A DNA stretch of 64,000 bases from Fulvia fulva (Eukaryota; Ascomycota; Dothideomycetes; Mycosphaerellales; Mycosphaerellaceae). The notes below the pieces were generated by a model that saw only the letters and a program-made list of their open reading frames with translations, searched no databases and was not told the origin of the DNA. Both the position numbers and the translations under genes were made by a program. Shown in pieces: positions 1-64,000 of this stretch. The stretch covers positions 5,952,001 through 6,016,000 of the forward strand of contig NC_063014.1 in the NCBI RefSeq assembly GCF_020509005.1, in the 5' to 3' direction. How positions within the stretch are numbered: position 1 is the stretch's first letter; each line of letters opens with the position of its first letter.

Positions 1-1633
1 ATGGCGAGTGGAATGCATCGAGGCGTTCATGGGAGGGCAGAGAGTCCGTATAATCTGGAGTACCTTACCGCGGCTTTCTCATCGGGCTCGTCGAATGGAT
101 CAGGGACGTCGACTGCTGCATCGTTTGCGGCCTTTGGGCTAGGGTCTGAGACTGTGTCTTCTGGGCGCTCTCCTGCTTCGAATAATGGTCTGGGTGATTT
201 CGCCGAGGGGAGTGTGGCCGTTGTATCCTACTTGTGATGTGATCGTGCCACATACACGGAGTGTGGAGGATATGATGGCGATTCTGGATGTGTTGACTGT
301 GGTGGACAGGACGAAAGAGGGTGACTTCTGGCGAGAGCAGAACTTTGTCGAGGTGCCGCATGTGGAGAGGCCGAGTTCCCATCTGGATCTCAAGTCTTCG
401 GCGTCGGGGTCGCTCAGGGGCAAACGCATCGCTGTCCCGGCGATGTATGTGGGCGGCCAGGATCCGAACGCGAAGCCCACAGTGGTTTCTAAAGATGTGA
501 TTGCTCTGTATCAGCGAGCGAAGAAGGACCTGGAGGAGTTAGGTGCAACAGTGGATGAGACGGACTTTCCCTTGGTTACGAACTACGAAGATGACTCTGT
601 CACCGGCCATACGAACAATGTCGTCGGGTTTGAACCCGATTGGAATGGTAAAGAACGTGGCGAGCTGGTGGCTTACCTCTGGGATGACTTCCTGAAAGCG
701 AACCACGATTCTAAGTATCCTGGTTTGAGCTCTGTCGATGGCAGTATCATGTTTCCACGTCCGCCGGGCTACATCCCAGATCGATACATGGAGCACAAGA
801 ACTTCATGAACTATCCCGGGCTGGTAGAACTCGCCAAGAACCGCGGAGCCAAGACCATCTGGGACGTCGAGGGCATAGCAAAAGCCTTACCTGCGTTAGA
901 AGCTCAGCGAAAGCGCGACATTGAAGATTGGATGGACCAAAACGAGATCGATGTCGTAGCGTTTCCTTCAGCTGGTGATGTGGGTAAGTCTGATCTTGAC
1001 ACCAACGATGAGAGTGCTCGGCACGCGCTCAAAAATGGTGTCAAGTACTCCAACGGTAACAGAGCTCTGCGTCACATGGGTGTTCCTACCGTCTCTGTCA
1101 CGATGGGCCTGATGCATGAGTCGAGGATGCCCTTGAATCTCACTTTTGCTGGGAAGCATGGGCAAGACTCGGAGTTGCTCAAGTATGCGTACGACTTCGA
1201 ACAGCATGCGAAGAAGAGGATTGCGCCTCCTGTGACGCCGGCCCTCGAAAGTGATCAAATCGTGGATGAGCCCCGGGACATGCCGCCATCAGATCGGCCA
1301 GGTTCAAGCCGCTTTGAGCTCCGCGTAGCATCGGCGAGGAGAGTGTCGCCCAACGAAATTGAGGTCCGTGGCAGCATAGAAGGCCCCTCCAGCGAAAGTA
1401 TCAAGCTGGAAGCTTATGTCGATGGCAAAGCAGTGCAGGCACCCGCGATCAAGGTTGATGGCAACAGCTGGTCCTTCAAGGATGTCTATACGCATTACCT
1501 GCCTGTCATACCACTCTATGGTGGAGTCGGCCAGGTGGTCAATCATGCGCTTGTCGTGATATTGGCAAGAGCAGCGAGCCAGGTCGCCGGTCAGCTGGTC
1601 CTGGTAGATCAGAACGCAGCACTCGAAGACTGA
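1..1633 (+). pseudogene. Amidase-signature family hydrolase, 5'-cut by window edge and frameshifted
   Basis: Amidase-signature enzymes hydrolyse C-N amide bonds with a Ser-cisSer-Lys triad. Frame 1 (1-about 190) shows the Gly/Ser-rich part of the signature, GSSNGSGT followed by ETVSSGRSPASNN. Frame 2 (from about 190 to 1633) continues the same family with RGVWPLYPTCDV and VPHTRSV. In relatives these two blocks belong to one reading frame separated by a few more residues. Here the join at 188-200 has lost a short segment that is not a multiple of three, and there is no room for an intron. The first ORF then runs into TGA at 235-237. The rest stays open for over 470 codons, including HMGVPTVSVTMG, with a C-terminal extension after about residue 355. 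The N-terminus with the catalytic Lys lies outside the window. The gene is probably a recent pseudogene beside a transposon stack; a sequence error is the alternative. Confidence 0.75.
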
Positions 1634-2090
1634 TCGCGTTCACGTGCTAGTGGACTGGTCCTCGCGGCTCCGCATATCCCCAAGCAGGAGTCCAAGCGAG
1701 TACCAACAGGAGGCGCTCCGTCCGTGGGATGACCATCAACCTCGAGAGAATCTGGACTCCTTGGAAATGCCGGCAGCTTCCGGACTATCGGTTGGCATTC
1801 CGTTGAAGCAGCTGCGTTCGCTCCGCGGGGCTCAGATATGGCCTGTCGCACGCGCACATGTTGTGTCGCAAGATCTTGGGTCCTTGGAGTTTTCTTACTT
1901 CTTCTGAGAAGATTCAGTTTGGGCAAGAGGTCCTTTGCTCGCGTGCTCCTACGCGAATCTCAAGCGAATCCAAGCTGCAGGCTCTTCTAGCGTGGAAGCA
2001 ATACTGAGACTGCCACGCGGTACCAAGAGGTGATGTTGTGATGTTGCCGTGATATTGTTGAATTCATATGAGAAGCAGCTCCCAGTCATG
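1634..2090. other. Intergenic, no gene seen
   Basis: Downstream of the amidase and before the left LTR of the transposon stack. An 87-codon open frame at 1644-1907 has no recognisable feature. The last four bases, CATG (2087-2090), are the left copy of the target-site duplication of element A. Confidence 0.5.
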
Positions 2091-2200
2091 TGTGACGTTC
2101 TTATCCGAACACACCGCCGGCTTGGCGCTCAGCTTTGTATTTAGAGTTTTCTTAGGTAGCTTTCCTGTATCTCAGATTCACACTCGCCAAGGTTCTCACA
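2091..2200 (+). repeat. Element A 5' LTR (110 bp)
   Basis: Starts TGTGACGTTC and ends GGTTCTCACA. It matches the copy at 23138-23247 except for C/T differences. The pair is much less RIP-damaged than the internal region. Confidence 0.93.
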
Positions 2201-2299
2201 TCTGGTAGCTTCCCTTCCTTTCAGCCTTTCTATCAGGTTGAATCAGCCTATAAGTGAATCTCCTAAGCTGTAAGTCTCTAACTTACGCCTCAGTCGGAC

Positions 2300-5200
2300 C
2301 TTAGTACTAAAGCTAAGCGAGGTAACCTTACTAACCTTATCTTAGCTCCTACGAACAGGGCGGGCTACTTAAACCTTTAGTATAGAGGATACTAACTAAC
2401 ACCCTAATCAAGGCGGTTATTACCTACCGGATTAGTAAGGTTTCGCTACTTATCTAGTCGGAGAGGGCCTAGCCTATAGTCGTACCCTAGGCGATAACTA
2501 CGCGGCTTAGCCTACTAGCCTAAACGATACCTTTAGGGCCACTTAGGCTATACCCCTAGCTACTCGGTCGTACCGCCGCCCTGACCGCGATAGCGACGCG
2601 GAGATAGATAGGGCGGACTACCTAGACGAAGATAACTTTGGCCTATATAACGAGCTAGCTAGTAGAGGTAAGGCGCCTAGGATAGGGGATCCCCCTATTC
2701 TAAAGTCTAAAGCTTAGAACGACGAGTACCTTAACTAGATATCGTCTATTAGAGCCTAGATTAGCCTAAAGAGAAATAGATTATTAAACGACGCCTTTCC
2801 GACCTAGAGAAACTAGAGCTCGTTAGTAGCTTCGTCGGTAGCGACTTTAACTAGTTATAGTTTAAAGCTATCGAAGAAACGCGCCTAAAACTCCCTTATC
2901 TTAGGCACGGCGATTTCGACGACATAATTACGTAGATCTCTAAGCTTATAGTCGACCTAGACTATTAGGAGCAGATCTAGCGTAAGTAGGAGACTACCCG
3001 TTAAACTAGGAGTATTAGGACCTTTATTAGGTCGCTTAGGCTAACTAGGAGCCGTATAACTCCTCTACTAGATAACTTTACCTACCTACGTAAGTTTTTA
3101 GCCGGCCTAAAGCCCGATATACTAGCTAAACTAGATAATCGTAACTTCCGAGCGACTAATACGAATATCCGCGTCTACTTCTAGTAGGCTATTATAGCCG
3201 ACTAGCGACTCTATCTTAGCCGCGGAAGAGACTAGAAGCTAGCCGTAATAATATTAGCCGTCGAGAAGTTCGTAGACGGGGACACTAAAGCCTTTATAGC
3301 TCTCCGGAGCGACTTAGGTAGCTCGGCGCGCGGTAGAGGCCGCGGCGGACGTAGACGCGGGCGAGGCAATCGTAGAGGCCCCTCCGGGCGCTTAGACGAA
3401 TACTATAACTATAGTAAGATAGGCTACTTCGCGCGCGACTACTCTAAGCTAAAAAAATAGAGCCTAAGACGTCTTAATCGAGGCAGACGTACTTAGGATT
3501 ATTAGACACCTCTATACTCCTACCTAGAGAATCCTACTAGGATAGGACGACCCTAGCTACTAAGGGTAAGGCTTAGTAGATATAAGTAGAAGAGGATAGA
3601 GTATTGTCTTTATCTAAAGAACCCGAGTCGGAGACTAAAGAGGAGGTCGACTATACGATAGAGAGGCTAATAGCGATAGGCGGAGGGCTCTTTACTATCG
3701 ATACCCGCTTAGGACCTAGTTAGGTTCCGGCTAAGGTTACCCTAGACTACGTAGCCTCTAAAGTGTACCTCTTAGCCCGAAAATCGAAGTAACTCCCCCG
3801 ATCGCTTTTTAGGGACTTGCCGCTAGTAAGGATCGTCCTCCTAAACGGTAAGGAGATCATTTCTACTTAGGGTATCCTTCTACTATATTAGATTAGTATC
3901 TAGTAGGACATAGTTCCCGCTAGAGTTATCGATATAGAAGGATTTAACCTTATCCTAGGCCTTAAGTAGTTCTAGGAAGTTAACCCTAACGTAAACTAGT
4001 AGTCTAGCTCTACTAGACTACGGGACCGGCGTAGCCGGTACTATACGATTAGGTCGTACTCTAAGGTGTTCGACCTAAAGGACGACGAAGGCGAGCTAGA
4101 AATATTTAACTCTATATATTTAGTAGACTTCGCTATACGATACGAAGGACCCTAGCTCTTCTACTCGCTTAGGCGACTCCCCGACGATGCCCTAGTTAAT
4201 ATCGACTTCGAGGAGTACGGCTTAGATAAGGTATACGAACGTCTTATAGCTATAGTAGGGGACCTAGACGACGAGTCTTAGCTACCGTAGGTGGGTAACT
4301 AGGTCTTCTAGACGTTAGTTAATCTCTTCCTAGAGATCTAGAGAGCTTAGCTCCCGGCTAGACTCCTACGGAAGAGAGCTTTCGACTATACTATCCCTAC
4401 TAGTAACTCTAGACCTATTAACTAGCCCGTATACCGTCTAAACCCGGGTTAGCTTCGAGAATAGGCTCGCTAGATCTAGATACTCCTTAATCGCGGACTA
4501 ATTAAGGTCTCGTCCTCACCCTAGGGATCCCTAGTCCTCTTTATCCCTAAGCTAGACGGCTAGTAGCGTATATATATCGACTATCGCGCCCTAAACGCCG
4601 TAACTACTAAAAACGGCTTCCCCCTCCTACGTATCTAGGAGTGCCTAGACACGGTCGCGAAGGCTAAATACTTTAGTAAACTAGACCTAGTCTTAGGGTA
4701 CTAGTAGCTACTAATCAACTTAGCTAATACGTATAAGACTACGTTTAATACTAGGGATAGGAAGTACGAGTTCCTCGTTATACCCTTTAGGCTAATAAAC
4801 GCCCTGGCCTCGTTTTAGTCTATAATAAACGAGATCCTAAGAGATCTGCTTTAGAAGAAGGTCGTCGTATACCTCGACGATATCCTAGTCTTCTTAGACT
4901 CTAAGGAATAGTACGAAAAAGAGCTAAAGGAGGTCTTCGACCGCCTAAAGAAAGCTAAACTGTTCTACTCCCCTAAGAAGTACGACATTAGAGTTAAGTT
5001 AGTCACCTTCTACGGGTATTAGATCGAGAAGAATTCGATTAGGCTACTATAAGACAAGATCGACGCGATTAATAGTTAGTATACGCCTACTAATATATAG
5101 TAGATTAGGTAGTTCCTTAGCCTCGTAGGCTACTACCGCCGCTTTATTAAGGGCTTCGCGAAACTCGTAGCACCCCTCTTAGATCTTCTTAAGGAAAGCG

Positions 5201-8200
5201 ACGAGTCCCTTAGGCGGAAAAAGCGTCGCCTAGTACGATAGAACGCCTAGTACGTATACGCTTTTAAGAGCCTAAAGCTCGCGCTAACCTTAGGGCCTAT
5301 ACTAATCCCGCCTAACCCTAAGAAGCCCTTTACGATTAAGACTAATATATCTAAATAGGCTATAGGCGCTACTCTCTATTAAATAGGAGCTAACAACTAG
5401 CTATACCCTATAGCCTTCTCTAGAAGGAAGCTTTAGGGAGCCGAGCTAAATTACCTAGTTTACGAAAAGGAGGGCCTAGTAATTAAGGAAGCTCTCCGAA
5501 CCTAGGATAACTACGTAGAAAATAGCTATACTGTCACGATCCTAACCGATCACTAGTTACTTAGATACCTTAATAGTACTAAGGGCTAGAGCAAGAGGAT
5601 CGTACGATAGACTAAAGAGTTTTAGTAATATAACTTAGACATTAGGTATCGTAAGAAAGAAGAGGCGATCGTTCCCGATACGCTCTCCTATCGGCCTAAC
5701 TTTATTAGAGAAGTGCCTACTAACTTAGCTTAGCCGGTTAAGCAACTCGTAGCTATAAGATTCAAAGCTAACAAGACCGACTTATTCCCTAAACTAATAA
5801 GGTAGTTCAAGTTAACGGGATAGATACTAACTTACGGTCCCTACCTCGAGAGCTTAATTAAGGTACGAGAAGAGGGAATTCGAGCTACTCCTACCGATCG
5901 ACGAGTCTAAGGAACCTAGATTAGGCTTTATTCTTCTAGACGATAAGGGAACAGCGCCTTTCCTCGTACTAACCTAGCGTCTTGATCTAGTAAACTACGT
6001 ATACTAGCGATACGGATACTTTACGGCGCCCGGGCTAATAGGTTAGCTCGAGACAAGAGCCTAGTAGCCTAGTATAAGAAAGGATGTACGAAAGTTTATT
6101 GAATCCTACCCTAGATACTAGCTAACGTAGAAAAAGAAGCCTAATAAGCCTAAAACACGCGAGCCGTGGTTTTACTAGGTTAACGATAAGCTTAGGCCCT
6201 TCGAGAGATAGGCGATTAATATCGTAGGGCCTTTACCGAAGAGTCTACTAGGGAACGAGTACATTATTACGGCGATAGATTACGCTACGTATTAGCTAGT
6301 CGCTTAGGCCGTTCCGCGTACAGATGCTAAAGCGACTATAGTATTCCTATACGAGAGAATCTATTAGGACTACGGGCTACCCCGCGAGCTCCTCTTAGAT
6401 AATAGCAAGAACTTCCTAAGTAGGGTTATAAGCTACCTAATAAAGCAGTTTAAGGCTAATTATCGTCTAGTATCCCTATATTATCCTATAACGAATAGGA
6501 AGGTAGAAAACCTAGACGGTATACTAGGATCGATACTAACGAAACTATATATCGGTAACAATATTAGGCTATAGGATACCTTCCTACCTAAAGCGATCTA
6601 CTATACTAGATACCGCTAGTATATAATAACCTACCTTAGCCCCTTCTACCTTATATATAGATAGATATTTCATTAAGCTGTTGTAGTGCCCTTTGGCCTA
6701 TATAGCTATGCTATCTTGTTTTCGTATATATAGAGGGGAAACCGTATTAGTAAAAACCCCTCCTCCTTCCCGCCTGTCTTTTCCTCCTAGTTGTTATCTT
6801 AATTTTCCCTTGTTAGGGGTACGCTAGTGTTATAGGCCTGCCCTAATGACTACCCTATCTGCCACCCCCTAGCTTCCGCCTCTTGTCTATCTACTCCTCC
6901 GTCTCGCTAGCGAGGCTAAACTACTAGAGGTATCCCTACTATAGTATCTACCGAGAGATTTGGCGAATGTTGCCTTTGTCCCTAATAATTGACTTATAGT
7001 CTCTCCTTCCCGCTTAGTGCCTCTAATTTCCCCTACCTCTCGCCTACTACGGGCATCGTAGTAGCATATGTTCTAGGTTTTGCGATAGGTAGCCACACTA
7101 GTAGGCTAGGCTATAGATGTCTAGTACGCGTCTTCTAAATAGGTAGGCCCTTAACCTAATATATTCGGACCTGATTTGGATCGCTATACTTGCCTCGGCC
7201 CTTGTCAGGTCCCTATATAGCTAGTAATTGTGTCTCTAGAAGGCTTAGAGCGCTATCGGGCCTATTGTCTTAGGGGGCTTATTTTTCTAGTCCTGCTCCT
7301 ATAGGTAGCTCGCTATCTATTCCGCTAGGCTTTAGGTCTTAGCCTTGCTCCCGCCGGCCTAGCGAGTCCTACGCTCCTCCTCTTTTCGTGCTAGCCATTC
7401 GGTGCTTGTCTATATAGCCGTAAAGGTAGTAAGGTAATCCTCTTTTTAGCTTGTCCTATGTCCGGCCCCTCTCCGGTAGTAGCTTTCTATCTTATTCTTT
7501 GCCTCCTAGATCGTAGTTTATACTAGGTAACCTGTCGTCCTTGCCGCGTATTAAATTCTTATTCCCCGGATGTACTAGCCGATTAGTAGTGTTCCTGTCT
7601 CTATTTCTACCGTGCTTATTAACGTTGTCTTATATACGCCTAGTACCCTACGTAGGTTACCTACCTATATCCTGTTTAGGGGTTGCTCTATCCGTTTCGG
7701 GATCGGCTTGCCTACGCCTCCTATTCCCTAAATCTGTGCCCCGTATAGCATAGCTAGTCTAACGATCGCCTTATATATTACTCTTGCCTTGTCGAATGTT
7801 GCTCCCTATATAGATGCCGTAAGTCTCTTTATCGAGGCTTCGTTAACTTGTACTCGACTCTAGGCTTTCTTAACCTATACATTCTAGCTTAGCTTCGGGT
7901 CGAGCTAGATCCCTAGTACTCGTAGCTCCGCTAATAGCTTTGTCTCGTAGCCTTAGATTCTTACCGCCGCCTTTATATTATAGTATGTTCTCGCTTTACT
8001 AAAGTGTATAAGTTAGTACTTTTTAGGGGCGAACTAGGCACTATGCTTCTTTACCTACTCCTCGCATTTCTTGTGCCTATCTTCGAGGAGGCGACAGTTC
8101 TCTTCTGTTAAGTCTAACTAGGCTAGGATGTTTATGTCGTCTACGAACCCCGATACTAAGGTTTACGGAGAGGTAAGTAGGGGGATTAGATTAGACATAA

Positions 8201-10835
8201 ATATTAGAAATAGGATAGGGGAGAGAGTAGATCCCTAAGGTATTCTAGTCTCTACCTTTACCGGGTCGGACGTATACCTTCCTAGGACTAGGTATGTCGT
8301 CCGTTCCTAGAGAAAGGAGTAGACGAACGTCGTTACCTACTAGGGGATGCCTTTCTACTATAGGATATGTATTAGCCTTTAGTATAAGACGTTATTGAAG
8401 GCTCCTACGATGTCGAGGCAAGGAAGGAATCGTATTTAGTAAGCTAGCTACGAGATAAGGTGATAAGTCTTAACCGCGCTTTCCTACTTATCTAGTACTA
8501 CCGTATAGCCTCGTTTCGAGAGGTTAGCCCGGAGCAAAAGCTTCCCTCTACGCCCTCCCTCCCTATTTGCTCCTTAAGCCAATATCTACCTCTATAGGCC
8601 TAAGCCCTTTAGTGCTCTCTATTGACCGATATATATATCCGTCCTCTCGGGCTATATAGATAGTGTTAGCCGTCGCTACTAGTATACACTACGCCCTAGG
8701 TTTTGACGCCCTTCGCGTTACCGTAGCCTATCTCTAGAAAGCGGCCGTCTATGCCTCGTAGGTTTGCTCGGGGCACATACTACGCCGGGTAGCGTACTCC
8801 TTACGTTTCTACCTACTAACTAATATAAAGTTCCTTATTACCCTACCCTCGATCCTCCCCGATTATAGAACTAATCTACTTATATTATACGTCTTTTCCC
8901 CGTCCTAATAGCCGTCTTTTCCTTGCTTAGGCTATCGTCTTTTCCTCGTCGTAATCTACTATATTAGACTAGGTACGTTATGTAGCGGGATAGGTAGTGC
9001 CTTAGGTAAAACCCTCGTTCCTATACCGGGTGTTTAATAGGCCCTTATAGGCTTCGTCGCGTGTCTACCTACCTACCGTATTGCCCGCTAGCAAACACTA
9101 GATTGTTTCGTAGTCCGCTCGACGCCGTTATATAGTCCGCTCAGTTATTGTTCTATAGTCCGCTCGTCTAATGTTCGTCGCTTAGCCCGCTCGGTTTACG
9201 GTCTCCGGAGGTAAAAATTCTGTACTTATACTAGAGGTGTCCTATCGAGCGTATAGGCCACGGTTCCGCGCCCTTCTTATACGTAGAAAGAAGAGGGACT
9301 CGCTCCCGACACGAGTATACGCTCGTTAGATAGTTTTTATACCCGTTTTGCTAGTAGTCCTCTATTCGCTACGGCTTCGCCTACGTTACGCGCCCGTCGC
9401 GCCTACGACGCTCTAGCGTAAGAATAATTAGCTCTCTCGTAGCTAGACGAGAGGTTCGTAGCCGACACTACGTATAGGTGATTCTCGTCGTCGACCCTAC
9501 CTTATATATAGCTAATACCTACGAATCTTAGAAGACGAGAACGAGCTACGAGCTAAGAATGTCTTAGTTAACGACTATAGAAAGCGTATCGTCCGCGTCC
9601 GCTATACGCGTTAGCTCGTAAATAAAAGACTACTTTCTCGAGCTTAGACTAGGAACCTAATAAGTCTAAAGTTACTTCCGCCGGAGGTATAGCTAAGACG
9701 TAAAGTCGGAGAATAGGTCTTACTAATAAACCTAGATCCGCGTAAGCTAGAACCTAAGTACTTTAGACCCTATAAGATCCGTAAAGCGAGCTTCCTAGGG
9801 ACGTATATACTTTAGACCCCTACGGATAGGATTCTAAGGTATCTAGTCTATAGGAATAGGCTTGTATTAGCCGTATATAAGGATCTAGCTAAATTCTAGT
9901 ATCGGTATCTAGCTAGGAGACTTCTAGATAGGTCCGGTGTTTTAGAAGATAAGCTAGAACTTAAGGAAGTTCTAGGTACTAGTTAAGACACGAGTCTTAA
10001 TCTAAAGGACCTTTTAACTATACCGGAGGCTAAGTAGTTAAAGAAACAAGTTGAACTCTAGACTACGAAAGAACGTAGCTAGCCTTACGTAGGAGCGCGA
10101 GGGTTCTTAGTAGGGGAGGAAGGTCAAAGAAGAGAAGCTGACTTACTAGAGCAAGTTTAGCGAGACCTAAGAGTTACGAAGAATATATAGAGGAAAAGAA
10201 GCGAGTAAAAGACTTTAGCTAAAGTACTTAGGTCTTAAAGGCGATCTTATTAGATTAAGTTAAGAAGAGTAGGCGAGAAGCAAGATTAGGTATATTCCCT
10301 ACTACTCGAGAAGGACACTTAGGAAGATCGTTAGCCTCTATAATAAGAAAGTCCTTAGGAAGCTATCTCTACCCTAGCTAAACCCGCTAAGGTCCCGTAG
10401 GAGATACCGGTTAGGGAGATTAAAGTATTTAGCTCGACGCTCTATCCCTAGGCCGACGAAAAAGAGTTAGCCCTACCTTAGGGAACATTGCTTAGATTAA
10501 GCGTAGCGGACGAAGTTATAGCCGAACCTAAAGCGGCTAATAGCCTTTTAGATATAGACATACCGGACTTAGTAGACCCGGAGGTTAGATAAGCTAACCT
10601 ATTATAGTAGCTACTTTAAGAAGCCGAGGTAGTAGCTAAGACCGCTCGCCTAAAGGGACTAAGGTAGCGGATAACGAAGAAGAAACTATAGGAGTAAGCC
10701 TAGTTACCGAAGTAGCGCTAAGGGAGTTAGGTCGTAAGAATTATTAATTAGGGTTATTAGTCTATAGTACTCTTAAGTTAGGCCACTCGGCTACCTATCG
10801 CTCGTATAAAACAAGAATGTAGTACTAAATTATAA
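2300..10835 (+). pseudogene. Element A gag-pol, RIP-inactivated and split by a LINE
   Basis: The plus strand encodes a gypsy polyprotein visible through RIP stops. A basic RG-rich stretch and a CX2CX4HX4C zinc knuckle lie near 3300-3445, where the cysteine and histidine positions now read Tyr. Reverse transcriptase is seen around 4480-5000 (motifs LFIPK, YIDYRALNAVTTKN, YFSKLDLV) with the catalytic YLDD box at 4870-4881 intact. RNase H and integrase follow to 6660. The integrase resumes after the LINE at 9512 and reads VLLINLDPRKLEP and FLGTYI, typical of the gypsy integrase C-terminus. The frame continues, with only TAG/TAA interruptions, for about 280 more codons to TAA at 10833-10835. That extension is Gln/Lys/Glu-rich and looks like coiled coil. 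Leader and gag start are approximate. Confidence 0.85.
6661..9496 (-). mobile_element. LINE (non-LTR retrotransposon), RIP-ruined, inserted in element A integrase
   Basis: Flanked by the 15-bp target-site duplication CTACCTTATATATAG (6646-6660 and 9497-9511). Removing the insert rejoins the element A integrase frame. The minus strand encodes a LINE reverse transcriptase: a block reading GAFNNVL at about 8400, the GS-T-LSPILF motif near 8205-8240, and the catalytic FVDD at 8136-8147. Downstream on the minus strand (6700-7500) lies probable RNase H-type sequence. The 3' end at 6661 carries short TAGATA-like repeats instead of poly(A). At about 2.8 kb the copy is probably 5'-truncated. Clade (Tad1-like) is inferred from general resemblance only. 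Confidence 0.85.
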
Positions 10836-11501
10836 AGTAGCCTCGGGCTTATTATTATCTAGGCTCTTAGAGCCTTACTTCTAACCTAGGAACCGGAAAT
10901 TGCTAGGCACTACCTCTAGATCCTCTCTATTATTATCCTCTCTATTATTATCCTCTATTATCGGTATAGGCGAACGAGCTAAGGAGCTAGATAGAACTAT
11001 AGCCCCTCTCGGCCTCTCGGTAATCGAGCCGAATCGTAAAGTACGTCTAGTCGCGATTGACCGCCTAAACCGCTTAGCTACTAGAAGAACGGGAGGACTA
11101 GCTATACGACCGTAGACCGTAGGCGAGGTTACGACCGCCTCGCCCTTACCCTTAGAGTCTTCTAGGAGAGGCGTCTATACCGGAATCTCGCGGAGCTACC
11201 TAACGTAGTCGGAGGTATCGCTTAGACCCTCCTACGGCTCGTTACGGTCTAGGGTATAGCGCGGCGATATCTACCGAGGGCTACGCCGAGTCCTAGAAGC
11301 CGACTTCTTCTTAGCTAAGGCCGCGGGCTTCTTACTAGCTAAAGACACGGGCTTCTTACCCGGAGGCTTCCTAGGTACCTTAGGTATACTAGCGGACTTA
11401 CTAGGCTTAGTTAGTAATACGAACAAGCCGTCGTCCTCCTTATCTAAGGTATTCTCCTCCTAGCTAGGTCCGTTCGTATTAGTCTTAGCGTTCTCGCGAA
11501 T

Positions 11502-11697
11502 TGTTACGGGTCTAGGCTACTCTCGGTAGGTAAAAGGGTGTCGTAGCTAAGTAATCGAATAAGTTCTACGGAGAAGAGAAGTTCTAGCTAAGGCGCGTAT
11601 CGAAGATAAGCGCGACGTTCGCCGAGCCGAGGCGTTACGTTATATTTACTAAGTTACGTAACCCGTAGGCCGTAGGCCGTAGGGCTATACCGTAATA
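11502..11697 (-). repeat. Element B 3' LTR (196 bp)
   Basis: Direct repeat of 21367-21562, sharing long blocks such as CTACTCTCGGTAGGT and the doubled GTAGGCC tract. Differences are C/T or G/A transitions. CGAAT lies immediately outside. Confidence 0.92.
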
Positions 11698-14600
11698 CTA
11701 CTCCCCTGCTTAAATCGCCTTAAGCGCCTACGAGGCGGTATCTATTAATTCAAAATAAGTAACGCTCTATAGGGTATATCTATCTAACTCTATAATCTAA
11801 AACTCCGGTATATATAAAGATACGACTATAGACGAGCCTAAGCTACGAGTAAAGCGACGTTACTAGCGGTAGCGAGTCCTAGGCGTAGATCGTAGAAACG
11901 AAGTGACTATTTATTATGCCTTAGCACGCCTTAGGTTATATCGTGACTAGTGCTTAGCGTCGGCGGTAACGGTCGCGTCGTTATTAGTATCGCTAGTACT
12001 ATCCGCTAAGTCTATTAGCTCGGTTATATTAGGCTCTAGTACTTGCTATCCGCGTAGAGGTCCTAGAGCGCGAGGGTTCTTGTGATAGTAGTCTGCTATA
12101 AGTTCGTCTATAGTGCCTTTTAAGTTAATATAAGGTTCTTTAGTATATAATCTATCTACCTATTTAATAGTATAGCTAATACTCTTCTTTGCTTTTCTAG
12201 TCTAGCGACTGTCTACTACTACTACGGTATCGTACCATTCCTTAACTTCGCTATCGACTTCGGTAAGCGTAGGTTCGTACGTCTATAAAGGGAACGGGTC
12301 TTCGGCGGATAGTCGTAGTAGGTCGGTATAGAACATATAGTATATTCTTATACTCGTAGGTAGGTCGAGTTCGTAGATATCGGTCGCTACTTTCTTTATG
12401 ATCGTGAAGGGGCCTACGTTCTTGTGATCAAGCTTCTTCGCTAGTCGTTTAGTACGAATATTACGTAAATTGAGCTAAACCTTGTCTCCTACCTTATAAG
12501 ACCGCGTAGGTCTCCGGCTATATTTCTAATAGTCGGCTTCAAGCTATGCTTATATATACTTAAGCTAGTTGATACAATGTATATATATACGGCTTATATA
12601 AGTTACGAAAGCGTCTATATCTTATTAGCTAATTTTCTACGTAGCTAGTAGTACGTCCGTACGGGTAGGTCTACTAAGAACTTCTATTCTTAGGTTTCTT
12701 CCTAAGGTTACGAAGAACGGTAACACGCCGGTAGTGCTTTTTATATTGTTCAAAGCAAACTCCGCTATTAGTAGCTAGTCGTACTAGTTGTCTTAGGCGT
12801 AATTGATATATATACGTAGGTACTACTCTATAACTTAGTTCGTACGTTCGGACTAACTATTAGTCTAAGGTTACTATACCGTCGACATCTTATACTTAAC
12901 GCCTAGGCGTTCGCAAAGCGTCTTCTAGAAGCGACTCACCTACTACGAGCCGCGGTCTAAGTAGATAGAGCGGAATAGGCCTTGATCTTTAATAACGTAG
13001 CGGATAATTATATCTATAGCTATCTCGGGCTCTATGTTGACGACTAGTATAAGGTACTTACGCTTTATAAGACGACATATTAAGGTAAGGATGTTATTAT
13101 ACTTAACGCCCTCCGGGCTGTAGCTGTCTAGAAGTGCTATAATATAGTCTAGGGCTACTTCCTCGAATATACCGTTAGGTATTAGGATTTGCTTAAGGTT
13201 GCCCTAGTACGTATTATAGAAAGCCTTAGTTCTAGTATATATATAACAGTTCTTTATATATCGTACGATGTTAGCCTATATACTAGGCCAATAGTACGTA
13301 CGAGTTATTAGCTCGTATGTCTTCTCGCGCCCCGGCTAGCCGGCTATAGGGGCATTATAACAAGCGGCTATAAGTTCTTTGCGGATGTTACTACTATTAG
13401 GTACGTAGAGGCGGCCTTAAATATAAATTAGGTCGTGCTCTAGTTCGTACTCGCTAAGATTAATATACGTGTTCAATTTCTACGGTAGCCGACTATCGCT
13501 AGCTTATAGGCCTTTCTTAATTACTACTACGAGCTCGTCCTAATCGTAGGCGTTCTGGATCTCTTCCTTAATAGACGCCTCTTTCGCGTTAAGTACGGCA
13601 AGCGCGAGCTAATATTGGTCGCGAGCGTTCGTATACGTTGTTATTACTAATACTCTAAGAGACTCCTATACTTTAGAGGCGAGGTTACGTTCCTTTAAGA
13701 CCATTTATTATCTATTCTTAATATCGTCTATTACGTCTATGTCCTAAGTACGGCGTATTAGGGCATTAGGCTTACCGCCTAGCTTACCTAGTCGGTATTC
13801 GATCTAGAAATCGAACCTAGACAAGAATTTACTCTATCGTGCTTATCGGCGATTCAGCTACTTAGTAGTTATAAAGTATTATAGACCGCGGTAATTAGAC
13901 AACACCCTAGTATTACTACCTATTAGCTCTAGCCGCTATTCCTCAAAAGCTCGAACGATAGCTATAAGCTCCTTGTCGTAGATCTTATAGTTATACTCGG
14001 CTAGATCTATCTTCTACGAATAGTATATAACTAGGTAAAGCTGTCTGTCTTCTCCGATCTATAAAAGAACGCTACCGGTATATCTATTAGAGGCGTCGTA
14101 TTCGATAACGTAAGGCTTGCTTAGGTCAAAGTGCTATAGTACTAGTTGCTTCGTAAACTCCGCCTTAAGCCTATTAAAAGCTTACTAGCACTCTAGTGTC
14201 TAGTTCCAAGTATATTTCGTAGGTCGCTTTGACTTGTCCTTACTACCGACCCCCTTCGTAAGAGTAGTTATAGGTAGTACGATGTTCGAGAAGCCTTCTA
14301 CGAACCTTCGATAGAAGTTCGCGAGGCCGAGGAAGAAAAGGACGTCCTTTACGCTTCTAGGTGTCTCCTACTCGAGGATCGTCTTGATCTTCTTTAGGTC
14401 TATCTTAATACCTTCGACAGTAATAATTAGACTAAGGTACTTAACTTCCTTCTAGAAAAACTTGCTCTTTGTAATGTCTAATAGTAGTTTAGTATCGATG
14501 AAGCAGTCTAGTACCTTGAGCATATATTCTATATACTCCTCTCTTATGCTACTAAAGACGATCGCATTATTAAGGTACACGGTAACGAAGTCGTTAAGGT

Positions 14601-15094
14601 AAGGCCTTAGGGCTTTATTAATGTAGGCCTAGAAGACGCTAGGAGCATTATATAATCCGAAGGGCACTACTAGATACTTAAAGGTCCTATACCGTAAGGT
14701 AAATATAGTCTTCTATTTGTCGCCTACTCGGATACGTAGTTTATTAAAGGTAGTAACGACATTGAGCACGGTAAAGTATTAGTACCCGCTTATTCGCTAT
14801 AGTGTCTCTCGAACCTACGGGATAGGGTATCGGTTCTTAATCGTAATAGCGTTAACTGCTCTATAGTCTACGTAGACGCGTAGTCTACTACCTAGCTTTC
14901 TAATAATAATGACTAGCGATGTAATACGTAAGGTGCTTTCTCTAAGTTTGCCTTTCGTCTTTAAGTCGTCGATATACTTCTTTACGACTTCGAGCTCCTA
15001 TAGGCTTATTAGATATAGTCGAGCGAAAGGCAGCTTAGCACCTAGGTCAAAGTCGATAGCGAGGTCGTCTCCTTTACGGTAAGGAGGTAAGGTA

Positions 15095-15424
15095 TGTTAG
15101 GAACCGCTGTACGTTATCCCAACCGGGCTTGGATCTTTGCAATGATGTCTCTGACTCGTTGAGAAGGTAGTGGTCCCAAACAGTATATGGTGTATACTTG
15201 AAATGAGTTGAGCACGAGGCTCCTATCTACTTGCAAAAGAGCGTCGTCTATATAGTGCCGTGTCTTGGCGTAACTGATCAAACTGATCAGACTGATCACT
15301 GAGTCATACTGATCAGACTGAGCGCTCAGTTGCCAAGGTCTCTGAGCTGATCAGTTTCGGATTCTCCCACTAGTGTCTAGGCATCGATTGGTTGGCTGGA
15401 GCTTCCCCAAACCGATCCGTAACA
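15095..15424 (-). repeat. Element C 3' LTR (330 bp)
   Basis: Matches 17231-17560, apparently base for base. It contains clustered TGATCA motifs (ACTGATCAAACTGATCAGACTGATCAC), a local repeat that could be a regulatory array. Confidence 0.95.
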
Positions 15425-15504
15425 CCATCCCCCTTCTAGCTTAGTTCCGTCCCGGAACTTCTCACATAAGCCCGCTGTTCTTCATCGTTTGCCTGGGCAT
15501 CGCA

Positions 15505-16177
15505 ATGTCTCCTCCTTCCATTTCTTCCAAAAGTTCCCTCCGTCGACAAGCCCTTGCTGTCGACATACAACGATCCGGTATCGAGATGGCCCCCTGCCAT
15601 CACTGTCGGTCCGCTCGAGTCGCTGCCACCGAGCAGCGCCCAAAATGTGTCGTTTCGCCCCGGTCGGGAAAATGCTCGGAGTGTGTGAGGAAGGGTTACT
15701 CTGATTGCGACGTGACCTTATCCGCACCCGAGTGGACGAAGTTTCGCGACGTTCGTGATGGCCTCCAGCGAGACCTCGAGCGTGCGGAGGAGAAGGAGGT
15801 GGAGCTTCTCCATCAGCAGGCCGAGCTCGCTCAGCGCATTATTCGCCAAAAGGCGAAGAAGATCCGTCTTCGCAAACAGCTTCGCCTCGCGTCCGGCAAG
15901 GCCGACGACGCCGTAGCGAAGGAGCTCGAAGATCTCGAGGCGGCGGAGGAGGAAGAAGTGGAGGAGTCTGCTGGGGTGGAGACCGCGTCGTCGTACAAGG
16001 AATTCGATCCTTGGCAGATGTCGGTCCAGGATTGGAACCAGCTGTGCGATCCTTCTTTTCCTTGGGTCGTGCCTCCTCTGGCCTCATCGTCGTAAGTTAT
16101 TGTTCCAGTAGTCTTTTATCCGTTGCTGTTGTTGACTTCTGTGTCCTAGGTCATCAAATCAAGAAGCCGCTGTTTGA
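15505..16177 (+). CDS. Antisense ORF of element C: six-cysteine cluster plus coiled coil
   Basis: Lies on the strand opposite gag, starting 81 bp inside the left LTR. The uninterrupted frame gives 196 residues (15505-16095). A good intron (GTAAGT at 16092 to CTAG at 16149, 58 nt) would replace the last codons and stop at 16177. Cysteines at residues 31, 34, 48, 57, 60 and 68 give C-x2-C-x13-C-x8-C-x2-C-x7-C, reminiscent of fungal Zn2Cys6 clusters but with a wider first gap. Residues about 75-150 are highly charged Glu/Lys/Arg/Leu, a probable coiled coil. An alternative start is Met28. A plausible reading is a DNA-binding accessory or regulatory factor carried by the element; this is inference. 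It converges with gag, ending about 25 bp from the gag stop. Confidence 0.7.
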
Positions 16178-16202
16178 TGCCTTTGTCGTCAGGTCGTTTC
16201 TG

Positions 16203-17198
16203 CTAGGCAGATTTCGAGAAGAAATCCTCGCATTCCTGGTACGTCTTTGTCGCTGTCGCCCGATCCATCGCATTGAACTCGCGGCTGACAACATTCTTCT
16301 TTGGACAGTCTCTAGCATAGTGGCCTTTCTTTCCACATGCATAGCAAGTTAGATCTCTTGTTAACTGCTTGCTTCGTCCGCGCCTTTCCGTGGCGTCGAG
16401 TTCCATTGGATCTCCATAATCAGGGTCGTGACTTCTGGCCTTGAAGCCCCCTCTTCCGCCTCTCGCGGGTCTCTGGAATCCAGGCTGTACGAATCGGTCG
16501 TACTTCAATTCCTGGAGTCTCTCGTCGATTTCCTTTGCAGCCTTGACCATCGCGGCCAAGCTGGTGAGACTGGAGTTTCGAGATAATTCGGCTTTGACGT
16601 TGTCCTTCAAGCCTAGGTAGAACTGGGAACGAAACGCTGCGTCGTTCCACTCGAGGTCGGCGGCATATCCTTGGAACTCAGAGGCGTATACGGCGACTGA
16701 GGTGTTTTGTCGGAGTTGTCGGATATGTCGGTCGGCATGAACCTCCTCGTTAGGTATCCCGTAGAGATCATTCAGCTTGATCTCGAACTCATCGTAGTCG
16801 GCAAATATCTTCCGGGTTTCTGTCTTCGGGTTGTCTCCTTCGTCCTGGTTGTTGAGCCAGTCTTTGAGGTATGGTCTGAATCCCCGGGCTGCCCTGCCCC
16901 TTAGGAAGGATGCGGCGTACAAGACCTTAGAGGCCTCGCCATTAAACTGTTGGGCGTTGAAGTAGAGGTACAGCTGAACCTGCAGCTGAAAAGCCTCCAG
17001 CTTCCCTTGTGTCCCATCGAACGTCTCCGGTGGTGACACCTTAGGTGCCTTGGTGAACTCGTGCATGCTGTTCGAGCTTGCAGAGGGTGTTGATCGTTTT
17101 CCGCTTCCAGTAATCGACATTTCGCTCATTCGTTCCGTGATGCCAGTTGACTGTGGCTGTTGTCGTGACGGACTCCGGGTAGCGTCTCTCCCAGACAT
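16203..17198 (-). CDS. gag: Gag polyprotein of element C
   Basis: 331 residues from the ATG at 17198; an upstream in-frame TTG at 17204 is less likely. Residues about 55-240 are a retrotransposon gag domain (PETFDGTQGKLEAF...QLYLYF, RGRAARGFRPYL, FRSQFYLGLKD). A Gly/Arg-rich stretch follows and then a perfect CX2CX4HX4C zinc knuckle, CYACGKKGHYARDC. The frame ends shortly after the knuckle with no protease or reverse transcriptase, so the element has gag only. It would form the nucleocapsid shell that packages element RNA. No RIP stops are present, so the gene looks functional. It is the only intact transposon protein gene in the window. Confidence 0.92.
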   Translation of the reverse strand: MSGRDATRSPSRQQPQSTGITERMSEMSITGSGKRSTPSASSNSMHEFTKAPKVSPPETFDGTQGKLEAFQLQVQLYLYFNAQQFNGEASKVLYAASFLRGRAARGFRPYLKDWLNNQDEGDNPKTETRKIFADYDEFEIKLNDLYGIPNEEVHADRHIRQLRQNTSVAVYASEFQGYAADLEWNDAAFRSQFYLGLKDNVKAELSRNSSLTSLAAMVKAAKEIDERLQELKYDRFVQPGFQRPARGGRGGFKARSHDPDYGDPMELDATERRGRSKQLTRDLTCYACGKKGHYARDCPKKNVVSREFNAMDRATATKTYQECEDFFSKSA

Positions 17199-17230
17199 AT
17201 ACAAAGGGCCCTGGTGGTGGTGCTCAAAGT

Positions 17231-17560
17231 TGTTAGGAACCGCTGTACGTTATCCCAACCGGGCTTGGATCTTTGCAATGATGTCTCTGACTCGTTGAGA
17301 AGGTAGTGGTCCCAAACAGTATATGGTGTATACTTGAAATGAGTTGAGCACGAGGCTCCTATCTACTTGCAAAAGAGCGTCGTCTATATAGTGCCGTGTC
17401 TTGGCGTAACTGATCAAACTGATCAGACTGATCACTGAGTCATACTGATCAGACTGAGCGCTCAGTTGCCAAGGTCTCTGAGCTGATCAGTTTCGGATTC
17501 TCCCACTAGTGTCTAGGCATCGATTGGTTGGCTGGAGCTTCCCCAAACCGATCCGTAACA
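17231..17560 (-). repeat. Element C 5' LTR (330 bp)
   Basis: Apparently identical partner of 15095-15424; presumed promoter side for gag. AGGTA follows at 17561-17565. Confidence 0.95.
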
Positions 17561-18706
17561 AGGTATCGTCTCCTATACGTAGAACGAAGGCCTTACGTCG
17601 CGACTTAAATTTACGCGGAAGCGATATATCTAGGTCTACTTCGTCTTTGCCTTTTATATATTGTTAGAAGTTGGACGCTGCTATAGCGCTAAGCTATATA
17701 CTAACTTCTTCTATAGCCTCCTCCTTAGTTATAGGTAGCGCGTCGTCATTCTACTCCTAAATTAGGTAGCCTTCTTATAGTTATTAGCCCTCTTTAAGCC
17801 AATCTTCTAGACATTCTACGGCCTCCGTAGTACTTATAGACGAGATGTCAATGCCTATAATTGCCGCTACGTCTATCCGATCGGCACGCTATTACTACCG
17901 AGCTTATACTTATTTTTCTAGTTAATAGCGTACCGTCGTTAGTATTCTTTCGTAATAGTCTCCGTAGTAAGACGTAAACGTAACGGTGTTCGTCTAGTTC
18001 CTAAAGTCTAGTAGGTGTTTCTATACCTACGGTATACTAAGAATAAAGTTATACTTAATGCCGGTAACAAAGTAGTTCAATTCTTCGACGTAACCGTTTA
18101 GGTCTAGAGTCGCTTTTACGTACTCCGTAGCTTCGTTCTTCTTAGACGGGTCTACTATACCGATTCTAAATAGAGTAGGTAGCTTTGTCCGATCATAATC
18201 CTTTATAAACTTCGTGCTACAAAAGATCGACTATACGCCTAGATCTACTAGGTATCTAGTAGGCTTACCTTTAACGGTACCGTATATAATAAGACGATCA
18301 CTACGTAGCGGGATATCGACTTTGATTGCTCCGACCTTTATAGTCTCGATATCTATAACCTTAGGTATGTCTGCCTCCGAAGTCTACCGCTATAGTAGGT
18401 TAACCTTTTTGTTTCGTTACTAGGGCATCGGCGTAGGTTCTAATATCCTTAGCGGGCCTTTGCCTAACGGATATATACTCGGTTCTTCTAACGTAAGGTT
18501 CTCGTAGATGTTCTTAGGAGGATCTTTACTAGGCATAATGTTAGCTATAGTAATAATAGCTATACTCTAAACTATACGCCTTAGTCTAGAGTTGCCCCGT
18601 TTCCCTATTATTAGGGTTCGAAGTCGATAAGGTTCTAGTCGACCGTAGTAGCTATGTTACCTCTAGTATTACTCTTACGGAACTAGAACTATTCGTAAGA
18701 TCGGTA

Positions 18707-19131
18707 TGTTACGGATCGAGTCGTCTGGACCCTACGAGCTAACCGATTTCGGATCACGTGGTGCCGAGCCAACTAGCGGGCACTCCCGCTGCAGCTCGCT
18801 CGCAGCGATTTCTACGCTCGGTACGCCTTCTAGAGAAAGCACAGAAATGATGGAAAGCAAAGAAAGCAATACCCCTGGGCATAAGGGGATCTCCTTTGTA
18901 TTTAGGAACGCTAAGAATCCCTTATGGCTTCGAGGCGTTCAACTCACTGTTTAATATCACTGTTTGGAATACACCACAACACAACCTCTGCCTCACTGCT
19001 ACTTGATCTCTGCGAGACAAGACAGCTACTGCTTCATCACCCTCCCTCAACTTCCTATCGGCCCGAGAACAAACCCGATTGAGCTTGGTCTTCTGATCTT
19101 GTGATATCATTAGGTTATACCAAACCTAACA
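18707..19131. repeat. Solo LTR (425 bp), not RIPed, inserted in element B gag
   Basis: Starts TGTTACGGATCG and ends AAACCTAACA, with CGGTA duplicated at 18702-18706 and 19132-19136. There is no internal region, so it is the product of LTR-LTR recombination. The sequence differs from element C LTRs, so it marks another family. It keeps normal CA/TG content inside RIP-ruined flanks and splits the zinc-knuckle region of element B gag. Confidence 0.9.
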
Positions 19132-21366
19132 CGGTACTACTAGTTATAGTCCGGGCTCTTATATACGTAGTAGAACGTCTTGTCCTTCTAGTACGCCGCT
19201 TTATCCTTCGTAAGCTTACGATATATTAAGCTAGTACGCTTAGCGGCTACTATGTCGTACTATTAGTACACCTTCTTATCTATACGCTCGCTACGCGGCT
19301 TACCTATAGGTCCTCGACCGCCGCCGCCGCCGCCGCCTCTAGTACTACCGGAGGAACCTAGTCACGCGTTACCTTAGCTACCGGTCTGGCCTCCTCTACT
19401 TAGCTTCTTACCGGGTGGTTGCTACTACTAGCGCGGTATATCGTCGAGGTCAATCTCGATATTACGGAGAGTATCTTCTATCTCGGTTAGGCTCCTAAAC
19501 CGTATACCCGCGATCTTCGCGCGTAGATATAGAAGAATCTTCTCCTTAAGGTTCTCTATTAGTTCTTCGCGCCCGTCCTTAGTAGTATGCTTCCTAAGGT
19601 AGTACGTATACTCGGAAAACTTCGTATAGAAGAGGTTAAACTTCTTACTCTACTTCTATTCGAGTTCGTAAAAGGCCTTACGGTAACGACGCTTCTCGAA
19701 GTAGTCGCTATACGATAAGTCGAGGATCTCGAGAGCCTTATTCTAATACTTAATAGTAGGCTTATAAGGCCGAATACGGCCGAGAGCGTTCGTACCTACT
19801 AGGCCGTAGAATATAATATATAATTCGGTATCCGATCGATTAGGTTCTATAAGTAGGTACTCGCTAACCTTCTTACGCTACTTAATATAGCTAACCTTAT
19901 CTTCCTTTAGATTGGCGTAGAAGATAGGTAGGACCTTAATAGGGTTCTTCTAAGATGTGTTAATAGACTTTATAGACTACGTACCTAGAGTTAGGGTAGG
20001 AGTAAAAGGACGCGCGTATAGATTAGGCGTATTATTAGCGTCGCCGAACCTACCGAGACCCCCTAATATAGACTAGTATAGAGTCGATGTGCGTATATTG
20101 CGGATGCTATTGTCGTAAGCGGTCTCGAAGTCATTAATACCTATAAATTCGACTTCTTACCTATACCCGCCTAGCGCGCTAGCCGTACGTTATAGTAGCG
20201 TAGTTCCGAGCCCTCGTAGTAGGACTTTCTCTATATATATATTGACGCGAACACCTAGAGTGTTTCCTACGTCCTTCTTTCGTAAATCTAGGAGGGCGCG
20301 TAGCTTAGAGGGCTAGCGAGCTAGTGTCGTTAGTCTCTCCGGCTATTGATATTACTTCTAAAGTGCTTCGAGCTCCTTAATACGCTACTTTAGACTCTCG
20401 ACCAACCTACGCTAAGTGTTATTATCCTCTTATAGGCTCTCGATTTCTGCTATAGCATCTTCCGTATCGCCGTCCTTAGTCTATACCTTAACTTCTAGTT
20501 CTTAAATTCGCCTATCCTTTTCCTCGTTCTAAACGGTCAGACCTTTAATAATGCCCGCCGCTTCTTCCGAGTCCTCCTTTTCTTGCTAAAGGGCTGCCTC
20601 GAGGTTGACTTTCTTACCCGTTAGGTTAACAACTTGGTCGCGAGAGTTCTTAAGTAAGGCCTTACTATAAGTATATATCTATATCCTAAAGTCGAGGACA
20701 TTAAGCTAAGCTTTAGGTCTCTTTTTAACTAACGCCGCCAACTCTTCGTAGGTATATAGCTTGAATACTTATAGATCGTATCGGAACTAAGCGCCTTTAC
20801 TATCTTCTATAGGATCTAGGGGTATAGTATACGATAGGTCGAGCGGCGCGTACTAGCCTCCCTACCTATCTACTCTCGACGATGTACCCTATCCTCTATC
20901 TTGTTAGTAAATACGCTCACGCCGGTCGTACTTAGTCTTAAGAGTCGTATACGTAATTTCCGTCTTCTACTATTAACCCGCCGTCGCTTATCGTATCTAG
21001 TAGGTCTGATCTTAGCTATCGACTATAGTCTAACTTCTGTCATTCTGTTAGGTCTACTACGGTTACGGTTCGTAATTATCGGTAGCTATAGTCGCGGCTG
21101 TCTCGAATCCTCGACGGTTCGGCGGATATTAATATTAATCCTACGTGTCTCGGCGAACTCCTACGAAAGTGTCTACGACTAACTATATCGTATCCTCCTC
21201 TTCTATACACTTCCTACGTATATAGGACACCCGATTATACTACTATAATCCGCCTCGAACTCGGGGTCTTGTTCGCTAACTCCTACTAAAGTGTTATAAA
21301 CCGGTCGGTAATATTGCTAATAATACGCGTACTTACTATAGAGGGATTTAGAGTAGTAGAACTTAA

Positions 21367-21562
21367 TATTACGGGTCTAGACTACTCTCGGTAGGTGAAA
21401 GGGTGTCGTAGCTAAGTAATCGAATAAGTTCTACGGAGAAGAGAAGTTCTAGCTAAGGCGCGTATTAAAGATAAGCGCGACGTTCGCCGAGCCGAGGCGT
21501 TACGTTATGTTTACGAAGTTACGTAACCCGTAGGCCGTAGGCCGTAGGGCTATACCGTGATA
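21367..21562 (-). repeat. Element B 5' LTR (196 bp)
   Basis: Partner of 11502-11697; its first base pair block reads TATTACGGG where the other copy reads TGTTACGGG, a RIP-type change. Confidence 0.9.
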
Positions 21563-22600
21563 CGAATAAAGGCGCGGACGTAAGCTAAGTTAGCCTTTAA
21601 CGCGGCCTTTAGGCGGCTAGCGGCGTCGCGGGTAGTATAAGGCTTACGACTAACCTAGAAGACTAGACTATATATAGCTAGGGTCGGGGCGTTAATCTAA
21701 GCTAGATTACGATACTTAAACTTAGTATTCTAGAACTGACTAGACTCCGTAACCTAAGTAATATCGTAGGCCTAGGGAAGAGTAGAGAAGTTAGCTACCT
21801 TACTAGGGGTAACTAGGCGCTTAGAGTCCTTTAACCGGGAAGACCGCTTAGTATAGCTAAACTTAGTACGAGACCGGCTACTATCGTAGGTAGAGTACTT
21901 ACTAGTCTAGAAACAATTAGTATAGCCGCCGCGCTCGATAAAGGTAAAGTCGCCTATAGTATTAGGCTTAGGATCCTCCTAGTCGTATTTCTCTAGCTTG
22001 CTACTCGGTAGGCTAAGTTACTAGTACTTAGTAAAGGTTCCTAGCGGACGCTCGGTATCGCCCTTAGAACAGTAGCTTTATACGTATCGCGTAGATCTAG
22101 AGCGGCCGCTATAGTAGCTAAAGACAATCGCCGCTAGCCTAGTTTATACGGTATACGGTCTAAAAGCGATAGGCTGCCTTAGAATACCGCCCTTAGAGAC
22201 CTCTTCGAAGACGTCGAAGTCGGAGTCTAACGCGGCTACTAGCTTTAGAACGCCGCTAAACTAGAAGCGGCTATAGCGCGAAGGGAGTATATAAATTATC
22301 TTAAAGAATCTAGCTCCTCCGTCGATCCTTAGATACTAGCGCGCGATACGGGCTAACTATAGCGCGATCTCATCGTCTAACTTAATAACGTCGCGAGAGA
22401 ACTAGACTTAAAACTAGAAGGCGTAGAGCCGAGTCTACTAACCGGCTGACTATCCGGTAGGTATATCCGGAAGGCGCGTCTTAGTACGAACGGGGAGCCG
22501 CGGGAAGTTATTAGATACGGCCGAAGTATAGGTAACGGTAAGGGCGTCTATCTAAGCTATTAACTTCTTGCCTTAAGGAGAGCGCGGGATAGGAGCTATA

Positions 22601-23137
22601 GTAAGCTATAAGGAAGAAAGGAGTCTAAAACACGTTAGTATTACTACGTTAACGCCGATACCGCGGCGCGGCTTATATACCTTAATCTAATTAAGAATAA
22701 GTTAGCTAAGGCTAAAGAAGGTTAAGGAAGAAGCTACCGAAGGGCAAAGAGGTTATTAAAGACTTAGTAAGCTTAAAGGTTAATGTTCGTAGTCAGATTA
22801 ATTTAGAATAAGAGCGTACTTTTGTACTTACGTTCTATACGAGCTACCTAATACTACGAGCTTCTAACGATATAGGAAGGCGCGTATACGCGTAAGAAGC
22901 TCGCGGTAAGGTTATCTAACGGGGTTAGTAAGCTCGTAGTAAGCTTAGGTAGTAGAGTTAAGCCGCGTAAGGTAGTTATATATACGGAGTAAAGTAAGCT
23001 AAAGGGTCGTAGGCTAGGAAGCTACGACAAAGGAAGCTAAAGCTTTAGGATCTCTTTTGTTATCGATTTAAGTATATAGGCGATTAGGCTAGCCGCCTTA
23101 GGCTAATATAGATGTGTTAGGGTCTAGTAGGGGAGGA
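22601..23137. other. Element A 3' untranslated internal region
   Basis: RIP-ruined sequence between the presumed start of the antisense ORF and the polypurine tract at 23129-23137. No coding pattern was found in it; it could hold the promoter of the antisense ORF. Confidence 0.4.
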
Positions 23138-23247
23138 TGTGACGTTCTTATCCGAACATACCGCCGGCTTGGCGCTCAGCTTTGTATTTAGAGTTTTCTT
23201 AGGTAGCTTTCCTGTATCTCAGATTCACACTCGCCAAGGTTCTTACA
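23138..23247 (+). repeat. Element A 3' LTR (110 bp)
   Basis: TGTGACGTTC to GGTTCTTACA; preceded by the purine tract and followed by CATG, the second copy of the target duplication. Confidence 0.93.
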
Positions 23248-24213
23248 CATGTTTTGTTTTGGACCCACGTGTTTCGGCCACACCCGCCGCCACGCTCATT
23301 TGGGAACGTGGTTGCTTTAAGGCCATCAGGCGCGAACGACTTTCCACGACATACCATCAACGTGGCCATCACAACATACAGCACATCAACCACATGGCCT
23401 GCACGAGCTAGTCACGTCCACTCGACATGACATAAAATGTGCTGTTGGCGGTTGTGAACCTCCAAAGGTAAGCGTAGCGGAGTGGAGCTCTCTACCAACC
23501 CTTCTAGACTGCAAAGTAGCGTGCGATCCACGCTACCGCTACCCGACGTACAGTGCTTATTATACGACGACATAGGCGTTAGCGACGAGTATATGTTTGC
23601 GACTTCACCAACAGGCACAGTGCGGTAGGTCGTGACCTTAAAACTTGAAAGTTGACCAATCAGAGCGGGCGCCAAGGCTAGTTGAGGGCTGGTATAGAGC
23701 TTCACTCCCTCGCTGGCGCTCGGTCGCTACGCTTAATTAATTCGAAGCACGACACGTTTTCGTCTTCAACGGACTGGCCTAGGGTCAAACGTTCGCCCAG
23801 CGTATTGCACATGCCCAGCATGGACACAGCCTGTATGCCAATGACGGGCTCGCGAGGAGCAAACCTCAGCCAAGTCGTAGCGCGGTCAGAATGGTAGCCC
23901 TGTGGACTGACCTCGCACTGGAACTAGTCAACAATCGCATTCGTCTCGAACGGCTCGTGCTCTTGCCACGAGGCATCGGTATACCACACCTGTCCTGGCA
24001 ATGCTTGGTCTGAACCACCTTTCGGATCATATCCCACGTTGAGTAGAGCCATGGCAAGAAGGCAGATGGTCGTGGATGTATAAGAGTGACTGGGGATGTC
24101 CCAGCTTCATGGGCTTCGTAGACGACAAAGATCACAGTACGACTCTCATTGCCATTGTTCACAGGAGTGATATTTTTCAATAGCTCTAGTCGCTCGCTGC
24201 AAGAGTAGCAACG
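23248..24213. other. Intergenic, upstream of phosphate transporter
   Basis: Normal, un-RIPed composition. Short open frames at 23412-23705 and 23866-24180 have no recognisable features. It should contain the promoter of the following gene. Confidence 0.4.
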
Positions 24214-26073
24214 ATGGCCGCCCTACCTCAGTACTCGTACATCTTCGGATTGGGCATCTGCTTCGCCTTCCTCGATGCGTGGAGCATCGGAGCTAATGAT
24301 GTCGCCAACTCGTTCGCGACCTCGGTCAGTTCGAGGTCGCTGACTATGACCAAAGCGATGACCAGCGGTGGTATCATGGAATTCGTAGGAGCAGTGCTTG
24401 CTGGGTGAGACATAGAAGCTCGAGCGTGTTCAGGACCAAAGCTAATAAAACACAGATCTCGTGTCGTAGGAACCATCCGTAACGATATCATCTCCATCGA
24501 GGCTTTTGAACAGGACCCAAGCGTGCTTATGATGGGTATGCTGTGTGCCTTGATCGGTTCCTCGCTCTTCTTGACTCTGGCCACCAAGATCGGTCTCCCT
24601 GTATCCACCACTCACTGTATCATCGGTGGTATCATCGGCGTCGGCTTTGCAACTGTCGGCGCGAACGGTGTTGACTGGTCATGGGGAGGTGTCTCTCAAG
24701 TCTTCGCTGCCTGGGGTATCGCACCTTGCATTGCCGGCTGCTTCGGTGCCATGATCTTCACCTTTACAATGTCCGGCGTCTTCAAGTCGAAGAATCCACT
24801 CAGGATGGGCATAATTACGGTCCCAATATACTTTGCCCTCACCAGCGGTATCTGCACCATGCTCATTGTCTGGAAAGGCGCTGCGTCTCTTGATCTCGAT
24901 GACTGGGGAGTCGCACCCACCGTCGGCACGATCTTTGGTGTCGCCGATGGATGTGCTCTTCTGTCCGTCATCTTCCTTCTGCCATTCGTCTACGTTCGAC
25001 TAGTCAAGGAAGACTGGCAGGTCAAGCAGTGGGACATCCTCAAAGGCCCGCTTCTCCTCCGCCGTCGAGCACCACCGCCAATGCCAGCTGGCCACCGCCT
25101 CGTGTCAGACTACTATGCCGGCCACAAGACACGTGAAGAACTCGAGCGTGATGGCGCCGACCGTGAATCTACCGGCGATGAAGAGAGTATCGGCAAGGAC
25201 GGCGTGGCTCCAGCTGCTGCTCTCGCCTTGGAAGAGACCAGCGCGAGCGCTGTTGCACAACCCAGCGTCACATCCGACCAGATGGCCAAGGCCGAGAGGC
25301 AACTCAACATTCGCAAGTGGTACGAGCCACAAATGCTCTGGAAGAAGTTTGTATGGCTGTTTTTCTTCCGTGGTGTCATGGTTGACGTTGTCGTCGAGCA
25401 GTCGCACTCCAACGAGGCTAAGGGTCTGCAACGACTCCTTGCCGGAACCAGCCTGGCTGACAAGCACGCACGTGTTGAACACTATAACCCCAAGGTTGAG
25501 CATCTTTACTCTTTCCTCCAAGTCCTCACTGCCGCTACCGCGTCTTTCGCGCATGGTGCCAACGACGTTGCTATTGCCATGGGTCCGTTATCTGCTATCT
25601 ACCACATCTGGAACACTGGCACCACAGGCGAAGACTCTGCGGTCCCGATCTGGGTTCTCGTCTTTGGAGGTGCTTCTATCTCCATCGGTCTCTGGACTTA
25701 CGGATACAACCTGATGCGCAACTTGGGTAACCGCATCACTCTCCACTCGCATTGCAGAGGTTTCCCCATGGAGCTTGGTGCCGCGCTCACCGTTGTCCTC
25801 GCCACCCGTCTCGCTCTTCCGGTCTCGACTACGCAATGTATCATTGGTGCCACTGTTGGTGTTGGTCTTTGCGCTGGAGATGTCAAGGCTATCAACTGGC
25901 GCATGGTCATTTGGGCTTATGCTGGTTGGTTCATTACGTTGCCTTGCACTGCTGTTTTTGCTGGATGTTTGATGGGGTCCAAGATTAATTCGCCGCAGTT
26001 TGGGAACTCTGTTCAGAGATTGGGGATAAGTTATGTCATAGCGATAGCCTGTCATTGGCATGTAGACACTTGA
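24214..26073 (+). CDS. Pho4-family inorganic phosphate symporter (PHO-4/Pho89 type)
   Basis: Plasma-membrane cation-coupled phosphate transporter. Two exons: 24214-24404 and 24456-26073, with an intron of 51 nt (GTGAGA...GCTAAT...CACAG). The protein is about 602 residues, close to the family norm. The two inverted Pho4 halves are clear. The first has GANDVANSF and GLPVSTTHCIIGG; the second has FAHGANDVAIAMGPL and ALPVSTTQCIIGA. A hydrophilic loop of about 120 residues, with acidic and Ser/Glu stretches (about residues 200-310), separates them. Start ATG is preceded by CAACG. The very C-terminus after INSPQFG is less conserved and an unseen last intron is possible. Such transporters are usually induced by phosphate starvation; no operator was identified here. 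Converges with the receptor gene, 138 bp apart. Confidence 0.93.
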
Positions 26074-26211
26074 CTATTGCCCAAGATTTGAAAGCACTAT
26101 ACTCTCTTCCCAAAAGTTCGCATGCCTTTGTCCTATGTTCTGTCGTCCAAATCTATCTCTCTAGCTGTATTCCCGAAGCTCGAAAGCAGGACCAGCCCGG
26201 CTATATCAACA

Positions 26212-27361
26212 TCAGAACTTTCCATCGAAATCTTCGGCCAATTGCGGATACGGATCCTTCTCCTCACACAGCCCTTGACACTTCCACATCAGACTCGACG
26301 CTCTGCCTGGGTTTTCAAGTATCTCTTCATCCGAGTTGCGGCGACTGCTGAGAGGACTGTACCCGATGATCCACGGTGCGAGCTGCAACACTGCACACTT
26401 CAGCGATAGTAGGCAGACAGTGACGACGCAGAGACTGTCCTCCGTCACCGAAAGAATGCACCAGTCGATGGCTAGCCACATGGGATCCTTCTCGAAGCCG
26501 TCCTTGGGAATCATGAGCGTGCGGGTCAGGGCTACGGCGCATACACTGTTGAAGAAGTCAGCATTTGAGCTCTTTGGTGGTGAAGAACGGTGTTACTTAC
26601 CCAATACCAGCTGCGATCAGCACGTACTTGACGATATTCTCGCGAAGCGGCGTCTTCTTGGTTCGGTCCCTGCCTGCGTTCCTGCTTGACATGATGTGGT
26701 TGACGACCGGCATCAAGACGATAATGGCATCGGTGCCAGTGTTAACCCATCCTCTGATGATCCAGATGAGAGTAGTGTTGATCTGCGCGTTGCACTGTCC
26801 TATCCACGCCGACTTGATGGGACTGCACGTGAAGATGACAACGAAGACGCTGGTTGTATAGAAGCCGACGACGATGATGATCATCAGCCAGCAGACGTAT
26901 CGGAAGCGTTTCGTGACTGCTGAGCCGAAGGTTCGGATGAACTGAAGGAGGACGGATACTTTGGTGAGCATCATCACCTTGTTGTAGAGAATCTGCATCC
27001 AGAAGAAGAGCAACATCGTCATCTCGACCACCGCTGGACCTCCGCCGTATGGGAGATCTGGGTCATTGAGTAGCATCAGTTCGGCAGTTCTTTTTCCGAA
27101 CCCAAGCTCACAAGCCCAGAGAATCAGGCCCATGGCGATCAGGGCGAGGAGGACGGCCAGAATGAGGACATAGTCGTCCAGGTAGAGCCCGTACCATGGA
27201 CCAAAGTATGTGCGACGAAGTGGCGATTTCTCTTGTGGGAACTTCAGCCTGGCTGCAACCCTCATGGCGAGGGAGACGATCAACAGGCCAGCCCAGACCC
27301 ATGTTGGGATTGCCAACTTTGTTGAGTCGTCCTCGATGCCGTAGTCGATCCAGAGGCCCAT
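26212..27361 (-). CDS. Fungal rhodopsin-like seven-helix membrane protein (Pth11-related family)
   Basis: Two exons: 27361-26601 and 26545-26212, with a 55-nt intron (GTAAGT...GCTGAC...ACAG). The protein has 364 residues. It has the fungal integral-membrane rhodopsin domain: successive hydrophobic helices beginning AIPTWVWAGLLIVSLAMRV, then DDYVLILAVLLALIAMG, FFWMQILYNKVMMLTKVSVLLQ, the FTCSP-I--AW motif typical of the family, and a conserved loop with INTTLIW. The C-terminal tail is cytoplasmic, polar and without motifs. Members act as putative G-protein-coupled or surface-sensing receptors in filamentous ascomycetes; ligand unknown. No extracellular CFEM cysteine domain is present at the N-terminus, so it is not the CFEM-bearing Pth11 subgroup. 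Confidence 0.88.
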
Positions 27362-27694
27362 CTTGTCGCGGTGCCGATGGACAGTGAACGAAGGAAGATG
27401 CTGCTATTGTCGCTTGCTGGTGGTATTGTCGGCTTCTATTGTGTATTGTCGGTATAGATTGTGAGTGCCATTGAAGCGTCTATAAGAGACTGTGAGCTCG
27501 TGCACAAGCTGCGTGCTTCTGACTGAGTGAAGCGAAGCATTGCAACTCACGAGCCGTACGTGACAGGCTGCCGAGCATGTGCACACGAGAGGAAGAAAGT
27601 GAGGGCAGGTACGTCAGCATATGAGCAGAGACGGCGACTTTGTCTCCTGTGAATACAAGCAGACCGGGTCTTCAGTGGAGCCTTGTTGATGCCG
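27362..27694. other. Intergenic with TATTGTCG microrepeats
   Basis: Upstream of the receptor gene and downstream of the hydratase gene. Three imperfectly spaced TATTGTCG motifs occur at about 27413-27452. Nothing else was recognised. Confidence 0.4.
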
Positions 27695-28589
27695 CTATAG
27701 TTTGCTTCCCTTCCACTTCGGCTTTCTCTTCTCCACAAACGCCTTCACTCCCTCTTTCAAGTTCTCACCAGCTTGCAGTTTTGGTTGCCAGTGCTTCAAA
27801 GCATACTCTGTTGCCTCGTCTGCGCCCATGCTTTCCCAGCCGAGCTTGATGCCTTCTCTTGACACAATGACCGCATCTGGGCTGTTGGCGGCAATCATCT
27901 TGGCGTACTCAACAGCAGCTTCCACAACTTCGCCATCCTTGTCACCAACGACTTTGTTGATCAGGCCCCAGTCAAGCGCCTCTTTAGCAGAGACAGGTCG
28001 GCCGGTCAATGCCATTTCCATAGCTCTTGGTCGACCTACTGTGCGAATGATCCTAGGCAGTGCACCGGCAGCTGCTACTACGCCGACCTTCACCTCAGGG
28101 AGTGCAAAGGTAGCTTTCTGTGCAGCAACTACTAGGTCACAGTTCACGATCATCTCGCAGCCTCCGCCGAAACATATGCCATTGACTGCAGCGATTATGG
28201 GCTTCTTGCCGCTTCGTCGAGATAGTCCGCCAAATCCAGCACTAGACATGGTTTGCGATGACTTGCTCTCGTTGGCTTTGTTCCATTCTTGGTTGTCTAT
28301 CAGTATACATTTCAAATCTGGTCTTTCTCCTCCTACCTTTCAGATCGGCACCCGCACAGAAAGCACGACCAGTACCAGTGATTATGCCCACTGTGAATGC
28401 TGGCTCGGCGTCTAGCCAGTCCCATACAGCTTCAAGCTCTTGCCCAAACTCCCCATTGATACAGTTTAAATCCTTGGGCCGGTTCAATGTTACCAAGAGC
28501 ACACCTGGTGCAGGGTACGAGACGATCGAATATTTGGTCGGAGGCTGAGGTCGTTCGAGGTTCGAGGGTTTGCGATTGATGGGTGCCAT
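27695..28589 (-). CDS. Peroxisomal enoyl-CoA hydratase/isomerase family protein
   Basis: Two exons: 28589-28337 and 28287-27695, with a 49-nt intron (GTAGGA...CTGAT...CCAAG) that joins ADLK to EWNK. The protein has 281 residues, the normal crotonase size. The oxyanion-hole segments GRAFCAGADLK and NGICFGGGCEM are intact, followed by PEVKVGVVAAAG, and Glu at the usual catalytic region. The C-terminus ends in SKL, a type 1 peroxisomal targeting signal, so it probably acts in peroxisomal beta-oxidation or a related acyl-CoA side pathway. Related hydratases with SKL serve in some host-selective metabolite pathways of Alternaria, but no cluster genes surround this one. A 237-codon open frame on the opposite strand is a shadow. 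Confidence 0.93.
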
Positions 28590-29338
28590 GTTGCGATGCT
28601 CAATCAACGTTGGGTAGGTAACAGTTGGGCTGTATGTCGATTGCACTACATGTAAGCGATATATGTACTCACGGTCTTCGAGTCGCATGTCGGTGCTCAG
28701 CGGGGGTCGTCTTGAACGCAACCGAGGCTGATCACGACACAGTCATCTTGGGCTCACAAGGTCCTGGTCAAAACACAGTGCGAACGGGTCCTCGAATACT
28801 GTCCTCTGCAATGCATGGTCCACCAGGAGGAAGGAGGTCACTGCCCTCTTGGTCGTGCAAGCCCAAAGCTTCCCGATCGGCGGAGCTGCGACCCGTGCAT
28901 CTCCGTCTCGGCCTCATACAACACTTTCGCAAGCGACGGCTACATGGCATTGCTCACGCAGACTGTTTGGTGATATATGCAAGTCGACACCCCAGAGCAT
29001 TGTGCTCAGGATCTATGTCTTGTGAAAGCTCTGCCTGCCTCGGGATCCTTCTTTGGGACGAAATCTTGGCACTCACTTCACGTCTCGTTTCCTTCTGACA
29101 ATACCACAACCTGGCCAAACACATCGCATATTCCCCCGGGTTTGCGAGTCGGAGCTTAGTGCTCCAATTCGCTCCATTATGCCGTCCATTTTGCGGCTTT
29201 GCTCTTTCGAGATCTTTCCCCAAGAGAGCAGACCCACAATTCAGATCTCGCCGGAGCACAAACCCTGCTGACGCACAGCGTGAATTAAGAGCTATATATA
29301 CGATCCTAAATTTCCCTGCACCAATCACATCACAGCAA
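28590..29338. other. Intergenic, upstream of hydratase and of tRNA-Asn
   Basis: No convincing protein gene; open frames at 28625-29098 and 28954-29328 lack features. A TATATATA lies near the tRNA end. Confidence 0.45.
29293..29300 (+). promoter_or_regulatory. TATA-like element upstream of tRNA-Asn
   Basis: TATATATA ends 38 bp before the first tRNA base. Upstream TATA boxes position TFIIIB at some fungal tRNA genes and at U6 genes. It may matter here because both internal promoter boxes are split by introns. Confidence 0.45.
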
Positions 29339-29348
29339 TCCCCCGTGG

Positions 29349-29404
29349 GTAAGTCGCAATTAACAATCAGCGCTTCTCACGAGCACTCGCTAACATTCAC
29401 TCAG
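29349..29404 (+). other. Spliceosomal-type intron 1 in tRNA-Asn D-arm (56 nt)
   Basis: Begins GTAAGT, has branch-like GCTAAC (29389-29394), ends CTCAG 10 nt later. It falls after tRNA base 10, inside the A-box. Confidence 0.85.
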
Positions 29405-29432
29405 CGCAATTGGCTAGCGCGTTCGACTGTTA

Positions 29433-29454
29433 ATGGCCTCGGCTGTCAACTGGA
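29433..29454 (+). other. Canonical tRNA intron in anticodon loop (22 nt)
   Basis: Lies between bases 37 and 38, the standard site for tRNA endonuclease, and contains CAAC, which can pair with the anticodon GTT, as in ordinary eukaryotic pre-tRNAs. Confidence 0.88.
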
Positions 29455-29474
29455 ATCGGGAGGTTGGTGGTTCG

Positions 29475-29528
29475 GTAAGATTTCCTCATCATATCAATCA
29501 GTCTATCACATACTAACAACGTCCGTAG
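29475..29528 (+). other. Spliceosomal-type intron 3 in tRNA-Asn T-loop (54 nt)
   Basis: Begins GTAAGA, has branch-like ACTAAC (29512-29517), ends CGTAG 11 nt later. It splits TTCG from AGC, cutting the B-box. Confidence 0.85.
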
Positions 29529-29567
29529 AGCCCACCCGGGGGAGAAGTCCTTAGCCAGTCTCCATTC

Positions 29568-29572
29568 TTTTT
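29568..29572 (+). terminator. T5 run, candidate RNA polymerase III terminator
   Basis: CTTTTTG located 23 bp after the last tRNA base, a usual distance and form for a polymerase III stop. Confidence 0.6.
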
Positions 29573-30031
29573 GCATTTGCATATTGTGAGTCTCAAGCTC
29601 AGCACATGCGACGTTTACCGCACGACACCTTGACCATCATGGTGTTACACGACATTTCTTTTGATGTCCTGACTACCCATGGTGTTGTGTTGCAGTGCCT
29701 CTCCGACGTCAACCGAACATTGTCATGTTTGTGGAAGCTAACATACTGAACGTTGGGCGTTGGTCGAAAACAGGAATTCGATGGAGTTCTTGTATGTGAA
29801 ACGTCCTACAACCTTCAGAACAACAAAGAACGGTATTCATCATCGCCGAATGCATCTTCCATACGATCTACGTACGGTGTATCACCAGCTGCCCCCGACA
29901 TCCCACTGCAGAGCCGCTCCTGAGAATCCCTGGAGATGGGGGAGGACCATACTGACACAAAGAAAGAACAGTCGTGATTTGTTAGCATATGATCAATAGA
30001 AAATCCACACGCCGGACGACTTGAAAGCCTG
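29573..30031. other. Intergenic, no gene seen
   Basis: Contains only short unsupported frames between the tRNA terminator and the end of the following minus-strand gene. Confidence 0.45.
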
Positions 30032-32927
30032 TCATTTTGACTTGCGCGGTCTCTTGTCGAGAGAACAAACTTTCTGCTTGAGCATTGTTTCATCAGCTCT
30101 TCGCACACGAACGTTATAAGCGAAATATCGGACGCAGCGTCTCTTGCTGAAAGACTCGTCACGCCTGGTCGCTGGCGACTTCAAATCCTCAGTCTCGACG
30201 CTTTGCTTCCTCTTCAGCATTGGACGAGACTCCGCTTGATCGGCATTGACCGCTAGCATGTCTTTGATCTGGCCCATATTGTCGTTCAGCGTCGCCAGAT
30301 AATTGCATAGCAGACTGGCACTGTTCGCCCCGACGGAGGACTCGATCGAGGTAATGGGAGCTGGATGCTGATGTGATGTGGCAGACATGATGTCCTTGGG
30401 GTGATCGGACATCTTCAGGAATTGCGGTGGCAGTTCGTGCTTGGTCTGAGTGGCAACGCTCTGGTAGTCGATGGCACCGCTTTGGCTTCCGGCATCAGTA
30501 TAGTGTAGTGCCGGCGTCTGCGTGGCACCATCGATTGGTCTAGAGCAAGTCGCTTGTAGCCCAACATTTGCCTGAGCTGATCTGAGAGTCTGACTCCCCG
30601 AGTTGACATAAGCTGAGGGTCTGCCCGTATCACGACTTGGGCTGGTGTCTTTGCTCAATGCTGCGAGCGTTGCACTCGTGTCAACAGGAGTTTGCGAGAT
30701 CGACTTGGCCCCGACATTAGACATTACGCTTTTCCAGCGCACAAGATTTGGGGCTTACTTCTGGCCGGCTCGCAATCTGAATGACATCGCAAACCTGAGC
30801 AGTCACTTCCGTGCGAACATCGATACAAGTATCAATGACGAAGCCGTCGCGTGTAGTAGAGACTGCAACTTTCGTGGTACGGTAGATGGAGATGCTGGCT
30901 GGCGCAGCATCAGAATCGCTCCGTGCGTCTGCGCCAGTCAAACCCTTCGCTCTTCGTTTGCGCAACATTGGTGGCTCATCGTCACTTTCCACGGGGAGGG
31001 CCACCTCTTGCTGACTCGTTCGCAACCTCTTCGACCTCTTCGATGGATCTGTACGAGTTGGCGGTCCTATCGAGGCTCGCCTCTTTTGCCCTCCTTGCTT
31101 GACGTTCTCGCCAATCGTCTTGTGGCAGGGCTCGAACACTTCTTGGCTCTCGGGGTCACCTTTGGTCTCTTCTACCACAGTACCTTGCTTTCGTGCACGA
31201 ATCTTCTCTGCGGCGTGCGTACAGAGGCTCACCACAATGTTACCCTTGCCCGTGTGTCTCGCTGACAGTCCGCAGTCAACACATTCGTTCGAGCTGGACC
31301 TGGTTCCGTGGCTTGCAGAGAGGTTGACAAGATTCTCGCTACTTGTATCCTCGGTGACATTTTCTACATCCGCACTCATGGGCGGTGCTTTCGTTTCCGC
31401 TGTTACATTGACTGAAGCTGAGACTGCCGCGTCTTCTGGACGGGGTTTCTTGTGTTGTCGTGGCGTAGGGGGAGTATCAAGAGTCACATTATCAAAGATG
31501 TCGTCAATGTCGTCCAGGATCATCTTATCAAGCTCACCAGCCTCGGTTTCCTGTAGAAGAGCCTCACTGTGACCGGTGGTCTCTTGCTTTACTGCAACTT
31601 CGTCCAGCCTCGCATGTGCTGAATCTCGTCTCTCCCGTTTGACTTTCCGATCTGCTCTGGAGCATGGAGAACTAGAAAGAAGCTCCACCGACGGCAAATG
31701 ACCAGTTCGCATGAGCTTTCCTGGCTTCCTGCTAGGAGTGACAACAACAGACTCTGCCCTCATCTGGGCTGGGTTCGATGGCCTTTGCTTTGTATTGAGG
31801 TCAGGCTCTACCGCCACTTGCGCAGGGTCCTTAGACGTGGCTGCGGGGGTGATGTCAGACTTCGCTGCTACTTGAGCGGATTTGCGGAGCCAGCGTGGGA
31901 GGTCTAAGGATATAGTGATCGGGGCCCATGTTATGGGCTCCGGTGTATGTCGAGACGGTACGCTGGGCACTCGACGCCATTGGAGAGGCGGAGGCGGGAT
32001 GGGACCTTTGGTATCTTGCTCAGAGATACCGTGCTGTGGTGGCACAGGAACACCGATGTTACAGGGCTGTGATCTTTCTGGAGTTGATGCAGCGAGCTCT
32101 GCCACCGTCTGGTCCGTCGCGATATCTGACTCGACATGGCGACTCGGTATTCCTTGAGAAGCTGGCGTTCTGTGTATCGGCTTAGCAGAAGCACAGGCCT
32201 GCTTCATGGCACGATCAGGTCGTGCAGCATCGTTTCTGAGGAGCTTGCCGTCAGTCGCATGGCTTTTTGCAGAACAATTCGCTGTCTTGGACGTCGATTT
32301 CGCAGATGGACATGCTGGCTTGGTAGCTACTTTGGGACGAACCCCATCATTGCCCGGAATCCTGCCCTTCGTCATCCTGTCCTCAGCACAAGCTTGAGGT
32401 TCGTTCTTAATCGTCATCAGCGTCTGCGCAGCATCATCTCTGGCAAGATCCTCTCGAACACCTTTGGCCAGGTCACCCTTCAGTCTGGCCATGCTCTGTC
32501 TCGCTTGTCGTTGCCCATTCTTCTGATCACTCTGTATACCGTCAACCCGATCACTCTTCATCATCAATACACGCCCCGTCAGCAGCTCATACTTTCTCCG
32601 AAATCGCCCCAACCACATCTCGCCAAAGTCCGGAGCCCGCTTCGCATTCCACTTGATTCGGTCCCACTCCGCGTTGGCGCGATTATCCAGCTCTCGCCTG
32701 GTATACGGCCTCTCCTGTGGTATCCGCACTATGAGCGCAGCGTCCACAAGAGCGTATCTCAGGTCCTGCTCGGTATCGAGCTCTGCATACTCGCTGTCCA
32801 TCCCAAACTCGTCGAGGAAAGACATGTCGTAGGTCCTGCACTTCTTGATGAGGCGATGGTCAGTACCACTACTCCCAGCCTCTTGAAAGCCCATGTTGCC
32901 AGCTCGCGATAGCTTAGACATGGCCAT
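30032..32927 (-). CDS. Large hypothetical, probably nuclear protein
   Basis: Two exons: 32927-30759 and 30703-30032, with a 55-nt phase-0 intron (GTAAGC...TCTAAT...CCAAG). The protein has about 946 residues. I do not recognise the family. The N-terminal 130 residues look folded, with RRELDNRANAEWDRIKWNAKR and FGEMWLGRFRRKYELLTGR, a pattern typical of fungus-specific conserved N-termini. The remainder is low-complexity, rich in Ser, Pro, Lys and Glu. It has repeated phrases about 40-50 residues apart (AQVAAKSD, AQVAVEPD, AQMRAESV) and basic clusters (KKPRPED, SKRSKRLR, FSKRRC) that could be nuclear signals. A disordered regulatory or chromatin-associated protein is possible; this is inference. 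Confidence 0.75.
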
Positions 32928-33494
32928 TTCTGGGAGATTTGGCGGATTTGTTTGAAGTGTGATAGCCTGGGAGTTGAGTCTTGTCTGGGTGGAGGTGTGA
33001 TGGGAGGAGTGGGTGGCTTCTCGAGTTTGATGCCCGTGGGCTGTTTCTCCATTGTTACCTCACTTCGTGATAATGGCGCAGTAGCGCGCTTGAACGTGTA
33101 TGCCTCGCGTGGATCATGTTGTCAAGGGAGACAGAGTCGCGACGAAGCAATATAAACCCCTCGAGCTTTGCGACCTGAAGAGGTAAATCAATTTGGTGAA
33201 GCTTTGGCTGTTTCTCGGCGTCTAGAGGTCATATAGTGTATGGAAAGCACATCTTGATGAGTACTTACACTGTGTGGGCCATAGGCAACAAGCGCTTCGC
33301 CTACATGAAGGCTCTCTGCGCCTGACTTATCGAAGCACGACCTTGGTCGTCGGAAACGACTTGGGACAGTAGACTGTCTCCTCCCAGAACGAAAGAGTCG
33401 CCTTTCGGCTACTTTCACTGTATGGTCGGACTGACACATACAGTACGTATTCTCGTAAAGTCTCCGCCAGTAGCGCCACTGACTGTGTTATCAG
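32928..33494. other. Intergenic / decayed 5' region of monooxygenase pseudogene
   Basis: Upstream of the preceding gene's start and of the monooxygenase remnant. I searched for the missing FAD-binding N-terminus of the monooxygenase and did not see it. Confidence 0.45.
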
Positions 33495-34968
33495 TATTGT
33501 TTCCCTTGGGCACCAAATCCAGAATGGTTTCCATTCTATGTTGACGGAGCTGAGATCCTCGAGTATATGAACAAAACCGCTGATGCGTTCCAGCTACGAA
33601 GCTATGTCCAGACTTCGTCCAAGGTCAAAGCAGCTGTCTGGGCGGCAGAGGAGGGTAAATGGATACTGGAGGTCGAGTGCGGAGGAGAGATCATCCACGA
33701 TGAGGTGGATGTCCTGATTAATGGTGCCGGATTCCTCAACAATTGGCAATGGCCAGATATTCCAGACCTGCACCAGTTCCGCGGAGAGATCGTACACAGC
33801 GCCAACTGGCAGTCAGTTGATTGGCAGAACAAAAGAGTTGCGTTGATCGGCAATGGTTCTTCAGCGATCCAGATATTGCCTAAGCTTCAACGAACGGCGA
33901 AGAGCATCCATACCTACATCCGCACCCCGACTTGGATCATTCCAGATTTCCTGGCAGATATGACCCCTGAAGGAAAGAACTTTGCATACTCAGACGAAGA
34001 GGAGAAGCGTTTTCGAGAGCATCCAGAGGAGCTGAAAGAGCTTCGGCAGAAGATGGAACACGTCTTCAACCAGTATTTCTTCGTCTTCCTCAAGGATTCG
34101 CCGTAACAGCAAGGTGTCCGAGCTATGTTTGGTGACATCATGAAGCAGAAATTGGGCGGCGATACCGAGCTGGCAAAGAAGCTGATGCCAGATTTTCCTG
34201 TTGGCTGCCGCAGAATCACGCCTGGCGACGGCTATCTCGAAGCACTCACGGCAGATAATGTGACCGCACGTTTCGACCCAATTGTGCGCTTCACGGAGGG
34301 CGGTATCTTGAGACAGCCACCTGCTGATACAGCGCCAGAAGAGACACAATTCGACCTAGTCATCTGAGCCACTGGATTCAATGTCACATTCCAACCCGCT
34401 TGGCCGATGACTGGGCTGAATGGCGCGAGTCTCAAGGAACTGTGGAAAGACGAGTCAGAGGCATACATGGGAATTGCCGCGCCACAAATGCCGAATTACT
34501 TCATGGCGAGAAGCGATGGTCCTGGTTAAGGAGAGATGTTGCTGACCGATATGACCAGTTCACTGGGCCAAATAGCCCTCTCGGCCACGGCAGTCTGTTT
34601 GGAGCACTCGAAGCCTCAGCAAACTATACCCTGAAACGGTGCTCCAAGATGGCCAGCGAGGGAATCAAGTCGGTCACGGTCAAGCCTGACGTCCTTCGTG
34701 AATTCAATGACTACTCGCAAGCTTTCTTGCAGCAACTGTGTATTCATCGGGTTGCCGATCGTGGCACAAGAACCACAAGATCGATGGCCGTGTGAGCGCC
34801 ATGTATGCGGGGAGTGTCTTGCATTATCGAGAGCTGTTGCAAACTTTCCGCACGGAGGACTTTGACATCAGCTATCTCAATAAACAGAACCGATTCGGGT
34901 TCATGGGGAGCGGCATTACTGACCTGGAGGCGCAGGGCGGACAGCTTGGATCTTACCTTGAGAAGTGA
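33495..34968 (+). pseudogene. Baeyer-Villiger-type flavin monooxygenase, truncated and disabled
   Basis: The frame from a 3' splice-like TTATCAG at 33494 encodes the central and C-terminal parts of a flavoprotein monooxygenase. It shows WAPNPEWFPFY, VDVLINGAGFLNNWQWPDI, the NADPH-binding VALIGNGSSAIQILPKL, and later GPNSPLGHGSLFGALE and the C-terminal VLHYRELLQTFRTEDFD. Four lesions are visible: TAA at 34104-34106 in frame with sequence continuing directly; TGA at 34365-34367 where relatives have VICATGF; an intron (about 34507-34558) whose donor reads GCGAGA instead of GT; and a one-base frameshift near 34735. The N-terminal GxGxxG FAD domain is absent. These enzymes insert oxygen beside ketones. 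This copy cannot work. Confidence 0.85.
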
Positions 34969-35280
34969 GCATACTCAACGTGGCCGTCTAAGAGCCCCAG
35001 AATGGCGCAGGCTCAGTGCATGGGTATTGGGCTGTCGAGACAGAGTTGGTGGTGAGGCGCCGATGTGTGGGCGATGCTGCGTCTGCAGCTATAGTATACC
35101 GACAGTATTCGAGACTAGATGAGAAATCCATTCTGCTGCTGCGCGCTGTAGTCTTGAAGCATCTCAATGTGTGGTCGATATCGCGAAGAGAAGGAGAGCA
35201 AGTGAACAGCGACCGAACCTGGAAAGCACGATGAACGCTACGGTGACTAAGCTTTTCGGCTCAGCTTGCCGAGAAGCGAG
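34969..35280. other. Intergenic, upstream of TAF2
   Basis: About 310 bp between the monooxygenase remnant and the TAF2 ATG; it presumably holds the TAF2 promoter. No motif was recognised. Confidence 0.4.
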
Positions 35281-38200
35281 ATGGCCCAAGCTTCAGAATC
35301 GCGACTTCCAACACCTGCACGCGACACCACCGCACGACCAGCGCATTTCTACCAGCTCGATGCGCGCATTTGGCGTATTGATAGGGCCATGGCGCCCCAG
35401 ATCCCCCTAGACCAAATCCCGACATTGCGCCCATATGACATAGTCAAGCAGCGCGTCGACCTCGATGTCGACTTTCCTGCGCGCTCACTCAAAGGCAGCA
35501 CCGAGATCACAGTCCAGCCAACCTCCAAGGAACTGCGAACCATCCAGCTACAATGCAGACAGGCGAAAGTTACGCAGGTGCAGGTCGGGGGAATCACGGC
35601 GAAATGGGACTACGATGATCCGTATCGAGCGCATGTGTCGGCCAAGTCGACAGTGCACCAGCATGCGATGCTGAAGGGCAAGGTGGAGCACTCGATGAAG
35701 CCAGCACCTCAGCCAGAGCTGTATGTGACACTGCCGCCGAAGCTGAAGATCCAGGAGCTCCAAGGCGACAGTGCGGCAGCGGTGCAGCAAGAGAGTGAGG
35801 TGGCAGAGACGCCCATCTTGGAGAAGGCGCAGCAGCTGGGACCGACGTTTGCTCCCATCAAGCTCACCGTCGAATTTGAGGTGGAGAGTTCTCGCGATGG
35901 TGTACACTGGATTGGTTGCGAGGAGACGGACAAGCGATACCCGCATCTCTACACCAAACTCGAGCCGTGGGCTGGCAACACTTCCAGCATATTTCCATGT
36001 GTTGACGATGCGACTACACGTGCACAGTGGGAGATTGCGATTCGATGCCCGCGCACACTCGGCGATGCCTTCAGAAGACCGAAGACTGGTCAAGTGCTGG
36101 AAAACGGCGATGGCGTAGCAGCTACAAATGGCGATGTCGAGATGGTCAACGGTACCGACGCGCCCGCGAAAACGGACAACACACCCATGGCCGATGAATT
36201 CTTGATCGATCTCAGCGAGGAAGATGCTGCGCTAGAACTGGCCATTCTCTGCGTTGGCTCCCTCCTCGAAGATGTTGCGGACTCGTACGATGACAGCCGT
36301 CATACGGTCACTTACAGCCTCAACGACGCAGTATGCGCACGCCACGTCGGTTTCGCGATTGGACCTTTTGAGTCTGTGGATTTGACAAGCACAAGGACTG
36401 CAGACGAGGAAGAGAAGCTTGCGGCGACTGCTGTGAAGGTCGAGGCGTTCTGTTTGCCGGGCCGGACAGACGAGGTGCAGAACACCTGCTTCCCGATATG
36501 TCAGGCGGTCGACCACCTTAGCGTGCATTGTGGTAGATTCCCATTCTCCAGCTACCAGATGCTTTTCGTCGACGATGCAATTCACGACACTTCTGCCGCG
36601 GCCGGTCTGTCAATTTGCAGCACCCGTCTACTTTTCCCAGAGGAGATCATCGAGCCGATTGACAGAAACACTCGCATCCTTGTTCGAGCCGTCGCGGATC
36701 AGTGGAGTGGTGTCAACATAATTCCCAGAGAACCCACGGATGCCTGGGCAGTGGCCGGAATAGCTGGCTACCTCACGGATGTGTTCATGAAGAAGCTATC
36801 AGGTAACAATCAGTATCGATGGGAGCAGAAGCTGGCGTCCGAGAAGGTGTACGACCTTGATGTGGATAGGCCATCGATACAAGATCACGGCTATCTGCTT
36901 CATCTGGATCCGTCCATTCGCGAGTTCCTCGATCTGAAATCGACGTTAGTACTAGGTATACTGGATCGTCGTCTGATCAAATCATCTGGCTCTACCGGAG
37001 TGATGCGCATCATCAACAAGATTTTCCTCAATGCGAAGACTGGTACTCTCCACAATGGTGCACTATCTACTGCCGAGTTCCAGCGCACATGCGAGAAGCT
37101 GGGTCATAACAAGCTGGAACAGTTCTTCAGGCAGTGGGTAATTGGTGCGGGATGTCCCATCTTCTACGTCACCCAGAAGTTCAACAAGAAGAAACTGGTC
37201 GTTGAAATGGACATCAGACAGCGACAAGCAGACAGACAGACCAAGCCTCTCTTCGCTCCGAACAACTTCATGCGGGAGGTGAAGGAGCATGTTGGGGACG
37301 TCTACGCAGGCGCGCTCCAGCCCGTGTTCACCGGACCCATGACCATCAGAATCCACGAAGCTGATGGCACGCCTTACGAACATATTGTGGAGATTAAAGA
37401 GACAGTAACAAAGCTGGAGATCCCGTACAACACAAAGTACAAGCGCCTCAAGCGATCCAGGAGACAGAGGGAACGCGCGGCAGCCGAAGGTCAAGCAGGC
37501 GAAAATGCCGATGAAGCGCTTCTGTATTGCCTGGGCGACGTTCTCGACCGACCTGAAGACATGGCGGAGTGGAATTTGATGGACTGGAGCAAAGAAGACG
37601 AGGACAAGATGAGAGGCGAAAGCTACGAGTGGATTCGTATGGACGCCGATTTCGAGTGGCTGGGCAGGATCCATCTCGTGCAGCCCCTCTACATGTACAT
37701 CTCCCAGCTGCAGCAAGATAGGGACGTTGTGGCACAATGGGAATCTATGCGACAACTTGTTGGAGCCCCGCCTCATCACGTGTCGCTGTCTATTCTGCTC
37801 CGGACGCTGATGGACGAGCGATACTTCTACGGAATCCGCGTTATGGCAGCCGAGGGACTTGCAATGCTGGCGAGGAATCAAGTGCTTGAGATCGGCCAGA
37901 CGCACCTCATGAAAGCCTTCGCCGAGATGTTCTGCGAGGAGGATGGCGTGATGCCACGCCCGAACGATTTCACCAGCCGGGTAGCCTTCATTATGCAATG
38001 TGCCATACCTCGGGCCATGTCGAAGTTGAGGAACGACGAAGGCAAGGTCCCGAAAGCAGTCGAGCAATTCTTCGTGGATAAGCTGAAGTTCAATGACAAC
38101 TCCGACAACCCTTACTCGGATTGCCATTACGTCTCAACCCTGATGAGTTGCCTGGCTGATTCGCTCGTGGTATCGCACCGCATTATCAAGCCTCCTGCAG

Positions 38201-39879
38201 CACCAACCTACGAATTCAGCTTCAGCGAGGAAGAGCCTCCTGAGGAAGAAGAGCAAGAGGAGATCAACCCTGATGCAGATTTTGAGCAGATGGCGATCGA
38301 TGAGATTGAACGCTATCGACGCCTAGATGAGTGGGTTGTGACGCACCAGAACATCTACTCAACCACTGCCATTCAGTGCCTGCAAAAGCTTACCAAAGCT
38401 GGCATCGTCAAAGACAAGACCAAAGAACTGCTACAGTACACGAGATCGAGCACAGCAGACAACGTGCGACTGGAGGCATTTAGATGTCTCAACGAGATTG
38501 GCTTGACACGCCGCATGCCTGTCATGAAGCACCTGATATACAATCTCGTGGAGGATCGATCACCTTACGTCAGAGCCCGTCTCACGATACTACTTGGCGA
38601 AGCTCTGGGCCATATTGCATTAGGTGACGATCCGGTGGAGAAGACTGAAGCAGCGCCTCCCCCCGCCGATGGCCTGATCGTGGAAGAGGGAGCCAGCAAT
38701 GAAGCGAAACGCATCGAAGCGACTCGGAAGACAACCACAGAAGGTGCCCTGGCTGCTCTTAAGGTGACACTGCAGGACAGCGAGGTCTTCAAGCAGGCGT
38801 TGTGGTATGCTGCTACGTCGCCCGTCATCTCGCTAGACGAGATTGCAGGCTTTTGCGACATTGCAGCCTTGATCTACGAGGCTGTCACTTCTCTCACTGT
38901 GATGATGAAGCTGCCTCGTCCGTACAAGTGTGTGCGCGAGGGCAAGGGTAAAGTGCGTTTCTACCAGGAGGGCCCATACAGGACAAAGCCTGTGAAGGGA
39001 CTTCCTTTCGAGGACTACCAGAGCCTGGAAGTCCATGGCCTGAAGTATAGTGGTCCTCTTGGTGAAGATACCAAGCGAGCCATCGCCAAGAAAGCCGACG
39101 ACGCCGCCGCGGCTCAAGCACTGAAGACTCGCATCAACACTGCGGCGCAACAGATGGCAGCCGCCCAAGCACAAGCAGCGGTCGTGTCGATGCCACCTCC
39201 ACCGACAATCCCGACACCGAGTACCGAAAAATCAGGCATCAGGCTTAGTCTGGGCGGACCCAAACGAAAGCCAAGTGTAGACATTCGCGAAGCGTCTCCG
39301 AAGGCTATCAAGATATTCAATGCATCGACCCCAGGTAGCGCACCTTCGCGCAAACCGTCTGCAGCTGGCAAGAGTAGGCCTGTCGTGTTGAGTCTGGGAA
39401 TTAGTGCTTCTCGTAAGGCACAACAGATCGTCACTTCCCCAGCAACGCCAGGAAGATACCCATCTGGAATGACTGTGCCATCGCGCGCCATAACACCTCA
39501 GTCTTCGCAGATTCTTCAACAACCCACCAGTCTTTCACCCCAAGCCAGCTTTTCCGCGACTACTCCAACGCCACCCGCCGCTCCACTCAACCTTAACGTG
39601 GGAGGCTTCCGATCTTTCGATTCAGCTGCTGCGAACCCATTCGGTCCTTCGCCAGATGTCATCTCGCCCGCACCAGCAAGCAGCTTCGCGGGCTCTCCAC
39701 CTCCACGATCATCTGTGACGAGTCTCACAGGTGGAGGCATCACGAGCCTGACGAGCTTGTCAGCTAAGAGTGCTTCCCCACCAGCAGTGACGCAGCCTCC
39801 CAAGCCGAAGTTGAAGCTGAAGTTTGGCGCGAGCAGGCAGAATAGCGTTAGTGGTCCGCAAGGCAGTCCACCGGGATAG
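35281..39879 (+). CDS. TAF2: TFIID subunit TAF2 (TSM1)
   Basis: Intronless, 1532 residues from the ATG at 35281. TAF2 is a general transcription factor TFIID subunit that contacts core promoter DNA at the initiator. Residues about 50-500 resemble an M1-aminopeptidase fold without the zinc-binding HExxH: YDIVKQRVDLDVDFPARSLKG, GVHWIGC, YPHLYTKLEPW, WFPCVDD-like IFPCVDDAT, and SSYQMLFVDDA. The middle has YRWEQKLASEKVYDLD and GCPIFYVTQKFNKKKLVVEMD. The C-terminal half carries HEAT-like helices (RLEAFRCLNEIGLTRRMPVMKHLIYNLVEDRSPYVRARL, split here as seen around residues 1065-1100). The last 250 residues are Pro/Ser/Ala-rich with basic SLGGPKRKP and PKLKLKFGAS. A met further in (35390) is an alternative start. 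After the TAG the same frame stays open for 67 codons (see findings). Confidence 0.94.
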   Translation: MAQASESRLPTPARDTTARPAHFYQLDARIWRIDRAMAPQIPLDQIPTLRPYDIVKQRVDLDVDFPARSLKGSTEITVQPTSKELRTIQLQCRQAKVTQVQVGGITAKWDYDDPYRAHVSAKSTVHQHAMLKGKVEHSMKPAPQPELYVTLPPKLKIQELQGDSAAAVQQESEVAETPILEKAQQLGPTFAPIKLTVEFEVESSRDGVHWIGCEETDKRYPHLYTKLEPWAGNTSSIFPCVDDATTRAQWEIAIRCPRTLGDAFRRPKTGQVLENGDGVAATNGDVEMVNGTDAPAKTDNTPMADEFLIDLSEEDAALELAILCVGSLLEDVADSYDDSRHTVTYSLNDAVCARHVGFAIGPFESVDLTSTRTADEEEKLAATAVKVEAFCLPGRTDEVQNTCFPICQAVDHLSVHCGRFPFSSYQMLFVDDAIHDTSAAAGLSICSTRLLFPEEIIEPIDRNTRILVRAVADQWSGVNIIPREPTDAWAVAGIAGYLTDVFMKKLSGNNQYRWEQKLASEKVYDLDVDRPSIQDHGYLLHLDPSIREFLDLKSTLVLGILDRRLIKSSGSTGVMRIINKIFLNAKTGTLHNGALSTAEFQRTCEKLGHNKLEQFFRQWVIGAGCPIFYVTQKFNKKKLVVEMDIRQRQADRQTKPLFAPNNFMREVKEHVGDVYAGALQPVFTGPMTIRIHEADGTPYEHIVEIKETVTKLEIPYNTKYKRLKRSRRQRERAAAEGQAGENADEALLYCLGDVLDRPEDMAEWNLMDWSKEDEDKMRGESYEWIRMDADFEWLGRIHLVQPLYMYISQLQQDRDVVAQWESMRQLVGAPPHHVSLSILLRTLMDERYFYGIRVMAAEGLAMLARNQVLEIGQTHLMKAFAEMFCEEDGVMPRPNDFTSRVAFIMQCAIPRAMSKLRNDEGKVPKAVEQFFVDKLKFNDNSDNPYSDCHYVSTLMSCLADSLVVSHRIIKPPAAPTYEFSFSEEEPPEEEEQEEINPDADFEQMAIDEIERYRRLDEWVVTHQNIYSTTAIQCLQKLTKAGIVKDKTKELLQYTRSSTADNVRLEAFRCLNEIGLTRRMPVMKHLIYNLVEDRSPYVRARLTILLGEALGHIALGDDPVEKTEAAPPPADGLIVEEGASNEAKRIEATRKTTTEGALAALKVTLQDSEVFKQALWYAATSPVISLDEIAGFCDIAALIYEAVTSLTVMMKLPRPYKCVREGKGKVRFYQEGPYRTKPVKGLPFEDYQSLEVHGLKYSGPLGEDTKRAIAKKADDAAAAQALKTRINTAAQQMAAAQAQAAVVSMPPPPTIPTPSTEKSGIRLSLGGPKRKPSVDIREASPKAIKIFNASTPGSAPSRKPSAAGKSRPVVLSLGISASRKAQQIVTSPATPGRYPSGMTVPSRAITPQSSQILQQPTSLSPQASFSATTPTPPAAPLNLNVGGFRSFDSAAANPFGPSPDVISPAPASSFAGSPPPRSSVTSLTGGGITSLTSLSAKSASPPAVTQPPKPKLKLKFGASRQNSVSGPQGSPPG

Positions 39880-40083
39880 AGTCCGACTGTTGCGGACGAT
39901 CGGCCAAGGATCAAGTTGAAGCTGGATCACAAGGGGCATTGGGTGATCAATAGCAGAAGTGGACAGGGGGCTCGCAGGCGTGACTCGAGTGTGTCGTTCT
40001 CTCGGTATAGCGGTTGGAAAGGATTGCGGGAGGCAAGGATTAGCGCGCGGTGCTCTTCATCAGAATCAAGCGAGTCGGATTAG

Positions 40084-40551
40084 CGAGGCGTTGGGGGAGT
40101 GGATTCAATGTATCGTGTATACCCTTGTGTATCAGTAGAGAACGTCACCAAATCAGTATCGTGCCGACGCATGACAGCGTACGGGTGCTTGAAGACTATT
40201 CGACCTGTCAGAGCTTCCAATGCAAACCGCCTCAATGTTGTCAGGGAAACTTGTGGCTGGCAGCGCATGCTCTGTTGAGAACCACAAAGTTTGCGCCGAG
40301 CTACAAAAGCGCTAGGCGTCCGAGTGATTTGTTGCATTCGTGGGTATCCTCTCGTCTACTAAACGGGACGGACTCTTCATACTCACTTCCCCATGCCACA
40401 GGCTGGCATCTGTGACCAGACCGGACAAAGCCTGGCAGAACTCTCGGTACCGTGCATGTATCTCCACTTAAGTTCCCTGGTCAACTCCTTTTTTTCCAGT
40501 ATTCCTATCACTCACTCCTGTCGTGCATCGTCCTTCTCGTTGAAAGTCAAG
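40084..40551. other. Intergenic between convergent TAF2 and DUF7918 genes
   Basis: Only short unsupported frames (40050-40415). Confidence 0.4.
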
Positions 40552-42005
40552 TCACGATTCATTGAGACCAGTTGACTGCCTTGGAGTAGTTGGAGCTGGA
40601 CTGCTGGCTCTTGTGGTCTCCGGCGGCGTGGAGAAGATATCGGAATCCGAGTCGTCCGGATCATCTTGCGCGGCCGGTGTGTAGATGCCAACGTTGGTCG
40701 TTGTCATCGAGCTTGGCGTGTAGGTGCCAATGTTCGTGGCGGTCGTCGAGCTCGGCGTAAAGATGCGGGCAGCGCCATTAGAGCTGGAGAACGAGGTGAC
40801 AGAGGCGGTACCAAGAGGTTCTGATAGACGCGAGATGGCGAGATCCTGGAGTCTGTCGGCGAGGACGTTCGGTGGGATGCCTGGTTGATCTGTCTTGTGC
40901 ATGCCGCGTCCTCGAAGGGCCTGCGTGGAGGGATTAGTGTATGCCTAGACTGAAAAGGCCGAGGAACTCACATCTGCTCCCAGTATGTTGTCAACTAGTA
41001 CGCTGTCTGATCCACGGTAACTTGGCTCCTCTGAAGCCTCCTCAATGACACTCAAGTTGAGCTTGAGCATAGTGTGTAGCAGGCCTGCCAGCCAGTCAGT
41101 AAATGCAAGCGCGAACCTCAGTCTATCTGCATGCGAAGGTAACACGTACGTGAGGAGCGGCAGTGGAAGACGAAGGTAGCAGCTGGCTTTGGAGTGCCCC
41201 AGATGCTGTCGACGACCCATACGCTCTCGACAGGCCTGGTCTTCTCGGGCTTGCATAGACTTTTCCCAGTCAGCGACGAAATTTCACGGCTTTGAGACCA
41301 CATACCTGATCACATGCGACACAGGACTATGTCTGGCAGACTTTTTCTTCTTGTCGACATTGGTGATATGATCACCGGAGACTCGGAAGGGTTCCGTGCG
41401 GCGTCTGTTCACGTGCGTGACCTCGATCTTGATGGTGCCCAGCTCATCCATATTGGACACTGGTGTGTGCGTTGTTGCCGATACGACGCTACGTGAAGCG
41501 CTTGTTGTGCCTCTTGAAGTATTGGTCGCGGGAGTGAGCATGCCCGGCCTGTACCCGAAAGGTGCCATGGAAGCAGTCGCCGAGGGAAGAGAGGAACTTG
41601 CATAGCCCACTGTCCTGCAGTTCAGGGATGTGCCGCACGTGTGAACGGGTGATACATACCGATCTCAACATCAGTGAACTTGTACCTGCGCATCATGTCT
41701 CGTGCAACCTGCAGTCCGCGACTAGCCCTGGCTGCAGTGCCGCTGTTGGCTTCTGCTTTGGATATCAGAGTCCCGTCTGTCTCTTCTCCGTCCACGTACA
41801 CAGTGAATCGTAGGTCCGAGCCTTCAAAGACATGAGGATCTCTCACGCGGTACTGCACCTTGAAGATCTGATCCGAGCTGGCCTCGACCAGGCAGTTGAA
41901 AGTGCGCTTTGTCGGCATGATATCAGCGGTAGTGTGCTCCTCAAGATCTCGCCCACCAGTCACAATGGTGACTGTCACGCCTGGCAACTCCTTCAAGATC
42001 GCCAT
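40552..42005 (-). CDS. DUF7918-family conserved fungal protein
   Basis: Five exons: 42005-41660, 41609-41306, 41259-41150, 41084-40972 and 40920-40552. Phases agree throughout and give 413 residues. Introns have GTATGT, GTATGT, GTACGT and GTGAGT donors. The start AILKELPGVTVTIVTGG, the strand-rich core (FKVQYRVRDPHVF, LRFTVYVDGEETDGTL) and the segment RPVESVWVVDSIWGTPKPAATFVFHCRSS match the fungal DUF7918 pattern. The domain is widespread in filamentous fungi and its function is unknown. The last exon is Ser/Thr/Pro-rich and disordered, with two near-repeats of YTPSS-TTTN-GTYTP type. It faces the next gene divergently across 319 bp. Confidence 0.85.
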
Positions 42006-42324
42006 GTTTGCTGGAGAGGATGTCGGAGGCCGCAGAAGTTCTTATGAGGCACAGGTAAAATTCATTGTGCGTGGTGTGGAATTCGGATCCACATGCGGGT
42101 CGACGTCCGATGCAGCTCGTTGACATGTGATCGTGGCTGTGTACGACACGTAGCCACCACGCCAAAGCTCTCCACCGCGACAGACCCCGTACATGATCGC
42201 ACGATGACTGCGCGCATTCCCACAAGGTCTGTTCGCGGGACCGATCAATGACAGCGAAGTCTAGTTTTCATATGACAAGACACATCGTGAAGTGCCATCC
42301 GTGCTGTATCGGCGGTGAACAGCC

Positions 42325-42950
42325 ATGAAATTCAATGATTTGGCAGGAACTGACCCAAGTCGCAGTAGGGCGATCATGGACAACTCGCCTCTCGGTAGAC
42401 TGCCAGCAGAGCTGCGCAACCACATCTGGGAACTAGCACTTTATCAGCGCGATGGTAACTTCATCGAACTCACCTCGATGAAGTTCACTCGCCTCTTTCG
42501 CTCGACTCGACATCCCCTCGGACTTCTCCGGGCATGCCGAGCCACTTATATAGAGTGCCGCGCCATGTTCTATGCCATCAACACTTTCCATCTCGAATGC
42601 AGGGGAGAGAAGACTACATACTCTACGACGTCAACGCCTTCAGCAAACAGCTCGGGCAGCCGGTGATTTTTGGTAATCTTGTTCTCGAGATTGTCCACCA
42701 TGCGGTTAATGAGAATGGCGTGAAAGGCAACATTCTGCCTCTGGTTACGAAGCTGCAGGGAACGCCGAGAGCCGCCAATGAGATCCGTGAGTATGCCAAC
42801 GTGGTCAAGCTTGGAATTCGTTATCATTATGCATCACGTTGCACCATGATGGGGTTGGACATCGGAGACATCAAAAGATATCGACGACCTCTACAGTGCG
42901 ATGCTGCGGCTGTACGGTATTCCAAAAATGACCTCGTAGAAGCGAGTTGA
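42325..42950 (+). pseudogene. Fungal 'LPAELRN' family protein with an apparent frameshift
   Basis: Frame 1 begins at 42325 (alternative Met at 42376) and shows SPLGRLPAELRNHIWELAL, then PLGLLRACRATYIECRAMFY and NTFHLECRGE. This is the usual start of a large, fungus-specific family of small F-box-like proteins. From about 42600 the meaningful sequence continues in another frame as REDYILYDVNAFSKQLG and VNENGVKGNILPLV, ending at TGA 42948-42950. The two frames overlap with no intron signals between them, so a one-base indel or sequence error is likely. About 205 residues in total. Function of the family is unknown. Confidence 0.6.
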
Positions 42951-44299
42951 AGGGTAAAGAGCTAGGAAGGGAGGCCACCGATTGTAAGCATGCCAAGACA
43001 AGGGCTCGAATAAAGGTCCAAGCAGCCAAAGGGAGTGGCAGTACTGTCAAGTGGAGGGAGGAAAGACTCCATACGGAAGCTGATTGCGGATAGAGCCCTC
43101 ACGACTTGGATGTGTGTACAAAAGCATCTCATTGGAGCTTCTCCCACGGCCTAGCTCTTGACGCTGTCGGTACTCCTGGCATCGCGTATCGCTTGTCCAC
43201 GCATCGATTCGTGTTCGCGCATATTGTGTTCGAAGTATCGGTTCGGCGCCTGTAGGTGATGTGATCGTCTGAGCCTTGCGATGTGCGGTGATGGCGTGAA
43301 GCGACACGTGGTCTCGGAACCAGACCTCCGACCATAGCTGACGGAGGTCTAGGCTAAACATTGTGTGAGCGCTGCGAAGAATTTGGCCAAATAGCTAAAC
43401 TATCCCGACGAATTGCGCAACAACAACAACGAATCTCGCAAATCCGGGCATATTACTCGATAGGTCTAACTCGGGGCTACGATTCGATGGCCGTTGTCTC
43501 CGTATAAATTGGATATATGCTTCGTTATTGCGACGCAAAAGTAGCTCTCTACGTTAAATAATAGATTACACCCCGTTTCTATATAGCGACGTCGCGATAT
43601 ACTAGCGAAAATCGGACAACGTAATACTATCGGCAATTTACAATCTCGAAGGGTAGCGTGCTTAGATTATCGAGATTCGGTCGTTAGAAAATAGCTATTT
43701 TTGCAGCTTGAATCTACTGTATGCAGCCGAAGCCAATGTTTAGCCCAGACTCTCCACGGACTGGTCCGTGCTTGAGTCTGGCTATCCGAGACCAAGGGAC
43801 ACGTGAAAGCAGAAAGCTGACGTCTTCAACTGCCAAGAGCATCCGTGCACCCGGAATGGATCCCACTTTCTCCTTACGCTTTCCAAGACATCACGTCGAC
43901 ATTGACACAAGGATCATGACCAGCCTCGTTCTCTTGACCGGTATCACCGTCTGCAATTGATCATGTCGCGCGCGTTGCAATGTCTTAACGACCAGATCGA
44001 GCTGCTGACATTACACGGCTCATACCGCACAGCACAGAAGCATGAGCTGCGAGCTGGGATACGTATCTTGTGCCCCGTGCTATTTGTGCTGGGATATCCA
44101 GGTGCTACACCTGTTCGACGCAGCATGATCATGGTGAGTGGACTCGTCACCGACAGCATCGCCTTCCTTCAGCCGCCGAAAGACCGGCCAGAACAGCAGG
44201 TACATGAGCTTCATACAAATTCTCAGCTTCGTTACTGTCAATCTCAGCTGCTAAGCAGCCTTGAGATTATTTGAAAGACTCCATCGGAAAACTTCCATC
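42951..44299. other. Intergenic with a short RIP-like relic
   Basis: No gene was recognised. The stretch 43440-43710 differs from its surroundings, with many TA and CG and few TG/CA dinucleotides, like an old RIPed repeat fragment without recognisable coding sequence. Confidence 0.4.
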
Positions 44300-45417
44300 A
44301 TGGGCGAAGCAGAGTCTCAACACACCTACGGCATCTTCCGCTTCTGTGAACCAGACCTCTCAGTCCCAGCCGAAGAACGAGCCATCTTCGCAGGTCCAGC
44401 CAACATCCGAGCCGCAGAGGAGAAGATCCAGCTGCGCGACTTCAGCACCTCAAATGACATCGCCAAAGGCGCCGAAGGCCTCGATGTACAGGCTTTCACA
44501 TACATCAAGCACAAGTCCTCCTTGGCTGGAGAAGAGCTTCTGCAAGGCACCAACGCGGAGGATATTTATGCTCCCGAGGCAATCGACCTCATCTTGAAGC
44601 TGACGGGTGCCGCTCGTGGTGTTGTGCATAATTTGACGTTCAGACGAGAGGCGGCTACGAGGCAGGCTGATATCAACCATGTGATCAAGGCGGGAGGGGA
44701 GAGGGATCAGGCTATTAAGGCTCTGCCTCAGGATCGGATTTTTGGTGGGTTGGCCCGTTATTACTCGTTGATTTGCGATGGCTGATAGATGCAGTGGTCG
44801 GTCGAGATACGTCGTCGTCCGATGAGCCTTCACGAGAGGCTCACTGCGACATGACGTTGGAGTCTCTGCGAGATACATTGACGATGTGCAGGAAGGACGT
44901 TTCCGAATTTGCCAAGCCAGTTGCCGAAGCGATAGCGATGCGTGCTCAAGGAGCAGTGGTACGAGTGCCACGTTATGCTGCATACAGTGTTTGGGTAAGG
45001 CTCTCGTTGCTGTCACGAACATCAACCCCCGAATGTTCTCAAGCTAATTGCATCACCAGCGTCCCCTCAAGACCGTCAAACGCGACCCCATTGCAGTCCT
45101 CGACTACCGCAGCATCGATCCATCCGAGCCTCCCCATCACCACCTTCCGCGTACCCAGCGCAGTTACGGAGAATGGCGAGTACATTGTCAAAGCGTGGCT
45201 GCACGGTCCACCACGAGATCCTGAGAAGCTGAAGTGGTATTGGATGCCAAATCAGACCCCTGAGGATGTCTGCATCATCAAGTTCTCGGACTCTGCATCG
45301 GAGGAGGATCCGAATACTGCGGCTGGGTGTATCCATTGCTCGCCTATTGTGTTGGGAACGGAGAACGAGGAGGTGAGGCAGAGTGTTGAGTGTTGGGTTT
45401 ATGCGTTTTGGGATTAG
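44300..45417 (+). pseudogene. AsaB/CmcJ-NvfI-like hydroxylase/desaturase family gene with a frameshift
   Basis: Exons: 44300-44744, 44795-44994 and 45060-45417, with GTGGGT...GCAG and GTAAGG...CCAG introns. The protein starts MGEAESQ. Family hallmarks are FTYIKHKSSL, the HCDMTLESLRDTL segment (equivalent to the conserved H-x-D), RYAAYSVW and RPLKTVKRDPIAVLDYRSID, then VPSAVTENGEYIVKAW and KWYWMPNQTPEDVCIIKFSDS. The last two blocks lie in different frames. The switch occurs near 45120-45135 (DPSEP versus SLPITTF) without intron signals, so one base has been lost or gained. Relatives act in fungal secondary metabolism as non-haem-iron-type hydroxylases or desaturases. The frameshift suggests inactivation or an assembly error. 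Confidence 0.72.
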
Positions 45418-45521
45418 GCACTGACATGGGATAACGATATCGGCTAGTTACTGCTTCTACGATCAACTTTGATGTCTCGTCCTGCCATCTTGCACTTCTC
45501 ACAGGCTGCTTGTCACTTCCA

Positions 45522-46467
45522 TCACACCACTGTCTCGTTACTAGGCCCAACGATGAAGTCAATGTCAAAATCAAGGTCCTCATCGTAAGAATCTGGTGTC
45601 CACACACGATCGCCTGGGAACGCGCCGCCAGGTACATGGATGATCTGTCCTTTCTCGGTGACATAGGTGTTCAGCATACCAGCCCCCCGCTTCGAATCCT
45701 TCTTGTCGGCGATCTCTCCATTCCTGTTATACTGGTTGCCATCTAAGCCGATCAGCTGGGACTCTGGCAGAAGAGGTTTGTGTTTATGCTCACCATTCTT
45801 GCAGTCTTCTTCGAAACCGCAGTACTTGACATCCCCATAGTTCGCGAAAGAGAGTGTGAACTGTCCAGGCTGACCGCCTAGACCGGTGCCGCTGTAGCTG
45901 CCCTGCGAGTAGTAGAATTGCTTGAGGACGTTGCTTTGAGCTGTACCATTGATCAGTATATGCCTATCTCGAGATCAGAGCTGAATACCTCGATTCTGTC
46001 CACTCGGAACACAGCGATTGACTGGAAGGAAGCCCGATGGCCTCGTGACCGAGCGGAATGGAAACTCGTCGCATTGGCAACCTGAGCCATAGGGAGATTT
46101 GCTGCAGCGATTGCCACTTCCACAGCCTGCGGTCTTTGCTCTGGCTGTGCTAGTTTCCCTGTCTGGCTTGTCCCAGTACATTGATGTTGAGAAGCCTTGG
46201 CAATAGACTCCTGGGAAGATTGTTAGAAGCTTGAGTCGTCCGTGGAGGCTACTTACGTACCATAGCACATGTTCTTGCAGATCTCTGAAGTTGTGTCAAT
46301 AAGCATGCATAGAGATTGGAAGAAGATTGTATACCTGGCATGTCTCCCTTTGAGTCTCCTTCGCAGACGTAGTTGAGAATGTCTTGGGGACCGAATTGGC
46401 GTGCCTTGATTACTGAGGCGTGAGCGGCAGCCAGGAGCCCCATGGAAACGAACACTTGAGCTTTCAT
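45522..46467 (-). CDS. Secreted NucA/NucB-like deoxyribonuclease-domain protein
   Basis: Four exons: 46467-46335, 46284-46261, 46210-45989 and 45940-45522, giving 265 residues. Exon 2 is only 24 nt, and its GTACGT donor rather than the overlapping GTAAGT keeps frame. Residues 1-18 form a signal peptide (MKAQVFVSMGLLAAAHAS), followed by a KAR site suited to Kex2-like processing. Cysteine-rich core: CEGDSKG, EICKNMCYG, TAGCGSGNRC, then CQCDEFPFRS, the NucA/NucB catalytic-type motif. A WTPDSYDED acidic tail ends the protein. Such fungal proteins are predicted extracellular nucleases. It may act on environmental DNA; whether it is catalytically active is inference. Confidence 0.8.
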
Positions 46468-47359
46468 GTCTGAGATAATGTCGGCTGTGGAATTTGAGCT
46501 GGGCGACGATGGATACAACCAGACGCCATACTTTCGATGGTCTTATAGGCCGCGCACATCGTAGGCACTACCTTCATTGGAATGGATCGATCGACATCAT
46601 GCACTACAAGTGACCATATCAAATGCTTCGTACTCGTGATGCTTCAAATTTTTCTCAAGCTGAGCAGTGGATCTCAGACAAGGCTCGCCGGAATGATAAA
46701 GGGCGTGAGTCCGTCATCTTGGGAGTCAGCCTCGACGGTGCAACCGCTGCAGCTCAGCTGAGGTGAAGCGTTTCCCAGACCATCATCGTCGAATGGTACA
46801 CGCAAGCGCTGTCTGAGTATTGCAGCGGTACTGTGGTACCTGTAAGGATCCGCCAAGAACCGCCGCAGAGCTGTGAGAGCTCGTAGATCGGAACGTCTTT
46901 CGATATTCAACGCTTAGGTATGATGGAGCGGAGTGACCAAGCAACCGAGCAGACTCTTCCGCTCTCAGAAAGTGTAGGGTTGTCAAGTTGGTCTTTTCAG
47001 CTTCTGTTGCTTCGGTACTGTTGGCTCCCGCGTTGCTGTCAGAGAAGCTCAATCGTCGATGCATCAGGTCGGTCGCGCCGAAGCAAGGAGGTGCGATTCT
47101 TAGCGTAGCGGAGCTTTCTCCAAGATGTAACACTTCAGCTGATACTCCTTCACCGGTAAGTGACGTTCAGTACGACCCGCCACAAAGCCACCGTACTTGC
47201 CCCATTCCCTGGACTGAAATGCCAAGACCGTCACGTCTCCACTTTTAGCTTGACAGGTCGATCTTCCCTCAGACGTCCTTCCTTTGAAACCCTGACAACA
47301 TCAACAGTCCAACAATTTGCCCAGTACTAGAACTGACAGGCACTTGACAATCCTCGACC
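46468..47359. other. Intergenic, divergent promoter region
   Basis: Lies between the divergently oriented nuclease-like gene and the next plus-strand gene. Short frames (46783-47133, 46988-47248) have no features. Confidence 0.4.
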
Positions 47360-47899
47360 ATGGCACAATCGAAGAAGCTGCGTCTCCCAGAAGGTGCACC
47401 TGCAGCATTAGATCAGACCGAGAAGTCGAACCAGGACCTGGCAAAATGGCTTGTTTACACTACCAATGTCGATTCTTCTTTGGCCAATGAGGTGTGTCAC
47501 GAGGCCATGAAAGCATACAACGAAACCAACCTCCACGTACCCGAGTCGGAGTGGGACGAGATGGGGTTCGCCAAGCCTGCAGACAGCAGCGCGGAGGATG
47601 TCCAAGGAGCGCTCTACCTCCACATTGGGACCGTCCAACGGGTTCTCGATCGTCAGCAATCAGATCCCTGGAACGTGAATCGGCTGTATCCCAGCGGACT
47701 TGTGGTCGTGGATGGCAAAGACTGGAGCGAGAAGGGTGTGATCGTGGTCCATTGCGACCAGGATGAGGAGAGCGGCGAGTGGAGCGTTTTACAGCATCGT
47801 TTCCATGTGAAAGACCTTGGGGTTGTTCTGATGACGGTTCTTGACGCCGATGATACTTTCGAGCGGGTTGCGGAGGAACACGGAATCAAGGGACTGTAA
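47360..47899 (+). CDS. Small hypothetical cytosolic protein
   Basis: Single-exon frame of 179 residues. It is soluble and mildly acidic, with no signal peptide or membrane segment. I do not recognise the family. It has a helical N-terminal half (LDQTEKSNQDLAKWLVYTTNVD, broken into TTNVDSSLANEVCHEAMKAY) and a strand-rich C-terminal half (PSGLVVVDGKDWSEKGVIVVH, RFHVKDLGVVLMTVLDAD), suggesting a compact alpha/beta domain. The start context GACCATGGC is good. Real coding is supported by codon pattern and length; shadow frames are shorter. Confidence 0.65.
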   Translation: MAQSKKLRLPEGAPAALDQTEKSNQDLAKWLVYTTNVDSSLANEVCHEAMKAYNETNLHVPESEWDEMGFAKPADSSAEDVQGALYLHIGTVQRVLDRQQSDPWNVNRLYPSGLVVVDGKDWSEKGVIVVHCDQDEESGEWSVLQHRFHVKDLGVVLMTVLDADDTFERVAEEHGIKGL

Positions 47900-48611
47900 T
47901 GCGGATGGGTGACTGAAGGAGGCAAAGTCCTGATGTTGTCAAGGAGGCAACGTCAAGATTGGCAGATCTGCTATGTTGGGCGGAACTCCGGCAATGCTTG
48001 GGTTGGCCTGCCACGCCGTACAATCGGCTTATACTCCGTCATGGCTCCTTGTGGTATGAGCGCGGGTCGGTGTCAAAGCTGTCCGGCCATCAGTATGAGC
48101 TGATACTCACGCCCCGTCGGAGCATTGCGCGGAGTATTGCGACTCGACTCTTGTCGAAACCGATCTGCAGACATTGCGATATATTGTACGCGGAGTGTTG
48201 TTCAGGAGAGATGGACATGGATTGTTTCGTGTCAGCTTAAGCTTCGCTTAGTCAGGACACTAAAGCTCTTGCCGAGCACAATGCCGATGCGTGCACGTGG
48301 CGTGAATCTTCTCCCCGGCTTGCCATCTTGTCTCTCCGCCATCGACATGCCCGTATTTCATCCTTCCACGTGCCTTCGCCATTTCAGGGGCAAGGAATGC
48401 GACTCGTGCAGCCGTTATTGAGCATGGGACACCGTGGAACAATTCCACTCCTGCTGACGCGGTTCGGCTCCGTTATGACCGACACTCCGACGTGACTGCC
48501 TCGCGCCGTCTTCGGCATGTCAACGTACGATCGTACCGGAGGCATATATACCAAGCATGACAGCCTTTATCAGATCCGTCTGATATGCTCTTTTGTGTAC
48601 TCATTCTATTG
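47900..48611. other. Intergenic, upstream of AIF-like gene
   Basis: No gene recognised. CATATATA at 48543-48550 is a candidate TATA box 62 bp before the following ATG. Confidence 0.4.
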
Positions 48612-49984
48612 ATGCTTCACATGGCTTCTGCACTCAAGAACGTTGTGGTCGTTGGCGGCAGTTATGTTGGCATCGTAAGACTCGAGTCACAGAAGACGAT
48701 GCAGTAGTGTAGCTAATCATCGGAACAGAATGCAGCTCGTGAGCTCATGAGCATCATACCGGCATCTCATAGAGTCCTCCTTGTTGAGCCTCATACTCAC
48801 TTCAACCACGTCTTCACCTTCGTAAGCCTCCCACGATGCGATGCAATCGCCCGACACAACGCAACTGTCCGACACAAAGCAATTGCCCGAAGCAATTGTC
48901 CGATGCAATGCAATGACCCGACTGACCAGGACTGCAGCCCAGATTCGCCATACTGCCAGGCTATGAGCAGAAGGCATTCGTTCCGTACAATGGCGTGTTC
49001 ACGCCATCATCACGACACAGCACTGTAGCTGCTCGAGCTACTCACGTTCACCCAGATCATCTCGTGATCGACAAGAAATGGAATGGCTCAAACAAAATAC
49101 CATTCGACTATCTGGTCCTGGCAACTGGCACCCGTCTGGCGGCTCCCTCGATGATGCCGTATGATGACGATGCATCTTCGGTCAAGTATCTGCAAGCATA
49201 CCAGAGTCAGCTTGCTGCTTCTACATCTGTGGCGATCATCGGGGGTGGTGCCGTTGGGGTGCAGATGGCTCTAGATCTCAAGGAGATTTACCCAGAGAAG
49301 AGAGTCACCCTTGTCCACTCCCGTGAGAACCTGATGCATCAGTTCCATAGCGACTTCCACAACATCCTCAAGGACGCTTTCGAGGAGAAAGGCATCGAGC
49401 TGATCACCCAGGCCCGAGCCAAGGTCCCTGAAGGTGGCTTCCGTAATGACGGCGAGACTGTCGACGTTGAGCTCACGAACGGTCAGCGAGTCTCAGCAGA
49501 GTTTGTTATACTGGCTACCGGGCAAAGGCCGAACAATGGGATGATTCAAAGTCTGGCGACGAAGAACCCGGACGGCTTAATCAACCCAGCAAATGGTTTT
49601 ATTCGCATCAACAAGACTCTGCAGATTCAGGACGACCAGTACCCCAACATCTTCGCGGTCGGCGACATCGCAGACACAGGCCTCCACAAAGCCGCAAGAC
49701 CCGGTGCAGCACAGGCCAAGGTCGTGGCCAGCAATATCTTATCACTCATCGAAGGTCAGAAAGCCACAGCAGAGTACCAAAACTCACCGAGAGCGATCCA
49801 TTTGAGCATGGGTCTCAAACGTAACATCGTCTTCCGCAACCCCGATGAGGCTTCAGGCAATACCCAGCCGATGATCAAGGAGAAGTTCGACGGCCGAGAA
49901 GATATGAATGTGGAGGGCATGTGGGAGAGGCTTAATGTGGCAATCAGGAAGCCTGTTGAACAAGAGATCCGAGCTGAGCTGTGA
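48612..49984 (+). CDS. AIF/FSP1-like NAD(P)H:quinone oxidoreductase
   Basis: Three exons: 48612-48674, 48729-48821 and 48938-49984, 400 residues. Intron 1 is 54 nt and intron 2 is 116 nt (GTAAGC...CTGCAG). The N-terminus VVVVGGSYVGINAAREL is the FAD-binding Rossmann motif. Then come FNHVFTFPRFAILPGYEQKAFVPY, the linker YLVLATGT, the NAD(P)H-binding VAIIGGGAVGVQMAL, and FAVGDIADTG for the FAD pyrophosphate. This is the architecture of AIFM2/FSP1-type enzymes, which reduce quinones with NAD(P)H. Only residues 1-4 are dispensable (second Met at 48621). No clear mitochondrial presequence is seen. Intron 2 is built of imperfect repeats (see findings). Confidence 0.9.
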
Positions 49985-50766
49985 GACAAGACCAACGCTC
50001 TTTGCTTTGCCATGCACGAGACATGTCTCACCTGGACTCTGAGCTGGGTTGCATATCTTGGAAGATCTGCGCATGTCCCAAGGCCATTCCGTCAACTACA
50101 GCCAACTAGCTGCTCTTCTTGGGCATAGCGCACCGCATCAGACACGGACCTCAGGACGCATTCACGCAACACTATTCCCGATGCCGTCGCCACAGACCTT
50201 CGGCGTACGCTTCGTGCGGAAGACCCAGAGACGTGACGAACTTATGCAGCGGCACCCACGTTCTGGATGATCCTTATTCTGATCACTCCCCCATGAGATT
50301 GCTTCTGCTGAAGTACAAGATGGATGAAGAGGTATGGGACATGACGCGAAGGACCTGTGAAGCACGAATACGACGTTGAAGCATCGATCAGGCAGGAGGC
50401 ACGGTAAAAGACATAGAAATGCAGTGGACCAACAATTTTTCAGCTTTGCGTTTTATTGTGTAGTATCTCTTATCCGCAGTACAGAACGCTCAAACAGTCG
50501 AGAAGCATAGCCATAGCTTGTCGCGCACACCATAGCTCGTCGCGTAACGCATCATTCAAAGTAAGTCCTTGTGCTCGAGCAGTCGACAGTGTGGTCGACA
50601 TGCTCTTAGACCTTGCTCAGTAAGCAGTAAACAACGCGACGCGATCATCTCCATAACCCATTCCAAACCCCATGCCGTGCAGATCATCCCCTCCGTAGTA
50701 TCGTCGTATCCCTTCAAATTCGTATATCGCCTCAAGTAATCCCCGCATCAAAGCCGTACCACCCCT
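49985..50766. other. Intergenic, no gene seen
   Basis: Unsupported short frames at 50049-50379 only. The region separates two convergent genes. Confidence 0.4.
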
Positions 50767-51852
50767 TCACATCCACCACATCCCCCTACACCACAGCGTC
50801 CCCCTAATAACAACCGTCCACCCCTCCCACCCCGCATTCCTCCCCACCACAACCGGCATCTCCTCATACTCCACATCCGCAAAGCACGGATGCGCATCCC
50901 ACGACCACATATCCTCCCCCTCATCATCACCATCCTCAAACCCCTCCCAATCCTCGTCGCTCCGCGTCTTCCACATGTGCTCGGTGTTCATAGTGTGAAC
51001 ACGGAAGCGGCCAGATCTCTCGCTGCGCGAGAAGCACCAGTCGCCGCACTGCTCGGACGCCATGAGCCAGCTGTGCAGACGCTGCTTGCGCTCGAGGGCG
51101 GACATGCATCCGGTACCGGCGAAGTCGCGGGAGCTGGGGTCGAGTTCTTTTTCCGGGAGGACGGGGATGTAGGAGGCGACGTGGCGGAATTTGGAGGGGC
51201 TGTTGCTGATGGAGTCGTCTTCGAGGGGGCCGGTGGAGAGCCAGTCTGATGGGGGGCACCATTTGGTGTCCTCGACTGGGAGGGTGGCTGCGAGGGCTGC
51301 GGACGCGAGGGATGCTTGACGCGCCATCTCTTCCTCTTCCGCTTCGAGCGCCTCCCATTCCAGCTGCTGCTGCACACGGTCGAGGTCTTCGTACAGATCG
51401 ACGACGTTGGTGATGGGGCAGTCGTAGAGGTATACGTCCTCGGTGTCGACGAGGTACGGATCCTTCTTGTCCTCGAAGTCTACGCCGGCGAGATGGATGC
51501 AGAAGTCGTCTGGCTGCTCGTCCCAGTCGTAGAAGTAGGCCAGGCATGCGAAGCTGTTGTTGCGGCTTGTGGACTTTTTGAAGTCGGGGGTCTCGAGGTT
51601 GTCGCTCGAGACGGTGGAGGCGCTCTCTGTGCTCGAGGAGGCAGCGTCGCTCATGACTACTGCCGAGTCGCATGCGTCACTTGAGGAGGTGACGCTCTCT
51701 GTGCTCATCTGGATGACCTTGCGGGCGCTTGGAGTGCGCTTCTTGCGATATTGGACGGTCTTCCACTCGCTGGTCCAGCCGCGCTCGGAGGCGACGTGGA
51801 GGCAGATCCTACCGGCGATTCCGTAGTTGATCATGCTGGAGAGGGCGTCCAT
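50767..51852 (-). CDS. Hypothetical acidic protein
   Basis: Intronless frame of 361 residues from the ATG at 51852; the family is not recognised. The N-terminal 45 residues (NYGIAGRICLHVASERGW, EWKTVQYRKKR) look folded. A Ser/Thr-rich linker follows, then a block with AYFYDWDEQPDDFCIHLAGVD and YLYDCPITNVVDLYEDLDRVQ, which reads as a helical, Asp/Glu-rich domain. The C-terminal part is Trp-rich (DEDWEGF, AGWEGWTVVIRGTLW). No signal peptide or membrane segment. High GC across several frames produces long shadow ORFs on both strands. Moderate confidence that this frame is the coding one. Confidence 0.6.
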   Translation of the reverse strand: MDALSSMINYGIAGRICLHVASERGWTSEWKTVQYRKKRTPSARKVIQMSTESVTSSSDACDSAVVMSDAASSSTESASTVSSDNLETPDFKKSTSRNNSFACLAYFYDWDEQPDDFCIHLAGVDFEDKKDPYLVDTEDVYLYDCPITNVVDLYEDLDRVQQQLEWEALEAEEEEMARQASLASAALAATLPVEDTKWCPPSDWLSTGPLEDDSISNSPSKFRHVASYIPVLPEKELDPSSRDFAGTGCMSALERKQRLHSWLMASEQCGDWCFSRSERSGRFRVHTMNTEHMWKTRSDEDWEGFEDGDDEGEDMWSWDAHPCFADVEYEEMPVVVGRNAGWEGWTVVIRGTLWCRGMWWM

Positions 51853-54117
51853 TTCGAGAAGTGGTTGCGTGGTTGATATTGCTGGAAGGGCTTTATCTGT
51901 GCCTGTGATTTGGCTTGCTGTGCTGTGATGTGGTGTTGGTGCTTTGAGTCACAGCGTCGTGCTATGCTTCTGAAGCGCTTGTGATGTAGTGGTGAATATT
52001 GTAAGAGGAGAAAGTGTAGAATGTACGGATACTATTCTCGACTTCGACGATGGTGAATTTGTGAATAGTGCAGAATATGCGAGGGATCGTAAGTCTTTTA
52101 TCCGACTATGGTCCTCATTTCGAGCCACTGGTATGGGACAGGAAAAATCTAAATCATTCACTCTCGTCCTCAAAAAATTCCCAGCCACTCATTTGTATGG
52201 GGAAACTGCGGTAAATAAGCTTATTCACTTACATGTGATGTAGTAATGCGTAGCGCGGGCAACATGCTACTACTGAACTCGCAGCACGAATCAGGGGACC
52301 CGGTATACCTCCAGCGTACCACAGCGGCCTCGCACCGAGAGTGATAGAGTCTGATATCGGCATGACTCGTGTAAATCCATAACCAAGGCACCGGTTCGTA
52401 GAATCCGAGCACAGAAACATGTAGCGTATAAAGGCCAGTGGATAGGGCATCCTCTTGAGGACGACAGAAACATACCCTGCTTCTAGGCCAATCGGTATCG
52501 AAGCTTGAGCAAAGGTTGGCATGCTATCACACGATAGCTAGTAAGCGAGGTACCTGGGACAGAAGAGGAGATGGTCACGGCATCTGACGGCTCCTTGATG
52601 GAAGCTGATGGATCCTTCGTGCCTCAGGCGTCGTAGGAGGTACGATCATGGGCCAACACGCGCACGATGATTCTACTGCTTGCGCGAAAGCTATGCTTCG
52701 GTATTGCCGCCTCGATGATCGAGAGTTGGCCACGTGCTGGAGTGCGTAGTTTCTTGTCTGGTCTATAGTCCTAGAAGCTATATGGATCCCGGTGATTCAT
52801 TTCCAGCGCCAGAGCACCGAGACTGGCAATTCTGTAGGCTCGCTGTACGAAGGCTGTGAATGCATCCGCACATGTTGCAAGGACTCGCGATCAAGGACCA
52901 CCGCATGCAAAATTGTAAGCATTGAGGTCATTGGCCGTGGATGCTGTCTTTTGGTCCTCGTGTCAAGCCTAAGCACACGGTGACATGCTGCATTGCAGGT
53001 CCGTGGCAGTGGTATCTCTGCGCTCGGGCGAGCTTTTCACAGCATCTGACGGTTTGATTCGAATCTCGCTCTCGGTATATGGGGCCAGGCACTTGGCGAA
53101 GAAGGCTATACTCTGCAATGGACATACGAACCGGAGGATCTTCTGGTCATGTAATCAGTGCATGAGAACGAGCTTACTGTTTCACCAACGCTCATCCGCA
53201 ATCTTCCCATTCCCAGCGCCGGGTACTGCTCCCCGACTCGCTATCTCCGAGTTGTACTATGTCCCACGGCGACTCGGCAGCATGCGAGTAGGCTGTCTGC
53301 TGTTCATGCCGGGCAGAAGGCAAGGCAGGAGGCATTTCGAGGAAGAGAGGTGGTCAAGCGGAGGTTCGCTCCGATTGGTCAATCTTTCGTATAGCGTAAA
53401 AATGTCTTCAAGAACCCAACCTCTACGACTTTTTCTCCGACGTGGCCTCGCACGACATATGCATCGAACTGCCACAGAAGGTACGGAAGATTCTCTACAT
53501 GCTCGATATGGATCTAGGCCACCAGTTTCCTGCCGCTTGCTCCGAAGTCGTATCGCAGTGCTCCTTCCGCCAGTCAGCCAAGCCACGACCCACAACGGCC
53601 ACTAGCAGACAAGAATAGCATCATGACCACATCTCTCGCATCTTCAACGACTCACAACACACGACTCTCTCTTCCACTGTGCCACCACGGATTACTTACC
53701 ACGTGCTTACTTCTGAGTTGCCGAATGCCAATGCTACCGAATGCACGCAGGATGCATCCTTTGCAGTGCAAGACACTCACTAGTCGGCGCTACTGGAATA
53801 CGGATGGATCCTACTGCACACGAAAACACAGCAGCATGTCTGCGAATAGATGGCGTTGTGGAAGACATCGCCACATGAGGCACACACCACTACGGCACGG
53901 TGGATACATAAGGTCGTGATGGACACGAGGTAGCTGACGATCCGTCTCCAGATACTTCTCGCCACGAGCATAAGCTTGAGTAAGAATACTGCATATCCAT
54001 TCACTCGATTGCGCATTGACCGGGCGACGCTCTTCATATAAAAATCTTCCATCTCTCGTCTCTTCTCCTACCACCTCACACATTGTCGGGAAGACTTCAA
54101 GACTTAGACACATCATT
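51853..54117. other. Long intergenic region, no gene recognised
   Basis: About 2.3 kb of un-RIPed sequence. The longest frame (52985-53605, 206 codons) has no domain, signal peptide or sensible composition, and its opposite strand is equally open. CG-rich blocks near 52300-52420 repeat no nearby sequence. The right end holds the promoter of the next gene. Confidence 0.4.
54037..54044 (+). promoter_or_regulatory. TATA box of the Kex2 repeat protein gene
   Basis: TATAAAAA 74 bp before the ATG, followed by a C/T-rich tract (CTCTCGTCTCTTCTCCTACC) as seen in strongly expressed fungal promoters. Confidence 0.6.
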
Positions 54118-55008
54118 ATGAAGTCCACCTTCTTCACCGCAGCAGTCGCTGCCATCACACTAGCCGGCACCACCTTCGCAGCACCCCTCGACAAGCGACA
54201 ATGCTACATCGACGCAGAAGGCAAGCAAACATGCAGCACAACACCCACATGCACAACCCAACCCGACGGCTCGATCGCCTGTGTCCTCAGAAGAAGTGAA
54301 AACGAGCTCGCCAAGCGACAATGCTCCATCGACGAGTCCGGCAAACAGACCTGCAGCACAACACCCATCTGCACAACCCACGAGGACGGCACAATCACCT
54401 GTGTCCTCAAGCGTGCCGAGAGCGAAGAACTCGAGAAGCGGCAATGCTGGATCACTGAGGACGGCGAGTCTCACTGTAACGACACTCCCATCTGCACCAC
54501 CCACGACGACGGCACAATCACATGCGTCCTGAAGCGCAGTGAGGATCTCGCCAAGCGACAATGCTACATCGACGAAGAGGGCGAATCGCACTGCAACGAC
54601 ACGCCCACTTGCACAACCCAGCCAGACGGGACTCTCGCCTGTGTGCTGAAGCGCAGTGCCGACCTCGCCAAGCGCCAATGCTACATCGACGAAGAGGGCA
54701 AATCGCACTGCTCCACCACCCCCGTCTGCAAGGAACAAGAAGACGGCACCATCGCATGCGTCCTGAAGCGCAGCGAGCACCTCACCAAGCGCCAATGCTA
54801 CATCGACGAGCAAGGGGAGCAGAAGTGCGCCACGGAGCCACAATGCTTTGAGAATGAGGATGGGAGTGAGTACTGCGTTCTCAAGCGGGATGTTGAGGAG
54901 AAGGTAAGCAAGCGGCAATGTTGGGTTGATGAGGTGGGGAAGTGGGAGTGTGCTACGGAGCCGCAGTGTCATATTGAAGAGGATGGGACGGAGGTTTGTG
55001 TCCTTTGA
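54118..55008 (+). CDS. Secreted Kex2-processed repeat protein with seven four-cysteine peptides
   Basis: Single exon, 296 residues. Signal peptide residues 1-21 (MKSTFFTAAVAAITLAGTTFA), then APLDKR. Seven tandem repeats follow, each starting KR-QC and having C-x9-C-x5-C-x9-C-VL with no spacing exception. Most repeats end CVLKR or CVLRR and are followed by an acidic linker such as SADLA or SENELA before the next KR. Kex2 cleavage after each KR in the Golgi would release seven peptides of about 30 residues with N-terminal Gln, which could cyclise to pyroglutamate, plus short linker peptides. The last repeat ends at the stop without a dibasic site. The first three or four repeats are the most alike; the last two are divergent (ATEPQC). 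No processing or tailoring enzymes are adjacent. Role unknown: secreted effector, antimicrobial or signalling peptides are possible. Confidence 0.9.
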   Translation: MKSTFFTAAVAAITLAGTTFAAPLDKRQCYIDAEGKQTCSTTPTCTTQPDGSIACVLRRSENELAKRQCSIDESGKQTCSTTPICTTHEDGTITCVLKRAESEELEKRQCWITEDGESHCNDTPICTTHDDGTITCVLKRSEDLAKRQCYIDEEGESHCNDTPTCTTQPDGTLACVLKRSADLAKRQCYIDEEGKSHCSTTPVCKEQEDGTIACVLKRSEHLTKRQCYIDEQGEQKCATEPQCFENEDGSEYCVLKRDVEEKVSKRQCWVDEVGKWECATEPQCHIEEDGTEVCVL

Positions 55009-55455
55009 AGATGAGAGGGTGTGATGATGACAGAAATGTGATGACTGAGATGAACGGATGATATGACTTGATTTGATGGAATGGAGGAATGGTTATGCTA
55101 ATGTGTGGTGGCGGAGTGTCGTTGTATGGGGTTTGTGATATAGATAGATGGATGGATGCTGCGATGCACGTAATGATGACACAAGCCTTCGACGAATTGA
55201 CGTCTTCTTTGCATCACCTTTTGCCCTCTACGCTCGGTCCCTTGTTGGGAAGGCTGTGTGCTTCCGGGACCGTGGGCGGACGTAGGAAGTCCCGACGGAT
55301 TGGGACATGAAGTGATTGATGCACGGTGCTGGATGTAATCGACGTCAAGCAACAAGATAACAACGTTCAATGATCCAAGCGGACTGCCAACAAGCACAAC
55401 AAATCTGATACATACACACGCTCAAGGGACACGCTGCTCACTTCCAACCATACTC
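55009..55455. other. Intergenic with GATA-type microsatellite
   Basis: Between the repeat-protein gene and the following convergent gene. A short TAGATAGATGGATGGATG tract lies at 55140-55157. No gene seen. Confidence 0.4.
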
Positions 55456-56991
55456 TCAGACTTTCTCATCAGCCACGACGGACGTCCCCTCCCTCATCCT
55501 CATCTGCGGCAACAACAACGCCTCACTCTTCGCCGCCAGACGATCAGACAGCCGCCTTAGTGATCGCTGGATCTTGCTCTCTTTGTACTCCCCCACGGCT
55601 CCCTCCGCGACGTCGACATACTCTGTCGTAGCCGGTTGGGACGTTGTGTAGTGAGACTGCACGTTAGGCTCTTCTGCAAGGACGACACCACTTGCACTTC
55701 GGGGGGTTGATTGCGTCGTCTTCTGTTGTACCCTTCTACTCGCCAACACACCCTCCGTACTAGCCTGCATCAACGAACTCGCCAGTCCCAGCCTATCTTG
55801 CATCCCCACCATCGCGACTGTGGCGATGATGATGCCTTCGATGTATTCATCGAGATACTGGATATCGTGGGGACGGACGATGTGCAGGATGCCGGCATCT
55901 TTCGCCCATGGCGCTGCGCGGGTGTATGTCGCGACGATGTGGTTGGTTTGTGATATGATGAGCTGCTGATTCGGGTATGGTGTCCAGGTGTCGTCGTTCA
56001 TGTAGCGTTTTGCTTGAGCCATGAGGTCGCCGGTCGTGATGCGTTGTGGTTGAGAGGTGCTGGCCGGGCTTGGTTGCGATGGGTCCGTGGCACTTTGTGC
56101 TGGGCGCCATGTACAGCGCGCTCCACCGAAGGAGGGGACCTCAAGAGCGTATTGTGTCGTGAACCAGCCCGAGCATTTCATGAACTTGTCCTCCCGCATA
56201 GCGTGGGCTGACCCTTTCCGGTCGATCGCGTCTTCATGAGCTTCAAACGTGATCGTGGGACCACAGCCTGGTAGGATGAACTCTGGGAACTTAATCTCAG
56301 CGATCTGGCGTGCTGGGAAATCGCCATCAACTCGGGCTTGGTCTGCTTGGTAGCGATGTAAGCGGCTGGAGTATTTGGATTGGTAGTTCAGGCGCCAATG
56401 CGATGCGTTCGTGGATGTGTCGTTGGCTGTGATTGAGAGCGTTGGGTGGTCCGTGAGGGGCCTGCGCCATGAGAAGGTGTAAGAGAAACTATCGATGCTG
56501 TCCGTAATCTTGTAAGTATGCGGCGGGGGAGGCAGTACTGCAGCCCTTTCCTGCTTCTCTTGTTGCAGTTGCAGAGCAAGCATCTCGTCGTCGAATTTCG
56601 GTCGGACTGGGAGCGCTGGCATATGTTTTAAGTGCTCCAAGGCCATAGAATGCTCCGATGGGACGTGAATGGGTTCTTTGACCGGCAGTGGCGGCGCTTC
56701 TGATAGGAGTGGAGCTTGCTTGTACCACACGGCAGCTTCTTCTTGCTGGCGCGCTTTCACATCGTCCTTCGAGACAGTCGCAAGGTTGGTGGAATCTGTT
56801 TCGGGTCTGCTTGGCTCCTGGGGAAGTGATGCTGTCTTCTCGTTCAGGCCAGTATGTTGCGGTGTGGCATAATAGAGGTCCCCCTCCTCGTCCGCACCAT
56901 TGGCCGACGCCTCATATGCCGGGGGAGCTACCTCGACCCATTGCTCATCTTGCTCCTCTCGAGCCGCTTCTTGTGCCTTGCTGTCTGCCAT
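55456..56991 (-). CDS. Hypothetical cytosolic protein with N-terminal PPxY motif
   Basis: Intronless frame of 511 residues from the ATG at 56991 (MADSKAQEAAREEQDEQW); an upstream non-ATG extension is not supported. Residues about 18-26 contain VAPPAYEA, a PPxY motif that WW domains of Rsp5/Nedd4-type ubiquitin ligases bind. The centre (about residues 180-330) is a beta-rich domain with SFSYTFSWRRPLTDHPTLSI, PGCGPTITFEAHEDA and MKCSGWFTTQYALEVPSFGG, similar in feel to a C2-like or arrestin-like fold; I cannot name the family. The region QLIISQTNHIVATYTRAAPW to IIATVAMVGMQDRLG is well-structured and hydrophobic. The C-terminal 100 residues are disordered. A trafficking adaptor is one possibility; this is inference. 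Confidence 0.75.
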   Translation of the reverse strand: MADSKAQEAAREEQDEQWVEVAPPAYEASANGADEEGDLYYATPQHTGLNEKTASLPQEPSRPETDSTNLATVSKDDVKARQQEEAAVWYKQAPLLSEAPPLPVKEPIHVPSEHSMALEHLKHMPALPVRPKFDDEMLALQLQQEKQERAAVLPPPPHTYKITDSIDSFSYTFSWRRPLTDHPTLSITANDTSTNASHWRLNYQSKYSSRLHRYQADQARVDGDFPARQIAEIKFPEFILPGCGPTITFEAHEDAIDRKGSAHAMREDKFMKCSGWFTTQYALEVPSFGGARCTWRPAQSATDPSQPSPASTSQPQRITTGDLMAQAKRYMNDDTWTPYPNQQLIISQTNHIVATYTRAAPWAKDAGILHIVRPHDIQYLDEYIEGIIIATVAMVGMQDRLGLASSLMQASTEGVLASRRVQQKTTQSTPRSASGVVLAEEPNVQSHYTTSQPATTEYVDVAEGAVGEYKESKIQRSLRRLSDRLAAKSEALLLPQMRMREGTSVVADEKV

Positions 56992-57762
56992 GTTTGTCGA
57001 GTAGTATAGTCTGTGATGAATATATGGTATGCTGATGTAACAATCTCGAAGTCGCCGCTGTTCAATGTAAGTACTCCATCTACCCAAGTTGTCCCTCCAA
57101 ATCAAGAATGCTTCAATCTATACCAAACGACTGCCTACCAAAGCCACCACCATCTTACAGCCTGCTTATAGGTATCCAGTTGCCTACCATGACATTGACG
57201 TCGACCCGGGACGCCGGACTGCTACTGCGCCACGCAACACACTCTTGGCATCCTCCAGGCAGAAGCTTTGCATATTTATGCTTCGCATACTCGCTTTTGT
57301 GGTGGCGCATGTTTGCGGTCGGAATGCGAGATATGCCGTGCATTGCGCGGCTGCTCTGACGGTGTGTTGGTGATGTTGGAGTCAAAAGCGTCGTCGCATG
57401 TTCGGTGGAGTGGGAGCTGTCTCCAGTTTCAGAGCAGCCCTAAGCCCTGGCCTGAAAGCTGAGATGTCCGCGCATATCGCCTCGGCATCGCCACTGCTTC
57501 CTTCATCCCTGTTCCTGTTGTCTGTCCTTGTACGGTCCACCTCTTCATGATAAACTTCAGCTCTTGTGTAAGTTTGGTGTTGTTTGAATCGGCCGTGCGG
57601 TGTTGTTGATGGTCGACGGTGAGTTGCACCAGCGGAAGTTGCTTTTTTGGACACTTGACGTTGGTCGAACATCAGCTAGCGCGGCCACTACATTGACCAA
57701 TGAGAGCGTTTGGAACTTAGCACGGCGCAGGCACTTCTTCATCATAGATTCATCAATCATCA
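56992..57762. other. Intergenic, no gene seen
   Basis: Several overlapping short frames on both strands, none with features. Confidence 0.4.
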
Positions 57763-58202
57763 CTACACATTCATCCTATCAAACAGCTCCCGTGTCTCCT
57801 TCCTATCCCCATCTGCCCACTCCGCCACAACCTCAGCACTCTTCTTCCCATCCAGTTCATCCGCCGGCACAACATCTCCATCCACAACGGCATGGCCAGC
57901 AACCACCACTTCCCCGGCATCTAGTCGCTTTGGCAGCAGGTATCGCACATCCACATACCTCAGCACACAAGTCATGCCGATGCACAGAACCCAGATCGCG
58001 ATGCACGACTGCCACCCATACTTAGAGTACGGAGCCTGACTCGCCGGCCAGACCAGAACCTGGCTCCAAGCAGAAATGGCATAGTATCCCGCCACACTAA
58101 CCCCCACGATGAGGCTGCGCGCTTCTGGATCCTGGGGGATAAGATCGGATAGCCAGGCGAAGATGAGAGGTGCAGTGCCGAGGGCCATGTAATTGATGAA
58201 GT
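57763..58202 (-). pseudogene. MFS transporter (allantoate/pantothenate-permease type), C-terminal exon only
   Basis: The minus-strand frame encodes the last about 147 residues of a major facilitator transporter. It shows YASYFINYMALGTAPLIFAWLSDLIP, SAWSQVLVWPASQAPYSKYGWQ and WVLCIGMTCVLRYVDVRYL, the segment typical of Dal5/Fen2-like anion:proton symporters. At its 5' end, CTAAC followed 14 nt later by AG (58203) looks like an intron 3' end. Upstream I see no exon with transporter sequence, only a region with stops up to the RIPed transposon at 58796. The gene was probably truncated by transposon insertion or rearrangement. The alternative is that earlier exons are too diverged to read. Confidence 0.7.
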
Positions 58203-58795
58203 AACTCGCATATATCACGTTAGAAGTGTGGGAAGTTATTGTACGGGCTCATGTAGGGTGTTTCAAAAGCAGGTTGTGTATTGCATGTGTCTATCTAGAA
58301 TGGACAAGTGTTGCTCTTGAAGAGGCTGCAGGTGACTAATCAGTCACCTGATTCTTAGCGTACGTGGCCTCAAGTTTTGATGATGGGATGTTGCCTATGT
58401 GCACGCTCGGATCGCGACACACCCCCTCAGCTCGTGCGCTGGAGTGAATGAGCTGATTCCCATGTGATCGCGTGCACCCTGTCATAACTACCCCCCCTAC
58501 CTATGGCAGTGACGTCAGGCCCTCGGTGTTGCTGCTGCTGCAGTGAGGGTAAGTCAGCTGTTTCAAGTGAAGTGAGCTGAGGTGAGTGAGGTGAGCTTTG
58601 TACCCCTTCCCTTATTCCTCACTTTCACTGCTGCCATTGTTACCTATATAATAAAGCATAGAATGTGTGACTGTTGCCGGTAAGATGGCTCAGGTGATAG
58701 TCCCGTTGCACGGACTTTCACTTGAGTGTGCAATCATCTCACCCACCGGCAAACATCAAAGGTCCTGAGTTCAATCCAGGGGTAGCCTTAGTCTT
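58203..58795. other. Boundary region between gene territory and RIPed block
   Basis: Normal composition up to about 58795. Contains GTGAGTGAGG/GTGAGCTG-like short repeats (58556-58600) and the tRNA-like segment listed separately. CA/TG content falls sharply after about 58800. Confidence 0.4.
58674..58790 (+). repeat. Degenerate tRNA-like / possible tRNA-derived SINE sequence
   Basis: TTGCCGG (58674-58680) pairs with CCGGCAA (58746-58752), 79 bp end to end. Inside are an A-box-like TGGCTCAGGTGATAG and an AGTCC/GGACT stem. A B-box-like GAGTTCAATCC lies outside at 58767-58777. The T-arm does not close properly and no consistent full tRNA fold was found. Confidence 0.3.
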
Positions 58796-59001
58796 ATCGT
58801 ATGCTTAAACATATATTGTCGTCCGCTTAACTTATTGAATTGTCCGATAATTGCTCTATACTAAGTTATTTCGCTCCGGCGAATAGTAAGAGAGCTCGCT
58901 CTACCCCTAGGGAGTATAAGATACTAGTTAGTAGCGTAATGTACTAGGCTATCTACAATAGAGCTTGCACTATATAAGGTATAATAGGGCTCTAATAGGT
59001 A

Positions 59002-59052
59002 ACACCGGAGTAACGGTGTCGGAAAGTTAAAAAGGCACCTTTAGGGTGCCTT
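59002..59052. repeat. Two tandem perfect hairpins at copia 3' side
   Basis: ACACCG/CGGTGT (59002-59019, 6-nt loop) is followed by AAGGCACC/GGTGCCTT (59032-59052, 5-nt loop). They could be structure in an LTR or untranslated region. Confidence 0.5.
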
Positions 59053-59259
59053 ACTTTCTATACTTTTAAAGGCCATTACCTTAGGGTGGTGACACCTTTT
59101 TGTTTTAGGCAAGTGTGTACTATATATAAGGTGCGAAAGCAGCGGATAATATAGTGACAAGGTAGTAGTGTTGTTACTAGTAGTAAGTTAGAGGCGTTTC
59201 TCGCTTTCTAATTAGACGCGCTACTTTTGTCGCGCGCGTACGCTACTACTAGTAATAGG

Positions 59260-59308
59260 GGTGTTTCTCGCCCTTACGCTATTAGCTAATAGGAGTCCGA
59301 GAAACACC
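59260..59308. repeat. 49-nt inverted repeat with nested 14-bp palindrome
   Basis: GGTGTTTCTCG (59260-59270) is the exact complement of CGAGAAACACC (59298-59308). CTATTAGCTAATAG (59279-59292) in the loop is a perfect palindrome. Confidence 0.6.
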
Positions 59309-62300
59309 TGTTAATAATAGTACTAGGGCCGTACCGGTGAATAGTAGATACTTTACCCTAGCTTTGTTATTGTCTATAGTATTAGTAGCTACTAGTGGCC
59401 GTATTTTACGCCTACTAGCGCTTCTAGAGAGGTGTCCGTAAAGATAAAGCCGTTCGGTGTTCGTTTCGAGATAAGGGACGGCCGCTACTACGGCTTCTTA
59501 GGCGTCTGTTAGCCCGTTACCTCCTAATACGGCTATAGAGGGTACTAAGGTACGTAGGTCTACGCCTTCTTTAGCTATATTAAGTAGCTTAACGAAGTGC
59601 TTATACTTCTATAGTAGAAGTAGCTTAGTCAGCCCGTCTATAGGTATGTCGTTAGTACTAAGATACTTAATCTCAATGTCTCCGCGCTAGTCTCGCTATC
59701 GGAGCTAGTAGTAGTAGATATTAACGTAGCGTAGCTTCGTATTAAGCTTTTGCCCTTATTAGTTAACAAGGCGGATAGTCTACGTATTGTCGTAGTATAA
59801 GTAGGTACGCTAATTAAACTAAAGGTATATCTTAGCGAAGACTCGTTCCTACTATATAAGCTCTAAGGCGGCTTACGAAAGCCCGAGTAGCTTAGCCTCT
59901 ATTAAGGACTTAGTGATAGTGATTTGTTTAGATACCTTATAATCTACTAGTCTACTAAACAGTATAAAGACCTAGCTATTTGAGCTAGTCCTATCATTAT
60001 TTATGCCGTAGGACGCGTCCGATGCTCTAAAGAACTCGTAGTTACTACCGAGGCGCTCTAGTTAGCTATAAAGGCTAGTAATGTGTTTGCTAGCGCTATA
60101 TATAAGGCAGAGGTTCTTAGTCTCTAGGAGATAGCGTAAGTACTAATCTATAAGCTTAAGGTGTGTCTTAGTTAGCTTAGTCAGATACTACGATAGTATA
60201 GATAAGGAAAAGGCGATATTAGGCCGCGTATATATAGCGGCGAAGTTAAGGGATCCTATACGTTATTAGTACGTAAGGATAGCGATAGAGGTAGGTTAAT
60301 AACCCTCTAGAACGGTCTAATTAAGGTGTTAATCTACTAGTACTATCGTTTTACGTATATTCGTAGATATACTAAATTTAGCGGCTAGCTTCTTAATATA
60401 GTCTTCTTAAGAGAGCTATAGCAAGCGCTTGTTTCTATCGCGCGTAACCTTAATTCCTAGGAACTAGGAGAGATCACCGAGCTCGTATATCTCGTACTTA
60501 GTAAGTAGCCGCTGCTTAATATTAGTAGTATAGGCCTTATACTTACGGTAGTAGAGTATAACTAGGTCGTTAACGTAAAAGAAGAACATAACCTTATTAT
60601 TATAGTAGATACATTCGGAGTCTGATAGGGGTACTAGTCTAAGGGAGGCTAGCGTCTCGGTTAGGGAGTTATACTATAATAAAGGGGACTCCTTTAGACC
60701 GTAGAGGGCCTTAACTAGCTTAAGGGCGTGTCTATAGGATAGCCTATCGATTCTAGGAGGTGGTTATAGATATATAGTATATAGTAGGTCCGAGTTTAGG
60801 AAGGCGTTAATAATATCGAATTGTTCGGCTTCTAGGTCGAAGCTCGCGGCTATAGTATAGTAGAGGCGGAACATACTTACTAGTAGTATAGCGGCGTATA
60901 TGTCTAAGTATGTTCCTTACAAATCGCCTCTTACGTATAGCCTAGCCTTAAAGCTCTTTAGTATACCGTACTCGTCTAGTTTATATTTATATACCTACTT
61001 AAGCGGTAGTAGTAGCTAAAGTCCCTCCTCTTACTAAGCATCCTGATCCTTCTCTTCCTTTATTACCTATCTAAATGTGCCTATTACTAGGGCTTTAGTA
61101 AACTCCTTAGCTATAGCTTCGATCTACTATTAGGAGAAGCGGTGTTTTATAGCGGCTCGGTAGTTAGAAGGTTTAGGCGGAAGGTCATCGCGGTATATAG
61201 AGGTAGTAGTATTAATACGCCTTAGAGGGCTATTACCTCTTCGTATAGGGCTTCGATCGCTCTTGTCGCGATAGGCGCGTGTTCTAGGTTATATACCGGA
61301 TATCTAGCCGATAATTATATTAGCGACTATAATCTAGTATAGTATATAGTAGAAGTAGGCCGTTCGTAGGCGCTTTCTATTCTCTATAACTATATAGTTA
61401 GACTCCTCTAGTATGTAGAGCTCTAGCTCTAGGGGAAAGAGTAGTATATTAGACGCGTTATGTGTTAACGCGTCTTCTAGTAGTATAAATATAAATAGAT
61501 ATAGCTCGCGATTAGGGTCCGTATTACCTATAATCTCCTTACGGTCTTCTACGGTAAGGGCATCTATTATCTACTACTATAGGGTATCGTAGTAGTTAGT
61601 AGTGTTATGTACTAACTGCTATATATTGTCTTAAGTTACGTGATCTATTACGTACTCGATTTGCCGGTCTTTTTAGTTATATATTACTAACTCGCGGTAT
61701 TACGGCTAGTATAGTTCTTACCTAAGGAGCTTTTAGTAGGCGTCTCGAGGTTATTAGGTATACGGCTACTAAGCCTATTCTTCTACCCCCTCGGCCTATA
61801 CTATATCTTGCTCGTAATAAGCGATATATAGGTCGTAGTATTGTTTAGGCTCTTTAGCCGGTTCCGCTATTACGATATTCTTAATAGGGGTTATATACCC
61901 TACTATTAGGCATAATAGGTTATTGAATATAGTCTTATCGAAGAGGACGTCCTTAACTCGTATAACCCTATATTTTAATAGGTCCTATACGCGGTAGATG
62001 TTAGTAGAGTCGTATCCTATAAGGTAGCCTATAAGCGCTCTCTCTTAGAGTTTCTCGCTCTTACTAGGCTGATCTAGTCTATAGATAAATACGTATATAA
62101 GGGAGCTATATACTACTATATGACCTACGTTCGGAATTTGTCCTATTACTAATTCGAATAGGGTCTTCTAGCCCTTTAACTAGATAGGGGATCGCTAGAG
62201 GATATACACCGCTACTATAGTATATTCTAGCTAAAGCTTTTCCGGTAATCGTACGTAGATACGAATAGTTCTACTTATAGTAATAATTAGAGCTCTAGCT

Positions 62301-62849
62301 CTTTCTACTAGGTCCTACGTAGGCGCGTATTCCGCAGTTACGTACTATTTAATCTTATTGTTATTAATGACTAAGCGAAACACCTTCCTAATAGCGGGCT
62401 CGTTATTACGGGTAGCCCGCGACCCTCTACTATAGCTACGTCGGCCCGGCTGAACCGCGGACCTTCCGTATCGGGTTAGCGCGACTTAGCTTTACTTTAT
62501 AACTTCGCCGCGCCTCGCGCTCCTCTTTCGTAGCTTCGTAGAACAATAACTATCTCGTTCGGACCCTATAATACGCGCGCCCTTATAGTTTATTCTACTA
62601 CCCTACCTAGATCGCGGATCTAGGTAAGGGACGCGTAATAATAGGAATAGACAGAACCGTAGAACTCGAGAACGCGTAGAGTCGTATTAGAATATAGAAT
62701 ATAGTAAGGCGTATAGCGCGTAGATACCTAGAGAACGTAACGTAGCGACATTATTAGTAGGTAGTCGCGCGCTCGTAGATAGTTAGGATATAGGTACCGT
62801 TACGCCTCCCCCGAACCTAGACAATATAACTTTATAAATAGCGAACGGC

Positions 62850-64000
62850 GGTATACTACCGCTACCTAAGCCTAAGGGTAAAAGTAAGTAGCGTATATCT
62901 CTTTTCCCCGACCTCTCCTCTTTCCCTTAGAGTTAGATATAGGACGATAACCGGCGGGTTATAGTAGACACCGGTATCGCGCTATAACAAGAGATTAATA
63001 AAGCTTACTAGAAGGCCTTCGAGCGAGAAGAAGGTAGTAAGATTGACTTTATAGAACTGTTCGAGCTCAAGCTCGAAGAGAACCTAGGCGGCGACCTAGA
63101 CGAGGTATATCTATTACTCGACGAGGCAGAACATATTCTCGTATCCGAATACTAGAATGTCACCCTAGACAACCTTACGACCCTTATATCCTAACACCCG
63201 AAGACTACCTACGACTTCGTACTATAAGTAGTTAATACGGCAATTACTAAGGGTAGACAACTCGATGTAATAGAGCGTACTAACGACCTCTAGAACACCT
63301 AGTACACTACGCTATACACCGAATACGACCGTATCTATAAGATACTACGAAGTGAAGAGCTTATTATATAGAAAATGGTAGTAGATCTTAAGAGCAAGAA
63401 GGATTACGACCTAGCTAAGTTATAAGAGCTAGAGAAGAAATATAAGGAAGCTAATAACCTATATAAGCAGTTTAGCGAGATCTACGAGAAGGAGAAGAAG
63501 AAGGCACAAGATACTAAGGTGAAGAACTAGGCCCTATAATAAGAAGTCGATAACCTAAAGGCTCGGCTTAAGGTAGGAGACACTATATAGAACGGAGGTA
63601 GGGGCCGCTTAGGCCGCCGACCCTCTCGTTCCCGCCTATACGAGACCTTACTCGAGTAGCTATTACGTAGGTATCGCGAAGCTACTAGTAGAGGTAGCGG
63701 TAGCGGTAGTAGTAATAACGATAGAGACGACTATAACCGTAGTAACAATAGCCGAGGACGTGATAACGACCGTCCGCGACTAGGACCTAATAATAGTCGT
63801 GACTCGAGAATGCGTAATACCCGTACCTAGATACTACTAGTTGACCTTCTAGAACGTCTCTTTACTATTAACCGCACCCTTACTCGCGGTATAGAGATTG
63901 GCAAGGGTGTGCCTAACTCTAAGCACTTTAAGAACGATAATGACCCTAATTTTAATAGCTAGTATAGTAGTGTTCTCCTAAAGCTAACTATAGTAACCTT
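62850..64000 (+). pseudogene. Gypsy gag-like ORF, RIP-ruined, running off the window
   Basis: A plus-strand frame with only TAG/TAA interruptions encodes an acidic N-terminal region (ELFELKLEENLGGDLDEVYLL), then a long coiled-coil-like Lys/Glu stretch (ELEKKYKEANNLYKQF). A Ser/Gly/Asn/Arg-rich linker follows, and finally GKGVPNSKHFKNDNDPNFNS, a typical start of a retrotransposon gag core. It opposes the copia strand, so it belongs to a separate element whose 3' part and right LTR lie beyond 64000. Its left LTR was not identified; the exact start is uncertain. Confidence 0.6.

Follow-up and report, generated by a model that had tools for sequence, protein, structure and literature searches.

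Splicing of nuclear tRNAs is taught as the job of a tRNA endonuclease and a ligase. Spliceosomal splicing is normally coupled to RNA polymerase II, and TATA boxes suit polymerases II and III alike. A polymerase III RNA with an mRNA-type intron is known from fission yeast: in its U6 snRNA genes, and in those of other fungi, a GT-AG intron is spliced from a structured RNA that has no reading frame (PMC10484740, accessible portion). U6 is one gene for one spliceosomal RNA, whereas the case described here, in Fulvia fulva, involves tRNAs of 12 amino acids that carry up to three such introns plus the canonical one. U6 itself was found in the F. fulva genome as a single, intact gene without an intron, and no intron-bearing U6 turned up. 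Fungal rRNA and U2 genes likewise contain spliceosomal introns in non-coding RNA, but not in tRNA (PMC2586383, accessible portion). Archaeal multi-intron and algal permuted tRNA genes are also broken at odd sites and hidden from ordinary finders; they rely on bulge-helix-bulge motifs, whereas the F. fulva tRNA junctions have no such excess. A literature search whose coverage excluded preprints and most subscription papers turned up no paper describing spliceosomal introns in nuclear tRNA genes, and the accessible text of a 2014 review of tRNA introns (PMC4090602) contains no word starting with "spliceosom". As far as we have seen, spliceosomal introns in non-coding polymerase III genes are known, but a tRNA host and the present scale are unprecedented.

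The window, that is, the whole stretch of DNA analyzed here, comprises 64,000 nucleotides of F. fulva (C3:5952001-6016000) in a searched genome of 67,169,167 bp and 14 contigs. The preliminary description of the window had placed a tRNA-Asn gene with two GT-AG introns and one canonical-site intron at 29339-29544, and we found this to be correct, with coordinates exact to the base. The parts of the gene, its flanking signals, and a protein-coding intron used as a yardstick are as follows:

24405..24455, plus strand: protein-coding yardstick intron of a phosphate permease, 51 nt, GTGAGA...GCTAATAAAACACAG (tblastn of P0001, in-frame join)
29293..29300, plus strand: TATA motif TATATATA, at -46 to -39 (sequence)
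29339..29348, plus strand: exon 1, nt 1-10, with the acceptor 5' strand, U8, G9 and G10 (cloverleaf)
29349..29404, plus strand: outer intron 1, 56 nt, GTAAGT...GCTAACATTCACTCAG, between nt 10/11 (cloverleaf, splice signals)
29405..29432, plus strand: exon 2, nt 11-37, with the D arm, anticodon 5' strand and GUU anticodon (cloverleaf)
29433..29454, plus strand: canonical tRNA intron, 22 nt, between nt 37/38 (ARAGORN i(38,22))
29455..29474, plus strand: exon 3, nt 38-57, with the anticodon 3' strand, variable loop, T stem 5' strand and TTCG (cloverleaf)
29475..29528, plus strand: outer intron 3, 54 nt, GTAAGA...ACTAACAACGTCCGTAG, in the T loop after nt 57 (cloverleaf, splice signals)
29529..29544, plus strand: exon 4, nt 58-73, with the T stem 3' strand, acceptor 3' strand and discriminator G (cloverleaf)
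29568..29572, plus strand: TTTTT (CTTTTTGC), putative polymerase III terminator, 24 nt past the tRNA-Asn gene (sequence)

Once 29349-29404, 29433-29454, and 29475-29528 are cut out, the remaining 74 nt (TCCCCCGTGGCGCAATTGGCTAGCGCGTTCGACTGTTAATCGGGAGGTTGGTGGTTCGAGCCCACCCGGGGGAG) form a complete cloverleaf of tRNA-Asn(GUU) with all stems paired. As had been described, pairing is complete in the acceptor (7/7), D (4/4), and T (5/5) stems, the anticodon is GTT, and the discriminator is G; the anticodon stem is paired as well (5/5), and the conserved bases T8, T33, T-loop TTCGA, and G73 are present. ARAGORN identified the fully joined sequence as tRNA-Asn(gtt); with its intron option, and given the sequence with the outer introns alone removed, it reported tRNA-Asn(gtt) with a 22-nt intron. 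The unspliced genomic sequence gave no match with ARAGORN and none with Rfam. A chance match was ruled out, as 0 of 930 dinucleotide shuffles gave an intron-bearing cloverleaf. The same procedure applied to 848 tiles of both window strands returned one intron-bearing tRNA gene, which was 29339-29544 itself. A mitochondrial origin was also ruled out, because the window sits in a 6.2-Mb contig.

The 22-nt intron occupies the site of canonical nuclear tRNA introns, which the endonuclease removes after base 37, and by its position 29433-29454 is classed as the tRNA-endonuclease type. Its border slides by one A, and it forms a hairpin in constrained folds. The outer introns differ from canonical tRNA introns in lying at 10/11 and 57/58 and in having GT-AG ends, branch sites, and lengths of 54-56 nt. 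The signals of outer intron 1 are GTAAGT...GCTAAC...TCAG and those of outer intron 3 are GTAAGA...ACTAAC...GTAG. The yardstick intron at 24405-24455 reads GTGAGA...GCTAAT...ACAG, and a 516-aa open frame at 24523-26073 is a 99% match to the F. fulva phosphate permease. The earlier statement that the outer introns resemble the protein-gene introns of the window therefore held as to kind, with one intron (24405-24455) compared, whereas the branch-to-acceptor distance of 10-11 nt had to be corrected: we counted 11 and 12 nt after the branch A. In donor, branch site, acceptor, and length, the outer introns match spliceosomal GT-AG introns of the species. Intron-like units of 50-59 nt are in weak excess in the window (15 seen and 6.4 expected). 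We hold with strong confidence that 29339-29544 would be transcribed as a polymerase III precursor from which the spliceosome clears the outer introns and the tRNA endonuclease the inner one.

Two further features of the window were noted. CGCAATT occurs twice, at 29355-29361 (7 nt into intron 1) and at 29405-29411 (the start of exon 2), and CGCAGTGG lies near the equivalent place in the intron of a second tRNA-Asn gene. The repeat may reflect a tandem duplication when the intron arose, or it may be an A-box-like element. On the minus strand, 16203-17204 is an open frame with retrotransposon gag and zinc-knuckle domains.

The second tRNA-Asn gene (L028, C3:1336220ff) contained the sole other match to the mature tRNA in a genome BLAST, at C3:1336287ff, and an exact copy of exon 2 lies at C3:1336298-1336316. 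L028 has a 55-nt outer intron between nt 10/11 (GTGAGT...GCTAAC...CCAG) and a canonical-site intron of 19-20 nt; its T loop has no intron. A 19-nt D/anticodon pattern with up to three mismatches found, genome-wide, both tRNA-Asn genes and one three-mismatch place, which gave no cloverleaf; the reversed control of the pattern had 15 places. Neither the genome BLAST nor the 19-nt pattern search found a tRNA-Asn gene free of outer introns. The 10/11 introns of the two genes align at 38 of 57 columns with a score of 48, and shuffles keeping the splice signals scored 35 on average and 49 at most. Common descent of these two introns is likely from this alignment, though not certain. The mature sequences differ at six bases, which make up three compensatory pairs (7-66, 50-64, and 52-62). 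Because all six differences are compensatory, we reject the idea that the two are pseudogenes. The argument that the restored stems speak against a neutral pseudogene is thus strengthened by a second gene that keeps its pairs through compensatory changes.

The architecture is not confined to tRNA-Asn. Across the genome, the Rfam tRNA model returned 22 places at E<=0.001 and 28 at E<=10, with 63 of 1,234 first-look candidates scored, and several of the weak Rfam places were tRNA genes carrying extra GT-AG introns. We scored cloverleaves with a hand-made finder that first takes out as many as three GT...branch...AG segments. It required GT, AG, a YTNAY branch lying 5-25 nt before the end, a length of 44-75 nt, and a score of at least 6. 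These motif rules were set after the first examples had been seen, and motif statistics from the finder are partly built in. The finder was run on 89 regions: 75 B-box loci, 8 weak Rfam places, 3 Lys, 1 Gly, and 2 Asn. The B-box pattern GGTTCGANYCC has 89 places; the 75 loci account for 76 of them, and the other 13 are known tRNA loci or a six-copy repeat. A cloverleaf was obtained in 37 of the 89 regions, and in 31 of these the finder placed at least one GT-AG intron. One more gene, L140, was reached through a D-arm pattern and raises the number of tRNA genes with GT-AG introns to 32.

These 32 genes represent 17 anticodons and 12 amino acids and hold 56 GT-AG introns. By anticodon, they number Asn GTT 2, Lys CTT 4, Gly GCC 4, Asp GTC 4, Thr AGT 3, Thr CGT 1, Gln CTG 2, Gln TTG 1, Tyr GTA 2, Leu AAG 2, Leu CAA 1, Ser AGA 1, Ser CGA 1, Val CAC 1, Val TAC 1, Glu CTC 1, and Pro CGG 1. 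Thirteen genes have one GT-AG intron, 14 have two, and five have three, and a canonical-site intron is also present in 29 of the 32. The 56 introns are 48-62 nt long (median 55). G stands at +5 in 54 of them, the acceptor is CAG in 35, TAG in 15, and AAG in 6, and 50 have a CTRAY branch site whose A lies 10-13 nt before the intron end. Neither the tight branch spacing nor the tight length range follows from the rules built into the finder. A Thr(TGT) gene, L081, has two GT-AG introns according to ARAGORN and was dropped by the scorer of the finder. Fourteen single-locus tRNA genes are free of GT-AG introns (Ala, Arg, Cys, Gly, Leu, Pro, Ser, Thr, Val, and others). The counts of 32 and 14 are lower bounds with differing search biases. 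The genome searches used identified no initiator Met, Phe, His, or Trp gene with confidence, so the tRNA catalogue is incomplete. A BLAST of the genome with approximate sequences of 17 foreign tRNAs gave 0 candidates, and no weight is placed on this result.

The D-arm searches led mostly elsewhere. Pattern 1, a D-arm-like 14-mer, had 203 places compared with 15 for its control, and among 100 listed places at least 91 copies were TAGTATAGCGGTAA. Six pattern-1 places were examined and yielded one tRNA gene, L140; no tRNA was found at L136 and L137, two copies of the D-arm-like repeat. The 14-mer seems to belong to dispersed repeats. Pattern 2 had 13 places, not above its control (20). Four exact places were the known Lys genes and nine were inexact; six of the nine were examined, five of these (all but L149) were not tRNA-like, and none passed the scorer. 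L149 (C11:1848833-1849163) is tRNA-like: its D and T arms are intact, a long insert (about 86 nt) lies close to the anticodon loop, and its obvious fold has no T33.

We determined intron borders without motif rules by comparison with an intron-free sister gene. Five Gly(GCC) genes share an identical 71-nt mature sequence, and one of them has no GT-AG intron. Compared with this sister, the border was unique in 4 of the 4 others and was GT...AG every time. Sister-gene comparison also gave unique GT-AG borders for intron 1 of Thr(AGT) L075 and intron 1 of Asp L035. For Asn intron 3 and Asp L133 intron 1, a one-base slide allows two frames, one of which is GT-AG. The finder had taken 49 nt for the L035 intron; the sister gene gives 52 nt and overrules it. 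L050 has two equal border solutions. In the Lys genes, the border is ambiguous between a U29-U41 mismatch and another exon split; the anticodon-stem mismatch appears in all four Lys(CTT) genes (L080, L083, L084, and L085) if the canonical intron is placed alike.

Intron-bearing loci could be dead or dying, with intact tRNA genes, missed or absent from the assembly, supplying the cell. The reach of the searches leaves some room for this, as just 63 of 1,234 candidates were scored in the first-look search and BLAST missed known short-exon genes (Asp, Gln, and Tyr loci), and the 14 single-locus genes without a GT-AG intron show that such genes exist. Two loci are imperfect. Gln L047, a tRNA by ARAGORN alone, has GT-AG introns and a poorly paired acceptor, and the Glu-like L082 has GT-AG introns and no cloverleaf. 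With their poorly paired acceptors or odd variable regions, these two are possible decaying intron-bearing tRNA genes.

The rest of the set does not look like decay. The T stem is paired 5/5 in 32 of 32 genes, and the acceptor 7/7 in 29, with 6/7 in the remaining three (Asp). Apart from the compensated Asn differences, a stem that reads GTGGG/CCCAC in three of the Lys(CTT) genes is GAGGG/CCCTC in L085, also a compensatory change. Exons are conserved while introns drift: the mature tRNAs of five Gly, two Thr, and two Gln genes are identical within each group, and their introns are 62-85% alike. Thr(AGT) L075 and L077 make the same mature tRNA with two introns and one, respectively, and Gln(CTG) L048 and L109 share theirs with introns 85% and 73% alike. 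In addition, uninterrupted copies are the best-detected class, yet the genome searches found none for Asn, for Lys(CTT), for Thr(AGT), or for the queried Asp, Gln, and Tyr sequences. A GT-AG intron was present in every gene found for Lys(CTT) (4/4), Thr(AGT) (3/3), Asp (4/4), and Tyr (2/2), and in 3/3 scored Gln genes. ARAGORN labelled an uninterrupted locus, L020, as Tyr; the scorer rejects it, with GTA read as inside an intron. We consider it highly improbable that the intron-bearing loci are dead copies.

Transcription signals were compared with window backgrounds. A run of T5 lies within 80 nt downstream of 24 of the 26 intron-bearing genes with enough flank, against a background of 2.4%, and inside 0 of 32 gene bodies (mean length 187 nt), against 6.2% expected per gene. 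TTTT occurs inside 3 of the 56 GT-AG introns. Of 29 intron-bearing genes, 20 have an upstream TATA motif no more than 70 nt away, against 20.6% in the background. The tRNA genes without GT-AG introns have the same surroundings; in the 12 scored, T5 was found in 9, T4 or longer in 12, and TATA in 9. Because T5 terminators lie downstream and none inside the genes, we infer that polymerase III with TATA-bound TFIIIB transcribes the intron-bearing tRNA genes. Junctions fall in the A-box region in 13 of 56 cases and in the B box in 5 of 56. In the window gene, outer intron 1 splits the A box and outer intron 3 splits the B box, leaving neither internal box intact in the DNA, with the TATA motif upstream. 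The donor after TGG gives TGGGTAAG, which we take to keep part of the A-box consensus.

These signals also bear on whether polymerase II makes spliced non-coding RNAs from which the tRNAs are then cut out. The usual coupling of spliceosomal splicing to polymerase II, the fit of a TATA box to either polymerase, and the interrupted internal promoter boxes would all agree with such a route. However, it does not account for T5 runs that lie near downstream and never inside gene bodies, nor for the same context around tRNA genes free of GT-AG introns. Transcription by polymerase II is very unlikely on this evidence, and polymerase III remains our reading.

The outer introns might instead be non-canonical introns cut by the tRNA endonuclease at bulge-helix-bulge motifs. 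Multi-intron tRNA genes with odd intron sites are known in archaea and some red algae (PMC4090602, accessible text), and 29 of the 32 F. fulva genes also have a canonical-site intron. For any one offset, we found bulge-helix-bulge helices at no more than 5 of 56 junctions (shuffled means 0-3.2), and this maximum was reached at two offsets, where 2.5-2.7 were expected. Without a clear excess over shuffled pairings, outer introns of the endonuclease type were rejected. Lengths of 48-62 nt, GT-AG ends, and branch sites are, moreover, not needed by the tRNA endonuclease. The probability that we would assign to endonuclease cleavage of the outer introns is next to negligible.

Spliceosomal introns in tRNA genes could also have arrived by recent invasion of introner-like elements, which are known from protein genes of F. 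fulva and its relatives, and so share organism and intron class with the tRNA introns. Some copies of these elements in F. fulva are 99% identical (PMC4457414, accessible portion). Introner-like elements repeat, whereas the tested tRNA introns have no repeated copies: a genome BLAST with the three outer introns of the two Asn genes gave no match elsewhere. Over 1,540 pairs of introns, the highest similarities (up to 85%) were between introns at one site in duplicate genes. Of the 15 pairs that were most alike, 11 were same-site pairs from duplicate or sister genes, which is the pattern expected of inherited introns. The introner invasion raised in the preliminary description is therefore not borne out, and we regard a recent invasion as extremely unlikely; an old introner origin is conceivable. 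Ordinary GT-AG introns would have entered the tRNA genes and been inherited by gene duplication, rather than as fresh introner copies.

For the window gene, a sequence of maturation steps can be proposed. RNA polymerase III would make the tRNA-Asn precursor, helped by the upstream TATA box, as the A box and, in the window copy, the B box are interrupted. The spliceosome would take out both outer introns first. The tRNA fold would then form for the endonuclease, RNase P, and RNase Z, and the endonuclease would remove the 22-nt canonical intron. This order seems the most natural, given that both the tRNA endonuclease and the end-processing enzymes require a folded tRNA. The predicted product is a functional tRNA-Asn, needed for decoding AAC/AAU. 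Since every tRNA-Asn gene that our searches found has at least one outer intron, decoding of AAC/AAU would need the spliceosome. Within search reach, Lys(CTT), Thr(AGT), Asp, Gln, and Tyr would have the same dependence. Maturation by both machineries, as the preliminary description had suggested, fits all of the sequence tests, and the architecture recurs in at least 31 other tRNA genes.

Taken together, we conclude with good confidence that a large part of nuclear tRNA maturation has moved into the spliceosome in this fungus. Polymerase III genes for the tRNAs of 12 or more amino acids, including every tRNA-Asn gene found, probably carry one to three GT-AG introns on top of the canonical intron, so that all translation would depend on pre-mRNA splicing and standard tRNA finders would miss much of the gene set. 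If this is true, translation is tied directly to splicing and essential tRNAs need the spliceosome too. The spliceosome would routinely handle uncapped polymerase III transcripts with exons down to a few nucleotides, and it would have to be asked how transcription works when the internal promoters of tRNA genes are split. The F. fulva tRNA genes would offer a clean system for intron gain without a reading frame. Low tRNA counts in some fungal genomes would also be explained. In Peltaster fructicola, which belongs to the same class (Dothideomycetes) as F. fulva, a tRNAscan-SE count of 44 was taken as tRNA gene reduction (PMC7181583, accessible portion).

Some minor observations were made during the genome searches. 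The B-box 11-mer pattern is rarer (89 places) than its backward reading (153), perhaps through CpG content. A viral-contig scan gave 5 places. A 115-nt tRNA-like sequence occurs in six copies of equal length and score, on C1, C2, C4, C5, C9, and C12; it has an intron-like insert of 41-43 nt, and the copies compared, L013 and L014, are identical. ARAGORN assigns it to Trp or Gly depending on the cut. The six-copy sequence is possibly a mobile or repeat-borne tRNA.
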